A DNA stretch of 64,000 nt from Absidia repens (Eukaryota; Mucoromycota; Mucoromycetes; Mucorales; Cunninghamellaceae), in NCBI GenBank assembly GCA_002105175.1, contig MCGE01000049.1, positions 145,020 through 209,019 on the forward strand. Direction: 5' to 3'. Of the stretch, positions 1-64,000 are shown one piece after another; the first letter of the stretch is position 1, and the number at the start of each line of letters is the position of its first letter. A program made the position numbers and the translations under genes. The notes under the pieces were generated by a model that was not told the DNA's origin, searched no databases, and saw only the letters and a program-made list of their open reading frames with translations.

Positions 1-3000
1 ACAAACTCGAATAAACCATGTTACTACTGTCACAAATCATGGGCACCAGGCCATAGGTGTGCTCAGCATGACAAGGCTAAAGGTGTTAGCAAAGCCCGCA
101 CTTTGAAAAGGCAGCGCAAATCTTCTGAAATTGATAAGGAAGCACAAAAAGGTAAACACCATAGTAAAATAACAAAAGCGTTAGAATCAAGAAATTCACT
201 AGCTCTTTATTTACCTATAACTATAAAGGAAATTAGATTGTAAGCGCTACTAGACACAGGCACTGATGTGTCTGTCATAAGTTTAGATATTTGTGTAAAA
301 AATAATTTTGTTATTAATAAAGAAAAAGCCTTAATTGAAGGTGTTGGAAAAAATAATTTTGTTAACCAAATTGGATACACTGATGTATTGCCCATCTCTT
401 TCAATAATAAAAAAATAAATCATAGTTTTAAAGTAATTGAAATGCATGATGATTTATTATTAGGTATGGACTTGGTACAGAAATGTCATATCACTATTAG
501 TAATATACCACATAACTGGGATGACAACGATGTGCACATATTTGACGATCATATTGATGATTCACTAGTGCCAAATGACACCCCAGCTGGAACGGAGTTT
601 GAAAGAAAACATTTTTTTTCTACTCTCAAACCCCTTCTGGAACAAAACTCATGCATAGATAAAAATACTTTTTGTACTGTACCTGAATCAATAGTTGAAC
701 TACCAACAGAAAATGTTTCTCGAACATTTTTCAGACAATACCCTATACCCATTGCTTTACAAGCCTTAGTAGATGAAACCGTAAATAAATGGTTACAAGA
801 GGGTACAATCACGTTAGCCCCAGTCAACACATCATGGAACAGTCCGTTGACTCTGGCACCGAAAAAGATGAATTCGGAAATACCACTACAAAACGAGCTT
901 GTTTAGATCCACGGCATATTAATAAATTTTTGCCTGATGATAAATTTCCCTTGCCTCTGATTAGAGACATTTTTTCATCACTTAAGTGGATCAGCTGTTT
1001 TACCACCCTTGATCTGCAGAGTGCTTTTCACCGATTTCAAATCGCACCTGAAGATCAACATAAGACAACTTTCACACATAATGGATTACAATATATGTTT
1101 CAAGGTTGTCCTTTTGGACTTAAACCACTATCAGCTAAGTTTCAAAGGGTGATGAACATTATTTTTAGAGATGTACCTTTCGTACATGTATTTGTGGATG
1201 ATATAATTGTCCATTCTAAAAATATCAGTGAGCATACACATCATGTATGTACAGCAATAAAAAAATTAACAGATGTCAATTTAATTTTAAATTCAAAGAA
1301 AAGTCACTTTGCACAGAGATGTCTCTATCTTTTGGGATTCTGCATCTCTGATGTCGGGGTTTCTTTGGATAAGCGTAAACTCACCAATGTAATGGACTGG
1401 CCTATTCCTGTGACAGGTCGAGATATCCAAAGTTTTTTGGGAGTAGCTAATTATTTTAGGGAACATATTCCTAAAATTGCCGAGTTGACCGCCCATTAGA
1501 TGCATTACGATCTTATCAGAAGTTACCCATCCCTAAAGACAAATGGACGGATGAATGCATTACTCATTTTGTAAAAATAAAAAAGGCTCTACTATATGAT
1601 ACCCTTTTAACACATCCTGATTTAAATGCACATTTTTATGTTGCCACTGATGCCTCTGATACAGGCATTGGTGCTGTTTTATTTCAGATTATTGATAATC
1701 ATATCAAATATATTAGTTTTTATGGCACGATCACTCTCTAAATCTGAGCGTAATTATAGTGTCACTAAGCGTGAACTCCTCGCTATGGTCTTTGCTTTAA
1801 AGAAATTTGATAAATTTTTATGGGGTAATAAATTTACCTTACAAACTGATCATAAAGCATTAACATACATCCATACACAGCGTATAGCTAATTCGATGAT
1901 GATCAATTGGTTAGATACTATTTTAAAGTACACCTTTGATGTTGTCCATCTCCCTGGTCTTGACAATGTCTTACCAGATATGTTATCACGCTTGTTTTCG
2001 GACCAAAACATGCTGGAGGAGGGTACATTGGCATATAAGCCAAATAATGATGGTCAACACCATATAAAACAGTTGCTCAATAATAAAAAATATAAAATAA
2101 ATAAGTCGGTACAGCAATTTATCACCAATAAAAAAAATAAGGCGATATTCAAGATCCGACATTTACATCTACCAGAAGCCCATCACACAGAAATGATGAC
2201 ACCACCAAAAGAAGAACATCAATCTCTTCTAGAACATGCCCATTTGTTAGGACATTTTGGTGCCAATAGCATTGTTAAAAGTCTACGTAAAGATGGCATT
2301 TTTTGGACGAATATCATGAATGACGCATTAGAGGTGGTTAAAAAATGCCACCAATGTCAAAAATATAATATTAGTAAAAAGGGTTATAATCCTTTGCGTC
2401 CAATTTATGCAAATATACCTGGTGATCATTGGGCAGTGGATCTTGCAGGTCCATTTAAAACATCATTTAATGGTAATCACTATATCTTAGTGATGGTAGA
2501 TGTATGTACCCGATTTTGTATTTTAAGAGCATTACCCAACAAACAATCAGATACCCTAGTAAAAATTTCATCAAAATTTTCTGCGATTTCGGTTTTCCGA
2601 AAATTTGCAATCTGACAATGGTACAGAATTTAAAAATTCATTTATGAAAAAGTTAACTGAATCAATTGGCTTTGATCACAGATTGGTTACTCCATATCAC
2701 CCTAGGGCGAATGGACTAGCAGAACGATATGTATATAAAACATTGGAAGTAATTAGAAAAAGAATAGATGGTAGTCATAAAGATTGGGATTTCTTTGTGC
2801 CTAGCACACAATTAGCTATCAATTTACACTATTCTCAAAAATTAAATTCAGCTCCTTTCGAACTAATGTTTGCTAGAAGAATGAATAAATTTGAAGATTA
2901 CCGAAACTCCAATGAAGTGGCAGAAAAACCAATGTCGCATGAACAAATGATAAAAAGGGTAGACTACATGATGAATGTAGTCTTTCCAGCAATAAAAGAA

Positions 3001-3489
3001 AGAACTGAAATGATAAATAAAAGCCAAAGGGATAAATTTGATAAAAAAAATAATATCACTGAATTTAAACCTGGGTGCCACGTAATGATAAAGTTACCAT
3101 CACGAACATCAAAATTAGCACCTATATATCAGGGACCCTATACAGTTGTCAGAAAAACACAAGGTGGATCTTATGTTTTACAAGATGAAAATCAAATGTT
3201 AACATCAAGAGATTATCCTCCTTCTGATTTAAAATTGATTTCACAAGATGAAGTACTAGAAGGTGATGATCTATATGAAATACAATCTATTATTGGTCAT
3301 ACCGGTACTAGTGGAAAAAGAAAATATTTAGTGCGATGGAAAGGATACGGTCCTGAAGAAGATAGCTGGTTAACACCAGACAAATTCACCGATCCTATAT
3401 CCATACAGCAATACTGGGAAAGATTGGGTAAAGAAGATGATACTAAAAAAAGTCCCTTAAAAAAGAAAAGGAAATACAACAAAAAATAA
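1..3489 (+). pseudogene. Ty3/gypsy chromovirus gag-pol, dead copy (element 1, 5' end outside window)
   Basis: Remnant of a retrotransposon polyprotein. Frame 1 at about 10-60 encodes a gag zinc knuckle (CYYCHKSWAPGHRC). An in-frame TAA lies at 241-243, where the second family copy in this window (17377 onward) has CAG. A retropepsin motif (LLDTGTDVSVIS) follows. Reverse transcriptase runs from about 730 to 1500 with FVDD near 1191, then RNase H (ATDAS near 1645). The integrase zinc-binding region lies near 2240-2370 (H..H..CHQC), the core carries SDNGTEF near 2607, and a C-terminal chromodomain lies near 3270-3420 (YLVRWKGYGPEEDSWL) before a lysine-rich tail. One-base frame breaks, judged against the second copy or the domain order, lie near 866, 1490, 1720 and 2590. 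The polypurine tract and 3' LTR follow. The chromodomain places it among chromoviruses, whose integrases are known to target chromatin. Assignment is secure; activity is excluded. Confidence 0.95.
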
Positions 3490-3551
3490 TAAACTTCGGT
3501 TGTAAATAAACAAAGGCCTAAAACAAATAAGAAATAAATATACGTATATTT

Positions 3552-3569
3552 CAACCTGGAGGAGGGTAA
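3552..3569 (+). other. Polypurine tract of element 1
   Basis: The purine-rich run GGAGGAGGG followed by TAA sits directly against the first base of the downstream LTR. This is the expected place for the plus-strand primer of a Ty3-type element. Confidence 0.75.
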
Positions 3570-3914
3570 TGTTGTATTTTGCATATGAATGTAGCAATGA
3601 AATAAAATAAAGTGTGACATTGATGTAAATCATGCACAATGTAAATGAAATAAAAATAAATTTAAATACAGCGCTACAATGCAAGGGCTCAGATCATATA
3701 TGGGTGTCATGATCTGATTTCACTTTTTCATGTCTTTGAAAAAGAAACCCATTTATTATATCAAACCGTAGTAGTAGTTATACTGTTTCATATCATAATC
3801 ACATCATTATAAAAAGATGCTTGATTTATATCAAATAAAGGTTATCAACATTCTCATCTTATTTTTTATTTTTTATTTTACTTTTATTTTATTTTAAAAA
3901 CCTAAACTACAACA
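3570..3914 (+). repeat. LTR-A, 3' LTR of element 1
   Basis: Starts TGTTGTATTTTGCATATG and ends CTACAACA, so the ends form a short inverted repeat. It matches the 5' LTR of element 2 at 17040-17367 almost base for base. It carries a TATA box (TATAAAAAG), an AATAAA and the TCTCATCTTA block discussed under self-priming. There is no footprint 7-mer in this copy. Confidence 0.93.
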
Positions 3915-4580
3915 GACTTGAAAATGTTTGGACAGGGTTGAATCGGTTTGACATAGACTTGGACAGACTTGGAGTATGCTTGAATATGTTTGGACAGACT
4001 TGGTTGGGTTGAGTTGGCATGCGTTGACTTGAATAGGCTTGGACAGACCTGGAGCAGCTTGGCAATAACTTGAGTAGGCTTGGATTGAATTGACGTGGAC
4101 CCCAATTGAAATAGGTTTGGACAGGCTTGGATTGACTTGAATTGACTTGGATTGACTTGGACAGGCTTGGAGAGACTTGACGTAGGCTTGGAATTGACTT
4201 GGATTGGCTTGGAATTGACTTGAATTGACTTGGACAGGCTTGGAGAGACATGGCGTAGGCTTGGATTGACTTGGATTGGCTTGGAATTGACTTGGATTGG
4301 CTTGGATTGGCTTGGATTGGCTTGAAATTGACTTGGATTGACTTGGACAGGCTTGGAGAGACTTGACGTAGGCTTGGAATTGACTTGGATTGGCTTGGAA
4401 TTGACTTGAATTGACTTGGACAGGCTTGGAATTGACTTGGATTGGCTTGGAATTGACTTGAATTGACTTGAATTGACTTGAATTGACTTGAATTGACTTG
4501 AATTGACTTGGACAGGCTTGGAGAGACTTGGCGTAGGCTTGAATCTGCTTGAATCTACTTGAATAGGCATGGACCCCCCA
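3915..4580. repeat. Minisatellite, TTGACTTGGA-type units
   Basis: Imperfect tandem units such as GAATTGACTTGGATTGGCTT and GGACAGGCTTGG fill about 660 bp and begin at the last base of the LTR. Long serine/lysine/valine-rich frames on the minus strand are by-products of the repeat and are not counted as genes. Confidence 0.9.
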
Positions 4581-4689
4581 GGAATGGCGTGCCTATATTA
4601 AAAGTGCAATACAATGTATGTCAATACAGTATAACACTTTCATATTGTAAAAAGAAAAAGAAAATACCACTTACCTTACTGTATGTCAT

Positions 4690-4975
4690 CGAGATGGCCA
4701 AGAGACTGGGCAGGCTTGAGAGGACTTGACCAAATGAGGAAGACTTGACCAAATGAGGAAGGACTTGACCAAATGAGAAGGACTTGACCAAATGAGGAGG
4801 ACTTGACCAGAGGGAGGAGGAAGACTTGACCAAATGAGGAAGACTTGACCAGAGGGAGGAGGAAGACTTGACCAGAGGGAGGAGGAAGACTTCACCAGAG
4901 GAAGGAGGAAGACTTGACCAAATGAGGAGGACTTGACCAGAGGGAGGAGGAAGACTTGACCAGGGAAATGGAGGT
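4690..4975. repeat. Minisatellite, GACTTGACCA-type units
   Basis: Tandem units alternate GACTTGACCAAATGAGGA with GACTTGACCAGAGGGAGGA. The GACTTG core is shared with the neighbouring minisatellite, so the two probably have a common origin (inference). Confidence 0.88.
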
Positions 4976-5284
4976 GGGAAAGGAGAGAAGGGAGATGGGA
5001 AAGGGAAGAGAGAAAACTAAACTAAGGGGGAATACTAATTTTCATTCTAGGTCTACTGTCAAGCAGCTGCGACCCTTGAGCCCCGTAGGGAGGGGTTAAG
5101 AGATAAGTTTGGTATCATGGTAGTTGAAACTTATCAATCCCAAAGAAAAAGAAGAAAGAAAAGTAATTCTGAAGGTTTTTGGGGTCTATTTATATTTTTA
5201 AATCTCGCAGTCTCATATGAAAAATTTTTCCAACTTGCACTCGTAGCCAACCAATTTCAAGCCACCATTAGTCAGACAAGGACA
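4976..5284. other. No gene seen
   Basis: Purine-rich start, then unremarkable AT-rich DNA. I see no domain, RNA gene or repeat copy here. Confidence 0.5.
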
Positions 5285-5410
5285 ACAGCCTCATAAAAAA
5301 ATTAAACCGCCGTCCGACAACCAAGCATAAATGCCTCATAATAAATTAAACCGCCGTCCGGCAGCCAAGCGTAAGTGCCTCAAAAAAAATTAAATCGCCG
5401 TCGGCCAGAG
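5285..5410. repeat. Three tandem units with a CCGCCGTC core
   Basis: About 55-bp units each read AAATTAAACCGCCGTC, then CAACCAAGC or CAGCCAAGC, then TGCCTCA. The third unit is partial. The GC-rich core stands out from the AT-rich surroundings. Confidence 0.75.
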
Positions 5411-5649
5411 GACAAGAGTAGTCGCAAAGAAAAATTAATACAGCACACATGTACAGTAGATCCTGTATCATAGACATACTGCAAACTGCTCTACACATAT
5501 TAAAGAAAGAAACTCCATTAACATCGTCTGTGTTGACATTATGCCAACAAAAAAAAGCAAAGAAAAAAAAAACCAGGAGATCACCAACTAGAGGGCGGGA
5601 AGACAGAGGAAACAAAAAGAAAAACCCCAATAGTACTTTTTTTTTTAAA

Positions 5650-5716
5650 AGAGCAAGATTTTTTTTTACCCACCGGGGTTTTCCGGCTTCTTCCTCATTA
5701 TTATTTTTTTATAATA
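5650..5716 (-). repeat. LTR-D fragment
   Basis: The reverse complement contains AATAATGAGGAAGAAGCC followed by GGAAAACCCC and GGTGGGT, matching the 5' third of LTR-D at 53106-53444. Confidence 0.75.
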
Positions 5717-5727
5717 AACGCTCTGGC

Positions 5728-5886
5728 GCTCCGCTGGAGCTTTTGGAAATCTTTCGATTTACTGGGTGTCACAGTCTTTTATTAAAGTGTGGGTTTCGAT
5801 GGGATAGAATTAAAGCCTCCGCCATTTCGCACTTTGGTGGGCAGCCCCTTGGGGCCCAACCGTCGTGCTCAGCACGTCGTCAATGG
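5728..5886 (+). repeat. Structured repeat S, copy 1
   Basis: Contains CGCTGGAGCTTTTGGAAAT, GTGTGGGTTTCGATGGG and CCGCCATTTCGCACTTTGG. The 3' part can form two hairpins (CCCC-TT-GGGG and CGTGC-TCA-GCACG). Copies lie at 6534-6641 and 6676-6757, with a partial one at 15821-15945. No coding content is conserved. It may be a SINE-like or structured RNA unit (inference). Confidence 0.7.
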
Positions 5887-6039
5887 GTACTTTTTTTTGT
5901 GTGTGGTGAAAAATAGAAGGTCGAAAAATAGGATGACTGAACCATTCGCACTCCGCCTCTCATGGATTTAAATTTTCTCGCCCCTCTTTTTTTCTTCCTC
6001 TTTCTCTTTTTTTTTTTTTTTTTTTAGAACATCAACTGT

Positions 6040-6300
6040 GGATTTAGTGATCTTGGATTAGTGCTTAGAACTTGAATCAGGGACCTTTTGAAAAGTGCAA
6101 TACAAACTTCATGGGGAAACCCTTCCATTTTGCATTCGTGATCTTTGACCGTCCTCAAATTAGCATTCATTTTAGAATAGTGTCATTAGCTCAGCTTAGC
6201 GTTAGTTATCATAGTTTATATTGCGTCTATATCAGAATTAAACATATCTTGTCTATTTACAATTATTCTCTTATGCCTTTCATTGTCTCGCTGAATGGGC
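6040..6300 (+). repeat. H repeat, diverged copy
   Basis: Shares with other H copies the order GATCTTGGATTAG, then CATGGGGAAACCCTT, then CATTTTG, then TTAGCTCAGCTTAG. H is a non-coding unit found about ten times in the window. Confidence 0.6.
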
Positions 6301-6361
6301 ATGGCATACATACAGTATGTGCGTGGAAAAAAAAAACCGGTGTGTGTGTGGGGGTGGGGGG

Positions 6362-6525
6362 TTTATACAAGAAATGTTTCCATTTTGGGCACGGAAGCAA
6401 AAGAGGAGATGTTCCATTTTGGGCACGGAAGCAAAAGAGGAAATGTTTTACTTTAGGTACGGAAGCATATTTGTATAGAAATATAAAAAATGACAGGAAA
6501 TGTTTCTACTTTGGGCACGGAACAG
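6362..6525 (+). repeat. Tandem repeat, TTTGGGCACGGAAGC units
   Basis: Three to four imperfect units of TTTGGGCACGGAAGCAAAAG and GGAAATGTTT. The unit resembles the tandem core of the P units (TTTGGGCACAGAAACAAAGC at about 53,800-54,060). Confidence 0.7.
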
Positions 6526-6533
6526 TTATTTTA

Positions 6534-6641
6534 TTAAAGTGTGGGTTTCGATGGGATAGGATTAAAGCCTCCGCCATTTCGCACTTTGGTGGGCGGCCCC
6601 TTGGGGCTAAACCGTTGTGCTCAGCGCGTCGTCAATGGGTT
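6534..6641 (+). repeat. Structured repeat S, copy 2
   Basis: Near-identical to 5780-5886. Changes in the CGTGC-TCA-GCACG hairpin keep pairing through G-U wobble. Confidence 0.75.
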
Positions 6642-6675
6642 TGTTTGCGTGCTGAAAAGAAAAAAAAATAGAGAA

Positions 6676-6757
6676 GGGATAAGAGCCTCCGCCATTTCGC
6701 ACTTTGGTGGGCAGCCTCTTGGGGCTCAACCGTCGTGCTCAGCGCGTCGTCAATAGG
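6676..6757 (+). repeat. Structured repeat S, copy 3
   Basis: The core CCGCCATTTCGCACTTTGG through the hairpin GTGCTCAGCGC is retained. The 5' part is missing. Confidence 0.75.
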
Positions 6758-6944
6758 CTTTTTGTGTTCTGAAATAATAGCTTACTTGAAATGCATCGGA
6801 TAGATTAGAGTTTGATTATGTAGTGGTTGCAACTGCCTTTCCACTGGAAGATAAAACGAATTATGCTCTATGGTAATTATGGCAATTGTCCGTTTATTTA
6901 ATTTTTATTTGCAGTTCCCTGATTTTTTGACATAAAAAAAAAAG

Positions 6945-7520
6945 CTGGATGATTCAGGCTCCGCATTTTGATTTCTATTTTTTTTTGGCCCCCATTTTTT
7001 TTCCCTCTTTTTCTTTCTTTTTTATTTTTTTCCTTTATGATAGTCTGAATGATATGATGGCATGGCTCATTGGGGAACTGGTGATCTAGGATTAGTGTTA
7101 GAACTTGAATTAGGGGCGTTTTAAAAAACGCAAAACAAACATCATGGGGAAACGCTTTCATTTTGGATGAAGGATTTAGGAACGACAGTAGATTAGCATT
7201 CAGTAGTTTAGTAATAGTTTGTCATTGTATATATCTACGACTGAATAAATGTGTTCTTTTTATTATATTTAGTATCTCTGTTGTACGTTTACATTATGAG
7301 CTTCATTGAATGTGTATTACATATGCATAGAAAAAAAAAAAGTGTGTCTATATATATATATAAGGGATGTGTTTGTGTGAAAAAACAGGTATTACAGTGT
7401 ATTTTATTGTGGTGGGGTATATTGAAGAACAAAGTTGAGAATAGTATTAATTATGTAGCTACTGAGTGACAAGGAGTTTCTGAAGTGTGGGTTTTGATGG
7501 AAGACTCTGTGATTTAGCAC
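6945..7520 (+). repeat. Direct duplicate segment with H-like core (copy 1)
   Basis: Matches 15946-16570 in the same orientation, from CTCCGCATTTTG through GTGTGGGTTTTGATGGAAGA. It contains the H core (CATGGGGAAACGCTTTC near 7144). Short frames inside it differ between copies, so I call no gene. Confidence 0.8.
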
Positions 7521-7810
7521 TATGAGTGGGCAGCGATTGAGAAAAAAAGGATGGACGATTCCTATGGTGGGCAGGGCTCTGTTTGAAAAAGAGAGTCGGA
7601 GGGACAAAAAAACGAAATTAAAGCTACTATAGCTGAGTTTTCTTACGGTCCTTAATTTTTTTAATATATAATAAAGTTACTTTATTAAGTCTCGTATTCA
7701 TCACACTACGTTCTCAATATACTGTATTCAAACGAAACCCCATTAGAAAGAGACAGACTGTTGACAAAACAACGACAAGATATACATATACATTTACATA
7801 CATACAGTAC
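7521..7810. other. No gene seen
   Basis: AT-rich DNA. TACTGTA lies near 7719 and TACAGTACTG near 7803, both candidate excision footprints. Confidence 0.45.
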
Positions 7811-7931
7811 TGTGGTATTTGTCATCCTCTATATTTAAGTTATAAATCAATCTATCAAATATAGCAAATGTCAGACTCATATCAGGCACTAACTATCATA
7901 TTCAATCCCAATCTGTCAGTACACCAATATT

Positions 7932-8229
7932 TGAAATAAACGCAAAAGGCAAATAAGTGATACAATTGGCTACTCTTTTTACTTAATATTCAAACATGTC
8001 ATATTTATATCTTTTTTTATAGCTAAGTGAGTCATAATGAAATGGTTACAATTTGGGATAATCTGAAGTGATGTTGGGGAAGTAGTTTAGCGGGTGATGA
8101 AGTATGAATAAAATAAGGTATAGGGTATGTAGTACCTATTAAAATGTCAAAGTGAAGAAATGCGGAGCGGGGTATAAATAAATAAAGATGTGGAAGATGG
8201 GAAATAGGTTTGGTATCACAAATACAACA
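7932..8229 (-). repeat. LTR-F, solo, nested in LTR-C
   Basis: Minus-strand LTR running TGTTGTATTTGTGATACC to TTTATTTCA, the same family as 44896-45198. Flanks ATATT and ATAAT are a plausible target duplication with one change. TATAAATAAATAAAG marks its promoter region. Confidence 0.82.
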
Positions 8230-8243
8230 ATAATCATTCAATC

Positions 8244-8567
8244 TGTCGTATTCCTGGTTCCTGCTTAGCAATATTTACATCAAAAGCATCTATGCCATCA
8301 TCATTTGTATATCCGACTTATCTCTTCACTCTATTTTTTACCCCTGAATTCCCCACTTATTCTCACACTTGTCATTCAACACATCAGATAGCACACAGCC
8401 TCAACTATCCGTAGTCTCAAATACACCGTTATCATGCTCCCATCCACAGCCACAAATATCTTCATTTTATTATAAAAAGACTTGACATTTTATCAATTAA
8501 ATAAAAAACCATATCAATTGTATCACTTATTTTACTCTTGTCTTTTTATTATCTCACATCCATTTCA
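8244..8567 (+). repeat. LTR-B, solo, nested in LTR-C
   Basis: TGTCGTATTCCTGGTTCC to CATCCATTTCA with an exact 5-bp target duplication CAATC at 8239-8243 and 8568-8572. It has a TATA box (TTATAAAAAGAC) and an AATAAA. Confidence 0.93.
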
Positions 8568-8603
8568 CAATCATCTAATCACAGTCCAATGATTTATTCC
8601 CTC

Positions 8604-9209
8604 TGTAATAGTTGGTGTAGTAGATGAGTCAAAATAAGTGAGACAAGGTTATATTTTTATTTTAGTAAAATGATGGAAGTGAAATGGTTGTAATATAAGG
8701 GACAAAAGTAAAAATAAGTGATACAATTGATAAAATGTCAAGTCTTTTTATAATAAAATGAAGATATTTGTGGCTGTGGATGGGAGCATGATAACGGAAT
8801 ATTTGAGACTACGGATAATTGAAGGCTGTGTGCTATCTGATGTGTTGAATGACAAGCGTGAGAATAAGTGGGGAATTCAGGGGTAAAAAATAGAGTGAAG
8901 AGATAAGGCGGATATACAAATACAGATGGTATAGATACTTTGATGTAAATATTGCTAATCAGGAACCAAGAATACGACAGGAAGGCTTTTATAATAAAAT
9001 TGGGGAAGCGGTTGTTGGAATAATAAATTTCTACTACTAAGGTATTATTGGATAATATAGAGATGGAGGAATAAATCATTGGACTGTGATTAGATGATTG
9101 AATGATTATTGGGATTGAATATGACAGTTAGTTCCTGATCTGAGTCTGACATTTGCTATATTTGATAGATTTTTTTATAATCTAAATATAGAAGGTGACA
9201 AATACGACA
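8604..9209 (-). repeat. LTR-C, minus strand, with nested LTR-B
   Basis: Begins TGTAATAGTTGG and ends ACAAATACGACA (reverse complement TGTCGTATTTGT). The LTR is about 306 bp once the nested LTR-B is discounted. It directly abuts the ORF3 gene at 9220 in the opposite orientation. Confidence 0.88.
8680..8979 (-). repeat. LTR-B, solo, nested in LTR-C
   Basis: Minus-strand LTR TGAAATGG to AATACGACA with exact target duplication GGAAG at 8675-8679 and 8980-8984. Confidence 0.93.
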
Positions 9210-9219
9210 ACAAACTAAT

Positions 9220-9639
9220 ATGAATTGGACACTCACCAAAGAAGAACAAAATTGCTATCATCAAGAAATGGTTAACATCAAAAAGGAGGAATACTTCGAC
9301 CTATATTTTTTGGAAAAGCAAGCTCAAATTCAACGATTTCATGTTTTGGATAATGACTTGGTCCCTAACATAATCAACTTGGCCCATATAACTATTGGAC
9401 CACAAGAAAACCGTGTTAGGTACTATGAAAAACTTATGTCTTTCTTAAGAATACAAACAAAACATTTTGGTACAGGTGAACGGCGGGTAATCCGTGACCA
9501 TGTTAAACAAAAGGATCAATGGCTAAACGATGGAGGTCCATCTCTAGGTGGCCTGTGGGATGTTAACGATGACCTCGAACTTAGTAAATTGCTTGGTTGG
9601 GATGAAATCATCACTTGGGCAATGAAGGAGGATGCTTGA
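9220..9639 (+). CDS. ORF3 family protein of a Ty3-type element (copy X1)
   Basis: Uninterrupted 139-aa frame starting ATG AAT TGG. I recognise no known domain. It aligns over its length with the frame at 60429-60845, the frame at 42687-43046 and a broken copy at 28950-29352 (minus). Shared positions include EYFDL.FLE.Q near residue 25, LVPN.I.LAH near 48, RRVI near 87, DPW/DQW with a following GGP near 98, and W....T/SWA near the C-terminus. At two other loci the frame lies 80-110 bp downstream of a pol C-terminus; here the upstream side is an LTR-C in opposite orientation, so the pol part is missing. No signal peptide or membrane segment is visible. It is probably an accessory retrotransposon protein of unknown function; a domesticated host gene is less likely. 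Confidence 0.65.
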   Translation: MNWTLTKEEQNCYHQEMVNIKKEEYFDLYFLEKQAQIQRFHVLDNDLVPNIINLAHITIGPQENRVRYYEKLMSFLRIQTKHFGTGERRVIRDHVKQKDQWLNDGGPSLGGLWDVNDDLELSKLLGWDEIITWAMKEDA

Positions 9640-9756
9640 TTGGAAGGTTTGGTCGGAGTGGAGGTGTGCGTGCCGCACGCTCAGTTTTGGTTTCGTGCCC
9701 GAGGCATGAAACATTATAAAATTTAGTATAAATACCTTAGAAAAACATTGAAAAAG

Positions 9757-9962
9757 AAAATTATTACAGTTTTTCCGAACACAAATGGTCGGACAGAACG
9801 GAAGCATTCGAAGAATCATCTGGACTCACTTGGAAGCCCAGGACCCTTGGGTAAACGGTGGAGGTCCGCCTCTTCCAAGGGAGGAGGATGTCGGGGGACT
9901 GGACCTCGCCGCTTTGTTTGGTGTAGAAGACGTCCTTAGTTGGGCGACCGGCGGCGGACATA
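9757..9962 (+). pseudogene. ORF3 C-terminal fragment, near-identical to 60637-60842
   Basis: About 205 bp match the C-terminal third of the 60.4 kb ORF3 copy with only isolated differences, ending at the same GCGGCGGACAT. Flanking DNA is unrelated on both sides, so this is a recent fragment copy rather than a tandem gene. Confidence 0.85.
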
Positions 9963-10382
9963 GAAAAGGAAAATTATTATTATTAATTATTATATTTTAA
10001 TCACTTTTTACTATCTTTATTTTTAATAAATTCATTATAAAGGTTTTTTTAAACCTCCCAACTTGTTGGCTTCCTTTTATTCCACACTTTGGAATATTTT
10101 TATTATATATTTTTGACAGCTGAGTCTGAATCTCGCTTCCTTTATTTTTTTTTTGACTTGATTTAAGTCACTACTTATTTTATTGACCTTATTATTTTCA
10201 TCTTTGAAAATAATACATCCTCACTTGGACTTTCAAGTTTAGTCCTATATTATCTTTAAGCCTTTGAAGCTACAATCGGTTGAACTTAATCCTAAAAAGT
10301 TCTGGTGCTCACTCTATAAAAAATAAAAAACCTACAAAAACAATTTCCAGTTACGACCTGATAACCAAAATTAGCCGTAACA
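9963..10382. other. AT-rich retrotransposon-like non-coding DNA with PBS-like word
   Basis: No gene. Near 10304 it reads TTCTGGTGCTCACTC, resembling the primer-binding word TGGTGCTCACTACAGGG at 52214. The same arrangement recurs at about 43136, suggesting a fragment of an LTR-leader junction. Confidence 0.45.
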
Positions 10383-10472
10383 TATTTATAAAAGCCTTCC
10401 ATCATTTAACTGAAATAAAAATAGAACTTTGTCTCATTTATTTTGACTTTGGATACTACACCAACATCACAC
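10383..10472 (+). repeat. LTR-C fragment
   Basis: TTATAAAAGCCTTCCATC through TGTCTCATTTATTTTGACTT and CTACACCAACATCACA matches the 3' third of LTR-C. Confidence 0.75.
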
Positions 10473-10712
10473 CTGGTACCGATCAATACTAATACCTATT
10501 ATGGTAATGCTAATCACGCTAAGCGGTATTGATCAATACCAATACCTACATATTAGTGGTGCTGTGCCGCTAAGGTATTTGTATTGCTAATCCCGCTAAC
10601 AGGTATTCATCAATACCAATTTCTTTAGTGGTATTGTCTCGAATATCCCGATAATGTTTTAGGTTATGATAGATTTGGCAGGCGGCATCTGAAATTATGA
10701 ACAGTAAAAACA
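10473..10712. repeat. Palindromic GGTATTGATCAATACC cluster and hAT-like fragment
   Basis: Three imperfect copies of the palindrome GGTATTGATCAATACC (near 10475, 10531 and 10601) are spaced by about 60 bp. The last 70 bp (GTCTCGAATATCCCG through GGCAGGCGGCATCTGA) are the inverted counterpart of 14425-14490 beside the other hAT relic. This may be the subterminal region of a hAT element (inference). Confidence 0.5.
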
Positions 10713-10899
10713 AAAAAAAAGTATGTTTTTTTTTTAATCTTATTTTTGTTGTGTATCCCACTGTATTTAACTTTTTTACCCGTATGCTATCGCAAGAAGT
10801 CCTAGATAGTGGTGGTCCAGATTTTAACATGGAGCCCATTATTTCCCCATCAGGATCTCATTCAGCAACTCATTTGACAACTGAATCTCCATCTCCATT

Positions 10900-11425
10900 G
10901 GCAAGGTGCATGGATTCAAACATACTACATAACAATACGGTGACCAATGCCCCTGTCAAAAGTGTGCCTTATCATACCTCATGGCAAGAAGATGATCATT
11001 TGAAGAAAACCTTGGGTGAACTGCAGCAAGATGGAATTATTAGGCCCTCCAATGGTGTTTGTGAAGAAAAAGGATGGATCTCTCCGTATGTGCACAGACT
11101 ATCGAAGAATGAACAAGATAACTGTGAAGGATGCCTAGCCGTTACCTCATCTGGACTCTTTGATTGGATCTTTGGGTGGAGCACGCTATTTTACAACAAT
11201 GTATTGTGCCAAGTGGGTTTTGGCAGATTGCTATGGATGATGAATCTATCAAGAAGACTGGCTTTACAACGAAATTCGGAACTTTTTGAATATCTGGTGC
11301 CCCGTCAACATATCAAAGGATGATGGCTACTATTCTCCAAACCATTTTTGGGCGACTTTGTGTAAGTGTTTATTGACGATATCATTATCTACTCGCGAAC
11401 TCTGGAGGAACACGCTGATTCTGGA
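10900..11425 (+). pseudogene. Ty3/gypsy reverse transcriptase relic
   Basis: Broken frames give successive RT landmarks: [28 protein letters not shown], the palm region, then VFIDDIIIYSRTLEEHAD near 11370-11420. At least three frame changes are needed. It is a lineage different from elements 1 and 2 (FIDD rather than FVDD). Confidence 0.82.
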
Positions 11426-11439
11426 TGTTGTCACTCTTA

Positions 11440-12790
11440 CATCCTTCGCCAACCCAAATGACAGCTCAAACTTTATCTCAAGTCATAACTTCATGGAGTC
11501 AACCGCGAATTCAATCATCAACTCAATCGCCAAGAAAACGACAACGAAGTAGTCCGGTATGGACGTATTTTGACTTATACGATGATGGAAATACTGCCAG
11601 TCTCATGTTTGTGTATGGAAAATAACAGGTAATAATCATATTAAATACTGTAAGATGTTACGAGATTTTTTGCTAACTACTGATTTTCAGATGATTTACT
11701 GTCAAATGCACAAACAAATCCACTTCCGGTCAATGGAAACACCTCAAGGCGAAGCACTACGGAATCTACAAAGCGATTAAGGATGTAGATGACAAAGCAC
11801 AACCCACCATTGATGAAATCTTCCAAAGGTAAGTACAAAAGAAGATAAAAAGGCATACTGTATACTGTATCAGTTAACTATACTTTGAGTGTGTTATAGG
11901 CAATTTGATATCGATAGTGATAAATTCAACGTACTTTTGGCAGAATGCTTGGTAAGCGACGACCAGCCGTTTACTGTTGTTCAATCGCCTTTTTTCAAAT
12001 CGCTATTATCGTCCCTGAATCCGTCGGTAGCTGTTGGAATGCGAACACAAACCATCAGTAATGACAACAACAATCGGTCAAATTTGAAGAAGCAACAAAA
12101 TTTATATCTGGGCAAGACTATCCTACAATCAATATTGTTATCCCTGCATACAGTACAACTTTTTGATGGATGTATTGGATCAATTTATCGAAGATCAAGG
12201 GCAATGATGACTCACCTCTGAAGATGGCAGCTGAAGTATGCTTTAACAAATTACAGCAGTATTATGTGAAAACAGATGATTCTCCTATCTCCATGGTGGC
12301 TTATTGTAAGTATAAAAAAAAAAACCACGAATATTAGATTTGTAATTTTTTAATTTTTTTTTTTTTTAGCGCTTGATCCAGGACTGAATATTGATTACAC
12401 AGATCAGAATCACTGGGAGATGGAATTTATACAGTCATGTAAACAGCAACTAGATGATCATTTATCGAATGTATTCACAACCATATGGACAAACAGCAAA
12501 ACGAAGTTGATGAACTACCCACCGTCAATCTAGACAACATGCATACGGACGACGAATTACAGCAAGAAGAACAGAAGAGCGTGTGGATGAAATCGACCTT
12601 TACCACCGTAGATCTATGGAACTCAGCACAGACTCACGGGATGTCTTGGAATGGCGGAGGATTAATCAAGATCTCATTAGATATTGTATGATGGAAAAAT
12701 ATCGACTGAAAAGAACATTGGGACTCCCTATGTGACGATGAACATTCGTTTACATAGTTTTGTTATTCCTCCTGCGCGTAGCTTTCCTGA
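11440..12790 (+). pseudogene. hAT transposase relic with introns
   Basis: The N-terminus carries a degenerate BED finger (SSPVWTYFDLYDDGN, then WKHLKAKHYGIYKAI). The body follows (DDQPFTVVQSPFFKSLL) and a C-terminal hAT dimerisation segment (VDEIDLYHRRSMELS with DVLEWRRINQD near 12590-12670). Three introns fit by sequence: 11629-11690 (GTAATA, branch-like TGCTAACTAC, TTTTCAG), 11829-11899 (GTAAGT...TTATAG) and 12306-12369 (GTAAGT...TTTAG). A TACAGTA at 12149-12155 shifts the frame; discounting its five extra bases puts the two flanking frames back in register. Two more such motifs lie in intron 2. In hAT transposases the C-terminal segment is known to mediate dimerisation. Other frame breaks make the copy inactive. 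Confidence 0.82.
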
Positions 12791-12839
12791 ACCAATCCCC
12801 ACTTTAGATTTTAGATTGTTATTTTTTTTTTTTACTCGA

Positions 12840-13248
12840 AATAAATTAGACATTATTATTTATACAGTATATCAAAAAATGAATATAAGACAGGTAGAAT
12901 TAAGTGGTATTCTTGTATACGGTTTTTGTCAATAAAAAAGTCACTCTTTATATACTACTGTATATCTTACAGTATGTTTCAGTGAAAATAGATATTACAG
13001 TATATGGGGTTATTGTTATTATTAGTTTTTATCATCATCATCATCTTTATCATAATCGTATGATGGTCTAATGTTAGATATATAATGGTATGATTGATAT
13101 CATTGCAAGGGAATTTTCTTTTCTATATTTCTATTTTTATTTTGGGTTGTTCCTACTGTGATCGGAATTTCAATTTATTTAGTCACGGACTTTTTCAGGA
13201 ACAGATTTTAATTTTAAATTTCATGCCATCATTTTTCATGATGTGACA
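12840..13248 (-). repeat. LTR-K, minus strand, footprint-rich
   Basis: Reverse complement begins TGTCACATCATGAAAAATG and includes AAAGAGTGAC and CCACTTAATTCTACC, matching LTR-K at 41391-41787. Against that copy it has three extra 5-bp TA-CTG-TA / TA-CAG-TA insertions between about 12955 and 13005. Confidence 0.78.
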
Positions 13249-13465
13249 CTAAGTAGTGGATACTTGAGGCTTGTTATATCTGTATAGGAATGACAAGTGT
13301 GAGAATAAGTGGAGGATTCAGGGGGTAAAAATAGAATAAAATGATAAAGCGGATACACAATCGATGACGATATAGGTACTTTGATATATATATTGCTAAT
13401 CAGGAACTAGGAATACGACAGTGATAGTGTGGGAAATGGTTAGTGACAAGTGACAATACAACAGC
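13249..13465 (-). repeat. LTR-E fragment split by LTR-B' fragment
   Basis: The flanking pieces (GTGGATACTTGAGGC on the left, GTGATAGTGTGGGAAATGG on the right) match LTR-E at 48521-48836 in reverse. Confidence 0.65.
13287..13421 (-). repeat. LTR-B' fragment
   Basis: AGAATAAGTGGAGGATTCAGG through GGAACTAGGAATACGACA (in two parts) matches the B' subfamily at 30446-30739 in reverse. At GATATATATATTGC it is the footprint-free counterpart of 48874. Confidence 0.78.
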
Positions 13466-13466
13466 C

Positions 13467-13597
13467 CATAGTAGTAATTGTACCGTATTTTTTTATACAG
13501 TTCATAACTACTTCCTTATAGAAGGATGGTGGGTTCATATCAAATAAAGGTTATCAACACTCTCATCTTTTGATTTTATTGTATTTAACAAAACTTT
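13467..13597 (+). repeat. LTR-A fragment
   Basis: Diverged 3' half of LTR-A, including ATCAAATAAAGGTTATCAAC and CTCTCATCTT. Confidence 0.75.
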
Positions 13598-13635
13598 CGG
13601 TGAAATAACCGCACCGATGGGTATGGATGAATAAG

Positions 13636-13640
13636 TGAAT

Positions 13641-13675
<35 letters not shown>

Positions 13676-13988
13676 GGATGGATGGATGTTTGAATGGGTA
13701 TATGGATAAATAGATAGATAGATGATGGATGGATGGATGGATGGATGGATGGATGGATGGATGGATGGTTGTTTGAATGGGTATATGGATGAATAGATAG
13801 ATGATGGATGGATGGATGGATGGTTGAATGGGTATATGGATAAATAGATAGATAGATAGATGGATGGATGGATGGATGGATGGATGTTTGAATGGGTATA
13901 TGGATTAATAGATAGATAGATGATGGATGGATGGTTGAATGGGTAGATGGATAAATAGATAGATAGATAGATGATGGATGAATGGATG
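13636..13988. repeat. (GATG)n/(GATA)n microsatellite
   Basis: Blocks of GATA and GATG tetramers separated by GGGTATATGGATAAATAG. Serine/tyrosine/isoleucine/histidine-rich minus-strand frames come only from the repeat. Confidence 0.95.
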
Positions 13989-13989
13989 T

Positions 13990-14500
13990 ACAGCATGTGT
14001 CTACCTTCTTTTTGATACCGAGTTCAGTCAATGAGTTATCCAGATATGTTGAGAGGTGTTTCGTCTGAATGTTTATTTTCCGTATGTATGAAATCCAATA
14101 GAGTGTAGTTCAGCTTGAATTGTTTGTTTACATAGTGTTCAGTTACGCCCATGAAGGAAAGGTTGTTGGGAGACGTCCACATGTCCAAAGTAATGGAGAT
14201 TTTTGAGTCCACCAGCTAAAAAAAAGGTAGAAGGTAAGATAACTGTGATATACAAAATGAAAAGAAAAAAAAAAACTTGCCTGATATCCAGTTTGACCGA
14301 TTGTTGTTGTAATCGCTGATGATTTGTGATCGTATCGTGACAGTAGTTGGAACAGTTACAGATGGATTTAGGTATGATAATAATGACTTGGAAAGAGGAA
14401 GTTTTTTTTTATTGTTCAGCACTTCAGATGCCGCCTGCCAAAATCTGTCAAAACTGAAACCTAATCGGGATACTCGAGACAATAATACCATTAGGTATTG
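13990..14500 (-). pseudogene. hAT transposase relic
   Basis: Minus strand encodes PLSKSLLSYLNPSV near 14400 and, after a likely GC-AG intron (about 14216-14283), DSKISITLDMWTSPNN with FMGVTEHYV. These match the central hAT transposase region that contains a catalytic aspartate. The copy resembles the 11.9 kb relic (FFKSLLSSLNPSV). The microsatellite truncates its C-terminal side. Confidence 0.78.
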
Positions 14501-14510
14501 ATGCTCATCG

Positions 14511-14760
14511 TTGTCGCATCATGAGAATCTGTTCCTGAAAAGTCCGTGACTAAATAAATTTAAATCCCGATTAGGAGCAATACAAAATAAAAATAAATAA
14601 TCACACAACAGTTGTGATGAAAGAAAAGAAAACAATGATTTTACTTTAGTATATTATGTGGAATTAATTTCCGGACTTGTTTATATTAGCCAAGCGGACA
14701 GAACTGTCCGATGATAAAACATGCCGTGGAAGCAGCAAATCAGAATAAAAATATTTGTTA
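14511..14760 (+). repeat. LTR-K, 5' part
   Basis: Starts TGTCGCATCATGAGAATC and shares AATAATCACACAACA and GATGAAAGAAAAGAAAACAA with 41391-41787. The 3' part is not recognisable. Confidence 0.68.
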
Positions 14761-14840
14761 TTTTTTTTTTTGAAAAAAAAAGTATCAAAGATCATGAAAG
14801 TTGTTTGCGATATCAACGGCACCTAAAAAAAATACAGTAG

Positions 14841-15244
14841 CTATTCATGCATATATTGTACAGTAATATACAGACTTACTTTTTCGAGTTTCGTATTCTT
14901 CAAATACTTGGGGGTCGTTGAATTTGCACCATCGTACCCCTTGCATTCCTGAATTGACGAGATCCCACCGTCTTGCCTGTCCTGGTAAGAGCAGGCGTGC
15001 CATTGTTCCTCCAGGTCATCATATGCAGCATAAGTCCTATCCAAGTCAAGTATTCCAGGTACGTTAGATCCATCCAATTGCTGACCATCGAATGCGCGTA
15101 TGTGTTAATGGCGGGGATTACATAGAAGCGGATGTGATCTACCGGCAAAAAACGCATGAGGTAGTTGAAGGGTGAATGATTTTTTATTTTTGCGTTGGTT
15201 GTAGTAAAATTGCTCTGAGATGTAAATCGGTCATCAATATACAC
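14841..15244 (-). pseudogene. piggyBac-like transposase fragment
   Basis: Minus-strand frame reads NYLMRFLPVDHIRFYVIPAI, then NTYAHSMVSNWMDLTYLEYL, then TWIGLMLHM. The pattern of a leading hydrophobic helix, I..N.YA, then W..L...E...W.GL...M is that of the N-terminal part of the piggyBac DDE domain. No catalytic aspartates are preserved in what remains, and the frame changes downstream near 14960. Confidence 0.62.
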
Positions 15245-15276
15245 CTCACGCCGTCTTTAAGTTCCTTGACCTTCGT

Positions 15277-15352
15277 CAGTGTACTGTTTTGCATATAAAT
15301 GTAGCAATAAAAATAATAGAAAGTGTCACATTGATGTGAATCAGGTACAATG
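15277..15352 (+). repeat. LTR-A fragment (5' end)
   Basis: About 70 bp match the LTR-A start (TTTTGCATATAAATGTAGC and AGTGTCACATTGATGTG). It is cut by the LTR-B at 15353. Confidence 0.75.
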
Positions 15353-15819
15353 TGTTGTATTCCTGGTTCCTGATTAGCAATATTTATATCAAAGTACAGT
15401 AACTATACCATCATCATTTGTATATCCGCCTTATCTCTTTATTCTATTTTTTACCCCCTGAATTCCCCACTTATTCTCACACTTCTCATTCAACACATCT
15501 GATAGCACACAGTCTCAAATATAATGTTATAAAACTCCCATCCACAGAATCAAATGTCTTCATTTTCTCATAAAACGACTTGACATTTTATCAATTAAAT
15601 AAAAACCAGATCATATTGCCACAAAGATGGTCATGTCCGGGACAACTGTCCCACTGCTCCTCCACTTCGACTATGCTATAACTGCAAACGTCCTGGACAC
15701 ATTGCTGCTGCTCTGACACCCCCTCCCACCTCTGTTTCCTCTCCCATGGTGACTCACCAGCTTTCAGATGCCGCCACCCGACATTCCCCTATATCACTTA
15801 TTTTATAACAACCATTTCA
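15353..15819 (+). repeat. LTR-B with inserted gag piece
   Basis: TGTTGTATTCCTGGTTCC to ACCATTTCA. The expected word CCAGATCAATTGTATCAC is split by about 180 bp of foreign sequence. TACAGTA near 15396 is a 5-bp insertion relative to other LTR-B copies. Confidence 0.8.
15611..15787 (+). pseudogene. Gag zinc-knuckle fragment inside LTR-B
   Basis: Encodes two knuckle-like units, CHKDGHVRDNC and CYNCKRPGHIAA, followed by a proline/serine-rich stretch. CX2CX4HX4C knuckles are typical of retroelement gag and LINE ORF1 proteins. The second unit lacks the last cysteine. Confidence 0.65.
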
Positions 15820-15820
15820 C

Positions 15821-15945
15821 GCTGGAGCTTTTGGAAATTCTCCGATTTATTGAGTGTCACAGTTTTTTTTTTATTTTTTATTAAAGTGTGGGTTTTGATG
15901 GGTTAGGATTAAAATTTCCGCCATTTCGCACTATGGTAGGCTGAA
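15821..15945 (+). repeat. Structured repeat S, partial copy
   Basis: CGCTGGAGCTTTTGGAAAT and GTGTGGGTTTTGATGGG match 5728-5850. The GC-rich hairpin part is absent. Confidence 0.65.
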
Positions 15946-16567
15946 TGATTCAGTCTCCGCATTTTGCTTTCTATTTTTTTTGGCCCCCATTTTTTTTCCC
16001 CTCTTTCTTTTTTTTTTTTTTTTTTTTCTCTCTTCATGATAGTCTGAAGGATATGATGGCAAGGCTCATTGGGGTACTGGTGATCTAGGATTAGTGTTAG
16101 AATTTGAATTAGGGGCGTTTTCAAAAACGCAAAACAAACATCATGGGGAAACCCTTTCATTTCGGTTGAAGGATTTGGGAACGTCAGTAGATTAGCATCA
16201 TGGAATCGTCATTAGTTTAGTAATAGTTTGTCATCGTTTCTATCTACCTCTGAATAAATAAGTCCTTTTTCTTAGAATTAGTTTCTCTGTTGTACGTTTA
16301 CATTATGAGCATCATTGAATGTGTATCACATGCATAAAAAAAAGTGTGTCTATATATGAATGGAACGGATTGGATATTACGGAGACTTCTTCCACTAACT
16401 ATATAAGTTTGTGCGTGGAAAAGAATACAGGGATGTGTTTGTGTGAAAAAACAGCTATTACAGTGTATTTTGTTGTGGTGGGGTACATTGAAGAGCAAAT
16501 TTGAGAATACTATTAATTATGTAGCCACTGGGTGGCAAGGGGGTTCTGAAGTGTGGGTTTTGATGGA
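15946..16567 (+). repeat. Direct duplicate segment with H-like core (copy 2)
   Basis: Second copy of 6945-7520. The H core here reads CATGGGGAAACCCTTTC near 16144. Confidence 0.8.
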
Positions 16568-17039
16568 AGAGTAACAATATTCTCATCTTACTTCGATTTT
16601 ATATATATATATATATATTTTACAAAAGACCCGAGATACAACATTTTTTAAGATGAACCCTGTTGAACTCAATTATCCTACTGCCCCTACGAATAACAAG
16701 ACAGTTGACCAAATTTTGGAAGAAGCAGCCAAGAACACCATGGATCATGATGACACCATCCAAGAAGCATTAAAGAAATGAAAGCAGAGATAAATCGATC
16801 TCAGTATCGTATTAAATCTCCGTACAATGATTACATAAGGTGCAAGAAATATGGTACCGAAAATCAACTTTATGAAATTAAAAATAAATTGGAGGACATG
16901 AAACGTGACAGAGACTTACAAGAGTCATTACGACAACAGACAACGTGTATTTGACACAGTGGTTCTGGTGCCGTTGGCTAAACTGTGCAATGAATGAAGA
17001 ACACCAAGCGTGGTTTAATCAAAATCTCTTGGTCAGAAG
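16568..17039 (+). pseudogene. LTR-A tail plus gag relic, interrupted by element 2
   Basis: 16568-16643 is the 3' end of an LTR-A relative ending GATACAACA, followed 9 bp later by a gag start (ATG at 16653). The product resembles the N-terminus of element 2 gag (NNKTVDQI against NNKTVDDI) but stops after about 40 residues. It restarts in other frames, has an internal deletion, and ends at GCAATGAATGAAGAACACC (NEEHQAWF) near 17030. Element 2 begins at 17040. The self-priming words TCTCATCTTA and TAAGATGA are both kept. Confidence 0.78.
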
Positions 17040-17367
17040 TGTTGTATTTTGCATATGAATGTAGCAATGAAATGAAATAAAGTGTGACATTGACGTAAAT
17101 CATGCACAATGTAAGTGAAATAAAAATAAATTCAAATCCAGCGCTACAATGCAAGGGCTCAGATCATATATGGGTGTCATGATCTGATTTCACTTTTTCA
17201 TGTCTTTGAAAAAGAAACCCATTTATTATATCAAACCGTAGTAGTAGTTATACTGTTTCATACCATAATCACATCATTATAAAAAGATGCTTGATTTATA
17301 TCAAATAAAGGTTATCAACATTCTCATCTTATTTATTTTATTTTTATAAAAACCTTGAACTACAACA
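17040..17367 (+). repeat. LTR-A, 5' LTR of element 2
   Basis: TGTTGTATTTTGCATATG to ACTACAACA, 328 bp. It is very similar to the 3' LTR of element 1 at 3570-3914, differing by a few substitutions and a shorter T/A run. Confidence 0.94.
17278..17331 (+). promoter_or_regulatory. LTR promoter: TATA box and predicted mRNA start
   Basis: TATAAAAAG at 17278-17286 is followed about 40 bp later by TTCTCATCTTA (17321-17331). A start at or just before this block gives an mRNA whose first bases include TCATCTTA. That string is the complement of the site at 17373-17380. The start position is inferred from TATA spacing only. Confidence 0.6.
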
Positions 17368-17372
17368 TTTTT

Positions 17373-17380
17373 TAAGATGA
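17373..17380 (+). other. Candidate self-priming primer-binding site
   Basis: TAAGATGA lies 5 bp after the LTR and includes the gag ATG. It is perfectly complementary to TCATCTTA at 17324-17331. No TGG-type tRNA primer site is present after the LTR. Tf1/sushi chromoviruses are known to prime from their own mRNA 5' end, and this arrangement fits. Confidence 0.55.
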
Positions 17381-19950
17381 ACTCTGAAGATAGACCTGCC
17401 AGCCCCAATAACAACAAGACTGTGGACGATATCATAACTGAAGCCCAGACAAATCCTTTAAATCATTCCGAATCTATGGAAGTGGATGATCATGTTACAA
17501 CAGTAGATCCAGATCAAATGGATATGGCCACTCCTGAAGAAATTAAGGCGGAGCTGGGTAGAACTGAATACAAGTTAAAAACAATTTACGGTGATTACTT
17601 GGATTACAAAAAGAAAGGTGACATGGCAAATATGGAGCGTATCAAGAAGCAATTAGCAGAATTGAAGCAAGACCGTGACATACAGCAATCTTTTTTAAAT
17701 ATGATGATAACACCAGAAAAGCAACAAGTACGGTCAAAGATATCATTTAAAGATATTCCTCTGTTCCAAGTAAAAAATCAATATGTGTATGATACAAGAC
17801 AGCGTATTTTTGACACAGTAAGTGATTTCTTAAGCACCTTCGAAAAGATATTGGCATCAGAACAAGTGAATCTAGACGAACAATGGTGCAGATGGCTCAA
17901 CTGTGCCATGAACCAAGAACATCAAGCATGGTTTGGTCAAAACCTTTTAAATCAACCATTGAAATGGAAAGAAGCTCGGCTTATCTTTGAACGACGCTTC
18001 GAATCCGTTGCATATAAACTGTTTATGGGTGTAAAAGCAGTGACAATGGAAATGGAATCTGGTGAATCCGTCCTTGCCTTTGGTGATAGGCTAGTAAAGG
18101 CAATGCACGAAGGTGAATTGGAAGATGGGCAAGCGTTAGCCTATCGTTTCCTTGGATGTTTACCTACGGAATTTGCAAATGCAGTGGGTGCTGCATGGGC
18201 TGGCCAAAGTCAAACCCTGGGCCAATCCTTGCCAACCAAAGTGCACCAATTAGTTGACATTGCAAGAACGATCACCTTACCTATGGATGTGAAGAAAAAA
18301 CAAGACAAGCGTCACTTTAAGTCCAGCAGCTGTTGGACTCAAAAAATAAAACATGATAATTTTAAATCATGCTATTATTGTAACAAATCTTGGGCACCTG
18401 CACACAGGTGCATACAACGTGACAAGGCAAAAGGAGTCAGTAAGGCTCGTGCTTTAAAGAGACAAAAAAAATCCGATGAGATTGACAACGAAGCACTTAA
18501 AGGTAAACATCATATCAAAATAACAAAAGCTATGGAATCAGTAAATTCACTCTCCCTTTATTTACCTATGACTGTAAAGGAAACTAGATTGCAGGCGCTA
18601 CTAGACACAGGCACTGATGTGTCTGTCATAAGTTTAGATATTTGTACAAAAAATAATTTTGTTATTAATAAAGAAAAAGCCTTAATTGAAGGTGTTGGAA
18701 AAAATAATTTTGTCAACCAAATCGGATACACTGATGTATTACCTATCTCTTTCAATCATAAAAAAATAAATCACAGTTTTAAAGTAATTGAAATGCATGA
18801 TGATTTATTATTAGGTATGGACTGGGTACAGAAATGTCAGATCACTATTAGTAATAGACCACATAACTGGGATGACAACGATGTGCGCATATTTGATGAT
18901 CATATAGATGATTCACTAGTGCCAAATGACACCCCAGCTGGAACGGAGTTTGAAAGAAAACTTTTTTTCTTCCCTCAAACCCCTTCTGGAACAAAATTCA
19001 TGCATAAATAAAAATACTTTTTGTACTATACCTGAATCAATAGTAAAACTACCAACGGAAAATGTCTCTCGGACATTTTTCAGACAATACCCTATACCTA
19101 TTGCTTTACAAGCTTTAATAGATGAAACCGTAAATAAATGGTTACAAGAGGGTACAATCACATTAGCCATAGTCAACACATCATGGAACAGTCCGTTGAC
19201 TCTGGCACCGAAAAAAGATGAATTCGGAAATACCACTACAAAACGAGCTTGTTTAGATCCACGGCATATCAATAAATTTCCCTTGCCTCTGATTAGAGAC
19301 ATTTTTCATCACTTAAGTGGATCAGCTGTTTTTAGCACCCTTGATCTACAGAGTGCTGTTCACCGTTTTCAAATTGCACCTGAAGATCAGCATAAGACAA
19401 CTTTTACACATAATGCTCTACAATATACAGTATGTTTCAAGGTTGTCCTTTTGGACTCAAACCACTTTCAGCTAAGTTTCAAAGGGTGATGAACATTATT
19501 TTTCGAGATGTACCTTTTGTACATGTATTTGTGGATGATATAATTGTCCATTCTAAAAATATCAGTGAGCATACACATCATGTATGCACAGCAATAAAAA
19601 AATTAACAGATGTCAATTTAATTTTAAATTCAAAGAAAAGTCACTTTGCACAGAAATGTCTCTATCTTTTGGGATTCTGCATCTCTAATATCGGAGTTTC
19701 TTTGGATAGGCGTAAACTCACCAATGTAATGGACTGGCCTATCCCTGTGACAGGTCGAGATATCCAAAGTTTTTTAGGAGTAGCTAATTATTTTAGGGAA
19801 CATATTCCTAAAATTGCTGAGTTGACCGCACCGTTAGATGCATTACGATCTTATCAAAAGTTACCTATCCCTAAAGAAAAATGGACAGATGAATGCATTG
19901 CTCATCGAATTGACCGATACTGTTACAACACGACCCTATACTGTATTTAA
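17377..19950 (+). pseudogene. Ty3/gypsy gag-protease-RT, element 2 (frameshifted, truncated)
   Basis: ATG 9 bp after the LTR opens a 544-residue frame. It holds an acidic N-terminus, a coiled-coil-like stretch (residues 55-110), a retrotransposon gag core (residues 150-300, WCRWLNCAMN), a zinc knuckle (CYYCNKSWAPAHRC near 330) and a retropepsin (LLDTGTDVSVIS near 410). A frame change near 18965 leads into the RT. A second change near 19424 coincides with an inserted TACAGTA absent from element 1. FVDD follows near 19530. Homology stops near 19905, so RNase H and the integrase N-terminus are missing. Gag is intact to the protease, so the copy is younger than element 1 at its 5' end. Confidence 0.93.
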
Positions 19951-20007
19951 GCTCGCCAATTACGACAATGCCAGGGACAACTCCAGCTACCGTACTGCGT
20001 CTGACTG

Positions 20008-20190
20008 AAAAAAATGCCACCAATGTCAAAAATATAATATTAGTAAAAAGGGTTATAATCCTTTGCGTCCAATCTATGCAAATACAGTATACCTGGTGAT
20101 CATTGGGCAGTGGATCTTGCAGGTTCATTCAAAACGTCATTTAATGGTAATCACTATATCTTAGTGATGGTAGATGTATGTACCCCCAGA
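20008..20190 (+). pseudogene. Integrase fragment of element 2
   Basis: KKCHQCQKYNISKKGYNPLR and the start of the integrase core match element 1 near 2340-2510. It is joined to the RT part through about 100 bp of unrelated sequence (19905-20007). A TACAGTA at 20086-20092 is a 5-bp insertion relative to element 1. It ends abruptly at GTATGTACCC. Confidence 0.85.
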
Positions 20191-20267
20191 TACAACAGAT
20201 ATACATATAGTACGAAACCAAAGCAATTAATTCATAAAGTATCACAAAATAGGCTTTTTGTCAAATT

Positions 20268-20558
20268 AAAATAAGATGAGAATGTTGATAATCTTTATTT
20301 GATGTACCATCCTTTTATAAGAATGTGGTTATGATATAAAAACAATACAACTATTGCTACGGTTTGGAATAATGGATGGGTTTCCTTTTCAAAGGCAGGA
20401 AAAATTAAAATCAGATCATGACACCCATGCATGATCCGAGCCCTTGTATTATAGAACTGGATTTAAATTTATTTTTTCTTTCACTTGCATTGTGCCTGAT
20501 CCACACTTTCTTTTATTTTATTTTATTGCTCCATTTACAGTATATACAAAATACAACA
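20268..20558 (-). repeat. LTR-A, minus strand, 3'-truncated
   Basis: ATAAGATGAGAATGTTGAT through AAAATACAACA is the reverse complement of LTR-A. It lacks the last 30-40 bases of the LTR. TACAGTA near 20536 is a 5-bp insertion relative to other copies. Confidence 0.85.
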
Positions 20559-21240
20559 TAGAAAAATATTGGAAGAATGTAAAAAAACAGGTATGTCAAT
20601 GAAAAATACAAGACCCCAAAAAAAAGATAAAATTAATATTCCGACAAAAGGCTCAAAGAAGCAAAAAAAGTGGGCACAACATGAAGGGAATTGGAATACC
20701 TAATGTATGGATGCACAACAGAGATTGAACTTCTATACACTAGGTGGCAGTCGCGAATCAAACCAATCCGGCAACATGTACGCCTATGCCTATAATTTTT
20801 GAACTCAAAATAGGCACCCTCCTGATAAGAAGGGGTCTTTGAAATTTCGAGTCATGACTTTCTTTTTTCGATGGCGGAAAAAATTTTAGCTTCACCTTTT
20901 TTTTTCCATCTGCTCTTCACTGGACATCTCAAGCTACTTCCAACACAATGCCCTATACTATGTCTCTTTTTTATTTTCATATGTCGTGTTTCGTCATTGC
21001 TTGCATCACCAACGACCCTCTCTCCTCCTCGCTTCTTTCACCAAACTACAAGTTCTCTCATCTTGTCTTTTTCTTTTCTTTTGTGAAAAACAACAACGGG
21101 AAACAAAACCGACCACCAACAGGCATCGTTAGTGATCTTCTGAAAAATGGGTAAAACGTCGATACACAATATAAAAAAATTCATTTTTTTGCAGCCCCCC
21201 TCACCCTTTTTACTGAATGTTATACTTTTTATTGTTAGGG
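20559..21240. other. No gene recognised
   Basis: Purine-rich on the left, pyrimidine-rich on the right. Short open frames near 20870-21150 are low-complexity leucine/serine/phenylalanine stretches without a domain. I see no repeat shared with the rest of the window. Confidence 0.4.
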
Positions 21241-23427
21241 TCGTGCTATTTCAAAGGATGGATACACAGTATAGAATGTCTAATACAACAATAAGCAATA
21301 GATGATACTCCCTCGAAATAATGACTACGGTACATATGGATAGCATCACTCATGTCATTCACAACAGCAGTTGACGGGATCCTAACGGCATGGGAAAGCG
21401 ATGAAAGCGTGAAAAAAAAAACGATACAGCACACATCCTACCAGTACACGACTCGTATTTTATCGGCAACGTACTGTAAATGTCAACAAAAAACAACCAT
21501 TTGATAATGTGGGTCTGGTAATCTACTGTAGTACTGCAAGCAAAAAGATGTTGGATACCGCTGGCTTATTGTTCGATGGTAAGTGAAAAGCAAGCAAATT
21601 CTTGGGCAAAAAGGTCATTACGACATACTCATCCTCTTTTTTTTTTTTTTCTCTCTTTCTATTGACTTGCTCTACTGTACATATCAAATGAATGCAACGA
21701 ACATGGTACTTTTGGAGCAAAAACGGTGTATGATTGTCATAAAGTGGAATGACTTATACAAGCAACAGACGAGCCTGATATTTGGATTTCCAATGCGGAC
21801 GAAACAACAGCATTGCAATATTCTAGCCATCGAAATAGATCAACAACCACTCATCTTGGAATCATTCAAAATCAAAAGTATCCAGGTGTCAATCCGTTAT
21901 TATGAAACACGGTGTGGATTCGTGTTGGCGGTGATTTGGCAACAACTGTCATCCCATCAAGATTAATGACAGAAATATTATGGGTCAATATCAAACGTCA
22001 ATCAACCTACCGGCTATTCTTGAGGAGCACTCGATTATCTTTTGAGTTTCTAGATTAGATCTGTTTTGTAGTATAGTGCTTTTTTTTTATTTTGAACCAG
22101 TCAATAAAACATTGCTATTTCAGTTATGTGTATTTTTTGTATATACTGTGATATAGATAAAAATGTATTAGTGCGGTACTGTATACTGTATACAGTATAA
22201 CGATCGGTAGCATGGAACTGATGACTAAGATCAGGAAATACAGCCATTTATTTTGAACGTAATTTACTGTACCTATGGTGTATGTACTGTGATACTATAT
22301 GGTCTGCGAAATCCTACTGATACAACGATGTTACATTTTAAGAATTGATTTATGGATGCATGCACCCAGTCGGTACAGTATCAGGTGTCAAAGGAAAGGG
22401 TTGATACTCGATGTGAAATGAATGCCGTATTTTTGAAATCTTTTTAATCAATCCATGGAATCTACATTATCTCTGTGCGGTGCATTGCTGGGAAGGGGTG
22501 CTTTAACCAAAAGTCAATCAGGTGGATCTTCCAAGGCAAATAACGGCACAATGACATCTGCTTTTTTTTGGCGGGGGGTATTTCTTAGAACATCTTCTTC
22601 CAACTTGATCCCCCTTTTTCTTATCCAACTACTGCATTTTCAAGTCATCAAATCACTGATCGTTATGCCAAACTTAACTACGATTGAACACCAGGGGTAT
22701 ATCTACAGTATCTTGAGTAAGTACATCTTCCAATTATAAAAAAAAGGCATGACAACCGATAACTCTTTTTTTTCATATCTTATCCTTCAAGGCACAATAC
22801 TGTGCAATATTGAAAAACAAGGGTTCAAACAAAATTTACGATGCACTATAGAACAATTCAGTAATGGCCTTTGTTGTGTGTTGATGTTTGGATAGTGATC
22901 GTAACATACTGTATACTGTATATGCTTAGTATCTGGTTTAGATTAGATAGTTTAGAACAAGGACAATTGTATTGTAACAATCAAATCAATAAAACCTTCT
23001 ATTCTGTATACTATGAAAAACAAGGGACAGCGAATGTGTACATGGAGATGGGAGTTTTTTGTTGACTGTCTCTATTTTTTTTTCCAAAATTACAGTGCTG
23101 TATGTACAGTATGTACATTTGGATCAAACCATTCATCTACGTTATTTCGCAAGCACAAATATAGTATTTCAACCCGCCAAATACAATACATGTTTTTTGG
23201 TTCTCAGTATGTTGACTGGGAATCTGTTACTGGAATAGATAAATTAAAATGACGTTTCTAAAATAGCAGATGACATGAGCAAAAGGGATATCTGCATATA
23301 CTGTATTTTCACTCAACCAAGGCAAAAAAGAGAAGAAACGCACCACTTCCAAAACAAAAGTACAGTATACAGTGGAAGGAAATGCAGAAGCAAGGATTTC
23401 AGTGCTAATTAGTACGAAGACAATAAA
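21241..23427. other. Unrecognised AT-rich region, densest in TACAGTA/TACTGTA
   Basis: No domain is recognised. At least a dozen TACAGTA/TACTGTA motifs occur, including the run TACTGTATACTGTATACAGTA split as overlapping 7-mers near 22177. An open frame at 22455-22739 (94 aa) has no recognisable domain and I do not call it. Confidence 0.4.
21583..21966 (+). CDS. Hypothetical protein, weak candidate
   Basis: The open frame is 127 codons, but its first 35 are a translated polypyrimidine tract that looks intronic: GTAAGTG lies at 21579 and a long T/C run follows. The better-supported part starts at the internal methionine near 21688 (MNATNMVLLEQKRCMIVIKW) and covers about 92 residues of mixed composition ending HQD. 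A short upstream exon is possible, but no splice pair keeps the frame. I see no family match; it could be a relic of an unrecognised element. Confidence 0.25.
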   Translation: MKSKQILGQKGHYDILILFFFFFSLSIDLLYCTYQMNATNMVLLEQKRCMIVIKWNDLYKQQTSLIFGFPMRTKQQHCNILAIEIDQQPLILESFKIKSIQVSIRYYETRCGFVLAVIWQQLSSHQD

Positions 23428-24597
23428 AAAAAGACACATTGTGGATTGTTTTCAAAAAGGGGTATTTTATTAAGAAAAGGGAAATATATAGTATAACAAA
23501 AAAAAAAAAAAAACGGATAAATACAGTAACATTAACTACGCCAGATCCAAGAACGTTGATTTCAGTATGGCATATGACAAAAGCTCTTGGTGAAGTGAAT
23601 CAATCCAAAAATAAAATAAACTGTGCCTTGGTTTAAAGAGGTATTTGTAAAATGCTGGGGGGAGTAGTAACATCATAACGGGTACGGATATACAGTACGT
23701 ACATCAAAAAAAAAAAAACAAGAATGACGATAGCTAATCTACATCAATACAGTTCATCTTCAAAAAGCCAAGAATTCCGTGACGTTGGTATTCAGGTAAA
23801 GTAGCAATAACAAAGAAAAGACATACTGATCTGTTTCAGATTAACGAGATGTCAATATTAAAAAGTAACTAGTGCGTGTTGTGAAATCAGCAAGTCAATC
23901 CATTTCCAACGTAATAAGATTAACTTGATGAGACAATTCGAAGACACAATAAAAAAAATGGGGACAATACAAAGACAAAGAGAGAACTAAAAAAGTGTCA
24001 AGGCAAAGGCAAAAAAAAAAGAAGAAGACAAGACAAACACAAAAAGAAACAAAAAGGGAGACAAAAAAACGTTGTGCGGGATTTAAAAAATAGAAGGTCT
24101 TTTTTATTCAAGTCAAAAAAAAAAGAGGAAAATGGTGAATGCTAAACGAATATCAGTCAATAAAACTGAGTAAAAACAATGTATTTTTCATTTCAAATTA
24201 ATTATCCCCCTAGTGGGTCTTCCCGCAGAGCGGAAACTCAGAAGTCCCAACGGATATAGATACCAATCCTTCTAAGCCTGAAGAAAGAAAAAACATTTTG
24301 AGCAGACATTGCGTGGTTATGTTTGTACTGCATTTTCTATTTTTCCGAATTATGGTATTGACTCGCGGAGAATCAATCTCATTAGTCAAGTTCATATAAG
24401 CCTCTTTCACTAAATAGAAAGATATGACTCTCGCTTGCGACGCATCATCCTAGTCATCTTTTTATTTCAATTCTCAAAAAAAAAAAGACCAAATACCTCG
24501 CTGTTTTCAATCTTTTTTTTTATGCCTCGTTGACGCAGGCACAATAGCATTTAAACAATTTTATCATCTTTGACACACAGTCAACCAGTTTTTTTGT
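23428..24597 (-). repeat. Large inverted duplication, arm 1a (partner 50835-51975)
   Basis: Reverse complement of 50835-51975, for example TTTTCAAAAAGGGGTATTTT at 23450 against the same word near 51955. It contains TTTCCGCTCTGCGGGAA in reverse near 24230 and a short frame conserved in both arms (24210-24410). No recognised domain. Confidence 0.9.
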
Positions 24598-26158
24598 TTA
24601 ATACATAAGAGATAAGAGAGCGATGGTAATTTCAATGTAGTCAATTGACTCCCGCTAAGTACATAAATATTGCACATATATTCGATGTGGTATAATTCAT
24701 GGCGCTGTGATGAGAATTAGAGCGAAGGAAAAGAGTATCGCATACTGTACAAAATCAATGACAACGAAAAGGATGCGCTGACACTGTCTATAAAAGCAAT
24801 TGAACGCTAATGACTACCCATTGCAGTAGGAATAATGAAAGCGTCTTACGGAGGTTCAGTTTTCAAATGATATTAGTGAACCCACCCGCTGTACACGCAC
24901 ATACTCATACATAAGATATTTTTTTTGACGACATCTCTTTAGGATATACCCCGTCCACAAGATAATGTAAAAATGCCTAAACGCCTCACTGATGTTTATA
25001 ATGGGGATGTAAAGTAATAAAAAAAAAGAGAAAGCAGATAAAAGAAATACTTCTGGCGATATACTATAGACGCATTGTTAGATTTCAAATAATCAACCCA
25101 GCTACAGTAAAAGCAAAAGCTGGCCCATCTTTCAACTTCTACCTCCTGCTCATTACGACACCAACCATTCACAATCCAGGAAAATCAATCATAAAATATA
25201 ATAAGACAAGCCCCCAAAAAAATAGAATCATTTCGGTATACCCATTTTTTTTTGTTGCAGGAACAAAAACAGCTAAAACTAAACTAAGGTGGAGATACAG
25301 TAAGATATAAAATAGATCAATCTAAAAGGGAGTGGGAGGGAGAAGCATAAATCAATGTATGGCGGACATCATGTGTTACAAAGTAAAGTGTGTTGTTATC
25401 GCTGGAATAGTGTACTAATATCCATGGTGTGTAGGCTTTGATGGTACAGTATACAATAGCAGGCGTACTAATGCGGTGACTTGGTAGCCTCATAAAGGAA
25501 AGGAAGCTGATCCGTTCAGACATGGTTTTTGCTTGAACCGGAGGCTTGTGACCAACATCATTGCTTGATTTGCGTCAATCATCCAAGAAGAATGATATGG
25601 GTGAGAAGAGCATCATCCAGAGATAGAGAAGCCAAAATAAACTACGAAGCAATGCAAAATTGAAAACATTCAGCAAGGAATCGCATGCAGCTGAGAATGT
25701 GTCGAATATTCGTGAATCTCTTTTTTTTTCTTTCTTACTTTTCGTTTGTCCCAGTGCAACCCAGATACTGTAGGCACACACAATTACCGCATGCTCCATA
25801 CTAAGACAAGTGTCGGTTTGGTTGTGTCCATCTCTGTCCATCTATCATATAATTATCATTATCCATCTTGCCTTTGACGTCGCACTATAGAGTAAAAAAA
25901 AAAATGAGAAAGCGTTTGGTACGTTGACCGAGAATATAGTGCTTGTACATTTATAATTTGCACTTACCACTTTGATGAGTTGTCATTGTCTGCTTGAATC
26001 CATTTTCTACGTCGAGATATTCACAATAGTTGCAGCATAGAGATTGTGCATCATTGTTGTCATGATTGAGAGAAACGACTTTCCTGATCAGCAAACATAA
26101 AACTGAAAGCGAGAGTAAAAAAAAAAAAAAAAAAAAAGAGAGAGATCTACAGTAAAGT
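24598..26158. other. DNA interrupting the inverted duplication; no secure gene
   Basis: Present here and missing from the partner arm (junction word CAGTCAACC at 24590 against 50823). An 88-codon minus-strand frame at 25575-25841 ends in a hydrophobic segment (LLNVFNFALLRSLFWLLYLW). A GTAAGT/TAG intron-like pair lies upstream of it on that strand (about 25890-25975), but the frames do not join well. I leave it uncalled. Confidence 0.4.
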
Positions 26159-26159
26159 C

Positions 26160-27215
26160 TTTTTTTTTTTTTATGATGACGGGGTTAGAAACGCATCGTA
26201 GAGAGGCGAATTCAAGGGAATATAAATAAATTTAATCCTAGAGGTCAAAAGAATGAAATAAGCTACAAAAGAAGGACGTGATGATGGTAGGTAAAACTAA
26301 AGGAAAGGTTCAGGGGGGCGGAATATTGAAGGTGCGAGGGAGGAGGTCGGAGACCGTGCAAACAAATGAGATATTAGAGCGATGATGCGAGGAGTGTGGA
26401 AGGGTACATCATGAATGACCTGTTGCCAATGGAACCGCCATATTGCTTGAAGAGTACAAGAGCAGAGGATCCAAATGGTGGTGTGGAGGCTAGGGTCAGT
26501 GGGCATTCTAAGGAATCGGAGAAAGGATTGTAAAAGATTGGGGGTGAGATGGATTTGGAATAGGAGGGCTTGAAATGCTTCTGACCAGACGTTCCATTTG
26601 GTGGGGCATGAAAGGAAGAGGTGATGAAGATCTTCGTTTGCATAAGAACAGAAAAGACAGTTGGGAGACGAGGAAGGTTGGAATCTAGACTATAGTTTTT
26701 GAAAATACAGCTTTTGAATGGAGAAATCGGTACCAAAGGGGCGGGCATCCAAATCCATTGGTTGGTGCCAAAAACGTTGCCAGGTGATGGAGGGAAAGAA
26801 GGGGTGGCATTGTGGTCATAAGAAGTTGGCGGTGTTTGCGTGATTGGAAGTTAGACAAGCGTTCTTGACTAACAAACGCGTGGACTGGTGGGTCATCGTC
26901 GATTTCACCTGCCGGTCGAGCCCAAGTGGTGAGGTGGGTGAGGAAGGACGGTTTCAGAGTGATGACTCGATTGAAAAGATCATGAAGAAGTTTGGTGGTA
27001 AGGTTCCTGTAAACTATGGGAGGAATGGTCGAATACAGCCAGGATCAGAATCATAGCAAAAGTACCATGAGATGGGGTCGTGAGAGTGGTGGGTTTGATC
27101 CAATGTTGGAAAGAGGGAGACGGAGCCATGTTTAAGGGGTACAAAGAGGTCCTTTTCGTAAAGAAAGAAAGAGATCTAAAGTCAAACAAAAATTTCAAAT
27201 TCAGCAATAAACATT
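26160..27215 (-). pseudogene. LINE retrotransposon 3' relic
   Basis: The minus strand encodes the C-terminal region of a LINE polyprotein. A CX2C...H...C finger (CSYANEDLHHLF near 26640) is followed by TIWILCSCTLQAIWRFHWQQ near 26450, which aligns with LGSTLHAIWNAHW of the LINE at 34978-36252. A T-run at 26159-26172 is the poly(A) tail seen from the other strand. Upstream sequence is degenerate and 5'-truncated near 27215. Confidence 0.75.
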
Positions 27216-27915
27216 TTATAGACCCTCAGATTCCAAAGTCCCCATTGAGCCCTTATTATTAACAACGATGTACATCTATGATTTTGAATTCACCATAGAA
27301 ATAGATTAATCTTTGATTAAAATATACTGGACGACGAATACGACAAGAACACAGAAAAGCATGAAGACGGCATTGAAAATAGTGCACTAAATCGGAAGGT
27401 GTGGAAATTGGATTTGCCTATTAGGAACTCAGCACTCCACAGTTATGTTACGGTAGCGCAGGAAAAAAACTGGCCTACAGTTCTGGATGGTACTGTAATG
27501 TCATTAGGAAACTATTAGCAGAATCTCATTTTCTACTTTAGTACCTGAGGGTAGTTGCACTTAGTTGACCAGAAAATGTTCTTTGACTTTTGTAAGCAAA
27601 GAAGGATTAGGAGTCGGGGTTTTTTGGGGGCTTTGCTCCTTATTAGAGATATTTTGTAGTGAAAATTGAATGACCGGACGTATCTCTTTAATTATATGCA
27701 GTAGCATTTAAAAGAGATTAAGTGAGTTTAGCAATAAAAAAATTGGCATGCACAGTACGTCTTGGCCACTTTTTACAATATGACTTGATCCGTCGATTTC
27801 TCATTAGAAAAACGTACCTGGAAACAAATGGCATGAACAATAACATAAAGTATTGACCCTCCCCTTAAATATCCATTTCATTTTTTTTTGACATCACCTT
27901 CTCTTTGTAACCAAC
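27216..27915. other. No gene recognised
   Basis: AT-rich remainder of the block that interrupts the inverted duplication. One TACTGTA near 27491. Nothing else identified. Confidence 0.4.
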
Positions 27916-28800
27916 GCCCACTTTTTTTTTTTTTTTACCGCCCATTTCAGTCACTCACCTCATCTAACCAATACCACTTGGATCCCCCTTCTCATTCCTC
28001 TATTCTCAACCATACAACATTGTATCTATTTTTGCCAGGTCGCATGAAGCATTTTTGGACGTTAAATCCCCTCCTTTTTTATACCCCATAGTAGAATAGT
28101 TCTGTCACACATTGTATATTGCAAAATAAAAAAATATCATTGAATCATGTAGTTAACACTATACATACTATACTAAAAAGAATGGGAATGTAAAGAAGAG
28201 CCAATAGCATTCAACACAGGCACTATTCTAGAAGAATGGCGTAACAACAAAAGGTCTGGAGAAAGAATAATGGATGAAAAAAAACAAGGGATTCATAAAA
28301 GGGATCTCTAACTGGGATCTACAAACTTTGATTGAAGTGCTCTTCATTGAAGCCACAATACATCAATGAAGTGAAGAAAAAGGCAAACTTTATTGAAGGA
28401 AAGACAAACTTTATTGACACAATGATATGTTTTATTGAAGAAAAAAATATAAACTAAACTAAGCTGATGAGGACATCCCCAAGATCCTAGATTCAAAATG
28501 AAAGGGTTTCCCCATGCATCTTGTCATCGCTGTTCAGAAAACCCTTCTAAACTAGTTCTAAGAGTAAGCTAAGTCCACTAGGTCCACAACAAGCCAAAAA
28601 TCGTGAAGAAAAAATAATTTTTCGTGACAAAAGAAAAAGGAAACGAAGAGAGAAAGAGAGAAAAAAATGCAAGATCCCCGTTTTTTAAACAATATGAAGC
28701 GGTGTTCGAAATTTGATTGGAGCACCTGGAATTTTCATCTACACAAAAATGGACTGCCCTAACGCATATTTCAATGACTTACAGTACAACAAAACTTCCT
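27916..28800 (-). repeat. Large inverted duplication, arm 1b with H repeat (partner 49925-50834)
   Basis: Reverse complement of 49925-50834. It includes the H core (GGGTTTCCCCATGCATC at 28505) and the tail with repeated CTTTATTGA and CAATAAA-type words. Confidence 0.9.
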
Positions 28801-28949
28801 TCAACCAAGATAAAGATTGATAATTAAAAAAATTGATCCTTCTTTCTTCTGAAGGTATTTATACTAATTTTTTTTAATGTTTCAGACGTCGTACATGAAA
28901 CCCACCTGAACATACAGTACGTTCACATACAGTCAACCAAACCTTCCAA

Positions 28950-29352
28950 TCATGCGTCTTCATCCATGGCCCAGGTGATTACTTCGTCCCAACCGAACAA
29001 TTCCCCAATCTTAAGGTCATCCTTCACATCCCATAAGCCACCTAAAGATGGACCACCCCGACCAACCATGGATCTTGTTGTATTACGTTGTTGCGGATCC
29101 ATCGTCGTTCTCTTGTTCCAAGATGCCCTGTTTGAATCCTTAAGAAGGGCATTAGCTTGTCATAGCACATGTCACCGTTTACTTGTGTTCCAGGTTGATG
29201 AGATTGGGGACCAGGGCATTGTCCAACACATGGAAGCGTTGAATTTGACTTTGTTTTTCCAAGAAATATAGGTCGAAGTATTCTTCTTTTTGGGTATTGA
29301 TCATTGCTTGGTAATAGCAGCTTCGGTCTTTTTTAGTAGTAGTCCAGTTCAT
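28950..29352 (-). pseudogene. ORF3 family relic (copy X5)
   Basis: Minus strand opens ATG AAC TGG (29352-29350), reads KEEYFDLYFLEKQ and FHVLDNALVPNLINL, then breaks frame. It recovers the C-terminal motifs in other frames and ends at TGA (28952-28950) followed by TTGGAAGGTTTGG, as in X1. It is closest to X1. Small indels, not stops alone, have broken it. Confidence 0.82.
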
Positions 29353-29482
29353 AGTAGTTTGATAATAGTCAATTTAAAGTAATAATAAGGTTTTTTTTCC
29401 AAAATACATCTGGCAGCAGGTATAGTTTCAATCGGTACCCATGTATTCGTTTTAGATGGGTAGTTCCATTGTCATAGGACTT
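29353..29482 (-). pseudogene. Ty3 pol C-terminus upstream of ORF3
   Basis: Minus strand encodes HLKRIHGYRLKLYLLPDVFW and a stop about 30 bp before the ORF3 ATG. The same order (pol tail, then ORF3) is seen at 42433-43046 and 60040-60845. LTR-D cuts the upstream side. Confidence 0.75.
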
Positions 29483-29768
29483 TGTGATGAATATGAAACT
29501 GAAATAAAGTAACTTATTATATAAAATAATAATGAGGAAGAAGCCGGAAAACCCCAGTGGGTAAAAAAAACCATAGTCCAGTAATTAGATTCTACAAAGT
29601 CTAATTTCAGCGCCAATAATAAAAAATATAAATACTAGCCATCAGTGTTGTGATACTGGAATTCCGTTCAGGTACAATAAAAATCGATTTTACGTGTCAA
29701 ATGTGGGAAAGCCCACATTTACTATTTTTTTTTTCACTTTTTACTTCCAACACCTAGTAAGCACCACA
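29483..29768 (+). repeat. LTR-D
   Basis: TGTGATGAATATGAAACTG to GCACCACA, matching 53106-53444. No flanking target duplication was found, so a rearrangement has occurred at one side. Confidence 0.8.
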
Positions 29769-30440
29769 ATTAGTACCCCAACTTACCGTAAATGAACAGG
29801 AAAAATTCCGGGAACCCCCAACCTTTTAGTGGAAGTCGAAAAGGCGTACTCAATGTCGTATGTGTGTGTCTACCCGTCCAAGCCAATTCCCCAACGATAA
29901 ATCTAAGGTGTTATTCATGTGCTCTTTCATGGGTGGTCCCGCTTTCGCTTGGTTACTGTTGTATTTTGCATATGCATGTAGCAATAAAATAAAATAAAGT
30001 GTGACATTGATGTGAATTAGGCATAATGCATGGGTGTCATGATCTGATTTCACTTTTTCATGTCTTTGAAAAAGAAACCCGTCCATAATATTAAACCGTA
30101 GAAATAGTTGTATTGTTTTACATCATAATCATACCCTTATAAAAGGGTGAATGATTTATTAAATAAAGAGTAACAACATTCTCATCTTACTTTTGACTTT
30201 ATTTACAAAATGGCCCTAAACACAACCTCGAAGAATTGGACACTGACGAGGGGGAGAGATTCATCAGCAACTACCCAACCTTCCTACAACGTCTTCGTGG
30301 TGCTTTTGGTGACCCGGACATGGCTCAAACAGCCCAATGGGAATTGTCAAACCTCACTCAGGGTAATTCAAGTGCGTCCGAATTCGCCGCACATTTTCAA
30401 AACCGTCCCAACAGCACCAGGGTCAAAACATCAATATGAT
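29769..30440 (+). pseudogene. Ty3 gag relic split by LTR-A
   Basis: Left piece reads SKVLFMCSFMGGPAFAWL. After the LTR the gag core resumes with DTDEGERFISNYPTFLQRLR, GAFGDPDMAQTAQWEL and SEFAAHF, typical of retrotransposon gag. The flanking word TTAC on both sides of the LTR suggests the insertion duplicated its target. Confidence 0.75.
29957..30208 (+). repeat. LTR-A, solo, inside gag relic
   Basis: TGTTGTATTTTGCATATGC through CATTCTCATCTTACTTTTG. A 60-bp stretch after GCATAATGCA is deleted relative to the 17.0 kb copy. Confidence 0.85.
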
Positions 30441-30445
30441 ATATA

Positions 30446-30739
30446 TGTCATATTCATAGTTCCTGATTAGCAATGTATATATATCAAAGTATATACAGGA
30501 TATCCGTTTTACAGTAACATTTTATTCAATTTTTACTCCTGAATCCTCCACTTATTCTCATACTTATCATCTTACACATAAGATTACACACAGCCTCATA
30601 TATACTATTATAATGCTCACATCTAGAGCCTCGAATATCTTCATTTTCTTATAAAAAGACGACATTTTATTAAATAAAAACCATATCAATTGTATCACTT
30701 ATTTTCTACTTTTGTTTTATTTCCTATCAAACCATTTCA
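30446..30739 (+). repeat. LTR-B', solo
   Basis: TGTCATATTCATAGTTCC to CCATTTCA with target duplication ATATA (30441-30445 and 30740-30744). The LTR-B' at 46831-48915 has the complementary duplication TATAT next to the same Q-unit end, so both descend from one insertion. TACAGTA near 30531 is a 5-bp insertion relative to 13340. Confidence 0.87.
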
Positions 30740-30744
30740 ATATA

Positions 30745-32255
30745 GTATAAAACAAAAAAAAAACAAAAGAAAGTCAATATAGTATCCAGTATAATATAAA
30801 AACAAAGACAAGACATACAGTAGATTTCTTGGTTGGTAAAAAGAGGAAACATAATTTATTGATTGGTAGACAAGGTATTTTTCTTCTATTGCTAGCCCCC
30901 CCACTATTCCTATATTGATCTAATCTAAAGTACAGTTCTAATCTAACAAGTTCTTTTAGCGTTACCCAGGTGCCACCACGAGGAGGTAGAACTTGATCGG
31001 CACCCACCACTCCAGAAGGGCAAACTCTCTCCCTAACGAAGCCAGGAAGAACAAAAATACATCTTCCTGTAGCCAAAAGGTGAAAACCAGTCGAATGCCC
31101 TGCAAGCGCCCTGTATCTGTGCTTTAATTCGTTTTTTTTTTCGTTCTTCGTGTTTCGTATGTCGTTTTTCCATTTTTCGTCCTTCGTCGTTTTCCTTCGT
31201 CCGTCGTACCTATGCACAAACACAGAGCAACTAGCAAAGCACGAATAATAATGATTCTTTGTTTTTTGTTTTTGAAAAAAAAAGGCAGTTAGTGCAATGT
31301 GTGTGTTGATTTACCTGACTTCTTCTTGAGAAAATGTGAGGAAGGAAAGGAAAAACGAAAATCGTGGGGGGGGATTTTTTTTTAAAAAAAAAAAGAAAAT
31401 TCGAGCGGGAACCAATAGAAATTCGTCTCAACATTCCAGAGGAAAACTCATGTGTTTCACAAACTTCATTCAAACAAGATCTTTAAAAAGCTATACAAAA
31501 CCATGGTTGAATTGAGTTGAAAATGGGTTAACAGTATCGTAACCAGTTTTTCAATAGCTTTCAAATGAGACTAAACTCGCCTCATACAATATGTTTTTTT
31601 TGTGTCGAGAAGGTATTTTACAAACTACTCTAGTGGTATTGACTCCGTGCGGGATTTGAATGATTTATTTTTCCATTTTCAGCTCATCTGTAGAAAGTGA
31701 CATCTTCCCTGTAGCAATTAATAGCCGACAACTATATCCCAATAAACTACAATTTTTACATAGCGAATATGGCATGTCCAAATGCATTCAGTATTATTCA
31801 GATCATGTCCAACTTTAAACACTTAGATTTCAGGAATCTTGACCTTCATGCTGGGATCCCCAACAACTGTTTCAGTAGAACTTTTTTGGCTTGGATATTG
31901 CGCTCAACACACTTCTCTTAATGCAGTTACTGATTCTGACGGTCTTCAATGCAATCTTTATCTCTCTTCATTTATATATTGTATTAGTTATAGTATTCCC
32001 TCTTCATTTATGTAGTAGTAAAGCGTACAGTAGTATTTGTCTATCATAGTTTCAGACCTATTGTTCCATGGCAGCGAATCAATCCATTGAGCATTGAATC
32101 CCTCTCACTTTTGTTAACCCATAATATAACAGTCTGCAGATTAGATTTATCACGCATTGTTTATTAAAAAATAAAAAACGTTTTATTGAATGATGACAGT
32201 TAACATTGTACTAAAGTAAAGGGAATGTGAAAAGGAATCAATACCTGTAGTAGTC
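30745..32255 (-). repeat. Q unit, copy 1
   Basis: Reverse complement of 45199-46830 and of the uninterrupted parts of 57866-62690. It holds a 149-codon frame (next entry), an ACGAAGGACG-rich stretch, a poly(T)/poly(A)/poly(C) stretch and, at its far end, TTTACTTTAGTACAATGTTG with CAATAAAACG. Confidence 0.87.
30774..31223 (-). CDS. Q-unit conserved open frame (149 aa), function unknown
   Basis: The frame is kept at about 150 codons in all three Q copies (also 46332-46793 and 62216-62680). The N-terminal third is low-complexity and charged (from ACGAARGACG repeats). The middle is conserved (HRYRALAGHSTGFHLLATGR, VVGADQVLPPRGGTWV). The C-terminus is hydrophobic (VCLVFVFILYWILY). I recognise no domain. 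Conservation between young duplicates does not by itself prove coding. Confidence 0.35.
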   Translation of the reverse strand: MFVHRYDGRRKTTKDEKWKNDIRNTKNEKKNELKHRYRALAGHSTGFHLLATGRCIFVLPGFVRERVCPSGVVGADQVLPPRGGTWVTLKELVRLELYFRLDQYRNSGGASNRRKIPCLPINKLCFLFLPTKKSTVCLVFVFILYWILY

Positions 32256-32790
32256 AATAGGGGAACTAGTATAGAGAAGTGGGTACATCCTGGGCGACTA
32301 TGATAGGTGTGCAATTTGCTTGAATGATGATATAATCAACGAACCAGTTACAGTACCAAGTTGGACGGGATGAAGCTTTATTTGAAGCACTTGATATACA
32401 GCCACAAATCACCTCAATGGGGACAATTGGTGGTACTCGGATATGCGTTGCTGGCAAGTGTGGGTTTGTTGTGGGGCGACATGCAAAAGACGAAGTTGAA
32501 CGAGTATACCGGGAACACTTGAGACAAAACCACCGACAACAAGATCTGACAGTACCCCAAGTCTTTATTATTAAAAGAGCTCTTCGTGACGGAATACAAT
32601 ACTATCATCACAAAGGTCCAATTTGACGACATACTGTATACAATGAAATATATGCTCAAAATCAAAAGGTAAAAGAAAAAAAAACTCTCCCGCGATCTGT
32701 GATTATGGAAATGGCTATTGATCAAGGAAGCTCAAATCAAATGTAGCTTTATATTTTGTCTGTGATAGATTCATACACACCAGGCCCATG
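32256..32790. other. Unrecognised segment with a short open frame
   Basis: A 69-codon plus-strand frame at 32417-32626 (with DEVERVYREHLRQNHRQQDL) has protein-like composition but no recognised family. It may be an exon or relic. TACAGTA/TACTGTA lie near 32352 and 32631. Confidence 0.35.
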
Positions 32791-33010
32791 CGTATTATGT
32801 CAACAGCATGCATGTGGAAACCTTTTCATTTTCGATTCAGGATTTAAGACCACCAATCGTTGGCTTTTTAGAGTTTTCATTAGCTTAGTTTAGCGCCAAT
32901 CTGTCCGTTGTTTGAATATATATCTCAATAAAATGTGCCTCTTTTTATTTGCTTCAATGAAAAATGTCCTATTGATCTCTATTGTATCATGTGTGCAATA
33001 TATCATTTTC
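32791..33010 (+). repeat. H repeat, diverged copy
   Basis: CATGTGGAAACCTTTTCATT then ATTAGCTTAGTTTAGCGCC, in the same order as 6100-6250. Confidence 0.5.
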
Positions 33011-33186
33011 TTGCACTGTCTCTTTAGTGTTGACAGTTGTCATGCTTCAATAAAAACACCACTGCAGTCTCCATCATTCTTTTTTACTGTAAAGTATTTT
33101 AGGCTCATATTTACATTTGTACCTTGGATTAATGTTGACCATTATTCAACTCTCCCGTTAGTCCCTATTATATTATTCATCTTCTT

Positions 33187-33246
33187 CACCATCACCATCA
33201 CCATCACCATCACCATCACCATCACCATCACCATCACCATCACCAT
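33187..33246. repeat. (ATCACC)n microsatellite
   Basis: Ten or so perfect hexamers. Confidence 0.97.
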
Positions 33247-33295
33247 CAACGTCACTATCGCTACGTTCGCCACTATAATGTAATTACCACACCAA

Positions 33296-33361
33296 GAGCG
33301 GGGTGTAAATAAATAAAGATGTAGAAGATGGGATAGGTTTGGGTATCACAAGTACAACAGA
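33296..33361 (-). repeat. LTR-F fragment
   Basis: AATAAATAAAGATGTAGAAG through GGTATCACAAGTACAACA is the start of LTR-F in reverse. Confidence 0.75.
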
Positions 33362-33371
33362 GATCGATCTG

Positions 33372-33694
33372 TGAGATGGATGTGAGAATAAAAAGACAGG
33401 AGTAAAATAAGTGATACAATTGATATGGTTTTATTATTTAATTGATAAAATGTCAAGTCTTTTTATAATAAAATGAAGATATTTGTGGCTGTGGATAAGA
33501 GCATGATAACGATATATTTGAGACTACGGATAATTGAGGCTGTGTGCTATCTGATGTGTTGAATGACAAGTGTGAGAATAAGTGGGGAATTCAGGGGTAA
33601 AAAATAGAGTGAAGAGATAAGTCGGATATACAAATGATGATGGTATAGATGCTTTTGATGTAAGTATTGCTATTCAGGAACCAGGAATACGACA
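33372..33694 (-). repeat. LTR-B
   Basis: TGAGATGGATGTGAG to GGAATACGACA. The right flank (ATCTCTATCTCATCC) belongs to an LTR-C. Flanks ATCTG and ATCTC differ by one base, so the target duplication is uncertain. Confidence 0.88.
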
Positions 33695-33850
33695 ATCTCT
33701 ATCTCATCCAACAATGCCTTTAGTCATGGAAATTTATTATTCTGACATCCACTTCCCCTACTTTATTAGAAAAGCCTTTCACCATTTCATAAAATAAACA
33801 ATATAACTTTTGTCTTACATATTTTGAACACTGCCTTTACAAACATTACA
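33695..33850 (+). repeat. LTR-C fragment (3' half)
   Basis: ATCTCTATCTCATCC through AATATAACTTTTGTCTTAC to ACATTACA. Confidence 0.75.
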
Positions 33851-33966
33851 ACGTCTATTGTTCCTTTTTTACTTCACTGTTTTTATTTTTTTCAGTCCAT
33901 TTCATAGTGGAATAATCAAATAAAGCGTATGGGTGAATATTGCTATAGTAGATAAATGAATGAATA

Positions 33967-34226
33967 GATAGATAGATAGATAGATGGATGGATGGATGGA
34001 TGGATGGATGGATGGATGGATGGATGGATGGATGGATGGATGGATGGATGGATGGATGGATGGATGGATGGATGGATGGATGGATGGATGGATGGATGGA
34101 TGGATGGATGGATGGATGGATGGATGGATGGATGGATGGATGGATGGATGGATGGATGGATGGATGGATGGATGGATGGATGGATGGGTGGATGGATGGA
34201 TGGATGGATGGATAGGTGGATGGATA
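33967..34226. repeat. (GATG)n microsatellite
   Basis: More than 55 almost perfect GATG units after a few GATA units. All long frames here are repeat artefacts. Confidence 0.98.
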
Positions 34227-34489
34227 TACTGTATGTGTAGCTATGCAGCACGGTCACGCTACAATGATGACTTCAATACTATCTTACGTATCAGAGGATA
34301 ATATTATCAGCCAATGACGCATATTGGATAAATGCTAAACCGAAGACATGGGGTTCATTGTAGCAAGGGATCTATTAAAGATGAATGAAAGAGAGCTGAA
34401 GAATAGTCAACACTAATATTAAGAGGATAATTGTGATGGGAGTTCATATGCTGTTCAAAAACATGAGAGTAAATAATGGGTCAATTTTT

Positions 34490-34935
34490 ATTGAAGCATG
34501 TAAAAAGGTATATAATTTATTCAAATGTAGATAAAAACTATACACAGACTAACACTAAACTAACCTAATGATGACTTCAAACAGTTTGTTAATGATAGTT
34601 CTAAATCCTGGATTCAAAATGAAAGGGTTTCCCCATGCATCTTGTCATCGCTGTTCAGAAAACCCTTTTAAACTAGTCCTAAGAGTAAGCTAAGTCCACT
34701 AGGTCCACAACAAGCCAAAAATCGTAAAGGAAAAATAATTTTTCGTGGCAAAAAAAGGGAAACGAAGAGAGAAAGAGAGAAAAATTGCCAGATCCCGTTT
34801 TTAAAAAAATATGGAGCGGTGATCGAAATTTGATTGGTGCACCTAGGATATTCAGCTACACAAAAATGGACTGCCCTAACGCATATTGCAATGATTTACA
34901 ACGAACATCCTTCGCATGTGTTGTGTTTGGGATCT
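34490..34935 (-). repeat. H repeat
   Basis: Reverse complement of 49930-50330, including the H core and GGGCAGTCCATTTTTGTGTA. The preceding 34227-34489 holds nothing I can identify. Confidence 0.85.
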
Positions 34936-34977
34936 CTTTGTAAAAAAATAAAAAGAAAATGAAATCAAAAGTAAAAT

Positions 34978-36252
34978 CCCTCTTCTCCTCCAAGCTCTGG
35001 CATACATTGCGCCTAACTCCGCTCCCAAAATGGTTCTTTACCTCTGTCTCCTCCACCTTGGCTCGCTTTATCAATGGCAAGCACATCCTCTTGCGGTTAC
35101 CCTGGAAACAGCTTTGCCTCCCAGTGGAACTAGGTGGCCTTGGACTTATCGACCCTCAAGCCCAACAAATCTCTCTCCAATCAAGATGGCTTCCTCATCT
35201 CCCCTCTATCATTCTGGATGCAGGCGTACATTCATTCCCTCTCCCCTCCTCATAACTCCTTTTTCTCTTTGCTCCTCCCCACCCGACTCCCTTTCCACTC
35301 TCCTTTTATACTCATTGCTCACTTACTCTCTCTTGTATCCATAGACTCCATCAAAATATCCTGGTCCTCAGCGATGTGTTTGGATGCCCCACTTTGGCTA
35401 TTATACCAGGTCCCCTCCTCCCATTGGCTCCACAAACCCAAATACAGGTTCCTCCGAGGCCGTGATTTTTTTACTCTGTCCCCTTCCTCCAACTCTCTGA
35501 TGGTTCAACCCACTTTTTCTCCTGATCTTCCTGTAGGTCGTTACTATCTGAATCAGATAAGATCCACCCTTACTTCCTCCCCCTCCTTCCCATTCCATCA
35601 ACATATTTCCGCCACTTTCTCACCCGTGGACGACCCTGATCACTCACCTCGCATACATGGGATCACATCAGAACTCTTCACTGGTCTAGCCCCACCATTC
35701 GTCAACTCCACTACCAATCTTGCCACACGATCCAATATGGCCCTCCTCCCTCCCCCTCCCTCATCCCCACAACTCTCTGGTTTCAATACCTCGGGTCCAC
35801 CCTCCATGCTATATGGAACGCCCACTGGGCTCTTACCTTTGAGAACCGTCCTCTTCGCCCCACCACCATTGTCACCTCGATCATCCGCATCCTCTCCACC
35901 CTCCACGCCCCCACATCGTCTGCTGGCCAATGATATCTTTGATGGTAGGTCTAAAAAGTAAAATATAAAAGAAAAAAAAATATATATATAGTCATTCCCC
36001 CCTTTCCTCCTCTCACACAACTTTCCCCCTCGCCTGTCTCTTGTTTTCTTCCCTCTCTCATTGCGCCCTCCCTTTTTACCTCCCTCCTCCTGTATCTTAC
36101 TACCACCCTCTATCTTTTCGCTCTTCCGCACCACCCCCTTTCTTCCTTTTTATATATTTTATTTTATATTATTGGCCACCGCTCGTTTTGACGTGAGTCC
36201 AAGTCTTTATTCAATAAACGACACACTACAAAAAAAAAAAAAAAAAAAAAAG
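34978..36252 (+). pseudogene. LINE retrotransposon, 5'-truncated, poly(A) tail
   Basis: Encodes the C-terminal part of a LINE polyprotein: LWHTLRLTPLPKW, LPVELGGLGLIDPQAQQISL, IKISWSSAMCLDAPLWLLYQ and, after frame shifts, LGSTLHAIWNAHW. It ends with CAATAAACGACACACTAC and about 20 A at 36232-36252. Truncation at 34978 sits inside an H repeat. A partner copy lies at 59022-61782. Confidence 0.87.
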
Positions 36253-36253
36253 T

Positions 36254-36549
36254 AAGATGAGAATGTTGATAACCTTTATTTGATATACAGTAAATCAAAC
36301 ATCCTTTTATAACGATGTGATTGAGACATAAAACAGTATAACTATTACAACGGTTTGATATAAGGAATGGGTTTCTTTTTCAAAGACATGGAAAAGTGAA
36401 ATCAGCTCATGACACCCATACATGATCTGAGCCCATGTATTGTAGCACTGGATTTGAATTTATCTTTATTTCAATTGCATTGTGCCTGATTCACATCAAT
36501 GTTACACTTCATTTTATTTTATTGCTACATTCATATGCAAAATACAACA
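36254..36549 (-). repeat. LTR-A, minus strand
   Basis: GTAAGATGAGAATGTTGAT to AAAATACAACA. TACAGTA near 36286 is a 5-bp insertion relative to 17291-17306 read in reverse. The first 15 bp of the same insertion are present at 54835-54849 beside the duplicate P unit. Confidence 0.88.
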
Positions 36550-37297
36550 GCAGGAGCTCCCTTTTTTTGGATCTCCCTCTTCTTTTTTTTTTGCTGGATG
36601 ATTTCATCAAATCTCCAAGAATTCACGCGATGACTTTAGTTTAGTGATGCAGAAGTGTAGTGATGTTTCAATAAAGAGAAAAGTGCATTCATGAACAAAG
36701 AAGGAGGATGTAAAAAAATCGTAGGGATTCAGGATGGATTCAGGATGGAGAAGGTAGGAATGTGTGCGTGTTTTTTTTTCAGCGGATGGTTTTAGTTTAG
36801 AGATGATGCGGTGTGAAGATGTCTAAATAAAGAAGGCGGGTTATTCTAGAGTGTGTAAAAGAGAGGTTGGCAAGTCGACATTTTTATCAATGATAGGATG
36901 TCATAGCCAAGTGGAAGCAAAGGAACAGAGTATTCTAGAATGGAGAGTGCTCTTTTGCTTGTGTGCCCAAAATATCAATTTTGCATTTTGTTTTGTGTTT
37001 AAAGTAGCAATTTTGCTTTTTGTTTTGCGTCCAAAGTATCAATTTCCTGTTTTGTTTGTGTGTCCAAATTTCCTGCTTTGTTTCTGCGCCCAAAATAGCA
37101 ATTTTGCATTTTGTTTTATGTCTAAAGTAGCAATTTCCTGTTTTGTTTGTGTGTCCAAATTTCCTGCTTTGTTTCTGTACCCAAAATAGCAAATTAGCTG
37201 TTCCGGAAAGCAGACATGTTGTGATGGACTAGGATATTCTATTTCTGTGTTCCTTTTTCTCACTGTTTTTGGGTCGTTGTGGAGCTGGTGTTAGGAG
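36550..37297 (+). repeat. P unit, copy 1 (inverted partner 53693-54834)
   Basis: Reverse complement of 53693-54347 plus 54691-54834. The core (36950-37195) is a tandem array alternating CCAAAATAGCAATTTTGC-type and TTTCCTGCTTTGTTTCTG-type words. Open frames across the array are phenylalanine/cysteine-rich artefacts. Confidence 0.87.
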
Positions 37298-37865
37298 TGT
37301 CGTATTTGTCATCCTCTATATTTATTAAATTATAAATCAATCTATCAAATATTGCAAATGTCAGACTCAGATCGGGTGTCGTATTCCTGGTTCCTGCTTA
37401 GCAATATTTACATCAAAAGCATCATTCAACACATCAGATAGCACACAGCCTTAATTATCCGTAGTCTCAAATACACCATTATCATGCTCCCATCCACAGC
37501 AACAAATATCTTCAATTTATTATAAAAAGACTTAACATTTTATCAATTAAATAAAAAACCATATCAATTGTATCACTTATTTTTACTCTTGTCTTTTTAT
37601 CTCACATCCATTTCATCGGGCACTAACTGTCATATTCAATCCCGATCTGTCAGTACACCAATAATCATTCAATCATCTAATCAAAGTCCAATGATTTATT
37701 CCCTCATCTCTATCTTATCCAATAATATGTACATTAGTAGTAGAAATTTATTATTCCAATAACCTCTTCCCCGATTTTATTATAAAAGCCTTCCATCATT
37801 TTACTAAAATAAAAATATAACGTTGTGTCACTTACTTTGACTTGATTTTACTACAACACATTACA
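37298..37865 (+). repeat. LTR-C, solo, with nested LTR-B
   Basis: TGTCGTATTTGTCATCC to CACATTACA with exact target duplication AGGAG (37293-37297 and 37866-37870). Confidence 0.92.
37377..37615 (+). repeat. LTR-B, solo, internally deleted, nested in LTR-C
   Basis: TGTCGTATTCCTGGTTCC to CATCCATTTCA with exact duplication TCGGG (37372-37376 and 37616-37620). About 98 bp are missing after CATCAAAAGCAT compared with 49082-49405. Confidence 0.92.
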
Positions 37866-39260
37866 AGGAGTAGCTTAGAAGGGGTTCACAAAAGCGATAA
37901 GGGTTTTCATTTTGATTCCAGGATGTTGGGGCTGTCTCTTTTGGTCAATAAAACATAGAGTACAGTGCCTTTGGTTCAAAAATAACATGTCTTTGGTTTG
38001 AAAAATGTGTATTTGGTTCAATGCTGTGTGTTTAAACTTCATTAGCAGTTTGTAGATATTTTTGGTTCAATGATATGTGTTCAAGGTCATTAAAAGTTTG
38101 CAGGTGTTGTATTTTGGCATATGAATGTAGCAGTAAAATAAAATAAAGTGTGACATTGATGTGAATCAGGCACAATGCAAGGGCTCAGATCATGTATGGG
38201 TGTCATGATCTGATTTCACTTTTTCATGTCTTTGAAAAAGAAACCCATTTATTATATCAAACCGTAGTAGTAGTTATACTGTTTCATACCATAATCACAT
38301 CATTATAAAAAGATGCTTGATTTATATCAAATAAAGGAACAACATTCTCATCGTACTTTTTATTTTATTTTATTTTATTTTTTACAAAAACCTATTTTTT
38401 AACAGCAGGTCCCTTTTTCTTGTAGACTAGCTCTTAGAGTTTCTTTCCTTTAGTGTAGTCTTGGCTTTGTTGATTCAATAGAGTTTTTTTTATTTTGCAA
38501 TGAACAATGGGTGACAAAGCTATTCCACTCTGGTAGATTAATCTCCATACTATTATACTGTGGTAGTCTATTATACAAATGATTCGATTACGGTAAATTA
38601 TTCTACATGCTATTCTACTGTTGTAAGCTATAATGAAGCATAGTGGCTTGTTATTGTAGCTGTAGGCTTTATATTTTTTTTTTGACGGGCCTCCAGGTTT
38701 TTTTGTGACAGGATTGAAAATCAAAACCCGCTCAGCCTCAATTATTTTTTAAGCGGCATTCCCCATTTTTCCTCTCTCTTTCTCTTCCTTTCCCTTTTTT
38801 CTAAACAAAAAATTATTTTTTCTTAACTGTTTTTGGCTCGTTGTGGACCTGGTGGCCTTGGCTTTTTGTTAGGACTAGTTTGGAAGGGTTTCAGAAAAGC
38901 GATTACAAGATGCATGGGGAAACCCTTTCATTTTGATTTTAGGATTTGGGGGGTGTCGTGATTAGCTTAGTTTGTCTCTTTTCTTCAATAAAATTTGTCT
39001 TTGGTTCAATAAAACTTGTCTTTACTTGAATGATGTACATATGTTTAAATTTCATTAAAAGTTTGCAGATCCCTTTTAGATATCCCTCTTAGAAATCCCT
39101 CTTAGGAATCCCTCTTAGAGATCCCTCTTAGAAATCCGTCTTACAGATCCCTCTTATAGTTCCCTTTTAGTGATCCCTTTTTTATACATCATTCCTTCTT
39201 CAGGTCTTTCAGTTTTGGCTCAAACCAAACCAGACTTTTTCAAGCGCATACTATGATGAG
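37866..39260 (+). repeat. H repeats, two tandem copies, one split by LTR-A
   Basis: First copy: TTAGAAGGGGTTCACAAAAG, TTTTCATTTTGATTCCAGG and repeated TTTGGTTCAA words. It continues after the LTR-A at 38405. Second copy near 38820-39190: CATGGGGAAACCCTTTC and a tail of ATCCCTCTTA repeats. A short minus-strand frame at 38434-38724 is tyrosine/isoleucine-rich with no domain. Confidence 0.75.
38105..38404 (+). repeat. LTR-A subfamily, solo
   Basis: TGTTGTATTTTGGCATATG to ATTTTTTAACA with exact target duplication GCAGG (38100-38104 and 38405-38409). The start block reads TCTCATCGTA instead of TCTCATCTTA. Confidence 0.92.
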
Positions 39261-39480
39261 CAATAAAAAAAAATAGACGCACAGTTGTTGTGTACCTCCC
39301 AAATTTACCATTACATTCATATATATACTACACTATACTACTGTACATTGGTCTACTTTTTTTTTTGCATACAATTAGTTGGTTTTTTTTTTGTATATTA
39401 TTGGTTTTGGTTTTAGTTTTTCTATCTGTTTTGTTTTCGTCGAGTCATGCATATATAGCGTGTACACCGATTTTCATCAA

Positions 39481-39590
39481 GTTACGGCCATAAGATGGAG
39501 AAAACACCAGATCCCGTCTGATATATCAAGAGATTTCTAGCCGCGTATGACTTCCAAGAAGGTATGGACTCGTCAAAACGTTTTGAACAC
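39481..39590 (+). pseudogene. 5S-rRNA-like fragment
   Basis: TTACGGCCATAAGATGGAG, then AAACACCAGATCCCGTCTGA, resembles the first half of fungal 5S rRNA (TACGGCCATA, then AAACACC.GATCCCGTC.GA). The 3' half (box C region onward) is not convincing. Probably a pseudogene or a 5S-derived SINE head. LTR-G begins immediately after it. Confidence 0.5.
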
Positions 39591-39950
39591 TGTCATATTT
39601 GTCATTTGTCATCATTCACACATATCATATACGAGGTTATCCATTATGACCTAACAATCGTACCTTGTCACTCTCAGGCATAACCTCACACTGGCTATGT
39701 TTCACTTGGTCTACAATCAGTATCAATGATTAATCATCCATCTATTCCAGAATATACAATTTTATTCCCTCATCTCGAACTCTACCAATAATCCATTATC
39801 ATCGACAATCATCTATCATCATAGAAATTTATTATTCCAACATCCGCTTCCCATACTTTTACTATAAAAACCCACTGTCATTTTATTTAATAAAAACAAT
39901 ATCTGTTATATCACTTACTTGATTGACTTTACCATACTCAAATTATTACA
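39591..39950 (+). repeat. LTR-G
   Basis: TGTCATATTTGTCATTTGTC to CAAATTATTACA, 360 bp, with TATA (CTATAAAAACC) and AATAAA. No exact target duplication found. Confidence 0.87.
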
Positions 39951-40089
39951 TCCCCCACTCATCCACTGTAGAATAAATTTATTAAGCATTGCTCATTGAA
40001 AATAAAAACCGTTTTATTGAATGATGACAGTCAACATTGTACTAAAGTAAAGGGAACGTGAAGAGGAATCAGTAGTAGTCAAAAAGGTC
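39951..40089 (-). repeat. Q-unit tail fragment
   Basis: AAAACCGTTTTATTGAATG through GTACTAAAGTAAAGGGAACG is the reverse of about 57910-57990. It lies where the 3' UTR of the gag relic to the right would be. Confidence 0.7.
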
Positions 40090-41365
40090 ACTAGTATCGA
40101 TAAGCAGCGTAAAAAAAGTCTGTAATAGGAATGGATTGTTATTATGATGTTTATAGTAGTGGTTACTGATCATGTTTATGTATATGTGTTTACCTTGGTC
40201 ATTGTAGGCGGTGGCCTGTACGTCGTCCATGTTATCATCATCATTGTTACTATCGTTGTCAGCTGGGTGTGCAACCACAGCATTAACGGTGCGTCGTTCC
40301 AACATACGTCGCTTTTCCGCGCACATATGCTGGAAGGAGTGGGGAGCCTTTCGGCGATAGTGTTGAATATAGTGTTTTTGTGTAAGAAAATAAAGACGTA
40401 AGAAATAAGTGAGATTCTTTGATATCTTTATTTTAGATTTATGTTGATAATAAAAATAAAAATAAAATACTAGAGACTATTTATACAAAATAAAAATAAA
40501 ATAACGTTTGAGACCGGGTAATCTATGATGTTGGTTATTTGATCATGATTGGTGTTAATACAATTGGAACTAGTAAGAAAACTTTTTCATTGGTTTTCTT
40601 ATGAGGATTATAAATCATATCATAATGATTACAAATAAAAATAATCTTGATAAGTGTATGTTCATATCTTATATAGAGATCATTGGTTTGGTTTTTGAAA
40701 TGGATAAATGATTAACTGGTGCCTGAATTTATTCAAATGCCGCTCTGCTTATTATTCAGGCTGAACATTTTTATTCATGATACGACAGATAGTAGCAAGT
40801 TGTTGTCGCAAATCTGGTTAATGCTGTAGCTGTTGTTGTTGTGTCTGTCCTGGTTTGTACTGTGGCTGCTGCTGTTGTGGTTGTGTCGGTGGTGACTGCA
40901 TCCTCTTGGAAGGCCCTTTTCCTGCCGTTTGCTTTATTTGCCAGTACTAGGACTTCCTCAGCCGTGCTTGGTAGTTGATTTTTGCTGAATGTCGCGAGTA
41001 TGCTATGTTTTATGGTTTTTGGAAGCGCCATGAATTCATTATCGGACCAGCCCGCCTCACGGAATGTCGATCAATGATTCGCCTTCTTTTTTCGTCATCT
41101 TCGTCACCGCAAGCGCGCTTGTTATTTTGTTGTCCTTCGTATCGAATTTCGATGTGAGCTTGGACTTGACCTGCGACCACGAAAATTGTTCGCCTTGTAT
41201 ATGGTCTTGGAGCCATGAATCGACATTATCTCCGTGCATTGCCCAGGTGAGGTAGGCTTCCCATTCTTCCTGTGGATCTACCTTATGGAATCTTAAGATA
41301 TTTTCGAACCGTTTGATGAATTGTGGCGCCGTTGAAAAAACTTTATGTTTTTTCTGAATTTCCAA
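40090..41365 (-). pseudogene. Ty3 gag relic, split by LTR-J
   Basis: Minus strand: capsid-like region (FSTAPQFIKRFENILRFHKV, WEAYLTWAMHGDNVDSW, FSWSQVKSKLTSKF), a frame break near 41050, then LPSTAEEVLVLANKA. On the other side of LTR-J comes a knuckle-like CYYRRKAPHSFQHMC and an acidic stretch (DNDSNNDDDNMDD). A GTAAAC...TTACAG intron-like pair occurs at 40194-40124. Removing the LTR at its GATAG duplication joins the two halves, so they are one gene. The second knuckle cysteine is replaced by R. Confidence 0.75.
40361..40787 (-). repeat. LTR-J, solo, inside gag relic
   Basis: Reverse complement of TGTCGTATCATGAATAAAAA to CTATATTCAACA, with exact target duplication GATAG (40356-40360 and 40788-40792). 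Confidence 0.92.
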
Positions 41366-41390
41366 TTATCCTTGTAGCTGGAAGAAAGGT

Positions 41391-41787
41391 TGTCGCATCA
41401 TGAAAAATGATGACATAAAAATAAAACCTGTTTCTGAAGAAATTGAAATTCCGATTAGGAACACTGCATGATAAAAATTAATAATCACGCAACATTGTGA
41501 TGGAAGAAAAGAAAACAATGATTCACTTCATGAAATCATTAGGTCTCATAAAATAAAATAAAATACCCTTGCAAAAACATCAATCGTATCATCATACAAT
41601 TATAATAAAGATGATGATCATGATAAAAAATAATAATAACAATAAACCCATGTAATATCTATTTCAATGAAACATAAGATATAATACATAAAGAGTGACA
41701 TTTTTATTAATAAAAACCATATACAAGAACCTCACTTAATTCTACCTGTCTCATTTTCTATTTTTTTATTTTATACGCTATTTTACA
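41391..41787 (+). repeat. LTR-K
   Basis: TGTCGCATCATGAAAAATG to CTATTTTACA. It contains AAAGAGTGAC, AATAAAAACC and CTCACTTAATTCTACC. It lies between gag relics of opposite orientation, with no target duplication. Confidence 0.75.
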
Positions 41788-41928
41788 GCAGCAAACAATG
41801 CAAGCAACAACGAAACTACTTATATTGTGCGCACCATGGAGCCCATGTCTGTCACACTACTGAAGAATGCAAATACCTACAACAACATATGTCAGAACAG
41901 TAATCATAGCAACAACCAGACCGGCACT
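41788..41928 (+). pseudogene. Gag zinc-knuckle fragment
   Basis: One frame reads YCAHHGAHVCHTTEECKYLQ, a common gag C-terminal pattern (C..HG...H.T.EC..L). It is cut by the LTR-A fragment that follows. Confidence 0.6.
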
Positions 41929-42027
41929 GAATTTGAATTTATTTTTTACTTCACTTGCATTGTGCCTGATTCATATCAATGTCACACTTTATTTCATTTT
42001 ATTACTGCATTTATATGCAATTACAAC
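41929..42027 (-). repeat. LTR-A fragment
   Basis: ATTTGAATTTATTTTTTACT through TTTATATGCAATTACAAC is the LTR-A start in reverse. 42028-42177 holds a weak LTR-like stretch with a TACAGTA near 42108 and no gene. Confidence 0.78.
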
Positions 42028-42177
42028 CCCCGTAAAGATTGTTTCTATAGTATTCAATGTATCACATTGAAATAGTGGTATAAAAACACAAAAGTAAAAT
42101 AAGTGATATACAGTAGTCGAATAGCCTTTTATTGAATAGAATTAAATTGCGAATTTAAAGTTTTTCTATATCTAAGG

Positions 42178-42430
42178 TGTCGTATTTGTCATCCTCTATA
42201 TTTAAATTATAAACCAATCTATCAAATATAGCAAATACCAGACTCAGGTCAGGTACTACTGTAACTGTCATATTCAGTCCTATGATTTATTCCCTTATCT
42301 CTATCTCATCCAATAATACCTTGGTAGTAGAAATTTATTATTCCAACAACCGCCTCCTCAATTTTATTATAAAAGCCTTCCATCATTTTACTGAACTAAA
42401 AATATAACTTTGTCTCTACTACCCACAATA
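42178..42430 (+). repeat. LTR-C, shortened
   Basis: TGTCGTATTTGTCATCC to CTACTACCCACAATA with internal deletions near the middle and after TTTGTCTC. TACTGTA near 42255 is a 5-bp insertion relative to GCACTAACTGTC at 37621. Confidence 0.85.
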
Positions 42431-42432
42431 TT

Positions 42433-42582
42433 GGTACTTCAACGATCAAGCCGTATAAAGATGAATCCGATCAATTGAAAAGAATACATGGTAACTGGCT
42501 AAAACTGTACTCCCTGCCTGATGTATTCTGGAAAAACGATGATCAGCGAATAGCAGCTGAGCTATACTCCACATTATTGTAA
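42433..42582 (+). pseudogene. Ty3 pol C-terminus upstream of ORF3
   Basis: Encodes GTSTIKPYKDESDQLKRIHG, then NWLKLYSLPDVFWKN and a stop at 42580. It is the tail of an integrase C-terminal domain, homologous to the pieces at 29353-29482 (minus) and 60040-60350. Only about 50 codons remain. Confidence 0.78.
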
Positions 42583-42605
42583 TAAACAATACATATTTTG
42601 ATGCT

Positions 42606-42630
42606 CAAAAAAAAAAAAAATTATAAAAAC
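42606..42630 (+). promoter_or_regulatory. A-tract plus TATA-like motif upstream of ORF3
   Basis: A run of about 14 A is followed by TTATAAAAAC, 60-80 bp before the ORF3 ATG. The 60.4 kb copy has the same order (15 A, then ATTATAAATACC at about 60364). This may be an internal promoter for a separate ORF3 transcript (inference). Confidence 0.4.
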
Positions 42631-42686
42631 TCAGTTAGATTTGAATCAAATTTCAAGAACAAGAATTTTACTATCAAGTTCCAATC

Positions 42687-43046
42687 ATGCCAAAAATTAA
42701 ACATCTCCAAGATTTTGAAGGCAACCTCAACCATGGCTGGATGAACCATGAAACGGAACGATTGGTCACCTTAGATGACATAATCAAGGAAAAACAGCAA
42801 GAATACCACCTTCTTCACTACGAAGAAAGAAGAAGTCATTGGAAAAAACTACAAGTATTGAAGCAAGAATTAGTCCCAGCATTCATATCGTACGCTCATG
42901 GACTGATTGGCATGCGCCGAGTAATCTTTCGACGCGTTCAACAAGCCGACCCGTGGTGGTCGACTGGAGGACAGTCTCATCCTCGGCTCACAAGAGCTCA
43001 TCGACTGGATATGCTCCGAATAAAACATGATCCCGAACTAACTAAG
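42687..43046 (+). CDS. ORF3 family protein (copy X3)
   Basis: ATG opens a frame of about 120 codons with the family motifs: EKQQEYHLLHYEERR, LVPAFISYAHGLIG, RRVIF, ADPWWSTGGQ and PR. It is the most diverged copy, with an N-terminal extension of about 20 residues and no tryptophan-rich C-terminus. The frame runs on to 43298, but the part after about 43046 (an AT-rich run with a CTACAG acceptor-like end) looks non-coding. Conservation of motifs despite high divergence argues for past selection on a protein. Confidence 0.6.
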
Positions 43047-43401
43047 GTCAATACTTTTCTTTTTATTTTATTTTACTGTTACAAGTTTATTTTATATAAA
43101 CTTTCTCTACAGTTGGACTTTATCCACAAAAGTTCTGGTGCTCACTACTATCAATTCTATTTTTGTCCCAGTTCAGGCACCAAGATGTTTCAAGTCCCGC
43201 TTAAGGACAAATTTATTTTCCAAGTCTCTAAACGGTCAAAAGCTATACTAAAGGATAACTCAAGACATCCTATTCAACATAAAAAAATATATATATAAAA
43301 ACCTACAAAAAAACTACTCTGTTACAAGCTTCACACCCATTTTAGCCGTGACTTATTTTGGTGCTCACTACAGGGTCATCTCCAACATCACTATTATACA
43401 G
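43047..43401. other. Non-coding retrotransposon leader-like DNA
   Basis: Two PBS-like words, TTCTGGTGCTCACTACT near 43136 and TTGGTGCTCACTACAGGG near 43353. The second is identical over 17 bp to 52214-52230. No gene. Confidence 0.5.
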
Positions 43402-44496
43402 TGTAATGGTGGTAGTAGAGAAAATAAAGTCAAATAAGTGAGACAAAGTTATATTTTTATTTTAGTAAAATAATGGAAGACTTTTACTGTATGATAAAAT
43501 TGGGGAAGCGGTTGTTGGAATAATGAATTTCTACTACTAATGTATTATTGGATAAGATAGAGATGAGGGAATTGTCAAGGTTTTTTTAAAAAAAAGAAGG
43601 GGAATGTGTACTTGCACCAATAGTGATAGATGTGCATGTCAGGGGATAATGGACAGAAAGGATGATTAAAACGATGTGTTGATTAGCATGAATATTATTG
43701 AGTGGGCTTACAATAATAAAGAAACGGTAGAAGTATATACATAGTAATGTGTTTGGAAGACTAGGCGTGACTAGATATACTGTATATAGAATAATAAAAT
43801 ATACAATTAGACAAATGTATTATGCAACAGGCGTAATGCCGAAAGACACAGCGGAGATCAATTTACATTTCAGGGGCGAGACAATTGGGGTTCAACAATG
43901 GAAGACGGGACAACCAAAAATAATGTCTGATAAGGACAAGGAATTATATAGCGTGATATATAAAAAGGGAACACTGTAAAAGATAAATGGATCTTTGATA
44001 GTAGTACTTGATTTATGTTTATGAAAATAAAACAGTGGTATTTGAACGTTGGTAATTGAATGTCTTTTTTATTGGATTTGATTTGATTCCTCTTTTTGTA
44101 TTAAATCGGTGGAATGTTCCGATTGGGGAAGATGGTAGTAAAAAGATGAATAGGAAGTAAAATGCTAATAGTGATAAGGGTTGGAGTAGTAGAGGATGTT
44201 AGGGGATACATCAGAGAGTGGTGGAAGGAATGTGGTTGGAAGTAAAATAAAATAGTTAACTATATATATATATATATATAATGAGGCAGTAAACTATGAT
44301 CATTATATATAATAACTAAATAGTAAAATATGAGTAGCAAAATATGATCATTGGACTGTGATTAGATGATTGGACGATTATTGGTGTACTAACAGATCGG
44401 GATTAAATATGACAGTTAGTGCCTGATCTGAGTCTGACATTTGCTATATTTGATAGATTGATTTATAATGTAAATATAGAGGATGACAAATACGAC
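43402..44496 (-). repeat. LTR-C, minus strand, with a foreign insert
   Basis: TGTAATGGTGG to AAATACGACA. The LTR is broken between GATGAGGGAA (43573) and ATCATTGGACTG (44350) by about 770 bp. TACTGTA near 43486 is a 5-bp insertion relative to 8990. Confidence 0.83.
43749..43979 (+). pseudogene. Tc1/mariner-like transposase N-terminal fragment
   Basis: The frame contains RLGVTRYTVYRIIKYTIRQ, then WKTGQPKIMSDKDKELYSVI. This is the pattern of the second helix-turn-helix of Tc1-type transposases (LGVSR.TV.RI.K), followed by a GRP-like hinge and D..EL. No DDE part follows. It sits in the insert that breaks LTR-C. Short length and the unusual spacer between the motifs keep confidence moderate. Confidence 0.45.
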
Positions 44497-44895
44497 ACAC
44501 ACTATTTATAATTACATACTACAAAGAAAATCCCATACTGCGTTGGTTGTAAATCAAAATGCAACATAGCAAATGTATGAATATGTCAATGAAGATCAAG
44601 GCATCCTACAGCTAAACTTGATCATAAGCCATTAAGCAGTATACGTGCAGTATGTGGATAATGAGAAATGAAAAACACGATACTCACTATGAGATGAGTG
44701 AGAGACTTTTAATAAATGCTCCCTATTTTATTGGGCCGTTTTGTGTAATACTAAACTAAAAGGGGAATGGTGCGATCTTTTGTCAAAGCGTCCACTAATT
44801 ATGGCCAACTTTTAATCCAAAAGGATTGAATACGTATCGCAAAAGTCATAGAAGGGCTAAAGTGAAAAATATTTTATTGAAAAACAAAACCAGTG
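44497..44895. other. No gene seen
   Basis: AT-rich; contains TTTTAATAAATGCTCCC and AATATTTTATTGAAAAAC. Nothing identified. Confidence 0.4.
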
Positions 44896-45198
44896 TGTTG
44901 TATTTGTGATACCCAAACCTATTTCCCATCTTCCACATCTTTATTTATTTATACCCCGCTCCGCATTTCTTTCACTTTGACATTTTGACAGGTACTACCC
45001 TATACCTTATTTTATTCATACTTCATCACCCGCTAAATTACTTCCCCAACATCACTTCAGATTATCCCAATTTGTAACCATTTAATTATGACTCACTTAG
45101 CTATAGAAAAAGATATATATATGACATGTTTGAATATTACAGTAAATAAAAAGAGTCACCGATTGTACCACTTATATGTACTTTTTGTGTTTATTTCA
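44896..45198 (+). repeat. LTR-F
   Basis: TGTTGTATTTGTGATACCC to GTTTATTTCA, 303 bp. TACAGTA near 45140 is a 5-bp insertion relative to the copy at 7932-8229. No target duplication. Confidence 0.85.
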
Positions 45199-45418
45199 GT
45201 TTTTATTAAATCCATAAATGGATCATACTATGACTATTACAATATGTAAATCAAGAGAGACCAAGATAGCATTGAATGCTGTTAGAATCAGCAACTGCAT
45301 AAAGAGAAGCGTTGAGCGCAATATCCAAGCCAAAAAAAAAAGTTCCACACAAACAGTTGTTGGAGATCTCAACATGAAGGTCCAGATTCCCAACATCTAT
45401 GTTTTTGAAGTTGGACAT

Positions 45419-45779
45419 TATCGTATTTGTCATTTGTCATCATCCACACATATCATTTACGCGGTTATCCGTTATGACCCAACAACTGTACCTTGTCACT
45501 CTCAGGCATAACCTCACACTGGCTATGTTTCACTTGGTCTACAATCAATATCAATGATTAATCATCCATCTATTCCATAATATATTATTTTATTCCTCAT
45601 CTCGAACTCTACCGATAATCCATTATCATCTACAATCATCTATCATCATAGAAATTTATTATTCCAACATCCGCTTCCCATACTTTTACTATAAAAATCC
45701 ACTGTCATTTTATTCAATAAAAACCATATCTGTTATATCACTTATTTGATTGACTCTATTACATACACAAATTATTACA
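45419..45779 (+). repeat. LTR-G, solo
   Basis: TATCGTATTTGTCATTTGTC to CAAATTATTACA with exact target duplication GACAT (45414-45418 and 45780-45784). The empty site (TTGGACATGATCTG-type) is visible in Q copies near 31810 and 58885. Confidence 0.94.
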
Positions 45780-46331
45780 GACATGATCAGAATAATATTG
45801 AATGCATTTTGACATGCCATATCCCTTGTGTACACTGTGTATGAATATGTAGTTGTCGGCTATGAATTGCTACAGGGAAGATGAGCTCAAAAAGAAAAAT
45901 AAAGAATTGAAATCCCGCACTGACTCAGTTTTATTAGAGTAGTTTGTAAAATATCTTCTCTACAAAAAATAAAACACATTGTATGAGGCGAGTTTAGTCT
46001 CATCTGAAAGCTATTGAAAAACTGGTTACGATACTTTTAACCCATTTTCAAATCAATTCGACCATGGTTTTGTATAGCTTTCTAAAGGTCTTGTTTGAAT
46101 AAAGTTTGTGGAACACATCATTTTTCCTCTGGAATGTTGTGATGGATTTCTATTGGTTCCCGCTCGAATTTTCTTTTTTTTTAAAAAAAAAATCCCCCCC
46201 CACGATTTTCGTTTTTCTTTTCCTTCCTCACATTTTCTCAAGAATAAGTCAGGTAAATCAGCACACACATTGCACTAACTGCCTTTTTTTTTTCCAAAAA
46301 CAATAAACGAAGAATCATTAGTATTCGTGCT

Positions 46332-46793
46332 TTGCTAGTTGCTCTGTGTTTGTGCATAGGTACGACGGACGAAGGAAAACGACGAAGGACGAAAATGAAA
46401 AACGACACACGAAACACGAAGAACGAAAAAAAAAACGAATTAAAGCACAGATACAGGGCGCTTGCAGGGCATTCGACTGGTTTTCACCTTTTGGCTACAG
46501 GAAGATGTATTTTTGTTCTTCCTGGCTCTGTTAGGGAGAGAGTTTGCCCTTCTAGAGTGGTGGGTGCCGATCAAGTTCTACCTCCTCGTGGTGGCACCTG
46601 GGTAGCGCTAAAAGAACTTGTTAGATTAGAACTGTACTGTAGATTAGATCAATATAGGAGTAGTGGGGGGGCTAGCAATAAAAGAAAAATACCTTGTCTA
46701 CCAATCAATAAATTATGTTTCCTCTTTTTACCAACCAAGAAATCTACTGTATGTCTTGTCTTTGTTTTTATATTATACTGGATACTATATTGA
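46332..46793 (+). CDS. Q-unit conserved open frame (153 aa), function unknown
   Basis: Second copy of the 30774-31223 frame. Differences are mostly single substitutions (for example RVVGADQ for GVVGADQ); a one-codon difference occurs in the charged N-terminal stretch. An alternative start at 46346 leads only into the repeat. Confidence 0.35.
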   Translation: MLVALCLCIGTTDEGKRRRTKMKNDTRNTKNEKKNELKHRYRALAGHSTGFHLLATGRCIFVLPGSVRERVCPSRVVGADQVLPPRGGTWVALKELVRLELYCRLDQYRSSGGASNKRKIPCLPINKLCFLFLPTKKSTVCLVFVFILYWILY

Positions 46794-47109
46794 CTTTCTT
46801 TTGTTTTTTTTTTTTTGTTTTATACTATATTGAAATGGTTTGATAGGAAATAAAACAAAAGTAGAAAATAAGTGATACAACTGATATGGTTTTTATTTAA
46901 TAAATTGTCGTCTTTTTATAAGAAAATGAAGATATTCGAGGCTGTGGATGTGATCTTGTTAATGGTATATTTGAGACTACCTGTACTGATAATGGAGGCT
47001 GTGTGGGATGTATCCTATTATAACTGACAGAATATATTTGAAACTCAGAAATAAAAAAGTATTCTATCTAAAATTGAATTTTCTTATCTACAAAAAATAA
47101 AAGTGTCAA

Positions 47110-47988
47110 ATGTTCATTGAACCATATAAAATATTAAAGAATATTTTTAATGATGAGGAAAAGGCTATACACTATTTAATGGAAAATAATTACATTGATA
47201 AATATAAAAAGTGTAGTGTGTGTAATATGGAAACAAAATTTTATATAAAAGAAAAAATACTCAAATGTAGAAATTATAAATGTCGTAAAGGTTATTCACC
47301 ATTTCGAGGTACAATTTTTAGTAAAATGAAACTTCCTATAAATTTACAATTACATATATTATATGAATTTCTTAAAAAAACACCATGTAGTAGTATATCT
47401 TCAAGTTTAGAAGTCGATAAAAATACAATTACATTATATAATAAAATATTTCGAAAATATTTAAGAGATAAACAAAAATTTAATAAAAATAATAAAGTTG
47501 GTGGAAGAAATAAAATTGTAGAAATTGATGAAAGTAAAATAGCAAAAAGGAAATACAATAAAGGACATCATGTTGAAGGTGCATGGGTTATTGGTGGTAT
47601 AGAAAGAAGCATGTTAAAAAATAACTTACGAAATGAAAATAAAAAATTGTTTTTGTGTCCCATCGAAGAAAGAAATTCTGTAAATATTGACAAAATTGTA
47701 AAAAAATATGTGAAGAAAGGCACAATGATATATACAGATTTATGGAAAGGTTATAATAATATAAAAAACTTAGGATATAAACACATGACAGTTAATCATT
47801 CAAAACATTTCAAAGATCCTATCACTAATGTACATACGAATCATATAGAAGGAACCTGGAATGCATTGAAACAGGGTATTATACCAAGAAATAGAACAAA
47901 AAAAGATATTGTTTTACATCTTAGAGAATATCAGTGGAGAAAACGAAATAGAGAATATAATATCTGGAAAAAGTTTTTAAAAGATTAA
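47110..47988 (+). CDS. Merlin (IS1595/ISXO2-like) DDE transposase
   Basis: A 292-aa intact frame. Residues 35-60 form a zinc ribbon (CSVCNMETKF...LKCRNYKCRKGY). The catalytic region shows EIDESK near residue 140 (first D), YTDLWKGY near 211 (second D) and NHIEGTWNALK near 246 (E). These match the ISXO2-like DDE domain of Merlin elements, including the final basic R...W...R stretch. Start ATG at 47110 is the first in frame and lies 105 bp inside the left end. It is lysine/asparagine/isoleucine-rich with strong A/T codon bias, unlike the neighbouring retroelements, which suggests recent arrival. It would act in the nucleus on the 25-bp ends. Confidence 0.95.
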   Translation: MFIEPYKILKNIFNDEEKAIHYLMENNYIDKYKKCSVCNMETKFYIKEKILKCRNYKCRKGYSPFRGTIFSKMKLPINLQLHILYEFLKKTPCSSISSSLEVDKNTITLYNKIFRKYLRDKQKFNKNNKVGGRNKIVEIDESKIAKRKYNKGHHVEGAWVIGGIERSMLKNNLRNENKKLFLCPIEERNSVNIDKIVKKYVKKGTMIYTDLWKGYNNIKNLGYKHMTVNHSKHFKDPITNVHTNHIEGTWNALKQGIIPRNRTKKDIVLHLREYQWRKRNREYNIWKKFLKD

Positions 47989-48048
47989 TGACAAAATATT
48001 ATTATAAAAAGAAAATTGAATTTTATCCAATATAAAAAAGTTGACACC

Positions 48049-48312
48049 ATGAATCCATTTGAAAATAGTAAATTTTTAAGAAACATAAAAAGATCTTTTG
48101 TAATTAGAAATATGATAAATGAAAATAATAATAATTTCAAAATTTCAGAATGCGTTTTTAAGGAGAAGAATGATGTTATCTATGTATCGATCAAAATACA
48201 TGGAGATAATAATACTTATAAATATCATTATATTCCAAAACAATTGCAGCTTGTTAATAATATTAAACATTATAAAAAAGAAAAAAAGAAAAAACATTTC
48301 TGGACGATTTGA
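48049..48312 (+). CDS. Second ORF of the Merlin element, unknown function
   Basis: An 87-codon frame from ATG 48049 (or 98 codons from 48016), 60 bp after the transposase stop and fully inside the element. It reads MNPFENSKFLRNIKRSFVIR, has a middle with alternating beta-like pattern (VIYVSIKIHGDNNTYKYHYI) and a lysine-rich tail. Same A/T-rich codon use as the transposase. No domain recognised. Merlin elements usually carry a single gene, so this could be an accessory protein or captured sequence. The basic tail would suit nucleic-acid binding (speculative). Confidence 0.5.
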   Translation: MNPFENSKFLRNIKRSFVIRNMINENNNNFKISECVFKEKNDVIYVSIKIHGDNNTYKYHYIPKQLQLVNNIKHYKKEKKKKHFWTI

Positions 48313-48520
48313 ATAAAAAATTTGATATGATGATAATTGATGAATAAAAATTTAGAAAACAAATTTGATTTTTATAAATTTAAGCTATTTAAGCTCAGAT
48401 CTTTTATTTATGTCAACTATAATCATAATGATCCGGCTGTGTGTAATCTGATGTGTAAGATGATAAGTATGAGAATAAGTGGAGGATTCAGGAGTAAAAT
48501 TAGAATAAAGTGGTAGAGCC

Positions 48521-48836
48521 TGTCGTATTTGTCAATTGCCACTAATCATTTCCTACACTATCATACTCGCCATTCCTACCTGTATACAGGTATAACACAC
48601 AGACTCAAGTATCCACCACTTAGTCATAAACACTCATATTTACAGTGAACTAGCTTCCCAATTTACATTCATAGCCTCAAATTTCCATTCTTCGATCACA
48701 TCTACATCCCCAGATAGCATAGTCTTCCTTTTATCCAGTTTATATTATAAAACCCCTTCCTCATTCTATCCAATAAAAACCATGTCTGTTACATCACTTA
48801 TTTTATAACGTCTTCCTATTCTTATTAAATATTACA
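48521..48836 (+). repeat. LTR-E
   Basis: TGTCGTATTTGTCAATTGCC to AATATTACA, with TATATTATAAAACCCC promoter and AATAAA. Flanks GAGCC and AAGCG are only loosely similar. Confidence 0.82.
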
Positions 48837-48920
48837 AAGCGGATGCACAAATGATGACGATATAGATACTTTGATATACAGTATACACTGCTAATCAGGA
48901 ACTAGGAATATGACATATAT

Positions 48921-49076
48921 ACCATATTATCTTTCTTTGATCATGTCTTCTTACTGTAACACCCTCCAATGTGATTCAACTAACATTGTCGATTTCGCAT
49001 TTGGAACCGTAGTAGATGAAGATCTTACCCACAGTCTCCCTTTGTCGGCAGTGTACCATCATCTCCACAAATACGC
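48921..49076. other. Unrecognised flank
   Basis: ATCATGTCTTCTTACTGTAAC begins mixed-composition DNA that includes GTAGATGAAGATCTTACCC. It may be part of a coding relic, but no family is evident. Confidence 0.3.
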
Positions 49077-49081
49077 CCATG

Positions 49082-49405
49082 TGTCGTATTCCTGGTTCCT
49101 GTTTAGCAATATTTACATCAAAAGCATCTATGCCATCATCATTTGTATATCCGACTTATCTCTTCACTCTATTTTTTACCCCTGAATTCCCCACTTATTC
49201 TCACACTTGTCATTCAACATATCAGATAGCACACAGCCTCAATTATCCGTAGTATCAAATACACCGTTATCATGCTCCCATCCACAGCCACAAATATCTT
49301 CATTTTATTATAAAAAGACTTGACATTTTATCAATTAAATAAAAAACCAGATCAATTGTATCACTTATTTTACTCTTGTCTTTTTATTATCTCACATCCA
49401 TTTCA
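49082..49405 (+). repeat. LTR-B, solo
   Basis: TGTCGTATTCCTGGTTCC to CATCCATTTCA with exact target duplication CCATG (49077-49081 and 49406-49410). Confidence 0.94.
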
Positions 49406-49514
49406 CCATGCATGTGCTAAGTTATTAACCCGACAAAAAGTATATGATTCATAGACAGCCCGCTCGCGGATTTTCTTGTAGAATAGAAGTTTAATAAAAA
49501 ATTTAAAAATAAAA

Positions 49515-49801
49515 AGAGGAGGAGAATGTTGATATCCTTTATTTGATATAAACCATTCATCCTTTTATAGGGATGTGATTAAGGTATTGAAAAATATAAC
49601 TATTAGTACGGTCTGATATAATGAATGGGTTTCCTTTTCAACAGCATGAAAAAGTAAAATCAGATCATGACACCCATGCATGATCTGAGCCCTTGTATTG
49701 TACGTAGCACTGGATTTTTTTTTCACTTGCATTGTGCATGATTCACATCAATGTCACACTTTATTTGATTTTATTACACATTTATATGGGAAAATACAAC
49801 A
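49515..49801 (-). repeat. LTR-A, minus strand
   Basis: GAGAATGTTGATATCC to GGGAAAATACAACA. The 3' end of the LTR is lost, as in other minus copies. Confidence 0.83.
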
Positions 49802-49924
49802 AGACTACTGGAAAAGCTGATTTTGGATTGTTTTTGAAAAAAAAAAAAATACCACATCTGGCGTCGAAGCGGAAGCATTATATCCAAATTGGGAATCAAA
49901 CAAGAAACTAAAGCAAAACCATGC

Positions 49925-51975
49925 GAGGGATATTTTGTTGTACTGTAAGTCATTGTAATATGCATTAGGGCAGTCCATTTTTGTGTAAATGAAAATTCCA
50001 GGCGCATCAATCAAATTTCGAACACCGCTTCATATTTTTTTAAAAACGGGGACCCTGCATTTTTTTTCTCTCTTTCTCTCTTCGTTTCCTTTTTTTTTGC
50101 CACGAAAAATCATTTTTTCTTCACGATTTTTGGCTTGTTGTGGACCTAGTGGACTTAGCTTACTCTTAGGACTAGTTTAGAAGGGTTTTCTGAACAGCGA
50201 TGACAAGATGCATGGGGAAACCCTTTCATTTTGAATCTAGGATCTTGGGGGTGTCCTCATCAGCTTAGTTTAGTTTATATTTTTTTCTTCAATAAAACAT
50301 ATCATTGTGTCAATAAAGTTTGCCTTTTGCTTCAGGAAAACGTTTTCTTCGCTTCATTGATGTATGTATCGTTGCTTTTATGAAGAGCACCTCATTCAAA
50401 GTTTGTAGATCCCAGTGAGAGATCCCCTTTATGAATCCCTTGTTTTTTTCATCCATCGTTCTTTCTTCAGAGCTTTTGTTGTTGCACTTGTCTTCTAGAA
50501 TAGTGCCTCTGTTGACTGCTATTAGCTCTTCTTTACATCCCCATCCTTTTAGTATAGTGTTAACTGCTTGATATAATAAAGAATTTTTTTATTTTGCAAT
50601 ATATAATGCGTGACAGAACTATCCTATGACGTTAGGCTATTCTACTATGGTGTATAAAAAAGGAGGGAATTTAACGTCCAAAAATGCTTCCTGCGGCCTG
50701 GCAAAAATAGATACAATGTTGTATGGTTGAGAATAGAGGAATGAGAAGGGGGATTCAAGCGGTATTGGTTATATGAGGTAAGTGATTGAAATGGGCGATG
50801 GGCGGTAAAAAAAAAAATCGGTTGACTGCGTGTCAAAGATGATAAAATTGTTTAAATGCTATTGTGCATGTGTTAACGAGGAATAAAAAAAGATTGAAAA
50901 CAGCGAGGTATTTGGCCTTTTAATTTTGAGAATTGAAATAAAAAGATGACTGGGATGATGCGTCGCAAACGAGAGTCATATCTTTCTGTTTAGTGAAAGA
51001 GGCAAATTTCACGGCTTATATGAACTTGACTAATGAGATTGATTCTCCGCGAGTCAATACCATAATTCCGAAAAATAGAAAATGCAGTACAAACATACCG
51101 ACCCAATGTCTGCTCAAAATGTTTTTTCTTTCTTCAGGCTTAGAAGGATTGGTATCTATATCCGTTGGGACTTCTGAGTTTCCGCTCTGCGGGAAGACCC
51201 ACTAGGGGGATAATTAATTTGAAATGAAAAATACATTGTTTTTAATCAGTTTTATTGACTGATATTCGTTTAGCATTCACCATTTTCCTCTTTTTTTTTT
51301 GACTTGAATAAAAAAGACCTTCTATTTTTTAATCCCGCACAACATTTTTTTGTCTTCCTTTTTGTTTCTTTTTGAGTTCGTGTTGTCTTCCTTTTTTTTT
51401 TTTGCTTTTGGCTTGACACCTTTTTATTTCTCTTTTTGTCTTTGTATTGTCCCCTTTTTTTACTGTGTCTTTGAATTGTCTCATCAAGTTAATCTTATTA
51501 TCTTGGAAAAGGATTGACTTGCTGATTTCACAACACGCACTAGTTACTTTTTGTATATTGACGTCTTGTTGATCTGAAACAGATCAGTATGTCTTTTCTT
51601 TGCTGTTGCTACCTTACCTGAATACCAACGTCACGGAATTCTTGGCTTTTTGAAGATGAACTGTATTGATGTAGATTAGCTATTGTCATTCTTGTTTTTT
51701 TTTTATGTATATCCGTACCCGTTATCATGTTACCACTCCCCCCGGCATTTTACAAATACTTCTTTGAACTAAGGCACAGTTTATTTTATTTTTTGGATTG
51801 ATTCACTTCACCAAGAGCTTTTGTCATATATCATACTGAATCAACGTTCTTGGATCTGGCGTAGTTAATGTTACTGTATTTATCCGTTTTTTTTTTTTTT
51901 TTTTTTTTGTTATACTATATATTTCCCTTTTCTTAATAAAATACCCCTTTTTGAAAACAATCTACAACGTGTCTT
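49925..51975 (+). repeat. Large inverted duplication, arm 2 (uninterrupted)
   Basis: Starts with a full H repeat (49925-50470, core at 50180-50226) and continues to TTTGAAAACAATCTACAACG near 51970. It matches 23428-24597 and 27916-28800 in reverse, with substitutions and small indels. No recognised gene; a 70-codon frame at 50993-51205 is shared with the other arm. Confidence 0.9.
51177..51205 (+). other. Stem-loop followed by CTAG (Helitron-3'-end-like)
   Basis: TTTCCGCTCTGCGGGAA folds into a 7-bp stem with a 3-base loop. GACCCACTAG follows. Helitrons are known to end in a short hairpin about 10 bases before CTRR. The next host base is G rather than the usual T, and no TC start was located. 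The inverted copy near 24210 is identical here. Confidence 0.3.
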
Positions 51976-52210
51976 TTTTGGATTTAGCTCGATTCATGTT
52001 TTTGACATTTCGGGGTTAGTTTATTTTTTTTACACCTTCCATTCCTTTTCTTCCTCTCTATTTTCTACATACATTATTGAACCGGCCATAGTCGGTAAGT
52101 GTTGTTTTATTTACTCTTCATGTTTCTTTTGTGTATACATGAGTTGGGTGCTAAACACCCACTTTCAATAAAATAGGTTCTTTTATACAATAAATTTAAA
52201 CCACATAACA
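51970..52210 (+). repeat. Candidate LTR (family I) upstream of gag
   Basis: TGTCTTTTTTGGATTTAGC to CCACATAACA, ending 3 bp before a TGG-type primer site. AATAAA lies near the end (CTTTCAATAAAATAGG). Only one copy was seen, so the start is uncertain. Confidence 0.5.
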
Positions 52211-52213
52211 AAT

Positions 52214-52230
52214 TGGTGCTCACTACAGGG
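52214..52230 (+). other. Primer-binding site
   Basis: TGGTGCTCACTACAGGG follows the LTR end after 3 bp, as expected for tRNA-primed LTR elements (TGG pairs with CCA). The same word is at 43354-43370. I do not assign the tRNA. Confidence 0.6.
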
Positions 52231-52407
52231 GGGATTATCGTATACTCGTCTTTCTCAACAATAGTAACGAATCTCACCTTCGAAACCTTTCCTCAAAATA
52301 TTTATATTTTTGAAACACTTTATATATTTAAATACCTCAAAATTACTAAAATCAACAAAAACAACCAACCAAATCAATCAAATCAACAATCAACAAAACC
52401 AAACAAA

Positions 52408-53105
52408 ATGTCAATGAAAGCCCCAAAACTCCTCGACAAGAGATACGGTGAATGGCTTACGGTATTCGAAAGAATTGCTTCCTTCAATGAATGGTCAGAA
52501 GATGAAAAGTTAACTAGGGCCGTTATGTCTCTGACGGGCTCGGCTCAATCTTGGGCTATCAGATCTGCACATACTTCATGGAAATCTTTTGTGATGGACT
52601 TCAAAGACAGATATATGAAAAGGGAAAATGTCTTTACCTATTATTCGAAGCTCACTTCTATCAAACAAAAACGTGGTGAAAGTAATCGTAAATTTACCCA
52701 TCGCGTCGACAAACTGTGGACCTCGTATCAATCTATTGCCACAGATTCTGGTGAACCCGTTCCTTCTTTCGAATTGATTGTCATCAAAAATATCATCAAG
52801 GGCTTGAAATCAAAATCTCTTCGCTGTGCCTTGAGAATGCAAGGTTATATCACGGTCACTAGCTTCTTCAAAGGTTTCCGGGATGTGAACGACCTCTCTG
52901 GCTCCGAAGATGAATCGGACTCCTCTTTTGATCCTCTCCATCTCTTCCAAGCTGGTTACGAAGTCTGGGATCATTAGCCAACCTTCTATTCCTCCTAATA
53001 GTACCAATGTGGATGAATTAGTTGAATCTGTGAAGAAGTTGACGGTTGTCCTGATGTCCAAAAACATCGTAGATGCAAATTCTGATTCAATGTCATCTTC
53101 TAAGG
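52408..53105 (+). pseudogene. Ty3-type gag, truncated by LTR-D
   Basis: ATG at 52408 (AAACAAAATGTC context) opens a gag-like protein: LLDKRYGEWLTVFERIASFN, LTRAVMSLTGSAQSWAI, WKSFVMDFKDRY and YYSKLTSIKQKRGESNRKFT match the capsid-like fold of retrotransposon gag. A one-base frame change near 52925-52950 moves the frame (SKLVTKSGIISQPSIPPNST onward). LTR-D starts at 53106 in the middle of the frame. No zinc knuckle remains. Confidence 0.8.
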
Positions 53106-53444
53106 TGTGATGAAATACGAGACTTAAATAAAGTGACTTTATTATAAAATATAATAATGAGGAAGAAGCCGGAAAACCCCAGGGGGAAAAAAAACCTTGC
53201 CCTTTAAAAAAAAAAAAAGTAAAAACTGAGAATAAAAATAATCATAATCCAGAAATTAGATTCTACAAAGTCTAATATCAGTACTAATAAAAAAAAACTA
53301 AATACTAGCTACCAGTGTTGTAAAATTGAAATACCGTTAAGGTACAAAATAAAAATAGATTTTTATGTATCAAATGTGGGAGCGCCCACATTTATTATTT
53401 TTTTAATTTTCACTTTTTACTTCCAACACCTAATAAACACCACA
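53106..53444 (+). repeat. LTR-D
   Basis: TGTGATGAAATACGAGAC to AATAAACACCACA, 339 bp. It contains the inverted pair AAATGTGGGAGCGCCCACAT in its 3' half. Confidence 0.88.
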
Positions 53445-53603
53445 GAGGCTGTGTGCTATCTGATGTGTTGAAGGACAAGTGTGAGAATAAGTGGGGAATT
53501 CAGGGATGAAAAATAGAGTGAAGAGATAAGTCGGATATACAAATGATGATGGCATAGATGCTTTTGATGTAAATATTGCTAAGCAGGAACCAGGAATACG
53601 ACA
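53445..53603 (-). repeat. LTR-B fragment
   Basis: GAGGCTGTGTGCTATCTG to CCAGGAATACGACA. Together with the next LTR-C fragment it duplicates the nesting seen at 37298-37460 in reverse, but keeps the block deleted there. Confidence 0.85.
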
Positions 53604-53692
53604 CCCGATCTGAGTGTGACATTTGCTATATTTGATAGATTGATTTATAATTTAATAAATATAGAGGATGACAAATACGACACTCCTAACAC
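53604..53692 (-). repeat. LTR-C fragment
   Basis: CCCGATCTGAGTGTGACATT to ATACGACA, then CTCCT, the reverse of the AGGAG duplication at 37293. Confidence 0.85.
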
Positions 53693-54834
53693 CAGCTCCA
53701 CAACGACCCAAAAACAATGAGAAAAAGGAACACAGAAATAGAATATCCTACTCCATCACCACATGTCTGCTTTCCGGAACAGCTAATTTGCTATTTTGGG
53801 CACAGAAACAAAGCAAGAAATTTCTACTTTAGACATAAAACAAAATGCAAAATTGCTATTTTAGGCACAGAAACAAAGCAGGAAATTTCTACTTTAGACA
53901 TAAAACAAAATGCAAAATTGCTATTTTGGGCGCAGAAACAAAGCAGGAAATTTGGACACACAAACAAAACAGGAAATTGCTACTTTGGACGCAAAAACAA
54001 ATGCAAAATTGCTACTTTAAACACAAAAAAAAATGCAAAATTGATATTTTGGGCACACAAGCAAAAGAGCACTCTCCATTCTAGAATACTCTGTTCCTAT
54101 GCTTCCACTTGGCTATGACATCCTATCATTGACAAAAATGTCGACTTGTCAACCTCTCTTTTACACACTCTAGAATACCCTGCTCTAGAATAACCCGCCT
54201 TCTTTATTTAAACATCTTCACACCGCATCATCTCTAAACTAAAACCATCCGCTGAAAAAAAAAACACGCACACATTCCTACCTTCTCCATCCTGAATCCA
54301 TCCTGAATCCCTACGATTTTTTTACATCCTCCTTATTTGTTCATGAATGTTGTATTTTGGCATATGAATGTAGCAGTAAAATAAAATAAAGTGTGACATT
54401 GATGTGAATCAGGCACAATGCAAGTGAAATAAAAATAGATTGAAATTCAGCGCTACAATGCAAGGACTCAGATCATGTATGGGTGTCATGATCTGATTTC
54501 ACTTTTTCATGTCTTTAAAAAAGAAACCCATTTATTATATCAAACCGTAGTAGTAGTTATACTGTTTCATACCATAATCACATCATTATAAAAAGATGCT
54601 TGATTTATATCAAATAAAGGTTAACAACATTCTCATCGTACTTTTTATTTTTATTTTATTTTATTTTTTACAAAAAACCTATTTTTTAACGATGAATGCA
54701 CTTTTCTCTTCATTGAAACATCACTACACTTCTGCATCACTAAACTAAAGTCATCGCGTGAACTCTTCGAGATTTGATGAAATCATCCAGCGAAAAAAAA
54801 GAAGAGGGAGATCCAAAAAAAGGGAGCTCCTGCT
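53693..54834 (-). repeat. P unit, copy 2, with nested LTR-A
   Basis: Reverse partner of 36550-37297. The tandem array at 53800-54070 has units of TTTGGGCACAGAAACAAAGC and GGAAATTTCTACTTTAGAC. An array-derived 133-codon frame is lysine/threonine/phenylalanine-rich and not a gene. Confidence 0.87.
54348..54690 (+). repeat. LTR-A subfamily, solo, in P unit
   Basis: TGTTGTATTTTGGCATATG to TTTTTTAACG with target duplication ATGAA. The other P unit has the unoccupied site (CATTCATGAACAAAG near 36690), confirming the insertion. Confidence 0.94.
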
Positions 54835-54849
54835 GTTGTATTTGGCATT

Positions 54850-55047
54850 GTGATGAAATACGAGACTAAATAAAGTGACTTTATTATTTTAATAATAATG
54901 AGGAAGAACAGGAAAAACCCGGTGGTAAAAAAACCTTTGCTTTAAAAAAAAAAAAAAAAAAAAGTAAAAACTGAGAATAAAAAAATCATAGTCCAGTAAT
55001 TAGATTCTATAAAATCTAATTTCAGTACCAATAAAAAAAATCTAAAT
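54850..55047 (+). repeat. LTR-D, 3'-truncated
   Basis: TGTGATGAAATACGAGAC to AAATCTAAAT, where the next element begins. It follows 15 bp of an LTR-A start (54835-54849). Confidence 0.82.
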
Positions 55048-55054
55048 GGTTGAA

Positions 55055-56475
55055 GGTCAAGATAGACACTCATGCGTAACTTCAAAGTAGATTTACTATA
55101 CCAAAAATAAGTCTATTTGAGCCGAAAATAGTATAGATCGACTCAGAATGAAACGCAGTTTATGATCTGCATAATTTTAAATTGATTCGCCGACTTTTTT
55201 TGAAAAACTTATATTGCTATTTATGCAATAGTTATCAATATTTTGGGCAATTTTTTTGTGTTCCCCGACCTTATATACATCCTATTATTGGTTCATGATA
55301 GTTATAGAACATTATGACAACTTTAAAGTAATTTAAAATATCTAGGTTTACGTAAAAATATACTATGAAATTAAAGTTGACATTTTTTACATTTTATTTT
55401 ATAAAGCTTTCAATTTACATTTGATTTTAATATAACTGTTACACATAATGTGGTTTTTGTTTCTCTTTTGAATGGTGGTATTTACGAGCTTGTATCTTTA
55501 TTTGCTGCAGAGTAATTGCTGAAAATGTGTTCTACTTTCCGAAAATGGTAAGTCATGAAAGCGTCTATATGAGACTTAAAACAAATATGCTGCATCAGTG
55601 CTACTAAGGGCCTTAGTCTTGTACGCACTACAGGAGAAGTAGGGACACTGCCAAATGTAATAGGACTTATCACGATTGTTAAATTTCATGATTGTACCGC
55701 AATGGCTAGAATAAAACAATCCTGCACCAGTTTCTGCGGTGTGTACCAAGTTATTCTGGCAGAGGAATTCGGCGGCAACATGGGGAGAGGCAAGGGCATG
55801 AGAGACTTGGACAGTTGGAGGTACGGCAGGCATGTTTTGATCAAAATAATCAAAAAAATACCACTCTTTATATATTTTTTTTCGCTTATATGCACCATAA
55901 ATTACCGCACCACGCTAAAACTTACTCCGTAATAAGCTAATATAACTTGCATGAAGCTGTCCTACCGCTTTCCATACTTACCATTTTCGGTAAGTAAAAC
56001 ACATTTTCAGCAAGAACTCTGCAGCAAATAAAGATACAAGCTCGTAAATACCACCATTCGAAAGAGAAACAAAAACCACATTATGTGTAACAGTTATATT
56101 AAAATCAAATGTAAATTGAAAGCTTTATAAAATAAAATGTAAAAAATGTCAACTTCAATTTCATGATATATTTTTACATAAACTTTGATATTTTAAATTA
56201 AGTTAAAGTTGCCATAATGTTCTATAACTATCAGGAACCAATAACGGGATGCATATAACCTCTGGGAACACAAAAAAATCGCCCAAAATATTGATAACTA
56301 TTGCATAAATAGCAATATAAGTTTTTCAAAAAATGTCGGCGAATCAACTTTAAATTATGCGGATCATAAACTGCGTTTCATTCTGAGTCGATCTATACTA
56401 TTTTCGGCTCAGATAGACCTATTTTTGGTATAGTAAATCTACTTTGAAGTTAAGCATGAGTGTCTATCTTGAACC
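55055..56475 (-). mobile_element. DNA transposon with about 500-bp terminal inverted repeats
   Basis: 55055-55553 and 55976-56475 are inverted copies (GGTCAAGATAGACACTCATG against GGTTCAAGATAGACACTCAT in reverse), with scattered substitutions and small indels. The unique middle of about 420 bp carries a relic of an IS1595/Merlin-type zinc ribbon on the minus strand. No clean target duplication was found; the left flank is a broken LTR-D. It is probably a non-autonomous, long-TIR Merlin relative. Confidence 0.8.
55576..55833 (-). pseudogene. IS1595/Merlin-type zinc-ribbon relic
   Basis: Minus frame includes EFLCQNNLV, HCGTIMKFNNRDKSYYIWQC and PYFSCSAYKTKAL. The order 'short hydrophobic helix, C/HCG..M, W.C....C' is that of the N-terminal zinc ribbon of IS1595/ISXO2 transposases (compare 47215-47300). 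The DDE domain is absent. Confidence 0.5.
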
Positions 56476-56560
56476 TAATCCCTTGAAAACTTTCCACTAA
56501 GGTGCTGGACGAAATCCTTAGAGAGAGATGAGGTGGCCAATTTAAAATCCCGATCATATT

Positions 56561-57463
56561 GTTATATACTCTGCTTTATTCTCCCCTGAATAAAACATCA
56601 TCTTTATCACATTCTATCTCCGCTAAGTCCTTGTCCCCTCATTACAGGGTGAGACTACCATCGTCATGTCAGATAAATCAAAGATCCCCACTCCCTCTCC
56701 TACACCAATCAGCAGCAAATAAATCAACACTGGGATAGAAATCTGCGCACCTTCAGATTTGTCTATAACACCACACCTCACTCTTCCACCAACAGCACCC
56801 CATTCTTTTTAGTCCATGGTCGCGAAGCACGATTACCGCTAATTTCAGGAAATATTGTCAAACCGAAACTGTCATCCCACTCATCCTATCTCAACAACCA
56901 CTCCATGGACACGACGGAATATATCAATGAACTCAACAACAACCTGAACGTAGCCTTCGACGTGATATACGACAGCCACAAGAACAATCGACCCGATCCC
57001 CAATCCAATCATTTTTCTGTGAATGATCAAGTTCTATTATTCAACACACAAATGACAAACAAACAGCAAAACCGCCATCGCAAACTGTTACTTGACTGGG
57101 TCGGCCCTTACACCATCACGAAGATCAATTCACCTACCACTGTAGACATACTCGACTGTAACTCCAAAAAGGCTTACAACAACGTACATATCAAACGACT
57201 GAAACCATTCCTCACTTAGTTTAGATTTTATTTTTATTTTTTTTTATTTTATTTAGTTTAGTTTCGGGTGATTACGCTTTTTCCCACTGGGTTTTTTAAT
57301 GCAAATCACTCCCCCCTCATTCATTCTTAGACGGTGGGATGTTATATACTCCGCATTATTATATACGGTATTCACTTTATTCTCCCCTGAATAAAACATC
57401 ATCTTCATCACATCTTTCTCACTTCACATTCTATCTCCGCTAAGTCCTTGTCCCCTCATTACA
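56561..57463 (+). mobile_element. Short-LTR retrotransposon deletion derivative (family M)
   Basis: 5' LTR 56561-56646 (86 bp) and 3' LTR 57340-57463 (124 bp) both start TGTTATATACTC and end CCTTGTCCCCTCATTACA. The 5' copy lacks about 38 bp. Flanks ATAT/ATAT give a 4-bp target duplication. A purine tract (AGACGGTGGGA) precedes the 3' LTR. Inside, a gag-like start (ATG 56666) is joined to the end of integrase, so the middle of the element is deleted. Confidence 0.87.
56666..57219 (+). pseudogene. gag start fused to integrase C-terminal region
   Basis: ATG SDKSKIPTPSPTPISS ends at a TAA near 56720. In another frame the integrase tail reads QHWDRNLRTFRFVYNTTPHS, then PFFLVHGREARLP, and later VNDQVLLF with LLLDWVGPYTITKI, VHIKRLKPF and a stop at 57219. 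These are the late core and GPY-like C-terminal domain of Ty3 integrases. There is no chromodomain. Confidence 0.85.
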
Positions 57464-58317
57464 ATATGATTTTTCATTTTCGGTGGGTTCTCATTGTTTT
57501 GCCGTTTCTTTCCTTTTTCTTTTTTTTCTCTTCATCGTTATGGCCTCCTTGAATATTTGTTGGACTTTGCTCAACGTCAGGACTAGTTTAGAAGGGTTTC
57601 CAAAAAAGGGATTACAAGATGCATGGGGAATCCCTTCCATTTTGAATCTAGGATCTTGAGGATGTCTTGATTAGTTTAGTTTGTATCTTTTATTCAACAA
57701 AAACATACTTTTTCTTCAATAAAATTCGTCCTCGCTTCATTGAAACATGTCTTTGATTTAATGTAGTGTGACTTTGCTTCAATGAAAAGCACTGCCGTAG
57801 AAGTTTACAGATCACTTTTAGGGATCCCTCTTACAGGTCCCCTTTTTTTACATCACTACTTCTTTGGAATTTTTTTACGCTTTTTATCAATATTAGTGCC
57901 CTTTTTTAGTACTATTGATTCCTCTTCACGTTCCCTTTACTTTAGTACAATGTTGACTGTCGTAATTCAATAAAACGTTTTTTATTTTTCAATAAATAAT
58001 GCGTAATACAGTAAGTATATTCTACAGTGGGTGGGTGGGGGCTCTATTCTACAGACTGTTATATAATGGGTTAACAAAAATGAGAGGGATTCAATACTCA
58101 ATGATTTGATTTGCTGCCACGGAACAATAGATCTGAAACTATGGTAGCCGAAATACTACTGTACGCTATACTACATAAATGAAGAGGGAATACTATGGCT
58201 AATACAATGAGAGAGATGAAGGTCGCTTCAGCATCTGTAGCAAGATAAGTGTGTTGAGCGCAATATTTAAAAAAAAAGAAGCAAACGTTCCGCTCAAATA
58301 GTCTTTGGAAATCCCAA
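57464..58317 (+). repeat. H repeat head and Q unit, copy 3 (first part)
   Basis: H core GCATGGGGAATCCCTTCC near 57620, then tail words ATCCCTCTTAC and the Q tail TTTACTTTAGTACAATGTTG. It continues after LTR-J at 58836 and after the LINE at 61783. TACAGTA/TACTGTA lie near 58006 and 58158. Confidence 0.8.
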
Positions 58318-58835
58318 TGTCGTATCATGAATAAAAATGTTCTGCCTGAATAATAAGCAGAGCGGCATTTGAATAAATTCAGGTACCAATTAATCATTTA
58401 TCCATTTCAAAACCAAACCAATGATCTCTACACAAGATATGAACATACACTTACAGTATCATGATTATTTTTATTTATAATCATTATATTTGTAATCATT
58501 ATGATATGATTTATAATCCTTATAAGAAAACCAATGAAAAAGTTTTCTTACTAGTTCCAATTGTATTAACACCAATCATGATCAAATAACCAGTATCATA
58601 GATTACCCGGTCTTAAACGTCATTTTATTTTTATTTTGTATAAATAGTCTCTAGTATTTTATTTTTATTTTGTATAAATAGTCTCTAGTATTTTATTTTT
58701 ATTTTGTATAAATAGTCTCTAGTATTTTATTTTTATTTTTTATAATCAACATCAGTCTAAAATAAAGATAACAAAGAATCTCACTTATTTTCTTACGTCT
58801 TTATTTTTCTATTATTACAGACCCTATATTCAACA
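58318..58835 (+). repeat. LTR-J, solo, in Q unit
   Basis: TGTCGTATCATGAATAAAAA to CCTATATTCAACA with exact target duplication CCCAA (58313-58317 and 58836-58840). It contains three tandem 34-bp units (GTCTCTAGTATTTTATTTTT) near 58648-58745, found once in the other copies. Confidence 0.93.
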
Positions 58836-59021
58836 CCCAACATGAAGGTCATGATGCCCGAAGTCTAAGTGTTTGAAGTTGGATATAATCTGAATAATAT
58901 TGAATGCATTTTGACACGCCACACCCATAGTGTTAAAAATTGTAGTTTATTGCTATGTAGTTGTTGGCTATTAATTGTTACAGGGAAGGTGTCACTTTTT
59001 ACAGATGAGCTCAAAAAGGAA

Positions 59022-59696
59022 AAATGATGCGTCAAGGTGATCCCCTGTCTCCTATCCTTTTCAATTTTCCACTGGAGCCTCTTTTACTCACCATTTTGGC
59101 CAATCCCGCTCTCAAAGGCATAATTTCTTCCACCGCCAATCCTACTATCAACATTAAAGTTTTGGCTTATGCCGACGATATCTGCTTATTCCTCACAAAT
59201 CCTTCTGAACTCCACCACGCTCAATCTATTCTCACCACATATTGTAAAGCATCCAATGCTAAACTCATGCCTTCTCTCTCCCTGAATGGCAACCTCTATT
59301 ACACAATGGTTCGACAAACATACCCCAACTTACCTCACCTACCTCGGTTTCCCTCTACTATACCCCAAAGGTCACAGAGAGGTCTTTGCTCGCTCACTCA
59401 TCACCAAAATTAATCAAACACACTATCATCTCTCTTTCTGCCATTTGACCTACAAGGGTAGAGTCACTGTCTGCAACTCCCTCTTCACCTCAAAGATCTG
59501 GCATACATTGCGTTTAACTCCTCTCCCAAAATGGTCCTTTACCCCTGTCTCATAAACATTGGCAAGCACATCCTATTGCGACTACCCTGGAAACAACTTT
59601 GTCTCCCAGTTGAACTAGGTGGCCTTGACCTTATCGACCCTCAAGCTCAATAAATCTCTTTACAGTCACGATGGCTTTCTCACCTCAATATAGGCA
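59022..59696 (+). pseudogene. LINE reverse transcriptase, 5' part of a split LINE
   Basis: RT motifs: RQGDPLSPILFNF, then VLAYADDICLF near 59160-59190, then a frame change near 59300 and FPLLYPKGHREVFARSLI, LWHTLRLTPLPKW-like and VELGGLDLIDPQAQ. It is 5'-truncated within the RT palm. A 9-bp duplication (AAAAAGGAA) flanks the whole LINE at 59013 and 61783. The LTR-D inserted at 59702 separates it from the 3' part. Confidence 0.87.
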
Positions 59697-60039
59697 CCCG
59701 ATGTGATGAAATACGAGACTTAAATAAAGTAACTTTATTATAAAAATATAATAATGAGGAAGAAGTCGGAAAACCCCAGTGGGTAAAAAAAAAAAAGTAA
59801 AACTAAGAAAAAAAAATCATAGTCCAGTAATTAGATTCTACAAAGTCTAATTTCAGTACTAATAAATAAAATTAAATACTAGCTACCAGTGTTGTGAAAT
59901 TGAAATACCGTTAAGGTACAAAATAGATTTTTATGTATCAAATGTGGGAGCGCCCATGTTGAATGTAGGGTTTGTAATAATAGAAAAATAAAGACGTAAT
60001 AAAATAAGTGAGATTCTTTGTTACTGTATCTTTATTTAA

Positions 60040-60350
60040 AAAAAGGCGATAGACAAAAAGATCAACAATGAATCACGACAATGGAAGTCTCCATTCATGC
60101 TTGGTGATTTAGTGACACTTTTCACAGGTATAAAATCGAATTCTTGGACGGGAAAAATCTCTGACAACTGGGAAGGAATTTATACAGTATCATTCACCAA
60201 ACACTCGGAAAAGGAACCTATATAATTAAGCCTTATCATGACGAGTCAACCAAGTTGCGAAGAGTGCACGGGAACCGACTCAAATCATATATGCTGCCTA
60301 ATATATTTTGGAACCAAATTGATCAACGATTAGGAAGTAACTTTTATTAA
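60040..60350 (+). pseudogene. Ty3 integrase C-terminal region upstream of ORF3
   Basis: KSPFMLGDLVTLFTGIKSNS, then WEGIYTVSFTKHSEK, and after a one-base shift TYIIKPYHDESTKLRRVHGN and RLKSYMLPNIFWNQ, then a stop at 60348. This is the GPY-like C-terminal domain of a Ty3 integrase. The TACAGTA at 60180 encodes the conserved YTV and need not be a footprint. Confidence 0.83.
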
Positions 60351-60428
60351 AAAAAAAAAAAAATATTATAAATACCGAAGGTTCCCATTACAATTCCCAA
60401 TATCAATCTTAACAATTACCACACAATT

Positions 60429-60845
60429 TCTACTTGGAGCATTACAGAACAAGAAAAGTTGGAACACTATCAATCAACTGTCAACAAAGCCAAAACCGAG
60501 TACTTCGACTTACACTTCCTGGAAAGACAAACCCATTATCAAAGACTGATGTTACTAGATGGTGAACTAATACCCAACCTAATCCGTCTGGCCCACGAAA
60601 CCATTAAGCATCAGGAAAGTGTTCGAGTGTATAGGCGAAAATTATTGCAGTTTTTCCGAACACAAATGGTCGGACAGAACGGAAGCATTCGAAGAATCAT
60701 CTGGACTCACTTGGAAGCCCAGGACCCTTGGGTAAACGGTGGAGGTCCGCCTCTTCCAAGGGAGGAGGATGTCGGGGGACTGGACCTCGCCGCTTTGTTT
60801 GGTGTAGAAGACGTCCTTAGTTGGGCGACCGGCGGCGGACATTGA
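60429..60845 (+). CDS. ORF3 family protein (copy X4), start codon lost
   Basis: Open frame of about 138 codons aligning with X1 from its second residue (TWSITEQEKLEHYQ against NWTLTKEEQNCYHQ). It has EYFDLHFLERQ, LIPNLIRLAH, RRIIW, QDPWVNGGGPPLPR and VLSWATGG motifs. The codon aligned with the X1 ATG is not ATG. An A-tract and ATTATAAATACC precede it at 60351-60375. The last 205 bp recur at 9757-9962. Confidence 0.62.
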   Translation, partial: STWSITEQEKLEHYQSTVNKAKTEYFDLHFLERQTHYQRLMLLDGELIPNLIRLAHETIKHQESVRVYRRKLLQFFRTQMVGQNGSIRRIIWTHLEAQDPWVNGGGPPLPREEDVGGLDLAALFGVEDVLSWATGGGH

Positions 60846-61286
60846 ATCATTTTGACGCTCAACGCATTTTTTTGATTGATGTTGATTATAAAAATAAAAA
60901 TAAAATACTAGAGACTATTTATACAAAATAAAAATAAAATAACGTTTGAGACTGGGTAATCTATGATGTTGGTTATTTGATCATGATTGGTGTTAATACA
61001 ATTGGAACTAGTAAGAAAACTTTTTCATTGGTTTTCTTATAAGGATTATAAATCATATCATAATGATTACAAATAAAAATAATCATGATAAGTGTATGTT
61101 CATATCTTATATAGAGATCATTGGTTTGGTTTTTGAAATGGATAAATGATCAACTGGTACCTGAATTTATTCAAATGCCGCTCTGCTTATTATTCAGGCA
61201 GAACATTTTTATTCATGATACGACAGCCCACATTTATTATTTTTTTTATTTTCACTTTTTACTTCCAGCACCTAATAAACACCACA

Positions 61287-61787
61287 CCCGACTCCCTTTC
61301 CACTCCCCTTTTATACTCATTGCTCACTTACTCTCATTTATATCCATAGACTCCATCAAAATATCTTGGTCCCCAACGATGTGTTTGGATGCCCGACATT
61401 GGCTATTATACCAGGTCCCGTCCTCCCATTGGCTCCACAAACCTAAATACAGGTTTCTCCGAGGCCATGTCTTTTTTGCCCTGTCCCCTTCATCCAACTC
61501 TTTGATGGTAAGTCTAAAAAGAAAAATTAAGTAAAAAAAAATGAGTCCCTATCCCCGTTCCTCCTCACACACAACTTTTCCTCTCGCCTGTCTCTTGTCT
61601 TCTTCCCTCTCTCACTGCTCCCTCCACTTTTTACCTCCCAACCCCAGTATCCTACTACCACACTCTATCTTTTCGCTCTTTAGCAGCACCTCCTTTTTCT
61701 TTTTATATATTTTAATTTATTGGCCATTGCTCTTTTTGACGTGAGTCCAAGTCGTTGTTCAATAAACGACACATTACAAAAAAAAAA
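61287..61787 (+). pseudogene. LINE 3' part with poly(A)
   Basis: RLPFHSPFILIAHLLSFISI, then CLDARHWLLYQ, matches 35280-35500. Then 440 bp of the other copy (35503-35943) are missing between two TGATGGTA-like words. It ends CAATAAACGACACATTAC plus A's. Confidence 0.85.
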
Positions 61788-61791
61788 GGAA

Positions 61792-62690
61792 TAATTGAAA
61801 TCCCGCGCTGACTCAGTATCCTTAGAGTAGTTTGTAAAATATCTTCTCTACAAAAAATAAAACACATTGTATGAGGCGAGTTTGGTCTCATCTGAAAACT
61901 ATTGAAAAGCTGGTTACGATACTGTTAACCCATTTTCAATACAATTCAACCATGGTTTTGTATAGCTTTTTAAAGGTCTTGTTTGAATAAAGTTTGTGGA
62001 ACACACACTTTTTCCTTTGGAATGTTGAGATGGATTTCTATTGGTTCCCGCTCGAATTTTCCTTTTTTTTTAAAAAAAAAATCCCCCCACGATTTTCGTT
62101 TTTCTTTTCCTTCCTCACATTTTCTCAAGACTAAGTCAGGTAAATCAACACACACATTGCACTAACTGCCTTTTTTTTCAAAAACAAAAAACGAAGAATC
62201 ATTAGTATTCGTGCTTTGCTAGTTGCTCTGTGTTTGTGCATAGGTACGACGGACGAAGGAAAACGACGAAGGACGAAAAATGAAAAACGACACACGAAAC
62301 ACGAAGAACGAAAAAAAAAAAACGAATTAAAGCACAGATACAGGGCGCTTGCAGGGCATTCGACTGGTTTTCACCTTTTGGCTACAGGAAGATGTATTTT
62401 TGTTCTTCCTGGCTCCGTTAGGGAGAGAGCTTGCCCTTCTGGAGTGGTGGGTGCCGATCAAGTTTTACCTCCTCGTGGTGGCACCTGGGTAACGCTAAAA
62501 GAACTTGTTAGATTAGAACTGTACTTTAGATTAGATCAATATAGGTATAGAGGGGCGTTAGCGATAGAAGAAAAATACCTTGTCTACCAATCAATAAAAT
62601 TATGTCTCCTCTTTTTGCCAACCAATAAATCTATTGTACGTCTTGGCTTCTTTTTTACAATATACTATATACTGTATTGACTTTCTTTTG
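61792..62690 (+). repeat. Q unit, copy 3 (last part)
   Basis: Continues the Q unit after the LINE, matching 45905-46800. The LTR-B' found beyond the end of the other two copies is absent. Confidence 0.85.
62216..62680 (+). CDS. Q-unit conserved open frame (154 aa), function unknown
   Basis: Third copy. The middle (VVGADQVLPPRGGTWV) is kept. After DQYR the frame is shifted for about 35 codons relative to the other copies and then returns, so indels occurred in pairs or the frame is not constrained there. Confidence 0.3.
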   Translation: MLVALCLCIGTTDEGKRRRTKNEKRHTKHEERKKKNELKHRYRALAGHSTGFHLLATGRCIFVLPGSVRERACPSGVVGADQVLPPRGGTWVTLKELVRLELYFRLDQYRYRGALAIEEKYLVYQSIKLCLLFLPTNKSIVRLGFFFTIYYILY

Positions 62691-63353
62691 TATCTTTTTA
62701 TACCGTATACTCTCTTGTCTTCTTACATATCCTGTATACTGCAGTGCGTTTCTTTTGTCATGTCTTCTTTTATATACTGTATACGGTGTCCTGTTTTGTC
62801 CATCTTATGCAGACCTGTATACTGTATACTCTTCAATATGTACAGTATATCTATTTTCTTTTTTCTCCGGTATGCTTTGAGTTCACAGTTGTATTGAGAC
62901 AGGAAATTGGATACACCGTCAGTATCGATTGTCTTTGTTTTAAAGGGGTACAGGGATACAGTATAAAAAATTAAATTGTATGTCTTGTTAGTGCCATTAA
63001 AATCATCCCTAAACTGCTTTTACAGTATATTTATATGACCTATATAGCGCCAACTACATCCTCATCATATATACAACTACCCAACAAAGCTTGGAATGTG
63101 ATAGTGAAGATGACATTTACTCGTTTCGGTCCCCATCACCCGTCAATCGTACAAATCGTGTGGAAGTCGATGGGAGAATGTTGTGTACAGATAATATAGA
63201 ACGAAAATTATTCTTTACCTTTTTTATATGCGCTTATTTTATATATTTTTTGTAGCTAACCATGTGCTCTACCCTCTATCGAAAGCGAAGATCATCTGTT
63301 AAAGCTGGAACAAGACAATGAATTTTATGTATACCAGACGAACACCTTCCCTC
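62691..63353. other. Unrecognised region, footprint-rich, possible host exon
   Basis: 62690-63030 holds at least six TACAGTA/TACTGTA words. 63085-63225 has a protein-like stretch (LECDSEDDIYSFRSPSPVNR) ending at a stop, with a TTTTTGTAG acceptor-like word near 63256. It may be an exon of an unrecognised gene, but no splice model holds up. Confidence 0.35.
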
Positions 63354-63712
63354 TGTCGTATTTGTCATTTGTCATCATCCACACATATCAGATACGCGGT
63401 TATCCATTATTACCCAACAATTGTACCTTGTCACTCTCAGGCATAACCTCACACTGGCTATGTTTCACTTGGTCTACAATCAACATCAAAGATTAATCAT
63501 CCATCTATTCGATAATATACTATTTTATTCCTCATCTCGAACTCTACCAATAATCCATTATCATCTACAATCATCTATCATCATACAAATTTATTATTCC
63601 AACATCCGCTTCCCATACTTTTACTATAAGAACCCACTGTCATTTTATTTAATAAAAACAATATCTTTTATATCACTTACTTGATTGACTTTACCATACT
63701 CAAATTATTACA
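63354..63712 (+). repeat. LTR-G
   Basis: TGTCGTATTTGTCATTTGTC to CAAATTATTACA, 359 bp. No target duplication (flanks CCCTC and CATGG). Confidence 0.9.
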
Positions 63713-64000
63713 CATGGTACTCAACGCCAACAAATGCTCCTTCTTCAATCAATCGGTTACTTTTGTGGGATTCATAGCGGATGTGGATGGATATCGACCT
63801 GACCTGGCTAGGATACAAGCAATCTCAAATTTCCCTAGACCTCTTTGTGCTCGTGATGTCCGTGTCTACCTCGGTATCATTGGTTTCTACAGAAGACACA
63901 TTCATCTTTTTGCCGACGTTACTGCCCCTCTTACCTTGTTGCTGAAGAAAGATGCCTATTTCAACTGGACACAAGAAATGGAACAAAGTTTTGTGGAGTC
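63713..64000 (+). pseudogene. Ty3 pol fragment (RT end to RNase H), runs off the window
   Basis: Open from the LTR end to the window edge: LNANKCSFFNQSVTFVGFIA, then YLGIIGFYRRHIHLFADVTA with APLTLLLKKDAYFNWTQEME. These are the RT thumb/connection and the entry to RNase H (LG..GFYRRHI....APL..LLKK). It starts mid-domain directly after LTR-G, so it is a fragment. It could continue intact beyond 64000. Confidence 0.82.

Follow-up and report, generated by a model that had tools for sequence, protein, structure and literature searches.

The window analysed here is a 64-kb stretch of DNA (145020–209019 of contig C44, in a genome of 47.4 Mb and 79 contigs), and it is crowded with the words TACAGTA and TACTGTA (TACWGTA), whose reading as excision footprints of Tc1-type transposons is supported by the sequence evidence. 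In the scheme that we consider very probable, several families left such footprints, elements like those of the L009 family made the ones in the window, and one clade of elements recycles scars into tandem arrays. We also favour, with less assurance, the view that the target preference of this clade matches its own scar, and that scars are recycled, each visit enlarging the array that draws the next one.

An exact count gave 78 TACWGTA words in the 64 kb (41 TACAGTA and 37 TACTGTA), where 80–90 had been estimated beforehand, and the strong surplus was upheld by the Markov controls proposed at the time. Order-2 simulation of the window yielded a mean of 10.1 words (sd 3.3) and a maximum of 20 in 100 runs; order-3 simulation, in which the model was trained on sequence containing the TACWGTA words themselves, yielded a mean of 15.2 and a maximum of 25 in 100 runs. 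TACWGTA is an outlier among all TA-N3-TA words of the window (78 against 10.2 expected), the next ratio being that of TAAACTA (2.7; 32 against 11.6 expected), and the composition-matched control words TAGWCTA and ATGWCAT occur 4 and 16 times, respectively. The TACWGTA words cluster along the window, with a variance-to-mean ratio of 2.7 over 2-kb bins. By eye, the open frames of the window appear rich in Ty3/gypsy-like copies. Genome-wide there are 14,011 TACWGTA words, and the window is four times denser in them than the genome mean (1.22/kb vs 0.30/kb). A 90-kb systematic sample contained 23 words against an order-2 expectation of 10.2, which extrapolates to about 5,400 words for the whole genome; the surplus is thus, very roughly, 8,600 words, a value resting on that small 90-kb sample. 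The reversed word ATGACAT occurs 10,593 times, and by that control the raw surplus is moderate, but the order-2 expectation is preferred genome-wide because the reversed word has other dinucleotides. A first sample of ten pieces, 50 kb in all, contained 5 words where about 5.1 were expected, and had pointed to no excess outside repeats, a reading overturned by the 90-kb sample.

Alignments between repeat copies show 13 of the 78 words, at 13 distinct window sites, to be present in one copy and absent from another. These sites and two groups of words are as follows, all individual sites being given on the plus strand:
12996–13002, plus strand: TACAGTA in the LTR-K repeat (alignments)
15395–15401, plus strand: TACAGTA (alignments)
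19426–19432, plus strand: TACAGTA in a Ty3/gypsy-like pol copy, a 5-bp insertion relative to the copy at about 1–1600, with the frame shifted (alignment and open reading frame break)
20083–20089, plus strand: TACAGTA, a 5-bp insertion at TA (alignments)
20536–20542, plus strand: TACAGTA, absent from 8 copy matches (alignment)
30510–30516, plus strand: TACAGTA (alignments)
36286–36292, plus strand: TACAGTA, absent from 9 copy matches (alignment)
42257–42263, plus strand: TACTGTA (alignments)
43485–43491, plus strand: TACTGTA (alignments)
45138–45144, plus strand: TACAGTA (alignment)
48877–48883, plus strand: TACAGTA (alignments)
58452–58458, plus strand: TACAGTA common to the L010 and L036 copies, an inherited scar (alignment)
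60022–60028, plus strand: TACTGTA (alignment)
22177–22197, plus strand: three TACWGTA units with 7-bp spacing on neighbouring TAs (word pattern only)
21472–25772, no strand assigned: cluster of TACWGTA words, 13 of them in the 22–24 kb bin alone (word count only)

To the eye, the last of these lies in sequence unlike an LTR, and it may mark a place where local hopping is concentrated.

The original prediction, that the words are exact 5-bp insertions at a TA between repeat copies, was confirmed at these 13 sites. In the gypsy copy pair, where insertions had been placed at 19427 and 20086, the words were found at 19426 and 20083, the former in an alignment of CAATA-----TATG opposite CAATATACAGTATG. 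Both words of LTR-A (20536 and 36286) proved to be 5-bp insertions, and those of LTR-C (42257 and 43485), LTR-F (45138) and LTR-J (60022) are present or absent depending on the copy. The three LTR-B/B' insertions lie at 15395, 30510 and 48877, the second having been given as 30531, and alignment support for the three words attributed to LTR-K (12956, 12968 and 12996) is limited to the one at 12996. In the window self-alignment, the word accounts for 12 of the 15 five-bp indel entries, these 12 reducing to 10 sites once alternative placements are merged; of the remaining three, two are microsatellite runs and the last is an AT-rich run. In a 301-kb alignment it overlaps 30 of 50 five-bp entries (27 with alternative placements merged), leaving 14 simple repeats and 6 others, and it overlaps indels of every other length up to 30 only 0–8 times each. 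The 5 bp are best read as a derived insertion and not an ancestral deletion, since at the best-covered sites many other copy matches lack the unit (8 at 20536, 9 at 36286 and 10 at position 419 of L091), the polarity being less sure at sites compared with only one to three copies.

Some loci show altered units. At position 1060 of L094, a 10-bp insertion is made up of a pair of units, the second of which carries a single-base change, and degenerate units (e.g. CACTG, TACGG and CTGCA) were seen beside intact ones both there and in the L049–L063 flanks, which suggests a decay of old scar units. Separately, 4-bp TGTA insertions at TA were noted at 8128 and 37728, possibly footprints of another TA-inserting family.

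Candidate makers of the scars exist in the genome. A DDE_3 profile search gave at least 41 matches, and 13 of the 30 loci examined have an inverted-repeat pair starting with CAGT (at least 15 of 24 matches) bounded by a TA duplication, the terminal features of Tc1/mariner elements. A DD34E spacing, with 34 residues from the second D to the E, was counted by eye in the L026, L009 and L021 frames. The end sequences define several families: L009 (CAGTCATTCCGG), L010/L012 (CAGTCGAGAAAG), L021/22/34 (CAGTRACTCTC) and a clade with ends CAGTRNSCT, which comprises L016, L020, L025–27, L031 and L035 (L016 and L035 assigned by end sequence only). Within this clade, the L026, L020 and L031 transposases are 61–82% identical to one another and 27–37% identical to those of L021 and L009. 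The 351-aa L026 transposase matches PF01498 (HTH_Tnp_Tc3_2, 59.9 bits) and PF13358 (DDE_3, 50.6 bits), both above the cut-off, and the named relatives of one transposase are from Parasitella, Mucor, Circinella and also Puccinia; the genome is accordingly regarded as that of a probable mucoromycotan fungus. The presence of CAGT-ended Tc1-type families with TA duplications supports the footprint reading. It also agrees with the original prediction as to the type of element, although the single, very active family then envisaged is not established, several being present. Another candidate maker, the pogo type (PF03184, DDE_1), had no match in this genome, but the control genomes gave none either. 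In the window itself, as anticipated, no intact Tc1/mariner member was found: no TACAGT...ACTGTA pair 40–3500 bp apart with at least 15 of 24 inverted-repeat matches is present in it, and the 41 DDE_3 matches all lie on other contigs.

The window contains further repeats and a frame of another kind. A 295-aa open frame at 47101–47988 (plus strand), in an unusually AT-rich stretch (23.5% GC), matches DDE_Tnp_IS1595 (PF12762, 57.2 bits), a domain like that of Merlin-type transposons. A repeat of about 150 bp at 46831–46978 has matches on many contigs among the 40 scored of 337 initial candidates for a 1199-bp query, and an Rfam search returned no match in the window, this repeat included. The segment 8243–8980 aligns to its own reverse complement (80% over 738 bp) as a long imperfect palindrome, and GGAT/GATA-type microsatellites are found at 13500–14100 and 33970–34010.

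Outside the window, scars are found in tandem. Units sharing a TA, (TACWG)nTA, were observed as TACWGTACWGTA 855 times genome-wide, whereas the reversed pattern occurs 26 times and the composition-matched TAGWCTAGWCTA 18 times. The 50 pairs listed from the first 2.9 Mb of contig C1 form 36 arrays, 25 with two units, 8 with three and 3 with four. Neighbouring units take the CAG or the CTG form at random: of these 50 distinct pairs, all on contig C1 and drawn from the genome-wide 855, 26 are of like and 24 of unlike units, and this independent choice would be the product of repair of a mismatched overhang joint at each separate excision. Tandem strings produced by re-use of a TA had been predicted for the window, which contains no pair of words sharing a TA and four pairs at 7 bp, such strings being abundant elsewhere; TACAGTATACAGTA strings number 18 in the genome, three of them in the window (control, 0). 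Of the two strings proposed, the one at 22177 has its units on neighbouring TAs with 7-bp spacing, and the words near 62776 (62775, 62820 and 62841) form no tandem.

The occupancy of scars by resident elements was observed in the clade defined above. The L031 family includes two longer copies, one of 1345 bp, whose only frame (253 aa) covers part of the first domain, and one of 1003 bp (L059). It also includes a MITE, of which there are 13 complete copies, each exactly 276 bp long and 94.5–100% identical; it is short and has its inverted repeat in common with L031, its longer relative. Among the 34 L031-family ends listed, CWG-TA is adjacent to 29, a complete TACWG unit to 21 and a pair of units to 9. 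The contact is weaker in related clade families (CWG at 5/11 ends, whole unit at 3/11), and the L020 family has, by eye, CWG at 4/6 ends and a whole unit at 3/6, so that, of 51 clade ends in total, 38 adjoin CWG-TA and 27 an entire scar unit. In the other CAGT families, CWG was found at 1/20 (L009), 0/23 (L012, by eye) and 0/8 (L021, by eye) ends, and, by eye, a whole unit at none of these 51 ends. For CWG contact (38/51 vs 1/51), Fisher's test gives p of about 2e-15, the ends of one element not being independent; the background in the 90-kb systematic sample is CWG at 326 and TACWG at 46 of 12,782 TA sides. Of the 58 matches to the clade-end pattern, 45 were retained, and 13 with two mismatches were dropped by eye as unclear family ends; a reversed end pattern gave 11 chance matches, and a few of those dropped may be decayed relatives. 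At least one intact unit abuts an end in 12 of the 14 complete copies (13 MITEs and L059), L060 and L063 being the ones among these 14 with no whole unit adjoining. The trait therefore tracks a single clade rather than the TA-inserting elements of this genome in general.

Scars also differ in their surroundings. Those of the window lean towards ATA-[scar]-TAT (−3 A 76, −2 T 73 and −1 A 78, each of 156), a modest signal in which −1 A at 78/156 compares with a background of 37% (p 0.001), and L009-family ends (n=20) look similar to them (−3 A 10, −2 T 10 and −1 A 11). From this resemblance of the flanks, the window footprints were probably made by a family preferring ATA-TA-TAT, such as the L009 family. 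A palindromic ATATATAT target has been described for ZB and likened to those of SB and Bari in PMC7913693. The window scar flanks (ATA-TA..TA-TAT) resemble this AT-rich palindrome, to a modest degree, whereas the scar-landing clade departs from it and favours G-TA-C or CWG-TA-CWG, with G before TA in 33/34 L031-family and 11/11 related-family ends. The outer flanks of arrays have G before TA in 24/42 cases vs 1338/6887 in the first 50-kb sample (p 7e-8), as counted in 21 arrays from 20 regions; these were the first in the C1 list, as far as 1779233, together with one at 2649910 chosen for its four units. This contrasts with the A that tends to precede TA at the window scars.

Sleeping Beauty, which has CAGT-type ends, offers a model for the process. 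Its consensus footprints are TACAGTA and TACTGTA (PMC4378557). At excision each end is nicked at a position 3 nt inside it, and NHEJ joins the resulting 3-nt overhangs; integration is described as nearly random across the genome (PMC7827188). By analogy, the footprints here would be excision residues of several Tc1-type cut-and-paste transposons with ends starting CAG, whose transposase would cut 3 nt inside each end, the joining of the two 3-nt overhangs leaving TA-CAG-TA or TA-CTG-TA. The likeness extends to the TA-C(A/T)G-TA footprint at what appear to be former sites (30 of 50 five-bp indel entries) and to the CAGT-type ends; the difference is that several thousand scars are visible in this genome as a residue and that tandem arrays are formed in addition. 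The L026/L020/L031-type clade and its 276-bp MITE would prefer G-TA-C, in practice CWG-TA-CWG. A single scar would offer CWG on one side of each TA, and a tandem pair on both sides, so that an element of the clade could land in a footprint, leave and add a 5-bp unit, giving (TACWG)nTA arrays that would still be good targets.

Three other origins for the words or the arrays are each very improbable. The arrays would be pentanucleotide microsatellites, grown by slippage and unrelated to transposons, if only their 5-bp period and the prevalence of two-unit arrays (25/36) were considered, but slippage would copy one form of the unit and does not make the mixed CAG/CTG pairs (24/50); the composition-matched pattern (18 vs 855) and the transposons residing in such arrays also speak against this scarcely credible origin. 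Hardly more plausible is a protein-binding or LTR-borne motif, spread with the repeats or kept by selection: the words are dense in a repeat-rich window and one scar is common to three copies, yet the exact 5-bp presence or absence occurs at different TAs of different copies, and other TA-N3-TA words have no matching surplus. The TACWG units could instead belong to the MITE as carried terminal repeats, given that 12 of 14 complete copies have one at one end at least. Unit number (0–2 left, 0–4 right) and the A/T state vary, however, in copies whose interiors are 94.5–100% identical, the trait is also found in families with other ends, and element-free arrays exist, which makes this most unlikely.

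Two further explanations deserve more weight, although we doubt either as a full account. The clade may merely have a target consensus close to CWG-TA-CWG, into which scars happen to fit without scar-specific recognition; the G before TA at nearly all its ends (33/34 and 11/11) favours this, as does the location of L026 and L027 at TACAGTG, a non-scar sequence. Against it, once CWG-TA is given, a TA at scar distance follows at 21/29 L031-family ends vs 5/74 in the first 50-kb sample, and the enrichment extends about 10 bases outward with a 5-bp period. Such a consensus, moreover, largely explains how landing on scars would work rather than replacing it: the two are compatible, and the former would be the means of the latter. 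An excised element might likewise, though less probably than not, re-enter in cis the scar it has just left, arrays being the outcome of repeated local hopping. Resident elements are flanked by units on both sides in variable number, and Sleeping Beauty is known to hop locally (PMC7827188), but copies abutting scars, which may be their own or foreign, occur in families whose inverted repeats differ (L016, L020, L025 and L031).

A precedent for landing on an old footprint is the Stowaway MITE in intron 4 of Triticeae beta-amylase genes, which entered the very TA where a previous element had inserted and left a footprint (PMC1925063). That case concerns one locus across species, whereas the present one concerns a clade in one genome, with 38/51 ends at CWG-TA and 855 tandem pairs. 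In the open-licence literature, at the level of titles and abstract openings, no report of insertion into scar arrays, or of genome-wide scar arrays as targets, was recognised. Among fungal Tc1-like elements, impala and mimp of Fusarium have CAGTG-type ends, the mimp MITEs being mobilised by a Tc1 relative; we know of no scar arrays for them.

Scars are usually too small to be recognised in bulk, and their surplus here allows past jumps to be counted roughly, the several thousand scars, set against at least 41 DDE_3 matches, being a gauge of past transposon traffic in this genome. If scars are preferred targets, they would be an unexpected memory for cut-and-paste elements, in which past departures decide future arrivals and arrays count the visits, and harm would be limited because the landing sites are pre-tested. 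Such a self-made target would be autocatalytic, steering insertions to places that already tolerated one, and would constitute a target-site principle for Tc1-type elements.
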